Part shown: positions 1 to 37,515 of the stretch, in pieces | Layout: every line of letters starts with the position of its first letter | Numbering within the stretch: the first letter of the stretch is position 1 | Assembly (NCBI GenBank): GCA_946055775.1 | Contig: CAMGHE010000007.1 | Location: forward strand, 1-37,515 | Direction of reading: 5' to 3' | Source of the DNA: an uncultured Bacteroidales bacterium | Lineage (GTDB): Bacteria > Bacteroidota > Bacteroidia > Bacteroidales > Bacteroidaceae | Length of the DNA: 37,515 nucleotides | Position numbers and translations under genes: made by a program | The notes under the pieces: generated by a model | What the model saw: the letters and a program-made list of their open reading frames with translations, nothing else | Told to the model about the DNA's origin: nothing | Databases searched by the model: none

Positions 1-1408
1 TCTCGCGGAAGACGACGACGCGGAAGAGGAGCATGAAGGCCACATAGACCGCCACCGCCACCGCCGCTTTGACCACAAGCGAGAGGTAGAGGTTGGTCAG
101 CGGCTCTGCCACCACCCAGGCGATGGCTGCTGCTGTTGCCGCCGTCAAGACGAAGGGCGCGATGTCGGCCAGCGCCTGGCGGAACGAGATGCCGATGAGG
201 CGGCGGACGAAGAAATGCCACACGGGCACCCACAGGACGCCCAGGACCACATAAACCACCACCATGGCCGTGACACCCTCCGCGCGCAGCAGTACGGCCG
301 ACAGCGTTTGGGCCACACACAGGGCGATGGTGATGCACATGAACCACTGGCTGCGGCCCTGGCTCACGATATAGTTGCTATAGAACGTGGCGATGGGGAT
401 GAAGGCGCCGCCCACGCAGAGCATCTGCATGAGGGGGATGCTGTCGCGCCATTTCTCGGTGATGAGGATGGTGATGAACTCGGGGGCGATAAGGGCCAGG
501 CCAAAGAGGGCGGGGCACGACACGAAGGCCACGAAGCGCAGCATCTTGCGGAATACCCGGCGCTGGCGCTCCACGTCGTCCGTCAGACGGGCGAAGGCAG
601 GCTGCGTCACGCCCCAAAGCATACCGATGAGGAAACTGTAGCCCTGGCCCGTCCATTTGTTGGCCTGCGTGTAGAGGCCCACCTGACGGTCGCCGTAGAA
701 GCGGCCGAAGAAGATGGAGAAGATATTGTTGTTGATGCCCGTGAACACATTGGTGATGAGCAGGCGCGAACTGAAGCCAATCATGCCCCGCAGCGGGCGC
801 AGGTCGATGCGCAGGGTGGGGCGCCAGCCCGACATCCACCAGGCGAAGACGGTGGTGAGCAGGCAATAGACGATGTTCTGTATGGCCAGTCCCCAGTAGG
901 CGCATCCGCAGTAGGCCAGGGTGACGCCCACCACGCCGCTGACGAAGATGGCCGCCAGTTGCATGGCTGCGCTCTGCTTGACCATCATGTGGCGAAAGAG
1001 GTAGGCGCGTGGTGTTGTGCCGAACGAGGCGATGAGAAAACTGAGGAACGTCAGGCGCGCCAGGGGGATGAGGCGCTCGTCGTGGTAGAAGTGGGCGATG
1101 AGCGGTGCGGCGGCAGCCAGTAGGATATAGAGCGTGGCGGCGCAGAGGATGTTGAACCAGAAGACCGCGTTATAGTCGGCCTGCGTGACATCCTTCTTGC
1201 GGTTGAGGGCCGAGATAAAGCCGCTTTCCTGCAGCGCCGTGGCCAGCAGTCCGAAGATGGTGAGCATGCCCACCATGCCGTAGTCGGCCGCGCTGAGTTG
1301 GCGTGCCAGGAAGATGCCGAACACCAGGTTGAGCACCTGCTGTCCGCCGTTGCTGATGCCTCCCCACAGGAGGCCTTTCGCCGTTTTTTCTTTGAGAGAT
1401 TGCGTCAT
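1..1408 (-). CDS. WzxC-like polysaccharide flippase (3' end cut by window edge)
   Basis: Multi-spanning inner-membrane protein of the oligosaccharide flippase (MOP/PST) superfamily, expected to move lipid-linked sugar repeat units across the inner membrane for capsule, O-antigen or exopolysaccharide assembly. The 469 residues in the window run open from an ATG at 1408 to the edge, so only a short C-terminal piece is missing (E. coli WzxC has about 492). The N-terminus 'MTQSLKEKTAKGLLWGG' and an internal 'EKWRDSIPLMQMLCVGGA' segment resemble WzxC, and long hydrophobic helices alternate with short basic loops throughout. It follows the AspT-like gene on the same strand, but a strong hairpin separates them, so it is probably expressed independently. 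The substrate cannot be told from sequence; the Wzi-like protein and dTDP-glucose dehydratase near 24-26 kb are possible partners (inference). Confidence 0.87.
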   Translation of the reverse strand, partial: MTQSLKEKTAKGLLWGGISNGGQQVLNLVFGIFLARQLSAADYGMVGMLTIFGLLATALQESGFISALNRKKDVTQADYNAVFWFNILCAATLYILLAAAAPLIAHFYHDERLIPLARLTFLSFLIASFGTTPRAYLFRHMMVKQSAAMQLAAIFVSGVVGVTLAYCGCAYWGLAIQNIVYCLLTTVFAWWMSGWRPTLRIDLRPLRGMIGFSSRLLITNVFTGINNNIFSIFFGRFYGDRQVGLYTQANKWTGQGYSFLIGMLWGVTQPAFARLTDDVERQRRVFRKMLRFVAFVSCPALFGLALIAPEFITILITEKWRDSIPLMQMLCVGGAFIPIATFYSNYIVSQGRSQWFMCITIALCVAQTLSAVLLRAEGVTAMVVVYVVLGVLWVPVWHFFVRRLIGISFRQALADIAPFVLTAATAAAIAWVVAEPLTNLYLSLVVKAAVAVAVYVAFMLLFRVVVFRE

Positions 1409-1450
1409 CGTGAAAGCGTGTGGGAAGAGGGTGGGGGAGAGGAAGAAAGG

Positions 1451-1494
1451 CGCAAGGGCCGTCCCCGCATGCAGATGCGAGGGCGGCCCTTGCG
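1451..1494 (-). terminator. 20-bp stem hairpin, terminator after AspT-like gene
   Basis: Arms 1451-1470 and 1475-1494 pair over 20 bp (two positions pair only as G-U) around a 4-nt loop. It lies 38 bp beyond the minus-strand stop at 1533, and the minus strand continues into a pyrimidine-rich tract (CCTTTCTTCC). It separates the transporter from the flippase gene. Confidence 0.75.
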
Positions 1495-1532
1495 TTGAGG
1501 ATATGCGTTGCCGGCCGTCCGTGCGGCGCGCG

Positions 1533-3248
1533 TCAGCTCAGGAAGAGCAGAAGCACCACCTGGGCCATGACGATACGCAGGAACATGGATAACGGATAGA
1601 CCGTGCTGTAGCCTACGGCCGGGGCATCGTTGCCCGCCGTCTGGTTGGCGAAGGCCAGTGCAGGGGGGTCGGTGTTCGAGCCCGCGATGAGACCCATCAG
1701 CGTGAAGTAGTTCAACTTGAGCACCTTGCGTGCGATGACGCCCATGATGAGGATGGGAATGATGGTGATGAGGAAGCCCTGCCATACATAGTGGTAGCCG
1801 CCGCCGCAGATGGTGTCCCAGAATTTGGCACCAGCCTGTATGCCGACGCTCGAGAGGAAGAGCAGCAGACCCACTTCGCGGAGCATGAGGTTGGCCCCCG
1901 TCGAGGTGTAGGTGTTGATGCCGAAGCGGTAGCCGAAGGCACCCATAAGGATGGCTACGACGAGCGGACCGCCCGCCAGACCCAGTTTCATGCCCGCGCC
2001 AAAGTTGATCTGACCTACGATGACACCCAGCATGATGCCGAAGAAGATGGCGCCCACGTTGGGGTGGTCCAGACGCTTGACGCTGTCGCCGATGGCATTC
2101 TTCACCTGCTCTACGTTCTCCTCGCGTCCGGTGACGAGCAGACGGTCGCCCACCTGGAGGCGGAGGTTGCGGTCGGCGAAGAGTTCCATGCCGTTACGTG
2201 TGACGCGGGTGACGTTGACGCCGTAGATGGAGTTGAAGTGGAGCTGTCCGAAGGTTTTGCCGTTGATTTGGTCCTTGGTGATGACCAGTCGGCGCGACAC
2301 ATATTTGGCCTCCTGGACGTTGGGCGTCCATTCGCGGTCCACCTGTTCGCCGATGAGCGATGTGATGCTCTCGGCCTCGTCTTCGGCGCAGACCAGGTGA
2401 ATCTCCATGCCAATCTCGAGCATCGTCTTGCCTGTGGGCACGAACATCTCGCCGTCTTTGAAGCAGCGCGATACGATGAACTCGCGCTTGAGGAACGAGT
2501 GGAGGTCCTGCAGCGAGCGTCCCAGCACGGCCTTGTTGGTCACCTTGAGGATGAGGTGCTTGGGCGTGGCGTGGGGGTTGCTTTCCTGTTCCAGGCGTAT
2601 TTTCTCCTGTTCCTTCTCCTGGCTGATGTTGCAGAGGAAGCGTATGGCGATGGTGGCCAGAATGATGCCCACGACGCCAAGCGGGTAGGCGCAGGCGTAG
2701 GATGATGCCAAGTCGGGCATACCGCCGTCAAAGTTGTACTGATCGCTGTTGACCACCGAGTTGGCAGCACCCAGACCCGGTGTGTTGGTTACGGCACCAT
2801 ACATCGTGCCCACCATCATGGCAATGCTGTTGTTGTTCTGCGGGTAGCAGAGGAACCACAGGCCCAGCATCACCAGCACGTTGAGCGCCACGATGCCCAC
2901 GGCAATCATGTTCATGCCCACGCCGCCCTTCTTGAAGGTGGCGAAGAAGCCCGGACCCACCTGTAGGCCAATGCAATAGACAAAGAGGATAAGGCCAAAC
3001 TCCTTGACAAAGTCGATGAGCGCCTTCTGCCCCGCGTGATTGATGGTCGCACCCGTGGCATCAACAATCCACGTGTTGTAGATGTGTCCCACCAGGATGC
3101 CGACGAAGAGCACGAAGGTCACGCCCAGAGCGATGCCTCCAAACTTGATCTTTCCCAACTTCACACCCAGACTGATGACCAGCGCGTAGAGCACCATCAG
3201 ATGGGCGATGGAAGCAGGGTCGTTGACGATTTTGATTAGGGATTCCAT
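1533..3248 (-). CDS. AspT/YidE-family putative transporter with two RCK_C domains
   Basis: Predicted inner-membrane antiporter of the aspartate:alanine exchanger (AAE) family, 571 residues, close to the usual 550-560. The layout seen is typical: about five hydrophobic helices at residues 10-200, two cytosolic TrkA-C/RCK_C-like domains (roughly 220-305 and 310-390, the second with 'LQVGDRLLVTGREENVEQ'), then a second membrane half with the glycine-rich 'GLAGGPLVVAILMGAFG' segment, repeating the 'FVKEFGLILFVYCIGLQVGPG' type of motif as 'VGLLLFLSSVGIQAGAKF'. The start is the first ATG of the hydrophobic N-terminus and follows a possible -7 box. Members such as E. coli YidE and YbjL have no firmly assigned substrate, so none is proposed. 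Confidence 0.9.
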   Translation of the reverse strand: MESLIKIVNDPASIAHLMVLYALVISLGVKLGKIKFGGIALGVTFVLFVGILVGHIYNTWIVDATGATINHAGQKALIDFVKEFGLILFVYCIGLQVGPGFFATFKKGGVGMNMIAVGIVALNVLVMLGLWFLCYPQNNNSIAMMVGTMYGAVTNTPGLGAANSVVNSDQYNFDGGMPDLASSYACAYPLGVVGIILATIAIRFLCNISQEKEQEKIRLEQESNPHATPKHLILKVTNKAVLGRSLQDLHSFLKREFIVSRCFKDGEMFVPTGKTMLEIGMEIHLVCAEDEAESITSLIGEQVDREWTPNVQEAKYVSRRLVITKDQINGKTFGQLHFNSIYGVNVTRVTRNGMELFADRNLRLQVGDRLLVTGREENVEQVKNAIGDSVKRLDHPNVGAIFFGIMLGVIVGQINFGAGMKLGLAGGPLVVAILMGAFGYRFGINTYTSTGANLMLREVGLLLFLSSVGIQAGAKFWDTICGGGYHYVWQGFLITIIPILIMGVIARKVLKLNYFTLMGLIAGSNTDPPALAFANQTAGNDAPAVGYSTVYPLSMFLRIVMAQVVLLLFLS

Positions 3249-3294
3249 ATAGATTGGGTTTATATTAGTCTTCTTAGGCGGGCATAAGCCACTG

Positions 3295-3302
3295 CAAAGG
3301 TA
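3295..3302 (-). promoter_or_regulatory. -7 promoter box (TACCTTTG) for AspT-like gene
   Basis: On the minus strand the bases read TACCTTTG, matching the Bacteroidetes TAnnTTTG consensus, 46 bp before the start codon at 3248. No clear TTTG is seen at the -33 position. Confidence 0.5.
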
Positions 3303-3372
3303 AACAAATGTTTGCAGACGGCCACGCTTGGCCCCTTAGAAAAACCCGCCTGTGTCCTTTTTCGCGCGTTGA

Positions 3373-3453
3373 GCGGTGCTGTGCGGTGCCAATGTGCCCT
3401 GTGCGGTGCTGTGCGTTGTGCTGTGCGTTGCTGGTGTGAGGGTGCCAATGTGC
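3373..3453. repeat. Degenerate GC-rich short repeats (GTGCTGTGCGGT-like)
   Basis: The stretch between the divergent transporter and methyltransferase genes is built of imperfect copies of GTGCTGTGCGGT/GTGCTGTGCGTT, and an exact 13-mer GGTGCCAATGTGC occurs at 3385-3397 and 3441-3453. It lies directly upstream of the -33 element of the downstream gene. Spacing is irregular, so it is not a clean tandem array. Confidence 0.55.
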
Positions 3454-3483
3454 TTGTTGTTCAAAAATAAAGTGGTAACTTTG
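3454..3483 (+). promoter_or_regulatory. Promoter TTG-N19-TAACTTTG for the rRNA methyltransferase gene
   Basis: TTG at 3454-3456 and TAACTTTG at 3476-3483 have the 19-bp spacing expected for the Bacteroidetes housekeeping sigma factor. The -7 box ends only 8 bp before the ATG at 3492, so transcription would start at or next to the start codon. Confidence 0.7.
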
Positions 3484-3491
3484 CCCTTGCT

Positions 3492-4901
3492 ATGCAGACC
3501 TCCGTTTCTCAGTACGCTGCGCCGGTCCTTCCCCTGCCCGACGCCTTTGTGCGGCACACCCGTGTGCTGCTCGGTGATGCCGAGGCCCATGCGCTGTGCG
3601 CCGCCCTCGATGGTACGCCGCCCGTCAGCGTGCGTCTCAATCCGCTAAAGCCCGCACCGTCACTGCCCGCTGAGGTTGACGGGGCTGTCCTCTGGTGCGC
3701 CGACGGCGGGCGCTATCTGGCCAGCCGACCGCGCTTCACGCAGGACCCCCTGCTCCATGCCGGCGCCTACTATGTACAGGAAGCCGCGTCGATGGCCATC
3801 GCCCTGGCCGCCAAGGCCCTGCCCGAGGAGCCGCGCCGCGTTCTCGACCTCTGCGCCGCCCCCGGCGGCAAATCGACCCTGTGGCGCGCACTCCTCCCCG
3901 ACGACTGTCTGCTCGTGGCCAACGAGCCCATCGGGCAGCGTGCTCAGATATTGCGCGAGAACCTGGAGAAATGGGGACACCCCGCCATCGTCGTCACCCA
4001 AGCCTATCCCGAGGCCTTCGCCCCGTTGGCCGGCCTCTTCGACGTGGTGGCCGCCGATGTGCCCTGCTCCGGCGAGGGCATGTTTCGCAAGGACCACGAT
4101 GCCCGCAGCGAATGGACCGCGCAGAGTCCCGCCGCCTGTGCCGAGCGCCAGCGCGCCATTATCGCCGACATCTGGCCCGCCCTGCGCACCGGCGGTTGCC
4201 TGGTCTATAGCACCTGCACCTTCAACAGCGCCGAGAACGAAGACAACGTGGCATGGATATGCCAGCACCTGGGCGCCGAGGTGCTGCCCCTCGCCGCCGA
4301 CACCGCCTGGGGGATAGCCGGCGACGTCACCGGCCGCGGTCTGCCCGTCTGTCGCTTCATGCCCCACCGCACACGGGGCGAGGGCTTCTTCATCGCCTTG
4401 CTCCGCAAGACCGCCGAGACACCCTCCCCCAGCCGCCGCAAAGGCGCCAAGGACAGCCCTCGCAGTAAGGGCGTCGCACAGGGCGCCAAGAGCGTCGCCC
4501 CGTGGATAGAAGGGCAGGAGCGCTACCGCATCCTCCGCACCGACGACGATGGTCTGGCCGCCATCCCCGAGAGCATGGCCGACGAGGCCCAGCGCATAGC
4601 CCGTACCGTACACACCCTGGCCGTCGGCACCCGTCTGGCGGAGGAGAAGGGACGCAAGATGGTGCCCGCACACGCCCTGGCCCTTTCCGTCCTGCTGCGC
4701 CCTGACGCCTTTCCCCGCGTGGAACTGCCCCTCGATCAGGCCTTGGCCTACCTGCGCCGCGAAGCCCTGACCCTGCCCGCCGGCACGCCCCGCGGCTATG
4801 TCGTGGCTACCTATGCCGGCCTGCCCCTGGGCTTCGTGAACAACCTTGGCACCCGCGCCAACAACCTCTATCCCGCCGCCTGGCGCATACGCATGATGTA
4901 G
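3492..4901 (+). CDS. RsmF/NSUN-type rRNA (cytosine-C5) methyltransferase
   Basis: Cytosolic SAM-dependent RNA m5C methyltransferase, 469 residues. The SAM-binding motif I is 'CAAPGGKSTLW' (about residue 120), the motif IV 'DVPCSGEGMF' supplies Cys192, and motif VI 'YSTCTFNSAENED' supplies Cys242, the expected nucleophile in this family. The C-terminus ('GTRANNLYPAAWRIRMM') matches the RsmF C-terminal region of Bacteroidota proteins. A Ser/Lys-rich linker at about residues 314-336 separates the catalytic and C-terminal parts. The target is probably 16S rRNA by family analogy, not shown by the sequence. The ATG at 3492 is the only start that keeps the full N-terminal domain; it sits so close to the -7 box that the mRNA may be leaderless. 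Confidence 0.9.
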   Translation: MQTSVSQYAAPVLPLPDAFVRHTRVLLGDAEAHALCAALDGTPPVSVRLNPLKPAPSLPAEVDGAVLWCADGGRYLASRPRFTQDPLLHAGAYYVQEAASMAIALAAKALPEEPRRVLDLCAAPGGKSTLWRALLPDDCLLVANEPIGQRAQILRENLEKWGHPAIVVTQAYPEAFAPLAGLFDVVAADVPCSGEGMFRKDHDARSEWTAQSPAACAERQRAIIADIWPALRTGGCLVYSTCTFNSAENEDNVAWICQHLGAEVLPLAADTAWGIAGDVTGRGLPVCRFMPHRTRGEGFFIALLRKTAETPSPSRRKGAKDSPRSKGVAQGAKSVAPWIEGQERYRILRTDDDGLAAIPESMADEAQRIARTVHTLAVGTRLAEEKGRKMVPAHALALSVLLRPDAFPRVELPLDQALAYLRREALTLPAGTPRGYVVATYAGLPLGFVNNLGTRANNLYPAAWRIRMM

Positions 4902-4916
4902 ATTCTCATAGAAGCT

Positions 4917-4992
4917 CTAGGTTTTCTAGGTTCTCTAGATTTTCTAGATTTTCTAGATTCTCTAGGATTTCTAGATATTCTAGAACCTCTAG
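4917..4992. repeat. 9-bp tandem array centred on CTAG (nine copies)
   Basis: CTAG begins at 4917, 4926, 4935, 4944, 4953, 4962, 4971, 4980 and 4989, an exact 9-bp period. The consensus unit is TTCTAGATT with drift in the flanking bases only. It fills the gap between the methyltransferase stop (4901) and prmA (5010), and is AT-rich in a GC-rich neighbourhood. Confidence 0.9.
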
Positions 4993-5009
4993 CCCCCCCC
5001 AAAAAACCC

Positions 5010-5951
5010 ATGAAATACCGCGAATACACCTTCGTCCTCACGCCCGCCAGCGAGGCGGCGCAGGACATCCTGGCCGACCTGCTGGCCGGCATCGGTTTCG
5101 ACAGTTTTGTGCACCCTGGCGCCCTGGACCTGCCCACGGCGCAGCGCACCGACGACCCCGAAGCCCCCATCATCACCGCCGAAGGCAGTGACGACCGCCT
5201 GCTGGCCTATATCCCCACCGCTACCGACGATGCCGCTGCCGTCGAGGCCCTGATTGCCGACTTCCCTCTGCCCGGTGTCGCCGTCACCTACACCGCCACC
5301 GATGCCGAAGACAAAGACTGGAACGAGGAGTGGGAGAAAAACTACTTCCAGCCCCTCACCGTCGATGGCCGTTGCGTCATCGCTGGCACCTTCCACAAGG
5401 ACGTGCCTACGGCCGAATATAACATCTTCATCAACCCCCAGATGTCGTTTGGCACAGGCCACCACGCCACCACGTCGCAGATGATCTCGCGCATCCTCGA
5501 CGACACGATGGAAGGCCTCGACGTCCTCGACATGGGCTGCGGCACCAGCATTCTGGCCATCCTGGCCCGCATGCGTGGCGCCCGCCACTGCGTAGCCGTC
5601 GATTACGACGAGTGGTGTGTGAAAAACTCGCTCGAGAATATCGCCCTCAATAGCATGGATGGTATCGACGTCTATTTGGGCGATGCCACCTGTTTGGCCG
5701 ATAAGGGGCCCTTCGACCTCATCATCGCCAATATCAACCGCAATATCCTGGTACGCGACATGCACCTCTACGTGCCCCGCATGAAAGACGGCGCCGCCCT
5801 CTACACCAGCGGCTTCTACACCGATGATATCCCCGTTGTCCGTGCCGAGGCCGAACGCCAGGGGCTCACCCTGGTGGATAGCCGTAGCATGGACGGCTGG
5901 GCCTGCGTCAAATTTGTCAAGACAACCTCACCAACGATGATTAAACGATGA
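5010..5951 (+). CDS. prmA: Ribosomal protein L11 methyltransferase PrmA
   Basis: Cytosolic SAM-dependent enzyme that methylates lysines and the N-terminus of ribosomal protein L11, 313 residues, slightly longer than the roughly 290 of E. coli. Diagnostic motifs are 'NPQMSFGTGHHATT', the SAM-binding 'VLDMGCGTSILAI', and 'LIIANINRNIL' (motif IV, the N-I-N substrate loop). The ATG at 5010 is preceded by C8A6CCC with no Shine-Dalgarno site, which is usual here. The stop overlaps the next start by 4 nt (ATGA), so the downstream secreted protein is translationally coupled. A 9-bp repeat array and a homopolymeric C tract occupy the leader; whether they affect expression is unknown. Confidence 0.95.
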   Translation: MKYREYTFVLTPASEAAQDILADLLAGIGFDSFVHPGALDLPTAQRTDDPEAPIITAEGSDDRLLAYIPTATDDAAAVEALIADFPLPGVAVTYTATDAEDKDWNEEWEKNYFQPLTVDGRCVIAGTFHKDVPTAEYNIFINPQMSFGTGHHATTSQMISRILDDTMEGLDVLDMGCGTSILAILARMRGARHCVAVDYDEWCVKNSLENIALNSMDGIDVYLGDATCLADKGPFDLIIANINRNILVRDMHLYVPRMKDGAALYTSGFYTDDIPVVRAEAERQGLTLVDSRSMDGWACVKFVKTTSPTMIKR

Positions 5952-6616
5952 AAACCCTTCGCTCCCTCCTCATCCTCTGGCTCGCCGCAGTCCTGCTGTG
6001 GCCCGCCGCCGCCCAGCAGCAGGTAGAGACCCGCCGCACCAAGTCGGTCTTCGCCAACCCCGAGTTTACCGAGGCCAAGGTCATCCAGCCCTTCGGCCGC
6101 AGCGTCAAGGTCAAGGCCAACATCCTGCTGAAAAACAGTACGCTGTGCTTCATGCGTGGCGACTCCATCCTCGAAGCCTATGTGGCCAATGTCCTCGGCG
6201 TGCAGTTTGACAGCATCCACTACATGAAGGTCAACGACAAGCAGATGGGGCGCGTCGTGGCGCAGAAAGCCTACAACTACCTGCTGTGCGTCACCACCAT
6301 CAACCGCGCTCAGGTGGCCCGCGAGTGTGCCGGCAGCGAGAATGTCCTGTCCGACATCGGTGATGGGCAGTTGGCCGCACGCTTTGCCGAGGCCATGTCC
6401 ACCGACTACAGCATGAAGAACGGCTTCCCCCTGCAAGACAAGTACTACTTCAGCATCATGGGCCAGATTGTCCCCGCCAACGAGACCGCTATCAAGCCCT
6501 TTGTCAAGCCCGAGATGAAGAGCGCCTTCAAACGACTGATGAACGATAAGTGGTGGAGTTGGAAAGACCCCGCCTCGCTGACCCAACTGTTCACCTATCT
6601 TACCGACCAGCGTTGA
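5948..6616 (+). CDS. Secreted hypothetical protein, signal peptide
   Basis: Unrecognised 222-residue protein. The N-terminus is a clear Sec signal peptide (basic start, hydrophobic core to about residue 20, cleavage near 'PAAAQ|QQ'), with no lipobox cysteine, so it is expected in the periplasm or outside. The mature part is mixed alpha/beta by eye, with a 'TLCFMRGDSILEAYVANV' segment and a Trp-rich stretch 'DKWWSWKDPASL' near the C-terminus. It overlaps prmA by 4 nt upstream and the probable TTG start of menA by 4 nt downstream, so it lies in one transcription unit with both. Conservation in this operon position in other Bacteroidales would be expected, but no function can be assigned. Confidence 0.85.
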   Translation: MKTLRSLLILWLAAVLLWPAAAQQQVETRRTKSVFANPEFTEAKVIQPFGRSVKVKANILLKNSTLCFMRGDSILEAYVANVLGVQFDSIHYMKVNDKQMGRVVAQKAYNYLLCVTTINRAQVARECAGSENVLSDIGDGQLAARFAEAMSTDYSMKNGFPLQDKYYFSIMGQIVPANETAIKPFVKPEMKSAFKRLMNDKWWSWKDPASLTQLFTYLTDQR

Positions 6617-7503
6617 ACCGTCCCGCCACTCCCCGCCACCGCTGGCTGCTGGCCGCCCGTCCCAAGACCCTTACGGCGGCCCTGCTGCCCGTTATGGCCG
6701 CCACGGCGTTGGCCGTGCGCCACGAAGCCTTCGTTTGGCAGCCCGCGCTGCTGTGCATCCTCTTCGCCGCCCTCATGCAGGTAGCCGCCAACTTCATCAA
6801 CGACCTCTTCGACTACCTGCGCGGCACCGACGGCACCGACCGTCTGGGGCCCGAGCGAGCCTGCGCCCAGGGTTGGATTACGCCCCGTGCCATGCGCCGC
6901 GGCATCGCCGTCGTCCTGACGGCCGCCTGCGCCGCCGGCCTCTGTCTGCTGCCCTATGGCGGCTGGCCGCTGGTCGGTCTGGGTGCCGCCTGCGTCGTTT
7001 TCGCCTTCCTCTACACCACGATGCTCAGTTACTGCGGCATGGGCGACCTGCTGGTGTGGCTCTTCTTCGGCCTCGTTCCCGTGGCCGGCACCTACTACGT
7101 GCAGGCCGGCAACCTGTGTCCCGAGGTGTGGCTCGTCGCCGCCGGTAGCGGTCTGGTCACCGACACCCTGCTGGTGCTCAACAACTACCGCGACCGCCAC
7201 ACCGACCGCCGCGCCCACAAGCGCACCCTCATCGCCGTCCTCGGCGGCCGCTTCGGCAGCGCCTTCTACCTGTGGCAGGGCATCGCCGGCTACCTCTGCA
7301 TCGCCGCCCTGGCGCTCCGGGGCGTGACATGGGCGCCCTTTGCCGTCGCCCTGTACCTGCCCTTCCACGTCAGCACCTGGCGCACGATGGTACGCATACG
7401 CCGCGGCCGCGCCCTCAACAGCGTGCTCGCCCTCACCTCGCGCAACATGGTCATCTTCGCCCTCCTCACCGTCGTGGCGCTGCTCGCAGACCTATATATA
7501 TAA
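6613..7503 (+). CDS. menA: MenA-like 1,4-dihydroxy-2-naphthoate prenyltransferase
   Basis: Integral-membrane UbiA-superfamily enzyme that attaches a polyprenyl chain to 1,4-dihydroxy-2-naphthoate in menaquinone synthesis. The two Asp-rich motifs are present: 'NDLFDYLRGTDGTDR' and 'LNNYRDRHTDRRAHKRTL', with about eight hydrophobic helices and the N-terminal 'WLLAARPKTLTAALLP' typical of MenA. With a TTG start at 6613 it has 296 residues, near the usual 300, and forms a TTGA overlap with the upstream stop. An in-frame ATG at 6550 would add 21 residues unlike the family and force a 67-nt overlap, so TTG is preferred (inference). The rest of the menaquinone pathway is not in the window. Confidence 0.85.
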   Translation: MNRPATPRHRWLLAARPKTLTAALLPVMAATALAVRHEAFVWQPALLCILFAALMQVAANFINDLFDYLRGTDGTDRLGPERACAQGWITPRAMRRGIAVVLTAACAAGLCLLPYGGWPLVGLGAACVVFAFLYTTMLSYCGMGDLLVWLFFGLVPVAGTYYVQAGNLCPEVWLVAAGSGLVTDTLLVLNNYRDRHTDRRAHKRTLIAVLGGRFGSAFYLWQGIAGYLCIAALALRGVTWAPFAVALYLPFHVSTWRTMVRIRRGRALNSVLALTSRNMVIFALLTVVALLADLYI

Positions 7504-7567
7504 TAGGATAGGGCAGGCTCGTGTAAAAAAACTGGGGCCGACTGCTGTGCGTTTCAGTCGAAAAACC

Positions 7568-7575
7568 TATATTTG
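7568..7575 (+). promoter_or_regulatory. -7 box (TATATTTG) upstream of GH20 gene
   Basis: TATATTTG matches TAnnTTTG; the -33 element is weak (TTTC at 7552). It predicts a 5' leader of about 95 nt before the ATG at 7676. Confidence 0.5.
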
Positions 7576-7675
7576 TGGCATGTAAGGCCCGGCGTGCCGT
7601 CCAAGCGGCCAAAACGCCCCAAGAGCCTTCCCCTCAACAAGTCTATTCATCACCTCAAATCCTATCATTATTACT

Positions 7676-10600
7676 ATGAGAAGCAAACTTTTCCGAATGA
7701 TTCTCCTGCTCATGGCGTTGCCTCTGACCCTCGCCGCCCAGGACTTCATCAACCTCACCCCGATGCCTGCCACCCTGGTCAAGGGTAGCGGTTCGCTGAC
7801 GCTGACCGCCGACTATAAGGTAGGCTATGCCGCCGACCTCTCGGCCGACATGCAGCAGGAAGTGGCCAAGTTTGTCGCCGCCGTCAACCACGCCACCGGC
7901 TATAGCGGCACCGCTGCCGCCGGCGCCACCGACGCCCTCATCACCGTCGTCTATGACGGCACGCAGCCCGACGAAGGCTACCGCCTGACCGTCAGCGCCA
8001 CCAAGGCCGAGGTCAAGGCCAAGACCCCCGTCGGCCTCTACTACGCCTTCCAGACCATCAAGAAGGTGCTCCCCGCCAACGTCATGGCCGCCGTGCGCGA
8101 CGCCGGCGTCACCACCTACGCCATCCCCGCCATGACCGTTATCGACAAGCCCCGCTTCGGCTACCGCGGCTTCATGCTCGACGTGTCGCGCCACTTCTTC
8201 AGCCTCGACGACGTGAAGCGCATGATCGACGTCATGTCGTACTATAAGATGAACAAGTTCCACTGGCACCTCTCCGACGACCAGGGCTGGCGCGTGGAGA
8301 TCAAGAAGTACCCCAAGCTCACCAGCGTGGCCTCCGTCGCCCCCAACTGTCGCCTGACCGACATGGACAAGGGCCAGTACTGGATCAACCAGCCCTACGG
8401 TCCCTACTTCTACACCCAGGACCAGCTGCGCGAAGTAGTGGCCTATGCTGCCGAGCGCCACATCGACGTCATCCCCGAGATTGACATGCCCGGCCACTTC
8501 ACCGCCGCCCTCGTGGCCTATCCCGAGTTTAGCTGCAATCCCTCCGCCTCGCGTGCCGTATGGACCGATGGCGGCATCTCGGCCGACGTGCTCAACGTCG
8601 CCAACCCCCGCGCCGTACAGTTTGCCAAGGACATCCTTGACGAAATCATGGACATCTTCCCTTCCGACCGCATCCACATCGGTGGTGACGAATGCCCCAC
8701 CAGCGCCTGGCAGAACAATGCCGAGTGCCAGAAAGCCTATGCCGACCTCGGCCTCACCAGCTACCGCGCCCTGCAGAGCCACTTCATCAAGCAGCTCAGC
8801 GACCACGTCACCGCCAAGGGCCGCCATATCGCCGTGTGGAACGAGGCTATCTGCGCCGAGGGCACCGACCTCGACATCATGAAGCAGACCGGTGCTACCG
8901 TCTATTGCTGGACCTACAGTCCGTCGGCCGCTTCGGCATGCGCCAAGGCTGCCGAACTCAAGATGAACAACATCTTCACCCCGTGGGGCCCCTACTATAT
9001 CAACCGCAAGCAGAGCACCAACCCCGGTGAGCCCGCCGGCGCCGGCGATGGTACCGACACTGTCGAGAAGACCTACAACACCGAGGCCGCCGGTAGCAAT
9101 ATCTCCGCCACCGCCCTGCCTTACTACACCGGCGTACAGGGCACCTTCTGGACCGAGCACGTCTCCGACCGCCGCTACATGGAATACCTCGCCCTGCCTC
9201 GCCTCATCGCCATCGCCGAGGCCGGTTGGACACCCAGCGCAAAGAAAAACTTCGCCGACTTCCAGAAGCGCATCACCGCCGACACCCTCCTGCTCAACTA
9301 CAACAACTACAACTACGGCCGCCACTACATCCTCGGCGCCAAGCAGGAGACCAGCATGGTCATGCCCAAAGCCTCTACCGCCAAGCACGCCTACTGGTAC
9401 CGCCTCGTGACCCGCGCCACCGGCGACCGTCAGAACAACTGTATGGAACTGCTCCGCGAGGGCTCGCCCATCATCGCCGCACAGTCCGGCAAGAACGCCA
9501 AGGCCGGCCGCCTCTGGCAGAACGCCCAGGTGGAAGAAGGCGATGCCGCCTACGACTACCAGCTCTGGGCCTTTGAGGAAGACCCCGCCACCCCCGGCCG
9601 CTACGCTCTGGTATGCAAGGCCATCCCCGCCGGCTCCGTCAAGCCCCAGCCCACCTCCACCAACACCTCCGGCCGCTGGGACTACGACAACACCACCAAG
9701 CACTACTGCTTCATCCTCGGTGAAGGCGGCTACGGCGTCACCGGCGACGGCTACTACTACACCCTGCGCAGCACGTCCATCACCAACACCTACATGAATG
9801 CCGCCGCCTCCGGCCAAGGCTTCTCCGTCAACGTCTATCCCAACCCCACCGATGGCAACGGCGGTCTGTGGTTGCTCAAGCCCATGTTTACGCTGGCCAG
9901 CGACGCCGACCTCACATCGATGCTTGAAGAAATCAATGAAATCCTGCCCCTCGCGCGTACTTACGCCGGGGGTCAGGCGCTTATAGGCGCTTACAGCAAA
10001 GAGAGCACCGACGCCCTCAAGGCCCTTGTCGAGGGCAACGACCCCGACACCATGACCGACGAGCAGCTCGCCGCCTATGCTGCCCAAGTCAAGGAAGCCT
10101 ATGCCGCCTTCAAGGCCTCGTTCGGCCGTCCCGAAGCCGGCAAGACCTACCGCATCAGCAACACCGTCGAAGGCTTTGAGGGCATCGCCCTGACCGACGT
10201 CGCCGGCAAGGCCCGCCTCACCCACGGCACGGCCACCTTTCAGAGCGACGCCTGGCGCGTAGAGAGCACCAGCCTCGCCGACGACGGCACGCAGACCCTC
10301 ACCCTGAGCAACGTCGCCACCGGCCGCTACATCGGCAGCCCCGCCGCCTCCTTCGTCTCGCGCAAGGGCTACCCCGTCGCCGTCGCCTCTGGCCAGCACA
10401 GCATCACCGCCGCCTTCAATGCCGCCGAGACCGACTTCACCCTCGCCTCCGAAGGCAAAGCCCTCTTCCCCGTGCCCGAGACGGCCGATGCCTATGCCGG
10501 CAACGTCAGTTCCGGTCCCACCATCGACGGCGGTCAGACCCTGCGCCGGCAGGGCACAGGCTGGGCCTTTACCGAGGTGAAGGCCATCACCTTCGTCTGC

Positions 10601-11731
10601 CGGGACAAGGACGGCAACGCCCTCGACACCAAGCAGCGCAGTGTGCCCGTCGTGACCGACCAGCCCCTCAGCGCCTTTGCCCCCGCCATCCCCAACTTCA
10701 GTCTGATCAGCCTCACCGCCGACGAGGCCAATGCCGACCGCCAGATTGCCGTCTATGAGCGCACCGCCTACAGCGTGACCTATGTCCTGACCGACGCCTC
10801 GGGCGCCCTCATCGACAAGCAGGACGTCAGTGTTCCCGTTGGCCAGTCGCTGACCGTCAGCTGGCCCGACGTGCCCCACTTCCGCTTCGGCACCGCCGGT
10901 GTGGCCGAGGGCAGCACCCTCGCCGTTGTCAGCGACACCATCCTCACCGCCACCTACACCACCGACGCCTACCTCGGTGCCGCCCGCCTGGCCGAGCAGG
11001 TCGAGACCGTGGAAGACGGCAAGAGCTACATCATCTTCGACGCCCACAGCGACCGCTACGGCTACCGCCGTGCCGACCCCGCTGGCCTGGCCGTCCGCTC
11101 CATCCGCACCATGGACCAGGGCATCGACCCCTACGGCATCTGGACCCTCGAGGCCAAGGGCAACGGCTTTAAGATAAAGAACGCCTACGCCGGCAAGTAC
11201 GTCCCCACGATGACCACCCAGGCTGTGGCCCCCGTTCTCTCGGCCAACGGCGAGACCTGGACCATCAGCACCAACAGCGACGGCTCCAAGAAGATTAAGG
11301 GACAGAGCAACGGCGTATGCTGGGACGGTCTGGCCAACGGCAACCTCGTCGGCTGGAACGACCCCGGTCATCCCTACCACTTCTACACCTACTTCGCCCA
11401 GCCCTACTACCTCGTCACCGTTCAGGCCGTGGACGACAAGAACCAGGTGCTCAGCACCGAGACCGCCCTCGTCGAGGCTGGTGGCGAATACCACCTGTTT
11501 GCCCCCACCATTGCTGGTTACACCCTGAGCCACATTGAAGGCGCCGACGGCTTGACCAGCATTCAGGGACACACCACCGTCACCCTCCATTATACCTTGC
11601 CCGACGGCATTGGCGCCATCGCTGCCGATGGCCGCGACAGCCAAGGTATCTACGACCTCAGCGGCCGCCGCGTCAAGGCCGTCCAGAAGGGCCTTTATAT
11701 CGTCGATGGCAAGAAGGTGCTCGTTCCCTGA
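7676..11731 (+). CDS. Secreted multidomain GH20 beta-N-acetylhexosaminidase
   Basis: Removes terminal beta-linked GlcNAc or GalNAc from glycans by substrate-assisted catalysis. 1351 residues, about twice the single-domain GH20 length. Order: signal peptide (1-21, ending 'LTLAAQ'); GH20b N-terminal domain (about 25-145); GH20 catalytic barrel (about 160-525) with 'HWHLSDDQGWRVEI', 'IPEIDMPGHF' and 'IHIGGDECPTSAW', giving the catalytic pair Asp338-Glu339; a long C-terminal part with a helical segment (about 740-820) and three repeated small beta domains (near 970, 1040 and 1240, of MucBP-like appearance, e.g. 'SVTYVLTDASGALIDKQDV'). It ends in a 'GIYDLSGRRV...KGLYIVDGKKV' tail common on secreted Bacteroidales proteins and resembling a type IX sorting tail. 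It is followed at 211 bp by the GH2 gene, which has its own promoter. Mucin-type or N-glycans are plausible targets. Confidence 0.93.
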   Translation: MRSKLFRMILLLMALPLTLAAQDFINLTPMPATLVKGSGSLTLTADYKVGYAADLSADMQQEVAKFVAAVNHATGYSGTAAAGATDALITVVYDGTQPDEGYRLTVSATKAEVKAKTPVGLYYAFQTIKKVLPANVMAAVRDAGVTTYAIPAMTVIDKPRFGYRGFMLDVSRHFFSLDDVKRMIDVMSYYKMNKFHWHLSDDQGWRVEIKKYPKLTSVASVAPNCRLTDMDKGQYWINQPYGPYFYTQDQLREVVAYAAERHIDVIPEIDMPGHFTAALVAYPEFSCNPSASRAVWTDGGISADVLNVANPRAVQFAKDILDEIMDIFPSDRIHIGGDECPTSAWQNNAECQKAYADLGLTSYRALQSHFIKQLSDHVTAKGRHIAVWNEAICAEGTDLDIMKQTGATVYCWTYSPSAASACAKAAELKMNNIFTPWGPYYINRKQSTNPGEPAGAGDGTDTVEKTYNTEAAGSNISATALPYYTGVQGTFWTEHVSDRRYMEYLALPRLIAIAEAGWTPSAKKNFADFQKRITADTLLLNYNNYNYGRHYILGAKQETSMVMPKASTAKHAYWYRLVTRATGDRQNNCMELLREGSPIIAAQSGKNAKAGRLWQNAQVEEGDAAYDYQLWAFEEDPATPGRYALVCKAIPAGSVKPQPTSTNTSGRWDYDNTTKHYCFILGEGGYGVTGDGYYYTLRSTSITNTYMNAAASGQGFSVNVYPNPTDGNGGLWLLKPMFTLASDADLTSMLEEINEILPLARTYAGGQALIGAYSKESTDALKALVEGNDPDTMTDEQLAAYAAQVKEAYAAFKASFGRPEAGKTYRISNTVEGFEGIALTDVAGKARLTHGTATFQSDAWRVESTSLADDGTQTLTLSNVATGRYIGSPAASFVSRKGYPVAVASGQHSITAAFNAAETDFTLASEGKALFPVPETADAYAGNVSSGPTIDGGQTLRRQGTGWAFTEVKAITFVCRDKDGNALDTKQRSVPVVTDQPLSAFAPAIPNFSLISLTADEANADRQIAVYERTAYSVTYVLTDASGALIDKQDVSVPVGQSLTVSWPDVPHFRFGTAGVAEGSTLAVVSDTILTATYTTDAYLGAARLAEQVETVEDGKSYIIFDAHSDRYGYRRADPAGLAVRSIRTMDQGIDPYGIWTLEAKGNGFKIKNAYAGKYVPTMTTQAVAPVLSANGETWTISTNSDGSKKIKGQSNGVCWDGLANGNLVGWNDPGHPYHFYTYFAQPYYLVTVQAVDDKNQVLSTETALVEAGGEYHLFAPTIAGYTLSHIEGADGLTSIQGHTTVTLHYTLPDGIGAIAADGRDSQGIYDLSGRRVKAVQKGLYIVDGKKVLVP

Positions 11732-11769
11732 CACCCCGACAGTCTCCATACGTCCAATATATATATACC

Positions 11770-11814
11770 GCGCAGCGCAGATGCCCCTCACCCCATGGGG
11801 CGCCTGCGCTGCGC
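11770..11814. terminator. Hairpin after GH20 gene
   Basis: GCGCAGCGCAG at 11770-11780 is perfectly complementary to 11804-11814, and inner G/C runs (CCCC/GGGG) can extend pairing. It lies 38 bp after the GH20 stop. No good T tract follows on the plus strand, so termination is likely but not certain. Confidence 0.55.
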
Positions 11815-11843
11815 TGGCGTTTCGGAAAGTTTGCAATCTCCGG

Positions 11844-11875
11844 GCTGTGCGGCAAAAAAACCTTTGCCGTGCAGC
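11844..11875. promoter_or_regulatory. Inverted repeat overlapping the GH2 promoter -33 element
   Basis: Arms 11844-11856 and 11863-11875 pair over 13 bp (two as G-U) around a 6-nt loop; the core CGGCAAA/TTTGCCG is exact. The right arm contains the TTTG (11863-11866) used as the -33 element. This placement suits an operator, though a leader hairpin or weak terminator is possible. Confidence 0.5.
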
Positions 11876-11893
11876 AAGATATCGTTATCTTTG
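11863..11893 (+). promoter_or_regulatory. Promoter TTTG-N19-TATCTTTG for the first GH2 gene
   Basis: TTTG at 11863-11866 and TATCTTTG at 11886-11893 form a full-consensus Bacteroidetes promoter with 19-bp spacing. It predicts a leader of about 43 nt before the ATG at 11943, so this GH2 gene need not depend on the GH20 transcript. Confidence 0.8.
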
Positions 11894-11936
11894 CAGCAAG
11901 CGCATGTTTAACCTTAGCATCACATCAAACCTCTAA

Positions 11937-16007
<4,071 letters not shown>

Positions 16008-16035
16008 CGCCCGGCACAGAGGCCGTAGATAAATT

Positions 16036-16060
16036 TTCTACAAAATCGCCAAAACGCAGA
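16036..16060 (+). repeat. 25-bp direct repeat, copy 1
   Basis: Matches 16349-16373 at 22 of 25 positions (differences at positions 5, 14 and 22); the shared core is CAAAATCG-CAAAACG. The two copies flank repeat element copy A. Confidence 0.7.
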
Positions 16061-16197
16061 ATAATCTTCTGTTTTTTGCGCGAAGGTCAGAACGGAAAGT
16101 TTACAGATTTTTAACGAAGCGTGCCGTCTGAAAGCCGTTTCGGACGCAGAAATATACGATTGCGCAAACCGGAGACACGGTTTGGGCGATAGAAATT

Positions 16198-16235
16198 ACA
16201 GTTTGGGCGACCGGAAAACCGGTCGCCCAAACTGT
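16198..16235. repeat. 17-bp perfect hairpin in repeat element copy A
   Basis: Arms 16198-16214 and 16219-16235 are perfectly complementary with an AAAA loop. The core TTGGGCGACCG is identical in copy B, while three outer base pairs (AGT/ACT here, GAC/GTC in B) differ on both arms. It could also end GH2 transcription on the plus strand. Confidence 0.85.
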
Positions 16236-16255
16236 TAACCCCCTTTTAGACAAAG

Positions 16256-16282
16256 AAAAAAGGGCTCGCGAGCGGGCCCTTT
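16256..16282 (-). terminator. Intrinsic terminator in repeat element copy A
   Basis: On the minus strand AAAGGGC (16282-16276) pairs with GCCCTTT (16265-16259) and runs into TTTTTT (16261-16256). It probably also terminates the acyltransferase gene, whose stop is at 16406. The equivalent structure is kept in copy B with different bases. Confidence 0.75.
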
Positions 16283-16296
16283 GCTATTGTGCACTG

Positions 16297-16328
16297 CAAA
16301 GATACAACAATGAGAGGCGAAATGCAAA
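16297..16328 (-). promoter_or_regulatory. Minus-strand promoter TTTG-N20-TATCTTTG in repeat element copy A
   Basis: TTTG (16328-16325) and TATCTTTG (16304-16297) on the minus strand have 20-bp spacing. The terminator stem starts only about 15 bp after the -7 box, so a transcript would be about 35 nt unless read through. The same promoter is conserved in copy B. Confidence 0.6.
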
Positions 16329-16348
16329 TCGGCCTCCGCAGACGATTC

Positions 16349-16373
16349 TTCTGCAAAATCGGCAAAACGTAGA
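16349..16373 (+). repeat. 25-bp direct repeat, copy 2
   Basis: Partner of 16036-16060 (22 of 25 identical), same orientation, about 313 bp away, just beyond the right end of repeat element copy A. Confidence 0.7.
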
Positions 16374-16405
16374 TGATTTTTCTTTTTTCTTCTGCCAAGA
16401 AACGG

Positions 16406-17521
16406 TCATCCACGTCGGCTCAGTCGGCGGCGCACCGGCAGGTCGTACCATCGCCATACGGCGTAGGCCACCGTCGGCAGTGCGATGAAGAGCCCCAGCG
16501 ACACCGGCCATACGTCCGCCAGTGTGTAATTGTTCTGCCAAATCCACGCGAAGTAGAGGTAGAGCACGGGGTAGTGGATGGCGTAGAGCGGATAGGAAAT
16601 CTGCCCCACCATGTCGCACAGGCGCGTGCTGAAAGCGTCCGTCGTGCGTCCCACGGCCCCCATGCACACCACGGCCGGAAAGAGCAGCGTCACGCCCGCC
16701 ATCTCGTAGAGGCCGTTGAGCCACGGCCGCGCTTCGCCGCCCACATGCGGCACCGCCATGAAGGCCACCAATAGCGCCGCGCAGAGCCAGAAGGCGCCGC
16801 GCATCGGTCGCAGCCGCTGCACCGCTGGCAGCACGCGCGCCAGAATCTGGCCCAGAGTGAAGGGGAAAGTCACGCGTAGCAGTCCCATCCACCAGCCGCC
16901 GTCAGCCGCCGTCCAGCCCACGCCCATCGTCCCCGTCCGGCCCACCACGAGCCATGCCAGCACCGCGCCGCTCACTGCCGCCAGCAGCACCAGATAGCGC
17001 AGGCGCAGCCGACGCAGACACAGCACATAGCCCACATTGGCCACATACTCGAAGAAGAGCGACCACGTCGGGCCATTCAGCGGAAACATTTCGCCGTTGC
17101 CGCGCACCTCGGACGGCATACCTGGCAGGCAGGGCAGCATAAGCAGTGCCATCAGCAGCGAGAGCACCATCTGCCCGGCACCTACGCCCTGTCCAGCCCA
17201 TGTCACCGCGCCCTGAAGCACGAAGGTCAGCAGACCGACGACGGCCCCCGCCACCACCATGGGGTGCAGGCGGATCAGGCGGCGGCGGACGAAAGCCCCT
17301 ACAGAGAGCGTGCGGCGGCGGTCGTCATAGGCGTAGGCCACGACGAAGCCGGAGAGGACAAAGAAGAAATCGACCGCCAGATGGCCGTGGTTGCACATCT
17401 GGTCGAAAGCCGAGGTGGTCCAAGCCTCGAAGAGATGGTAGGTCAGGACGATGAGCGCCGCCACGCCGCGCAGACCGTCGAGCAGGGCGAAATGAGGCTT
17501 GGTCAGGGAAGAGGAAATCAT
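16406..17521 (-). CDS. Acyltransferase-3 family membrane protein
   Basis: Integral-membrane O-acyltransferase (OafA/YrhL type, Acyl_transf_3), 371 residues with about ten hydrophobic helices. The N-terminal 'LLDGLRGVAALIVLTYH' holds the family R-G-[IVL]-A...H motif with the presumed catalytic His, followed by 'VDFFFVLSGFVVAYAY', both hallmarks. Such proteins move acetyl or other acyl groups from the cytosol onto exported sugars such as O-antigen or exopolysaccharide; the acceptor here is unknown. It is downstream of the patatin-like gene on the same strand with a 133-bp AT-rich gap, so co-transcription is uncertain. Its transcript would end at the terminator inside repeat element copy A. Confidence 0.9.
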   Translation of the reverse strand: MISSSLTKPHFALLDGLRGVAALIVLTYHLFEAWTTSAFDQMCNHGHLAVDFFFVLSGFVVAYAYDDRRRTLSVGAFVRRRLIRLHPMVVAGAVVGLLTFVLQGAVTWAGQGVGAGQMVLSLLMALLMLPCLPGMPSEVRGNGEMFPLNGPTWSLFFEYVANVGYVLCLRRLRLRYLVLLAAVSGAVLAWLVVGRTGTMGVGWTAADGGWWMGLLRVTFPFTLGQILARVLPAVQRLRPMRGAFWLCAALLVAFMAVPHVGGEARPWLNGLYEMAGVTLLFPAVVCMGAVGRTTDAFSTRLCDMVGQISYPLYAIHYPVLYLYFAWIWQNNYTLADVWPVSLGLFIALPTVAYAVWRWYDLPVRRRLSRRG

Positions 17522-17587
17522 GAGAAGAAAGGTATGTTTGGTTAATGTGTTGGAGATGGAGAAGGGTGGGGCGGTCCCCCTTCATCT

Positions 17588-17615
17588 TATATAGGTATAG
17601 ATGTCGCCCTATATA
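17588..17615. repeat. Short AT-rich inverted repeat between patatin and acyltransferase genes
   Basis: TATATAGG (17588-17595) and CCTATATA (17608-17615) are complementary over 8 bp with a 12-nt gap. It lies about 70 bp upstream of the acyltransferase start. Operator or weak terminator are both possible. Confidence 0.35.
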
Positions 17616-17654
17616 TTATATATGTATGTCGGCCGCTATGTGCAAGTGTTCGCG

Positions 17655-18551
17655 TCAGTGCGCGCCATCCGCCTTCGTCCCCTGCGCCGCGCGCCATTCC
17701 GCCAGCGCCTGGCGCATGGCCGCCTTGCCCGTGCGCACAATGCGGCCCGCGCGGTCGTAGTCGAACTCGCCAAAGCGGTTGATAGGGATGTTGACGCAGA
17801 TGTCGGGCGGTAGGAGGCGCAGGCTGCGCTCCGCATTCTTCTGAATCATGATAGAGAATGTCGTCGATAGCAGCGAGTAGTAGTTGCTATCCACCTCTTT
17901 GGGTTCCGGCAGCATCTTCTTCCATATCGACGAGCCCGTCGCCTTGAGGCGCTGTCGTGCGCGGCGGCGTATCTGGTCGTAGGTAGGGTCGAGCGGCGCG
18001 TTCACGTTCACCGCCACCAGCAGGTCGTCGTCGTGGCGGCATACGCGGTCCAGCGGCAGCGGGTTGACAATGCCGCCGTCGATGAGCACCGCCCCTTCGC
18101 GGTGAACAGGGCGCAGAAACGAGGGTACCGAGATGGACGCCCGAACGGCGTTGAGCAGACTGCCGTGAGTGAAATCCACCTCGCGGCCCATCGTCAGGTC
18201 CGTGGCCACGGCGCAGAACGGCAACTGCAGGTCCTCAATGTTGACATCCGGTACAATGCGGCCCAGCGCCTCCATGACGCGCGTGCCCTTGACCACGTGG
18301 TTCATCGACAGCGAGAAATCGACCAAGGCGAACACCTGCTTGCGGTCAAGGCTTACCAGCCATTCCTTCACCTCCTGCAGTTTGCCCGCCGCATACATGC
18401 CGCCGATGAGCGCCCCCATCGACGTTCCCGCCACCGACGTAATCTCGTATCCCGCCTGTTCCAGCGCCTCGATGGCGCCGATATGAGCGAAGCCCCGGGC
18501 GCCACCGCTGGACAGCACCAGAGCCACCCTTTTCCTGTCAGTCGTTTCCAT
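17655..18551 (-). CDS. Patatin-like phospholipase
   Basis: Predicted Ser-Asp dyad lipid acyl hydrolase, 298 residues from the ATG at 18551. All patatin blocks are present: oxyanion loop 'SSGGARGFAHIG' (residues 14-25), nucleophile elbow 'GTSMG' with Ser44, and 'DGG' with Asp158 ('VLIDGGIVNPLP'). It resembles the RssA/NTE type of bacterial patatin. The reading frame stays open to an ATG at 18641, giving a tempting hydrophobic N-terminus, but a consensus promoter (18576-18607) lies inside that extension, so the true start is 18551 or 18563 and the protein is probably cytosolic or membrane-associated rather than secreted. Substrate lipid unknown. Confidence 0.88.
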   Translation of the reverse strand: METTDRKRVALVLSSGGARGFAHIGAIEALEQAGYEITSVAGTSMGALIGGMYAAGKLQEVKEWLVSLDRKQVFALVDFSLSMNHVVKGTRVMEALGRIVPDVNIEDLQLPFCAVATDLTMGREVDFTHGSLLNAVRASISVPSFLRPVHREGAVLIDGGIVNPLPLDRVCRHDDDLLVAVNVNAPLDPTYDQIRRRARQRLKATGSSIWKKMLPEPKEVDSNYYSLLSTTFSIMIQKNAERSLRLLPPDICVNIPINRFGEFDYDRAGRIVRTGKAAMRQALAEWRAAQGTKADGAH

Positions 18552-18575
18552 GTAAGAGTGCATTGTTTGTGCCTG

Positions 18576-18607
18576 CAAAGTTAGTCCAAATAAGTAGGTG
18601 CTCAAAA
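18576..18607 (-). promoter_or_regulatory. Promoter TTTTG-N19-TAACTTTG for the patatin-like gene
   Basis: On the minus strand TTTTG (18607-18603), 19 bp, then TAACTTTG (18583-18576), a near-perfect Bacteroidetes promoter. The expected transcription start near 18569 leaves a leader of about 18 nt to the ATG at 18551. Confidence 0.8.
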
Positions 18608-18788
18608 TAAAAGCCTGTGCAACGTGCCGCCGTTTGTCCAAGATTTACCAATTTTGTAACCTCCGTTCGCCCAGCGTGCCGATATGCGCCCCCAGCCCGC
18701 TGCGTGTCGCCGCTGTCCGCTGCGCCGCATGCTGCGCCGCGCGGCGATAAATATGCTCAAAAATACGCGATGTGTGCGGATATTTTCC

Positions 18789-18796
18789 TAACTTTG
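18789..18796 (+). promoter_or_regulatory. -7 box (TAACTTTG) upstream of the acyl-CoA carboxylase group
   Basis: TAACTTTG matches the consensus; no clear TTTG is seen at -33. It predicts a leader of about 75 nt to the ATG at 18877. Confidence 0.55.
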
Positions 18797-18876
18797 CACG
18801 CGTCTAATGGTCTGAGCGTGCGGTAAGCACGTTGGACCGTCCCAAAGCAACGCAAAGAAATAATACGGTTATAACT

Positions 18877-20430
18877 ATGAGTGAACAACTTAGAAAAGTA
18901 AAAGACCTCGTCGAGCGTCGCCAGAAGGCCCGCTTGGGCGGCGGTGAGAAAGCCATCGAGAAGCAGCACGCCAAGGGCAAGGCCACGGCCCGCGAACGCA
19001 TCGACCTGCTCCTGGACAAGGGCTCGTTCGAAGAAATGGATATGTTCAAACTCCACCGTTGCCACGACTTCGGCATGGAGAAGAAACACTTCTACGGCGA
19101 CGGCGTCGTATGCGGCTCGGGTACCATCAACGGCCGTTTGGTCTATGTCTTCGCCCAGGACTTCACCGTCAATGGCGGTTCGTTGTCTGAGACCATGGCC
19201 GAGAAGATTTGCAAGGTCATGGACCAGTCGATGAAGATGGGAGCCCCCTGCATCGGTCTTAACGACTCCGGCGGCGCCCGCATCCAGGAGGGTGTGAACG
19301 CTCTGGCCGGCTTCGGCAACATCTTCCAGCGCAACATCGAGGCCAGCGGCGTCGTGCCCCAGATTTCCGGCATCTGCGGTCCCTGTGCCGGCGGTGCCGT
19401 CTATTCGCCCGCCCTTACCGACTTCGTCGTGATGCTCGAGGGTGTGAGCTACATGTTCCTCACCGGTCCGAAGGTGGTCAAGACCGTGACCGGCGAAGAC
19501 GTGACCCAGGAGGACCTGGGCGGCGCCGGCGTCCACTCCACCAAGAGCGGCGTATGCCACTTCACCGCCAAGACCGAAGAAGAGTTTGCCGGCCTCATCC
19601 GTCGCCTGCTCTCGTACATCCCCCAAAACAACATGGAGCGTGCACCCCGTGTGGCCTGCACCGACCCCATCGACCGCAAGGAGGACAGCCTCAACGAGAT
19701 TATCCCCGACAACCCCAACATGGCCTACGACATGTACAAGGTTATCGGTGCCACCGTCGATAACGGCGAGTTTATGGAGGTACAGCGCGACTTTGCCCGC
19801 AACATCATCATCGGCTTTGCCCGCTTCAACGGCCAGAGCGTAGGTATCGTGGCCAACCAGCCCAGCGTCTATGCCGGTGTGCTCGACTGCAATGCTTCGC
19901 GCAAGGCCGCCCGCTTCGTCCGCTTCTGCGACTGCTTCAACATTCCCATCGTCTCCTTCGTGGACGTCCCCGGCTTCCTGCCCGGCACTGGTCAGGAGTA
20001 TAACGCCGTCATCGACCACGGCGCCAAGTTGCTCTACGCCTACGGCGAAGCCACCGTGCCCAAGGTCACCGTCACCCTGCGCAAGAGCTACGGCGGTTCG
20101 CACATCGTGATGGGCTGCAAACAGCTCAAGGCCGACCTCAACTACGCTTGGCCCAGCGCCGAAATCGCTGTTATGGGCGCCAGCGGTGCCGTAGCCATCC
20201 TTTCGGCCAAGGAAGCCAAGGACCAGGCCGACCCCAAGGCCTTCCTCGCCGCCAAGGAGAAAGAGTATAACGACCTCTTCACCAACCCCTACAAGGCTGC
20301 CGAGTACGGCTACATCGACGACGTCATCGAGCCCCGCAACACCCGCTTCCGCGTATGCCGCGCCCTGGCTCAACTCGAGAACAAGCGCGAGACACGTCCC
20401 GCCAAGAAGCACGGCAACATCCCCCTCTAA
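18877..20430 (+). CDS. mmdA: Acyl-CoA carboxyltransferase (propionyl-CoA carboxylase beta / methylmalonyl-CoA decarboxylase alpha)
   Basis: Cytosolic carboxyltransferase subunit, 517 residues from the ATG at 18877. Crotonase-fold halves are evident: the N-terminal half with 'ARERIDLLLDKGSFEEMD', 'FAQDFTVNGGSLSE' and 'NDSGGARIQEGV', then the C-terminal half with 'PGFLPGTGQEYNAVIDHGA', 'KSYGGSHIVMG' and 'AEIAVMGASGAV'. It transfers a carboxyl group between biotin and propionyl- or methylmalonyl-CoA, either to make methylmalonyl-CoA or in the succinate-propionate fermentation. The two genes downstream encode an 89-residue protein and the biotin carrier, so they form one unit. Neither a biotin carboxylase nor a sodium-pumping beta subunit is in the window, so direction is undecided. 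An upstream in-frame ATG (18832) is less likely because the first 15 residues are unlike the family. Confidence 0.92.
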   Translation: MSEQLRKVKDLVERRQKARLGGGEKAIEKQHAKGKATARERIDLLLDKGSFEEMDMFKLHRCHDFGMEKKHFYGDGVVCGSGTINGRLVYVFAQDFTVNGGSLSETMAEKICKVMDQSMKMGAPCIGLNDSGGARIQEGVNALAGFGNIFQRNIEASGVVPQISGICGPCAGGAVYSPALTDFVVMLEGVSYMFLTGPKVVKTVTGEDVTQEDLGGAGVHSTKSGVCHFTAKTEEEFAGLIRRLLSYIPQNNMERAPRVACTDPIDRKEDSLNEIIPDNPNMAYDMYKVIGATVDNGEFMEVQRDFARNIIIGFARFNGQSVGIVANQPSVYAGVLDCNASRKAARFVRFCDCFNIPIVSFVDVPGFLPGTGQEYNAVIDHGAKLLYAYGEATVPKVTVTLRKSYGGSHIVMGCKQLKADLNYAWPSAEIAVMGASGAVAILSAKEAKDQADPKAFLAAKEKEYNDLFTNPYKAAEYGYIDDVIEPRNTRFRVCRALAQLENKRETRPAKKHGNIPL

Positions 20431-20444
20431 ACCCACTGCCCAAG

Positions 20445-20714
20445 ATGAAGAATTTCCAATATACCATCGACGGACACACCCTCCACATCAAGCTCGACGA
20501 GCACAAGGGTACCATCGCCAACATCCTGGTGGACGGACAGCACCCCGAAGTGAGCCCCGAAGAGATGCCCGCTTATGCCGCAGCCATCTCGCTGGCACTC
20601 CTGGCCTACGACGTGGAGATTGTCCATGACGACGAGCCCGGCGTCATCACCCTCGCCGGCGGCGCCTCCGACTGGGGACAGCCCGTACAGCTCATGACGC
20701 AGAACATGGGATAA
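20445..20714 (+). CDS. Small protein of the acyl-CoA carboxylase group (biotin-carrier-N-terminus-like)
   Basis: Soluble 89-residue protein with no signal or membrane segment. Its first 30 residues ('FQYTIDGHTLHIKL...ANILVDG') follow the same pattern as the start of the next protein ('YKYTINGTQYDVTI...AKVEVNG'), suggesting a shared small beta domain. The C-terminal half 'YAAAISLALLAYDVEIVHDDE' is reminiscent of the cytosolic end of OadG/MmdD-type gamma or delta subunits, but the usual membrane anchor is absent. It lies 14 bp after the carboxyltransferase and 34 bp before the biotin carrier, so an accessory or assembly role in that enzyme is likely (inference). Confidence 0.8.
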   Translation: MKNFQYTIDGHTLHIKLDEHKGTIANILVDGQHPEVSPEEMPAYAAAISLALLAYDVEIVHDDEPGVITLAGGASDWGQPVQLMTQNMG

Positions 20715-20748
20715 CCCTTTCTAACTTTCCCCCGAACAACTAATCACA

Positions 20749-21204
20749 ATGAAGCAATACAAATATACCATCAATGGCACGCAGTATGACGTGACCATCA
20801 ATAGCATACAGGGTCAGCAGGCCAAGGTAGAAGTGAACGGCATCCCCTTCGTGGTGGAGATGCACGGATCGTCCCTTGAAGAGGGTGACCTGCCCACTCA
20901 TGTCGTTGCAGCCGACGCTCCCGCCGCCCCTGCTGCCGCTCCCGCCGCTGCTGCCGCTCCCGCTGCCGCCCCCGCTGCAGGTCCTGGTGCTGGCACGCCC
21001 GTCAAGGCTCCCCTGCCCGGCGTTGTGGCCAAGGTGCTTGTGGCACAGGGCCAGGCCGTCAAGAAGGGTGACACCGTCGTTGTCCTCGAAGCCATGAAGA
21101 TGGAAAACAACATCACCGCCGAAAACGACGGCACCGTCAGTGGCATCTGCGTCGCTCCCGGCGACAGCGTGATGGAGGGTGCCACCCTCGTGACCATCGC
21201 CTGA
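20749..21204 (+). CDS. Biotin carboxyl carrier protein of the acyl-CoA (de)carboxylase
   Basis: 151-residue biotinyl carrier. An N-terminal small beta domain (1-40) is followed by an Ala/Pro-rich flexible linker (about 54-84) and the biotinyl domain with 'VVVLEAMKMENNI', Lys117 being the biotinylated residue. The linker lets the biotin swing between active sites. It has the length and layout of MmdC/gamma-type carriers of Bacteroidales. It is the last gene of the group: a strong hairpin follows at 21251, and the sodium-pump beta subunit that often comes next in other Bacteroidales is missing here. Confidence 0.93.
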   Translation: MKQYKYTINGTQYDVTINSIQGQQAKVEVNGIPFVVEMHGSSLEEGDLPTHVVAADAPAAPAAAPAAAAAPAAAPAAGPGAGTPVKAPLPGVVAKVLVAQGQAVKKGDTVVVLEAMKMENNITAENDGTVSGICVAPGDSVMEGATLVTIA

Positions 21205-21250
21205 GCCTGACGCCCCGTCGTCGCCCAGACCGACCACATACTCTCTTAGC

Positions 21251-21291
21251 CTCCGGCCCGCAGCAAGCCTCCGTCCTGCTGCGGGCCGGAG
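21251..21291 (+). terminator. 15-bp perfect stem hairpin after the biotin carrier gene
   Basis: CTCCGGCCCGCAGCA (21251-21265) is perfectly complementary to 21277-21291 around an 11-nt loop, 46 bp after the stop. The following bases (TAGGTATGG) are not T-rich. Confidence 0.65.
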
Positions 21292-21415
21292 TAGGTATGG
21301 GGCGGTGGGCGCCATGCCCGCAGCCCGGTATGCCCCAGCCGCGCCCATATCCATAAATAATGTGAACTATGGCGAAGAATTTGGGGCGCAGGTCATGCAC
21401 GTCGGGCGAAATGCC

Positions 21416-21423
21416 TATATTTG
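21416..21423 (+). promoter_or_regulatory. -7 box (TATATTTG) upstream of the Cys/Lys repeat protein
   Basis: Matches TAnnTTTG and is followed by GCAG, as several other -7 boxes here. No TTTG at the right -33 distance. Confidence 0.45.
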
Positions 21424-21575
21424 CAGCCGTAACCACCCTGCGGCACACCTTGCCACTGAGCAGCGGTGGCTGCAAAGTCCAAAATGATTTATCACCCAGC
21501 CTGCGGGGCAAGACCCGACGGCCGAGGCCCATACCGCCCCAGCCCATGCCCCCAAGGCGCAATCCCCCTATCGCT

Positions 21576-21809
21576 ATGAAGAAAATGATGCTTATGGCCG
21601 TTGCTGCCATGTTCACCCTCAGCCTCTGTGCCCAGAATCCCGTCCGCAAGTGCGACAAGAAGTGCGACAAGAAAGAACAGTGCGACAAGAAGTGCGACAA
21701 GAAGTGCGACAAGAAGGACGGTAAGAAGTGCGACAAGAAGTGCGACGGCCAGAAGAAGTGCGACGGCCAGAAGAAATGCGACGGCCAGAAGTGCGGTGAA
21801 AAGAAGTAA
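21576..21809 (+). CDS. Small secreted Cys/Asp/Lys tandem-repeat protein
   Basis: 77-residue protein: a Sec signal peptide (about 1-20, 'MKKMMLMAVAAMFTLSLCAQ') and a mature part of roughly 57 residues made almost entirely of CDKK or CDGQKK units, with ten cysteines mostly four to six residues apart. The DNA repeats a 12-bp unit TGCGACAAGAAG. The Cys before 'AQ' belongs to the signal and the -1 residue (Leu) does not fit a lipobox, so it is probably not a lipoprotein. The spacing of Cys, Asp and Lys suggests metal binding or a disulphide-rich structure, but this is inference. It has its own upstream -7 box and a downstream hairpin, so it looks like a genuine single-gene unit. The ATG at 21576 is chosen because it starts the signal peptide. 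Confidence 0.8.
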   Translation: MKKMMLMAVAAMFTLSLCAQNPVRKCDKKCDKKEQCDKKCDKKCDKKDGKKCDKKCDGQKKCDGQKKCDGQKCGEKK

Positions 21810-21840
21810 ACCCACATCGGCCCAAGTATTGACCAAAACC

Positions 21841-21874
21841 GCGGGGCGTCTCATTCTTGGATGAGGCGCCCCGC
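21841..21874 (+). terminator. 14-bp stem hairpin after the Cys/Lys repeat protein
   Basis: GCGGGGCGTCTCAT (21841-21854) pairs with 21861-21874 with one G-U pair and a 6-nt loop, 31 bp after the stop. The bases after it are C/T-rich (CCCCATTTCCCC). Confidence 0.65.
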
Positions 21875-21906
21875 GCCCCATTTCCCCTCAATTCTCCATT
21901 CCTATC

Positions 21907-22590
21907 ATGTACACCTATCTTATTATCTTCGGCGCTGTGGCCATCCTCAGTTATCTGGTCCAGGCCAACCTGCAGAGCAAGTTTAAGAAGTACAGCGAAG
22001 AGCCCCTCTCCAGCGGCATGACCGGCCGCGAGGTAGCCGAGAAGATGCTCCACGACAACGGCATATATAACGTCAGCGTCATCTCCACTCCCGGCCAGCT
22101 CACCGACCACTACAACCCCACCAACCATACCGTCAACCTCAGCGAGAGCGTCTATGCCAGCCGCTCCGTCGCCGCCGCTGCCGTCGCCGCCCACGAGTGC
22201 GGCCATGCCGTGCAGCACGCTGTGGCCTACGGTCCGCTGACCATGCGCTCGGCCCTGGTGCCCGTGGTGTCGTTTGCCTCAAACATTTTGTCGTGGATAC
22301 TCCTTGCCGGCATCCTGATGGTCGAGACCTTCCCCGGCCTGTTGCTGGTCGGCATCGGTCTCTTCGCCCTGACCACCCTCTTCGCCTTCATCACGCTCCC
22401 CGTTGAGATTGACGCCAGCCGCCGCGCCACCGTCTGGCTGCGCTCCGCCGGCATCACCACCACGCGCGACCACGGCATGGCCGTCAGCGCCCTGCGTTCC
22501 GCCGCCTACACCTATGTCGTCGCCGCCCTCTCGTCGCTGGCCACCCTGCTCTATTATGTCATGATTTATATGGGTCGCGACCGCGACTGA
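21907..22590 (+). CDS. YugP-type zinc metallopeptidase (membrane)
   Basis: Membrane protein of the putative neutral zinc metallopeptidase family (Zn_peptidase_2, YugP), 227 residues, the usual length. The HExxH site is 'AAHECGHAVQHA' with His96, Glu97 and His100. One N-terminal hydrophobic helix (about 1-18) and several helices after the active site (about 110-165 and 200-222) are visible. 'VNLSESVYASRSVAAAAVAAH' just before the zinc site is characteristic. The substrate is not known for this family. It follows the small repeat protein with a hairpin in between and is probably transcribed separately. Confidence 0.92.
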   Translation: MYTYLIIFGAVAILSYLVQANLQSKFKKYSEEPLSSGMTGREVAEKMLHDNGIYNVSVISTPGQLTDHYNPTNHTVNLSESVYASRSVAAAAVAAHECGHAVQHAVAYGPLTMRSALVPVVSFASNILSWILLAGILMVETFPGLLLVGIGLFALTTLFAFITLPVEIDASRRATVWLRSAGITTTRDHGMAVSALRSAAYTYVVAALSSLATLLYYVMIYMGRDRD

Positions 22591-22652
22591 CCCGGCTGCG
22601 CCTTTACCCTCAGCCTTAGCGTCTTGCATCTCGGCCATTCTGATGTACATTC

Positions 22653-22689
22653 GAGGGTGTATCAAAATTTTGCATTTTGATACACCCTC
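22653..22689. repeat. 16-bp perfect palindrome (GAGGGTGTATCAAAAT)
   Basis: Arms 22653-22668 and 22674-22689 are perfectly complementary with a 5-nt loop. It lies between the convergent peptidase and lipoprotein genes and could be a bidirectional terminator, but there is no T tract. The arm resembles insertion-sequence terminal repeats, so it may be a remnant or miniature element (inference). The rest of 22590-22832 shows a small GACTCC/GGAGTC hairpin (about 22740) and no gene. Confidence 0.7.
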
Positions 22690-22832
22690 CTCTCAATTGC
22701 GTCCCGCCGCAGTTATAACGCCTATCCTATGTGCCGCGCAGACTCCATTCGGAGTCAACCTAAATCAGGAAACGACAGACGTAAGCAAAATCTCTGGTAC
22801 ATCGACAAACTTTCTCTTGGTGTCCTCTTGCT

Positions 22833-23249
22833 TTAGTATTTTCTGAACGTCAGGCGGGCGGCGTCGCTCTGGAGCACCAGACGGTCGGACGATAGGCTGA
22901 CGATGCACATGCGGCCCGTTGGAGCGAAGCCGAAGGGCGCCAGGTCGGCGGGTGTGGCGGGCTCATCGAAGGGACTGAGGAAGACGCGGTCGAGGATGAG
23001 CGAATCGCCACGGACGGCGAACGACGCCAGATAGGTGTCGGCCAAGTCGAGGCGGCGCAGGCGCAGCGTGGAGCGGTGGATGGTATAGTAGATGCCGTCG
23101 GCATTGGTGGCGGTGGTGGTACCGTCGGGCAGGCTCTGCCAGCACAACAGTTGCCAGTTGCCGCCCAAATCGCCGTTGTTGTCTTCCTTGGTGCAGGCCG
23201 AGAAGGCCAGGGCGAAGAGGAGAAGGAAGGAGAGAAGCAGGTGTTTCAT
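22833..23249 (-). CDS. Small lipoprotein, lipocalin-like
   Basis: 138-residue lipoprotein: signal with lipobox 'FSAC' (Cys about residue 19) followed by an acidic 'TKEDNNGD' linker, consistent with surface or periplasmic lipidation. The mature part starts 'LGGNWQLLCWQ' and continues as short beta strands ending 'LVLQSDAARLTFRKY', the pattern of lipocalin/calycin-like domains of Bacteroidales. No specific ligand can be inferred. It lies 45 bp downstream of the Wzi-like gene on the same strand, probably the last gene of that unit. Confidence 0.8.
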   Translation of the reverse strand: MKHLLLSFLLLFALAFSACTKEDNNGDLGGNWQLLCWQSLPDGTTTATNADGIYYTIHRSTLRLRRLDLADTYLASFAVRGDSLILDRVFLSPFDEPATPADLAPFGFAPTGRMCIVSLSSDRLVLQSDAARLTFRKY

Positions 23250-23295
23250 CTTTCAGAAAGGTAGTGGGATAAAGGGTGAGACAGCGGAGGCGCGA

Positions 23296-24795
23296 TCAGA
23301 ACAGGCGTCCCGTGCGGCGTATGGTGAGCATGCCGCCCGTATTTTCGCCCATGAGGCTACCGTTCGTGTAGCCAAACGACAGGCCAAACTGCCACAGGCG
23401 CTGGTGGCTCAGCGGTAGGTCATAGTTGGCCTCAACCATGAGCGAACGGGCGTAGGCCGGCGTGGTGAGCGGCTGGGCGTAGGTGCCGAGTGAGCGCAGG
23501 TGGCTCATCTTGACGCGGTAGTGCCAGCGTGCGGCGGGGCTGCCGCTGAAGGCCAGATGGTGGGCCGTGACGCGGTTGTGGTGGAAGGTGAGCGTGCCGT
23601 CGCGGTTGTAGGCCGGCGAGAGCAGCAAGGGGTTGCCCATAGCCTGTCCCCAGTGGGCCCAGCCCACGTAGATGCCATGGTTGTAGTAGTTGTCGCGGCC
23701 GCTGATCTGCTCGTTGTAGTTGGGTGTGGCATCGTGGTAGATGCCGCCCGATTGGTCCGTGGTGCGCAGGTATTCATAGACGATGGCGTCGGCGACGGGG
23801 TTGCGCGGTAGGTTGACCTCGAGGCCCCATAGCATGTCCTTCCAGCCGTAGTCGAGGAACATCTGCGATTCGTCTTCAAAGAAATGTTCGGCATAGGCTT
23901 TGACGGCCCATGTGGGTCGTTGCCAGGTCAGCATGAAGTGCCAACTGCCCAACTGGTTGCCCGACTTGCCCGAGAAACCGCCGTCGGTGGCATCGCTGCC
24001 GCCCGGGATGAAGGCGTGGATGAAGTCGGACAGGCCGTGGCCCGGTTTGACGTGCGAGGCGTCGAAGGTTGGGTCGTCGGCGCGCGCCTGCACGTTCCAT
24101 GCCTCACCGCCAAACTGGGCGTACATCTCCAGTCCGCCCGTGAACGTCAGGGGGAAGCGGTCTGTGCGGCCGATGCGCAGGAAGCCCGCCTTGCTGTGGT
24201 AGAGCACGTTGCGCGTGCGGAAGCCGTTGGGCCCAGTCTGATCCTCCTGCCAGTTGCCGTCGGTCATCATGCCGTAAGCCAGGTGGCCCTTGACGGCCAG
24301 CCACTCGTGTGTGCCCGGAATGGCCGTGAACTGCGGCACGGCCAGGCGCACCTGCGGCACGGGGCGGGCGTTGCCGCTGTAGGTCAAGCCGCCCGACGAG
24401 AGAGCGGCGTTTTTCAGTTCCATGGGGCGCTCCTTGCTGCCCACGGAGAAGCGCAGGCAGCCGTAATCGACGTCGGCATAGAGCTGCTGCACCCAGAAGG
24501 TCGAAGCATGGTGTGCGCCGGCGGCGATGTCGGCGCCGTAGCCTATGCGCCAGCGGCGCAGGCTGTCGGCCGCCGTGGGACGGAAGAGGGCCGCGCGGGT
24601 GTAGGCCGAGTAACGGTGTTCCGACTGCAGGCCCTGCTGGCCGCTGCTCAGGTAGAACGGCGCGAAGCGGCCGCTGCTGACCGTCGTGCCGCGCTCAAAG
24701 ACGTATGTGGCGTCGGAGAAAAGTCGCGGCGTTTGTGCCGTGACGGGTATGACTCCCAGGCCAAGGAGGTGGAGAAAAGGAAGGAGGCGTTTCAT
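23296..24795 (-). CDS. Wzi-family capsule assembly outer-membrane protein
   Basis: About 499 residues with a signal peptide ('MKRLLPFLHLLGLGVIPVTAQ'). The mature part is rich in alternating aromatic and polar strands with 'SVGSKERPMEL', 'YVGWAHWGQAMGNPLLLSP' and 'HFFEDESQMFLDYGWKDMLWG', matching the Caps_assemb_Wzi family of beta-barrels, which bind capsular polysaccharide at the outer membrane in Enterobacteria and are widespread in Bacteroidetes. The Met at 24795 is chosen over 24804 because it begins a normal signal peptide. It lies 118 bp downstream of the dTDP-glucose dehydratase with a hairpin between them. Confidence 0.87.
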   Translation of the reverse strand: MKRLLPFLHLLGLGVIPVTAQTPRLFSDATYVFERGTTVSSGRFAPFYLSSGQQGLQSEHRYSAYTRAALFRPTAADSLRRWRIGYGADIAAGAHHASTFWVQQLYADVDYGCLRFSVGSKERPMELKNAALSSGGLTYSGNARPVPQVRLAVPQFTAIPGTHEWLAVKGHLAYGMMTDGNWQEDQTGPNGFRTRNVLYHSKAGFLRIGRTDRFPLTFTGGLEMYAQFGGEAWNVQARADDPTFDASHVKPGHGLSDFIHAFIPGGSDATDGGFSGKSGNQLGSWHFMLTWQRPTWAVKAYAEHFFEDESQMFLDYGWKDMLWGLEVNLPRNPVADAIVYEYLRTTDQSGGIYHDATPNYNEQISGRDNYYNHGIYVGWAHWGQAMGNPLLLSPAYNRDGTLTFHHNRVTAHHLAFSGSPAARWHYRVKMSHLRSLGTYAQPLTTPAYARSLMVEANYDLPLSHQRLWQFGLSFGYTNGSLMGENTGGMLTIRRTGRLF

Positions 24796-24828
24796 AGACA
24801 ACAAGATGGGCGAAGAGAGGAAAGACAG

Positions 24829-24877
24829 AAGGCTTCCCTCTCCGCGAGGTTGGCAGGTCCGCGGGGTGAGAAGCCTT
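24829..24877 (-). terminator. Hairpin between rfbB and the Wzi-like gene
   Basis: AAGGCTTC (24829-24836) pairs with 24870-24877, and inner CCGCG/CGCGG segments can extend the stem. The minus strand then reads CTGTCTTTCC. It would terminate or attenuate rfbB transcription. Confidence 0.5.
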
Positions 24878-24913
24878 TGTTACTGATGGATAGGTGTGGG
24901 GACGCCGCCGTGG

Positions 24914-26053
24914 TCAGCGGTGCCCGTACATTTTCTCGTAGTAGTCCTGATAGTTGCTGCCGCTGACGGCCTCGACCCATGCGCGGTTTTCCAGGTTCCA
25001 GCGTATGGTCTTGACGATGCCCTCTTCGAAGGGCGTCTCGGGGTACCAGCCCAGATCGGCCTTGATTTTAGACGGGTCGATGCCGTAGCGCTGGTCGTGG
25101 CCCAGGCGGTCCTTGACGAAGGTGATGAGGTCGTCGTTGATCCAGCTGATGTCAATCTGACCGTCGGCCGTGCGCACCTGTTTTTTGAGCAGGCTGCGCC
25201 ACTCCGGTTTCTCCTCCATCAACTGGTGGATGGTGCGGATGATGGTCTTGACAATCTGAATGTTCTGGCGCTCGTTATGCCCGCCGACGTTGTAGATGCT
25301 GCCATCGGCGCCCTGACGGATGACCATGTCGATGGCCTTGCAGTGGTCTTCGACGTAGAGCCAGTCGCGGATGTTCTCGCCCTTGCCATAGACAGGTAGT
25401 TTTTTACCCTCAAGGATATTGTTGATGATGAGCGGGATGAGTTTTTCGGGGAACTGGTAGGGGCCGTAGTTGTTCGAGCATCGCGTGATGCTCACGGGCA
25501 TGTGGAAGGTGTCGTGGTAGGCGCAAACGAAGTGGTCGGCCGATGTTTTCGATGCCGAGTAGGGCGAGTGGGGGCAGAGCGGCGTCTGCTCGGTGAAGTA
25601 GCCCTCGGCGCCGAGCGAGCCATAGACCTCGTCGGTCGAGACCTGGTGGAAGCGCACGCCATTGCGCCATGTGGGGTAGCCCTGAGCATCGCGTCCGGTG
25701 ACCCATGCGGCGCGTGCAGCGTCGAGGAGGTTTTGCGTGCCCAGGATGTTGGTCTTGAGGAAGAGTTGCGGGTTTTCGATGCTGCGATCGACGTGGCTCT
25801 CAGCGGCGAAGTTGACCACGACGTCGAAGCGGTATTCGCTGAAGAGGCGGTCGATGAGGGCGCGGTCGCAGATGTCGCCCTTGACAAAGAAGCAGCGTTC
25901 GTTGTCAATGTCCTTGGCGATGGTGCCCAGATAGCCGGCGTAGGTGAGGAGGTCGAGCACCACTACGCGCACGTCGTCGTGCTTGGCCAGGATATACTTC
26001 AGATAGTTTGCGCCGATAAAGCCGGCGGCTCCGGTCACTAAGTAATTCTTCAT
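24914..26053 (-). CDS. rfbB: dTDP-glucose 4,6-dehydratase
   Basis: Cytosolic NAD-dependent short-chain dehydrogenase/reductase converting dTDP-glucose to dTDP-4-keto-6-deoxyglucose, the second step of dTDP-L-rhamnose and related deoxysugar synthesis. 379 residues. Rossmann motif 'TGAAGFIGANY' is at residues 7-17; the catalytic 'YSASKTSADH' gives Tyr165 and Lys169; 'STDEVYG' and 'RCSNNYGPYQFPEKLIPL' are diagnostic. The ATG at 26053 is chosen because it begins the Rossmann strand and follows a good promoter; a longer frame to 26161 runs through that promoter. The other rfb genes (A, C, D) are not adjacent. Confidence 0.95.
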   Translation of the reverse strand: MKNYLVTGAAGFIGANYLKYILAKHDDVRVVVLDLLTYAGYLGTIAKDIDNERCFFVKGDICDRALIDRLFSEYRFDVVVNFAAESHVDRSIENPQLFLKTNILGTQNLLDAARAAWVTGRDAQGYPTWRNGVRFHQVSTDEVYGSLGAEGYFTEQTPLCPHSPYSASKTSADHFVCAYHDTFHMPVSITRCSNNYGPYQFPEKLIPLIINNILEGKKLPVYGKGENIRDWLYVEDHCKAIDMVIRQGADGSIYNVGGHNERQNIQIVKTIIRTIHQLMEEKPEWRSLLKKQVRTADGQIDISWINDDLITFVKDRLGHDQRYGIDPSKIKADLGWYPETPFEEGIVKTIRWNLENRAWVEAVSGSNYQDYYEKMYGHR

Positions 26054-26100
26054 GATGGGGTAGGGTAAAGGTATGGCGCCGGGCGCCCTGATTTGTGGGG

Positions 26101-26132
26101 CAAAAGTAGTGTAAAGTTTCCGTAGCGCCAAA
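26101..26132 (-). promoter_or_regulatory. Promoter TTTG-N20-TACTTTTG for rfbB
   Basis: On the minus strand TTTG (26132-26129), 20 bp, TACTTTTG (26108-26101). It predicts a leader of about 40 nt to the ATG at 26053. Confidence 0.75.
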
Positions 26133-26141
26133 TATGGGAGT

Positions 26142-26187
26142 AAAAAAAGGGCGCACCGCACACGGCCGTGCGGCGTGTGGTGCGCCC
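26142..26187 (-). terminator. Rho-independent terminator after the DUF3276 gene
   Basis: GGGCGCACC (26149-26157) pairs with 26179-26187, the stem continuing with CACACG/CGTGTG past a 1-nt bulge; on the minus strand it is followed by a run of seven T (26148-26142). It lies 16 bp after the stop at 26204. Confidence 0.9.
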
Positions 26188-26203
26188 TCAGTGTGGCGTG
26201 CGG

Positions 26204-26617
26204 TCAGAAGTCGATGTCCAGGCGGAAATCGTCTGCCGTTTTGTGATATTCGTCCTTTACTTGCTCGTCGGCGGGGTTGAGACGGTCGCCAGCGGGCTCA
26301 GTTTCGTTGAAATAGGTTGAGGTGTGCGTGGCTCCGTACGTGCTCGACGTTGGTGCGTGGTCGTTGGCATAGTCGGCCGCCTCGGTCAGGGCGTTGATAA
26401 ACTTGCCAAAGTCTTCGCGGTAGAGGAAGATTTTGTGCTTTTCGAAGGTGGGACGCATGTCGTCCCCGCTGTCTTTGACGCGCTTGCTCTCGGTGAGTGA
26501 GAGGTAGAGTTCTTTGCGTCGGTCCTGCTTGACGTCGATGTAGTAAATGCGCTTGCCCGCTTTGACGGTCTTGGAGTAAAGAATGTCGTTCTCCTGCTTC
26601 TCAAGGTTCTCATTCAT
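26204..26617 (-). CDS. DUF3276 / PUR-like nucleic-acid-binding protein
   Basis: 137-residue cytosolic protein of the DUF3276 family, related to the PUR-alpha single-stranded DNA/RNA-binding fold and widespread in Bacteroidetes. The family pattern 'ILYSKTVKAGKRIYYIDVKQ', 'KELYLSLTESKRV' and 'FEKHKIFLYREDFGKFINAL' covers residues 10-85. The C-terminal 45 residues are polar and probably disordered. It is divergent from nusB across a 287-bp gap and ends at a strong terminator, so it is a single-gene unit. A role in RNA binding or post-transcriptional control is an inference from the fold. No clear promoter was found upstream on the minus strand. Confidence 0.85.
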   Translation of the reverse strand: MNENLEKQENDILYSKTVKAGKRIYYIDVKQDRRKELYLSLTESKRVKDSGDDMRPTFEKHKIFLYREDFGKFINALTEAADYANDHAPTSSTYGATHTSTYFNETEPAGDRLNPADEQVKDEYHKTADDFRLDIDF

Positions 26618-26862
26618 AATCAGTACGGTTTAGGAGGTTACGGCTGCTTCTGCCGGCTGCGTGCTGCGGTTTGCGGGGTGGCGTCCCTTGATGCCGCATG
26701 GCCCGTTGGGGGCAGAAGCTGCCTTAAATGGGCACGGGTTTGCGCTCGCGCTGTGTGTTTCTCTCTCTGGTCTGTCGCGACCATCTGCTTACAAAATTGT
26801 GCCTTTTTCGCCAAACGGCCAAAAAAAATGGAGACGAAATGGAGCGGCCGCGTGTTTTTTTG

Positions 26863-26870
26863 TACTTTTG
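26863..26870 (+). promoter_or_regulatory. -7 box (TACTTTTG) for nusB
   Basis: Matches TAnnTTTG, follows a T7 tract, and predicts a leader of about 28 nt to the ATG at 26905. The -33 element is not clear. Confidence 0.55.
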
Positions 26871-26904
26871 CAGGCGATAACCTGAAGGAGTTCATTTTCA
26901 TCTT

Positions 26905-27951
26905 ATGATCAACAGAGAATTAATTAGGCTCAAAGTGGTCCAGCTGGTCTATGCAAATTACAAGAATGAGGGCAAGACCGTGGACGTGGCAATGCAGGAA
27001 CTGATGTTCAGCCTGGCCAAATCCTACGAACTTTACAAATATCTGCTCACCCTGCTTGTGGCCCTGCGCGACTATGCCGTGCGCAAGGACGAGAGCAACC
27101 GCAACCGTGCACAGCGTCTGGGCACCAGCATCGGCGGCGATACCCCCGATGCCCGCTTCGCCGCCAACGCTCTGCTGCAGCAGTTGGCCGACAACGAGGC
27201 TCTGGCCGAGTATATAGAGAAGGAGAAGAAGCCCTGGCCCGAAGAGGACGGCTTTGTCAAGAAACTCTACGACCAGATGGTGGAGAGCGACATCTTTGCC
27301 ATGTACCTCACGAAGGAAGACTTTGCCTACGAGGCCGACCGCGAGGTGGTGCGCAAACTCTACAAGACCTTCGTGTGCAACTGTGACGACCTCGACGCCA
27401 TGCTCGAGGACCACAGCCTCTACTGGAACGATGACAAGGAAATTATCGATTCCTTCGTGCTGAAGACCATCAAGCGCTTCGGCCCCGACACCACCGCCAG
27501 TCAGCCCCTGCTGCCCCAGTTTGCTACCGACGACGACCGCGTCTTTGCTGAGAGCCTCTTCACCTTGACCCTCAAGCAGCACGACGAACTCGAAGAGCTG
27601 GTGCGCACCAACTGCCGCAACTGGAAGTTGGAGCGCATGCCCTTCATGGACGTCATCATCGCCGAGATAGCCATCTGCGAGTTGCTCAACTTCCCCACCA
27701 TCCCCCTGAGCGTCACCATCAACGAATACCTGGACATCGCCAAGGTATATAGCACGCCGCGCAGCGCCTCGTTCCTCAACGGCCTGCTGGACCACACCGC
27801 ACGCCAGCTCTTCAACGAGGGACGCATCATGAAGCGCGCCGACGAGCGCCCCGCCCGTCCCGAGGTGCAGGAGCCGGTAGCCGAGGCCCCCAAGCCACGC
27901 CGCCGCAAGATAAGCCGCCCCGCCGCTTCCGCCACGCCCGCCGGCGAATAA
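26905..27951 (+). CDS. nusB: Transcription antitermination factor NusB (long Bacteroidetes form)
   Basis: RNA-binding protein that acts with NusE (S10) in rRNA antitermination. 348 residues, far longer than the roughly 140 of E. coli NusB but usual for Bacteroidetes. The NusB fold is recognisable in the C-terminal part (about 205-310: 'NWKLERMPFMDVIIAEIAICELLNFP', 'TINEYLDIAKVYSTPRSASFLNGLLD'), while the N-terminal 200 residues are helical ('RELIRLKVVQLVYANY') and look like a diverged, partly duplicated copy. A basic tail 'PKPRRRKISRP' ends the protein. yajC follows at 49 bp on the same strand. (Quoted motif pieces are partial.). Confidence 0.92.
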   Translation: MINRELIRLKVVQLVYANYKNEGKTVDVAMQELMFSLAKSYELYKYLLTLLVALRDYAVRKDESNRNRAQRLGTSIGGDTPDARFAANALLQQLADNEALAEYIEKEKKPWPEEDGFVKKLYDQMVESDIFAMYLTKEDFAYEADREVVRKLYKTFVCNCDDLDAMLEDHSLYWNDDKEIIDSFVLKTIKRFGPDTTASQPLLPQFATDDDRVFAESLFTLTLKQHDELEELVRTNCRNWKLERMPFMDVIIAEIAICELLNFPTIPLSVTINEYLDIAKVYSTPRSASFLNGLLDHTARQLFNEGRIMKRADERPARPEVQEPVAEAPKPRRRKISRPAASATPAGE

Positions 27952-28000
27952 TCCCTGTACGAACAAACTATCACCCATAACCCCTTACACACTTCCCAAC

Positions 28001-28351
28001 ATGTTGAACACACTCTTTGCTATGCTTCAGGCTCCCGCCGCCGCTCCCGAAACAGGAACCGAAGACCACACCACCAGCATGATGCCCACCCTGATTATGA
28101 TGGTGGTGCTCTTCGCCATCATCTACTTCTTCATGATTCGCCCGCAGAACAAGAAGCAGAAGGAGATTCAGAAGTTCCGCAACAGCCTCCAGGTGGGTCA
28201 GGACATCGTCACCATCGGCGGTATCCATGGCACCATCCGCTCCATCGACGAAGCCTCGAACACGGTGATGCTCGAAGTGGCCACCGGCACGAAGATGAAG
28301 TTTGAGCGCAGCGCCATCCTGCCCGCCGGCACCCCCGTGCAGCAGCAATAA
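28001..28351 (+). CDS. yajC: Preprotein translocase subunit YajC
   Basis: Single-span inner-membrane protein of the SecDF-YajC complex, 116 residues. The hydrophobic helix (about 28-46) is followed by the hallmark 'FFMIRPQNKKQKE' and the conserved cytosolic beta segment 'LQVGQDIVTIGGIHGTI'. It lies 49 bp after nusB and before a strong hairpin, so nusB-yajC appears to be a two-gene unit. The Ala/Pro N-terminus is short and variable in the family. Confidence 0.95.
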   Translation: MLNTLFAMLQAPAAAPETGTEDHTTSMMPTLIMMVVLFAIIYFFMIRPQNKKQKEIQKFRNSLQVGQDIVTIGGIHGTIRSIDEASNTVMLEVATGTKMKFERSAILPAGTPVQQQ

Positions 28352-28364
28352 GCCCATTCCCGTA

Positions 28365-28429
28365 CAGACCGTCTGTCGCCGGCGCCGGCGCGGGCCCAGC
28401 CCGCCCCCTTAGCCCCGACAGACGGTCTG
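28365..28429 (+). terminator. Hairpin after yajC
   Basis: CAGACCGTCTGTCG (28365-28378) is perfectly complementary to 28416-28429; a smaller CGGGC/GCCCG stem sits inside. It is followed by CCTGTTTGTTC. It lies 13 bp past the yajC stop. Confidence 0.75.
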
Positions 28430-28476
28430 CCTGTTTGTTCATCCATTCCCAACGCCAACCCTCACCCGGCAGCACC

Positions 28477-29451
28477 ATGAACGACGTGAAACAGATGGTC
28501 CGCGACCTGTGGCAGCGCATGTGGAATCCACGTTCGCTGGTGTTCCTCTTCTTTCTCCTGCTCTCGACCGTGTTCTGGTTCCTGCAGTCTCTCAACGAGG
28601 TGACCGAGCACGATGTCGAGGTGAAGGTCGATTGGAGCGAGGTGCCCCGCGGCAAGGTGCTCACCAGCGAGGTCCCCGCCACGGTCCAGGTCACCCTGCG
28701 CGACCGCGGCTTCGCCCTGCTCAACCTGCTCTATGGTGACCACGTCCCTACCATCCGCGTGCCCGCCAGTGCCTTTGAAGCCCGCGAGGGCCATGTGCGC
28801 CTCATGGTGGCCGACCTGGTCAAGACGCTCCGCGCCAGTCTGCCTGCCACCACCACCATCAGCGGCCACAAGCCCGACACCCTCGACTTCTACTACAACA
28901 GCGGGCGCTCGCGGCGCATCGCCGTGCGTCCGGCATCGCCCATCGTCCCAGCGTCGGGCTTCACCGTCGTACGCACCGCCTTCGACCCCGACAGCATCAC
29001 GATATGGGCCGCCCAGAGCGTGCTCGACACCCTACGCTGCGTCAACGTGGGCATGGCCGACCTCAACGGCACAGCCGCCACGATAGACACCCTGCTGCCC
29101 GTCACCCCCATCCGCGGCGCCCGCATACAGCCCGCCAACGTCCGCGTCAGGGCCACCACCGAGCGCTTGGTGGAGAAGCGCGTGCGGGCCGACATCACCG
29201 GCGAAAACTTCCCGCCCGGCGTGCGCCTGCGCACCTTCCCCGCACAGGTCGAGGTGTACTGTCAGGTGGCTATGTCAGAATATCGCCGGACCAACGCTCA
29301 GCAGTTTCGCGTCACCGTAGATTACAACCACCTGGGCGACATCAGCGGCAACCGCTGCCGTGTGGTGCTTCAGCGTACCCCCGCCAGCGCCCGCTACGCC
29401 CGTCTCAGCACCAACGAAGTGGAATATGTCCTGGAACACAGCGGCCAGTAG
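28477..29451 (+). CDS. YbbR-like domain protein
   Basis: 324 residues, one N-terminal membrane helix (about 16-32, 'SLVFLFFLLLSTVFWFLQ') and an extracytoplasmic part made of repeated YbbR-type beta domains ('VPATVQVTLRDRG', 'RPASPIVPASGFTVVR...FDPDSITI', 'FPAQVEVYCQVAMSEY'). In Gram-positive bacteria YbbR/CdaR regulates a diadenylate cyclase; whether the same applies here is unknown and no cyclase is adjacent. The ATG at 28477 is the one directly before the membrane helix. Its end overlaps the coaE start by 26 nt, a conserved arrangement in Bacteroidetes as far as I know (established knowledge, not tested). Confidence 0.87.
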   Translation: MNDVKQMVRDLWQRMWNPRSLVFLFFLLLSTVFWFLQSLNEVTEHDVEVKVDWSEVPRGKVLTSEVPATVQVTLRDRGFALLNLLYGDHVPTIRVPASAFEAREGHVRLMVADLVKTLRASLPATTTISGHKPDTLDFYYNSGRSRRIAVRPASPIVPASGFTVVRTAFDPDSITIWAAQSVLDTLRCVNVGMADLNGTAATIDTLLPVTPIRGARIQPANVRVRATTERLVEKRVRADITGENFPPGVRLRTFPAQVEVYCQVAMSEYRRTNAQQFRVTVDYNHLGDISGNRCRVVLQRTPASARYARLSTNEVEYVLEHSGQ

Positions 29452-30064
29452 GCCCCATACCATCGGTATCACTGGCGGCATAGGCAGCGGCAAGAGCCAC
29501 GTGTGCCGCCGCCTCATCGCCATGGGCTATCCTGTCTTCTTCTGCGACGACGAGGCCAAGGCCATCATCCGCACCGATGCCGACGTGCGCCGCGACCTCA
29601 CCGCCCTCGTCGGCCCCGCCGTCTATGACGCCGAGGGTCGCCTCGACAAAGCCGTCCTCGCCGCCTACCTCTGCGGCGGGTGCGAGCAGGCTGCCCGCGT
29701 CGATGCCATCGTCCACCCCCGCGTGGCCGAGCGTTTCCGGCAGTGGGCCGAGCAGCAGACCGCCCCGCTGGCCTTTATGGAGTGTGCCCTGCTCTTCGAG
29801 AGCGGCTTCGACCGCCTCGTCGGCCGCACCGCCGCCGTCGTCGCCGCCGACGAGGTCCGCCTACAGCGCGTCATGCAGCGCGACGGCGTCAGCGCCGAGA
29901 AAGCCCGCGCATGGATGGCCCTGCAGTGGCCGGAGGCGAAGAAGACAGACAAAGCCGACTACCTTATCCACAACAACGGCGACGACAGCCGGCTGATGGC
30001 CGACGTCCAAGCCATGATAGACCAAGTAACAAAACCACAAGAAACACCCCACCCCCAACCATGA
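29426..30064 (+). CDS. coaE: Dephospho-CoA kinase CoaE
   Basis: Cytosolic kinase for the last step of coenzyme A synthesis (3'-phosphorylation of dephospho-CoA). 212 residues. The P-loop 'GITGGIGSGKSHV' is near residue 12, followed by the CoaE 'VFFCDDEAKAI' and 'VDAIVHPRV' segments and the lid 'RDGVSAEKARAWMALQWP'. The ATG at 29426 is the only one that leaves a normal short N-terminus; it lies inside the end of the YbbR-like gene (26-nt overlap), and the stop overlaps the next start by 4 nt, so translation is coupled on both sides. Confidence 0.93.
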   Translation: MSWNTAASRPHTIGITGGIGSGKSHVCRRLIAMGYPVFFCDDEAKAIIRTDADVRRDLTALVGPAVYDAEGRLDKAVLAAYLCGGCEQAARVDAIVHPRVAERFRQWAEQQTAPLAFMECALLFESGFDRLVGRTAAVVAADEVRLQRVMQRDGVSAEKARAWMALQWPEAKKTDKADYLIHNNGDDSRLMADVQAMIDQVTKPQETPHPQP

Positions 30065-30525
30065 AAGATGTAATTTTAGCCATCGCCGGCAAGCCCGGAC
30101 TTTATCGCCTCGTATCGCGAGGCCGCAACATGCTCATCGTAGAAAGCATCGACGCCGCCAAGAAGCGTATGCCCGCCGGCGACCGCGACCGCGTCACCTC
30201 GCTCAACGACGTGTCCATGTACACCGACGACGAAGACGTCGCCCTCATGGAGGTTTTCCAAAACATATATAATACGTGGGAGGGCCAGACCGTCGATATC
30301 GACATCAAGCATGCCTCCAAGGACGAACTGGCCGACTTCATGGCCCGTGCCCTGCCCAACTACGACCGCGACCGCGTCTATCCCACGGATATGAAGAAAC
30401 TGGCCCAGTGGTACAACATCCTGGTGAACAACGGCTATACCTCCTTCGTCGAAGAAGAAGCCGAGGCTGAGGCTGAGGCCGAAGGCGAAGGCAATGCCGA
30501 CGCCGCCGAAAACGCCGCCGAATGA
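30061..30525 (+). CDS. DUF5606-like protein
   Basis: 154-residue cytosolic protein of unknown function, starting 'MKDVILAIAGKPGLYRLVSR' and containing 'NMLIVESIDAAKKR' and 'SLNDVSMYTDDEDVALMEVF', the pattern of the DUF5606 family of Bacteroidetes. The last 25 residues are an acidic Glu/Ala tail, probably disordered. ATGA overlaps join it to coaE upstream and to the next gene downstream, so all three are co-translated. Its strict coupling to coaE suggests a housekeeping role, but there is no direct evidence. Confidence 0.85.
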   Translation: MKDVILAIAGKPGLYRLVSRGRNMLIVESIDAAKKRMPAGDRDRVTSLNDVSMYTDDEDVALMEVFQNIYNTWEGQTVDIDIKHASKDELADFMARALPNYDRDRVYPTDMKKLAQWYNILVNNGYTSFVEEEAEAEAEAEGEGNADAAENAAE

Positions 30526-31115
30526 TGGACGCACAGCCGACGCCCGCAGCCGTCGTTCCCGACACGCTCGTCCTCGTCGATGCCGCCTACATCGACCGCG
30601 TCGTCTTTGAGATGACGGTCTATATGGAGCGCGTTCTGGAGCGCCGCATTCCCAAGGCCGACCTGGCCGAGTGGCTCACCTGCGTGGCCCTCGACGGCGG
30701 ACTGCGCCCGGGCGACAACCACGTCGAGGTCTATTTCGTCCACGACGGCGCCCACGCCACGCTGGCCAACTTCCAGCCCGACGACATGGAGAAGGACATC
30801 AACGGAAAAGCCTTCCAAACAGAGCATGGCGAGTTTGTCATGGCTGCATGCCCCACGATGGACAAGATTTCCACCGCCGCCATTCTGCGCGAACTCACGC
30901 AGAGCGCCCTGCAGAAAGACGGCGTGCAGCGCATCGTCGTCGTGGCCGAGCCCGACACCGCCGCCGCCGACCTGCGGCAGCTCTGTCGCGACGCCCACGG
31001 CAAGGACGTCACCCTCATCACGATGGAGGAGACCGGCGGCCGAGGCTTCGGATGGGAAAATCTGGGCTTCTCCGTCATGGCCGCTCTCCATATCCGCGCC
31101 GACGAACTGCGCTGA
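30522..31115 (+). CDS. Conserved hypothetical protein (DUF6621-like)
   Basis: 197-residue cytosolic protein without signal or membrane segments. It begins with an Asp-bearing strand 'LVLVDAAYIDRVVFEM', then 'CVALDGGLRPGDNHVEVYFVHD', 'HGEFVMAACP', 'QRIVVVAEPD' and 'MEETGGRGFGWENLGFSVMAAL', an alternating beta/alpha order resembling NYN/PIN-like or haloacid-dehalogenase-like folds. I recall very similar proteins in Bacteroidales annotated as DUF6621, without a function; this is memory, not a search. It sits between DUF5606 (4-nt overlap) and mrp (46-bp gap). Confidence 0.78.
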   Translation: MMDAQPTPAAVVPDTLVLVDAAYIDRVVFEMTVYMERVLERRIPKADLAEWLTCVALDGGLRPGDNHVEVYFVHDGAHATLANFQPDDMEKDINGKAFQTEHGEFVMAACPTMDKISTAAILRELTQSALQKDGVQRIVVVAEPDTAAADLRQLCRDAHGKDVTLITMEETGGRGFGWENLGFSVMAALHIRADELR

Positions 31116-31161
31116 CGCCCGGCTCGCCCTCCCTTCTTCATCCCCCTCACCCCCAATCCTC

Positions 31162-32271
31162 ATGACACTCTATCCCAAACTCATCCACGATGCCCTGACC
31201 ACCGTGCGCTACCCCGGCAACGGCAAGAACCTTGTCGAGGCCGAGATGGTCGAGGACGACCTGCGCATCGACGGCATGGCGGTATCCTTCTCCATCCTCT
31301 TCGACAAGCAGCCCGACCCCTTCATGAAGTCGGTCCTCAAGGCCGCCGAGGCCGCCATCCACGCCTACGTCAGCCCCGACGTGCAGGTGACGGTGCAGGC
31401 CAAGTTTCGCCGCCAACTGCCCCCTGAGCCGCCCAAGATGCTGCCCCAGGTGAAGAACATCATCGCCGTCAGCTCGGGCAAGGGCGGCGTGGGCAAGAGC
31501 ACCGTCGCCGCCAACCTGGCCGTCGCCCTGGCCCGCAGCGGCTACAAGGTGGGACTGCTCGACGCCGACATCTTCGGTCCCTCCGTGCCCAAGATGTTCC
31601 ACCTCGAGAGCGAGAACATCTTCTGCGAGGAGCGCGACGGCCGTCAGATTCTCCTCCCCGCCCTCAAGTATGGCGTGAAGATTCTCTCCATCGGCTTCTT
31701 CGTCAACCCCACCACCGCCACCCTCTGGCGCGGCGGCATGGCCTGCAATGCCCTCAAGCAGCTCATCGCCGATGCCGACTGGGGCGAACTGGACTACTTC
31801 ATCCTCGACACGCCGCCGGGCACGAGCGACATCCACCTGACGCTCCTTCAGACCCTCGGGCTCACCGGCGCCGTCATCGTCTCCACACCACAGGCTGTGG
31901 CCCTGGCCGACGCCCGCAAGGGCATCGACATGTACCTCAACGACAAGGTCAACGTGCCCATCCTCGGACTGGTAGAGAACATGGCGTGGTTCACCCCCGC
32001 CGAGCTCCCCGACAACCGCTACTACATCTTCGGCCGCGGCGGCGTGGAGCGTCTGGCACAGGAGATGGACCTGCCCCTGCTCGGGCAGATACCCCTCGTT
32101 CAGAGCATCTGCGAGAGCGGCGACTTAGGCGAGCCCGTGGCTGCCACCGACGGCACCGCCACCTCCCTGGCCTTCGCCTCTCTGGCCCGCGCCGTCGTCG
32201 AGGCCACCGAGCGCCGCAACCGCGACCTGCCGCCCACCGAGGCCGTCGCCATGAATGGCGGCGCCCACTGA
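31162..32271 (+). CDS. mrp: Mrp/NBP35-family Fe-S cluster carrier ATPase
   Basis: Cytosolic P-loop ATPase of the Mrp/ApbC family, involved in Fe-S cluster delivery. 369 residues. An N-terminal MIP18/DUF59-like domain (about 1-85) precedes the deviant Walker A 'SSGKGGVGKSTVAANLA', 'LLDADIFGPSVPKMF' and 'ILDTPPGTSDIHLTLLQ'. The C-terminal CxxC that binds the bridging cluster in E. coli and yeast homologues is not seen where expected: the segment after 'ENMAWF' reads 'TPAELPDNRYYIFGRGG'. This seems to be the Bacteroidetes form. It is the last gene of the ybbR-coaE run and ends at a strong hairpin. Confidence 0.92.
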   Translation: MTLYPKLIHDALTTVRYPGNGKNLVEAEMVEDDLRIDGMAVSFSILFDKQPDPFMKSVLKAAEAAIHAYVSPDVQVTVQAKFRRQLPPEPPKMLPQVKNIIAVSSGKGGVGKSTVAANLAVALARSGYKVGLLDADIFGPSVPKMFHLESENIFCEERDGRQILLPALKYGVKILSIGFFVNPTTATLWRGGMACNALKQLIADADWGELDYFILDTPPGTSDIHLTLLQTLGLTGAVIVSTPQAVALADARKGIDMYLNDKVNVPILGLVENMAWFTPAELPDNRYYIFGRGGVERLAQEMDLPLLGQIPLVQSICESGDLGEPVAATDGTATSLAFASLARAVVEATERRNRDLPPTEAVAMNGGAH

Positions 32272-32316
32272 CGGTACGCTACGGAGAACATCCATAGAGA
32301 ATGAACAACCCTTTCA

Positions 32317-36901
<4,585 letters not shown>

Positions 36902-36917
36902 ACGCCGGGAGGTGCCC

Positions 36918-36953
36918 GCCGGAAGGTGCCGTCAATGGATAGCACCTTCCGGC
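36918..36953 (+). terminator. 12-bp stem hairpin after the second GH2 gene
   Basis: GCCGGAAGGTGC (36918-36929) is perfectly complementary to 36942-36953 with a 12-nt loop, 16 bp after the stop. The bases that follow are C-rich (AGCCCCCTTCC). Confidence 0.65.
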
Positions 36954-37138
36954 AGCCCCCTTCCACCGCCCGTATCTTGCCAAAAATCGCCCCGTTTTGG
37001 GTGCTGACAGCGCTTCAAACGCGCGCTCTTGGTTAAGAAAATTTAGGATTGATTAAGACTGTATTAACATTTCGCGCGGCAGACGCGGGCACAAAACCAA
37101 CAACCCTGGGAAGCCGAAACACGATTTGGGCGATAGAA

Positions 37139-37182
37139 AATACGACTTGGGCGACCGTTTTTTCGGTCGCCCAAGTCGTATT
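37139..37182. repeat. 19-bp perfect hairpin in repeat element copy B
   Basis: Arms 37139-37157 and 37164-37182 are perfectly complementary around T6. The core TTGGGCGACCG equals copy A, and the outer GAC/GTC pairs replace AGT/ACT of copy A with pairing kept. Confidence 0.85.
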
Positions 37183-37198
37183 AGGCCGAAAAGGTACG

Positions 37199-37219
37199 AA
37201 AAAAGGGGCTCAAGGCCCC
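37199..37219 (-). terminator. Intrinsic terminator in repeat element copy B
   Basis: On the minus strand GGGGC (37219-37215) pairs with GCCCC (37209-37205) and is followed by TTTTTT (37204-37199). It has the same place as the terminator in copy A, with different stem bases. Confidence 0.7.
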
Positions 37220-37238
37220 CCTATCTCTGCTTCTATTG

Positions 37239-37270
37239 CAAAGATACAACGTCAGCGCGCGAAATCCAAA
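37239..37270 (-). promoter_or_regulatory. Minus-strand promoter TTTG-N20-TATCTTTG in repeat element copy B
   Basis: TTTG (37270-37267) and TATCTTTG (37246-37239) on the minus strand, with the same 20-bp spacing as in copy A. The terminator stem begins about 20 bp further on. Confidence 0.6.
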
Positions 37271-37384
37271 TCTTAATTAACCTCTCTTTACATTCCGCCT
37301 CTGAGGGGGTGAGTGTGAAGAGAAGTTAATTTTCTGTGATTACTGTCCGGCAAATTGTCTCGATGTATTCTGCCGTCAGTTGTT

Positions 37385-37460
37385 TCCATAGACATGCCAC
37401 CGGGGCGCAGCTTAGTAGGGCCATGTCCATTGACATGGCACCGGGGGCGCAGTTTAGTAG
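37385..37460. repeat. 41-bp-period tandem repeat with internal palindrome
   Basis: Units 37385-37418 and 37426-37460 share TCCAT(A/T)GACATG(C/G)CACCGGGG and CGCAG(C/T)TTAGTAG, differing at three positions plus one inserted G. Between and across them GCCATGTC (37420-37427) pairs with GACATGGC (37432-37439) around CATT. Confidence 0.8.
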
Positions 37461-37515
37461 CAAGCCGTGTCATCGTCGGTTGTGAGCACAGGCCGGGATC
37501 CGATGCCTTGCGGCC

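Follow-up and report, generated by a model that had tools for sequence, protein, structure and literature searches.

The two matching intergenic segments of the window (the whole analysed stretch of 37,515 nucleotides from an uncultured Bacteroidales bacterium) are, in the reading we favour, members of a genus-specific REP/MITE-type family whose non-coding repeats lie dispersed between genes, with a frame and a phasing that are new in comparison with the families considered below. We assign a probability of about 0.55 to this reading as a whole, in which the copies are terminator repeats resembling REPs and MITEs and their array is probably bound by a protein. The family is dispersed and intergenic, it retains a frame within which a word changes with complementarity kept, its units are exactly phased, one pair of copies has dispersed recently, and an insertion sequence (IS) lands in the elements.

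A composite element in two copies

The sequence-only reading had aligned two segments, each downstream of a GH2 gene, and both statements hold. The segments align at 16176-16330 and 37120-37272, the element's own strand being minus in both, and the genes at 11943-16007 and 32366-36901 encode GH2 beta-galactosidases (PF02836, E 1.1e-78 and 8.7e-78, respectively). GH2 vicinity is no rule for the family, since further copies adjoin other genes. The hairpins had also been described correctly: the arms within 16198-16235 and 37142-37179 share the core TTGGGCGACCG/CGGTCGCCCAA, three outer pairs are changed on both arms between the copies, and the second hairpin (16259-16282 and 37205-37219) pairs with different bases. 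The promoter, its terminator and an extra same-word unit 21 bp from the hairpin had been missed in each copy. On the minus strand the element thus runs from the promoter through a short leader, an intrinsic terminator (GC hairpin plus U6), a linker and the long hairpin to a further unit (R1 and R2 are the models defined below):

16176..16330, minus strand: copy 1, element core (promoter, terminator, array); R1 match, E 3.2e-39
16297..16328, minus strand: copy 1, promoter TTTG-N20-TATCTTTG; motif search of the window
16256..16282, minus strand: copy 1, predicted intrinsic terminator, hairpin 16259-16282 plus U run 16256-16261; from the sequence
16198..16235, no strand assigned: copy 1, long hairpin, minus unit 16198-16210 plus plus-strand unit 16223-16235, starts 25 bp apart; R2 match 16189-16241 (minus), E 9.7e-16
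16177..16189, minus strand: copy 1, direct unit TCGCCCAAACCGT, 21 bp off the hairpin unit; 13-base unit pattern and spacing
37120..37272, minus strand: copy 2, element core; R1 match, E 1.5e-42
37239..37270, minus strand: copy 2, promoter TTTG-N20-TATCTTTG; motif search of the window
37199..37219, minus strand: copy 2, predicted intrinsic terminator, hairpin 37205-37219 plus U run 37199-37204; from the sequence
37142..37179, no strand assigned: copy 2, long hairpin, minus unit 37142-37154 plus plus-strand unit 37167-37179; R2 match 37133-37185 (minus), E 2.4e-15
37121..37133, minus strand: copy 2, direct unit TCGCCCAAATCGT, 21 bp off the hairpin unit; 13-base unit pattern

The motif TTTG-N20-TATCTTTG, which we take to be the -33/-7 promoter type of Bacteroidota, occurs twice in the window (0.06 expected, at most one mismatch), both times within the copies. 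Judged by its sequence, the second hairpin with its T6 is the predicted intrinsic terminator for this minus-strand promoter. The same order recurs in the genome of the window, G000 (an assembly of 2.2 Mb, 84.7% complete), and in a second genome of the genus, G029: TTTG and TAnnTTTG are each present in 58 of the 59 aligned copies, and the first terminator, which like intrinsic terminators in general combines a GC-rich hairpin with a U tract, has its U run at a length of 5-7 in 55/59. The long hairpin has poorer tracts on its two sides, with 0 T of 6 after it in 18 copies, 1-3 in 18 and 4-5 in 23, and with only 0-2 A of 6 before it in 44/59. Due to these often poor flanks the long hairpins of G000 and G029 would be weak intrinsic terminators alone, and the good intrinsic terminator of these copies is the first one. 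By eye, loci of G002, G005 and G044 have a good U tract at the long hairpin. The leader from the start to the first terminator varies between copies; since it is not conserved, we see in the composite a component of an insulating cassette rather than a small RNA gene.

Distribution, phased units and placing

The proposal that the two segments belong to a larger family was borne out by a covariance model search. The model R1, built from four G000 copies sharing a strict pattern, matches at least 52 times in G000, at least 52 times in G029 (up to 52 candidates being scored per genome), 48 times in G014 and 0 to 10 times in other genomes, and 15/58 genomes of the genus match at E 0.001. Elsewhere these counts overstate the array family, as several of the loci best matched by R1 have promoter and terminator without array (by eye; e.g. 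L021, L022 and L034). We also used a frame model, R2, with 53 columns, made from 16 hairpins chosen for complementarity, in which the script had partly fixed the AC, GA, TC and GT ends. At E 0.01, 16/58 genus genomes match R2, including G056, whose only match is weak, whereas G014 gave no R2 match; at this threshold up to 100 candidates were scored per genome and both strands of a palindrome were counted, so the match numbers of R2 are not copy numbers. Among 301 genomes of the family (E 1e-4, up to 19 candidates scored per genome) R2 matched 6 genus genomes and, with single matches, 4 genomes of other genera. When 84,980 named species genomes were searched for the canonical hairpin, Bacteroidales bacterium SUG481 (JALEZQ01) was the one assembly with matches, in 48 stretches, apart from an actinobacterial stretch that we take as chance.

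In line with the earlier statement that no known RNA family could be recognised, Rfam gave no match at gathering score across the window, and an E-value search at copy 1 returned seven sub-threshold matches, taken as chance. Copy 2 had no match in plasmid and phage records, and the one hairpin match among viral contigs lies within an open frame and is likewise attributed to chance. No earlier description of the repeat family was found in the open-licence PMC literature.

In the core unit a 9-bp word is set in a constant GTNNTTNCNGTC-like frame, and one unit of the array is inverted. In G000 the 13-base unit pattern TCGCCCARRYYGT was found at 172 places (83 + 89), its reversed control at none. 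Among the first 100 of these 172 copies, 95 lie in arrays and 5 are single; same-strand neighbours are spaced by 21 bp in 39/41 cases and by 42 bp in 2/41, opposite-strand neighbours by 25 bp in 23/24 and by 46 bp in 1/24. The long hairpin is formed by one inverted and one direct unit, and more direct units follow. Relatives keep the frame AC-N9-GACNG-N6-CNGTC-N9-GT with other 9-bp words inside: GCACTGACT, AGCCGTCCC and AGCCGGCCC in G005, GGCGGGATA in G002, CTTATGCCC and AGTAACCCC in G026, GTAGTACTT and GTAGTCCCC in G044, GAGCCAACT in G041 and CCAGGCTTT in G052, while G000 itself has a minor word, CCTGGGACT or CCAGGGACT. Within a species, either one main word or a few words are used; outside G000, G029 and G014 they were seen at one to six loci per species. 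Near-uniformity is limited to the word that predominates in G000 and G029 (tens of copies, outer letters varying). Of 29 loci taken from other species, 5 had no hairpin and 1 was filtered out; with loops of 11 to 13 allowed, all but one of the remaining 23 have a 12-base loop between 13-base arms. When 18 offsets were tried in the 46 orientations of these 23 loci, the direct unit stood at offset 21 in 11/11 rows with at most four mismatches, one place being counted twice.

Two divergent kinds of array were seen. Loci of G014 (e.g. L157-L168) have units AACAA-N9-TTGTT at 21 bp with promoter and terminator retained; several words alternate within one array, and by eye the first two units of several copies are only partly paired. 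In G029 a second class of 21-bp array without promoter or first terminator is found (L178:1010-1080 and L188 near 1030), in one case with the near self-complementary word TGTAAGCGTTACA; G000 has the promoter type at those sites.

None of 85 copies in G000 and G029 overlaps a called gene. The placing count covers all 52 G000 matches, including 5 partial ones, and 33 of 48 G029 pattern loci, the other 15 having no promoter motif within the searched stretch; gene calls came from a rough codon model, which left one side blank at many loci. The array-side gene turns its 3' end to the element in 40 of the 56 copies for which such a gene was called, whereas the directions of the promoter-side gene are even (31 and 30). 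With both sides called, the neighbours of 37 copies are convergent in 12, tandem in 18 and divergent in 7. Convergent placing is more marked in 13 other species (24 best-match loci examined), where 12 of the 21 hairpin loci with both neighbours called are convergent, 8 tandem and 1 divergent, mostly without the promoter part, and by analogy this convergent placing matches the sites of bidirectional terminators. Ten proteins encoded beside arrays in G002, G005, G044 and G057, considered as candidate partners of the arrays, are ordinary enzymes or belong to no family. One HU-like DNA-binding protein is encoded beside an array of G057 (L019:1608-2018).

Covariation and competing explanations

The compensated pairs had earlier been attributed to selection on structure and not to recent copying. 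Pairing is indeed kept despite base change. In 59 of 64 copies of G000 and G029, aligned by sequence (L083, L085, L086, L087 and L088 were left out as partial model matches), 893 of 944 cells are paired (94.6%), compared to 88.7 (sd 0.45, 0/500 as high) in shuffles that ignore the relatedness of the copies and to 37.6 and 37.7 for one-column slides. For the four variable outer pairs the figure is 221/236 cells, with several different complementary words. A between-species set, which had been picked for complementarity, has 59 cells with both-sided change versus 15 shuffled and 96.5% paired cells versus 72.0, but its pairs with both-sided change (10 vs 8.0) and further pair types (22 vs 20.2) are not outstanding.

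Selection for RNA structure, however, does not account for a unit that stands outside the hairpin. In 58 of the 59 copies (L080 is cut at a contig end) the direct unit equals the arm at position 9 in 54 (31.4 expected) and at position 10 in 52 (32.8 expected), with no tracking at position 8 (32, 30.5 expected) and position 11 (29, 30.8 expected). Since this unit, although unpaired, tracks the arm at half of the four variable positions, RNA structure alone is insufficient for the compensated pairs. Together with the exact 21-bp spacing and with L081, L082 and L084, whose 5' arm is of one word and whose 3' arm is of another, this calls for a change in the DNA itself, in addition to RNA selection or in its place; such a change may come from unit copying, template switching or a binding protein. 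The exclusion of recent copying stands for the two copies of the window, not for all, L081 and L084 being 97% identical.

A family of structured non-coding RNAs, i.e. a small RNA in many copies that is transcribed from the promoter and whose hairpins are selected as RNA, would agree with the compensated pairs in both hairpins and with the constancy of promoter (58/59 for each motif) and U run (55/59). We nevertheless regard it as unlikely, because the long hairpin is located past the terminator, the leader before the terminator is variable, and by eye loci of G005, G002 and G044 have the hairpin array without promoter or first terminator; the tracking by the unpaired unit and the persistence of mismatched arms in L081, L082 and L084 point in the same direction. 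The array could also be a set of transposase-binding sites at a relic transposon end, with an enzyme that follows the word, for which Tn7- and Tn402-like ends offer a comparison. Several evenly spaced 21-bp sites, one of them inverted, and the recent dispersal of one pair (L081/L084) are what such ends would leave. By eye, however, the outer flanks fall into several subfamilies around a core common to all: subfamily A has GATAGAAAACTC at both ends in direct orientation, B has palindromes of ~45 bp at both ends, and C and D have other flanks, with no common terminal inverted repeat seen among them. As searches for PF01797 and PF03050 also met no autonomous copy, we consider this origin improbable.

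Species-specific words, inverted pairs and a placing at gene ends further recall the marks favoured in DNA uptake, and in Neisseria inverted pairs of such words (DUS) double as terminators (PMC3049150). Uptake marks would be many single words, also in coding DNA, and would need no exact array spacing; here 95 of the first 100 copies lie in arrays, leaving 5 single ones, and 172 copies are few for an assembly of 2.2 Mb, which makes this explanation very unlikely.

We favour dispersed terminator repeats with a probable protein-binding array. The phased 21-bp units, one of them inverted, allow the DNA strand and any transcript to form the long hairpin, and this hairpin may end transcription (in both directions) or serve as an insulator where genes end. 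The units would be binding sites for a DNA-binding factor that follows the word, and they are probably read by a protein, the element being tolerated or useful at gene ends. Copies may spread non-autonomously, via an enzyme in trans or by recombination, and words may be evened out within a genome by unit copying. In most of the G000 and G029 copies examined the array lies in a larger composite, in which a promoter firing straight into a terminator would be part of an insulating cassette.

The usual dispersed repeats of bacteria are one decaying sequence. Here the frame stays, the whole word is swapped between species, and the phase is exact. With the main word in addition common to tens of copies in G000 and G029, this pattern calls for either a homogenising mechanism or a co-evolving reader. 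A bolder reading, which we put forward tentatively and hold to be rather unlikely, would see a system of chromosomal sites throughout the genus, in which the frame is fixed and the 9-bp word can be exchanged. Each species would have its own word or words, placed at tens of gene ends and arrayed with a phase of exactly two helical turns. A fast-evolving DNA-binding reader would end transcription there or mark intergenic DNA, and would also guide the IS to safe sites. If true, bacteria would have their own equivalent of terminator arrays that are read by a protein, in which the word and its reader evolve together.

Spread, insertion sequences and related repeat systems

The repeats are dispersed, non-coding and present in many copies, as MITEs are, and they are mobile as judged from one recent pair and four sites empty in G029. 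L081 and L084 are 97% identical across 402 bp in unrelated surroundings, with no target duplication seen. At 20 comparable sites of G000 and G029, 14 are filled in both, 4 are empty in G029 (L072/L186, L065/L189, L045/L194 and L078/L118, the ends not being clean) and 2 have an array of the other class in G029 (L064/L178 and L051/L188). No clean empty site with an element-made duplication was found among these 20 sites, where the spacers fail to align. No transposase or binding protein was linked to the elements. The Y1 transposase domain PF01797 is present in 28/58 genus genomes, with no match among four candidates in G000, from which it may be missing because of the 84.7% completeness, and with none in G005, G026, G044 and G052. 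G029 has two PF01797 genes, one of them ~1 kb from an element, and by eye the surroundings of the latter have no likeness to the element.

The 16-base IS end GTAACTACTCAGCTAT occurs 22 times in G000 and never lies more than ~55 bases from the end of a contig, which is what an insertion sequence in many copies would leave if it had broken the assembly. Twenty of the 22 adjoin pieces of the element, by motif and by eye, L236 and L240 being the exceptions; the probability of this by chance is ~3e-16 if an assumed 13% of the genome is intergenic. The adjoining pieces are array halves, downstream halves and the D-type upstream block, and four pairs of IS ends join element half to element half with an exact 8-bp duplication. 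As an almost exclusive landing place of this IS in G000, the elements shape where mobile DNA settles, and IS-bearing elements help to explain the fragmented assemblies of such genomes. G000 contig ends bearing the IS are, for example, L047, L237, L074, L239, L241, L043, L248 and L073. At least one IS end GTAACTACTCAGCTAT is also present in G029 (L122), and 13 stretches of viral contigs have the 16-base IS end, with one match each. Duplications of 8 bp would fit IS66, a candidate for the landing IS that was not adopted; its two gene matches in G000 (PF03050) are on contigs without an IS end.

BOX repeats of the pneumococcus are composed of modules of about 40-60 nt. According to the available excerpts, BOX (PMC3049150; 125 elements in one genome) is modular and intergenic like the element, with a middle module that is absent or multiple, but its module lengths are different, its sequence is unrelated and the excerpts report no 21-bp phasing. 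SPRITE, also of the pneumococcus and described in the same source, resembles the element in being dispersed near gene 3' ends with a terminator-like stem of 18 bp and a T-rich tract, in its confinement to near relatives and in having no clear target duplication (PMC3049150). With 30 copies in another phylum, it differs in that the excerpts tell of no phased unit array or exchangeable word (PMC3049150). BrickBuilt of Porphyromonas gingivalis (PMC4596501; 19 copies in one strain) belongs to the same order and is likewise an intergenic MITE with leader, tail, tandem units and promoter elements. Its repeats are contiguous 23-nt units, AGAYCATARTATCCTCTCRTRTG, flanked by IS5-family-like terminal inverted repeats, and the excerpts tell of no hairpin-making inverted unit (PMC4596501); the units of our element stand at 21 bp and are of other sequence than AGAYCATARTATCCTCTCRTRTG.

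REP, BIME and REPIN sequences with their RAYT (PMC3733652, PMC3116915, PMC8266576) are, as excerpted, high-copy and palindromic, mostly downstream of genes and of mixed orientation, as is the element, and ISPpu9 is located in REPs (PMC8450116), again as excerpted. By these partial descriptions each REP unit is a stem-loop of its own, tagged by an unpaired GTAG or CGTC, and there is no 21-bp phased array, whereas our hairpin requires an inverted unit pair and the frame has no GTAG. The TGTC of the frame resembles a CGTC variant noted in the excerpts but lies within the paired stem. A PF01797 gene flanked by the repeats, as in the REP/RAYT system, was found in none of G000, G005, G026, G044 and G052. 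The Correia elements of Neisseria (PMC10969869) are also small and dispersed and bring their own promoters, but they are from another phylum and have terminal inverted repeats, with no unit array told of in the excerpts (PMC10969869), and the TAACTGA repeats of Beggiatoaceae are, from what the excerpts give, heptamer repeats that do not resemble the element. Judged by these descriptions, as far as available, none of the compared systems (SPRITE, BOX, BrickBuilt, REP, Correia) shares frame, word or phasing with the element.

Further repeats were seen nearby. The sequence GTCAATGGACATGG (window 37421-37434, minus strand; around 37380-37460) makes up the core of a different palindromic repeat, which is also dispersed, with 23 exact copies in G000. 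Also in the window, CCGGACAGTAAT (37339-37350, minus strand; one match versus 0.27 expected) resembles one end of yet another repeat, noticed by eye next to other loci, e.g. in L124 around 2120-2230. In L083, at about 600-770, a short repeat with GGTGTGTCA...TGACACACC ends is inserted in the terminator hairpin of a G000 copy of the element, the hairpin being whole in the G029 copy (L116); this repeat or its like forms stretches of ~160 bp with 93-99% identity in several loci. An array of ~72-bp repeats, ACGACAACAGGAACAACAATG, at L141:3253-3807 of G029 is unrelated to the element.
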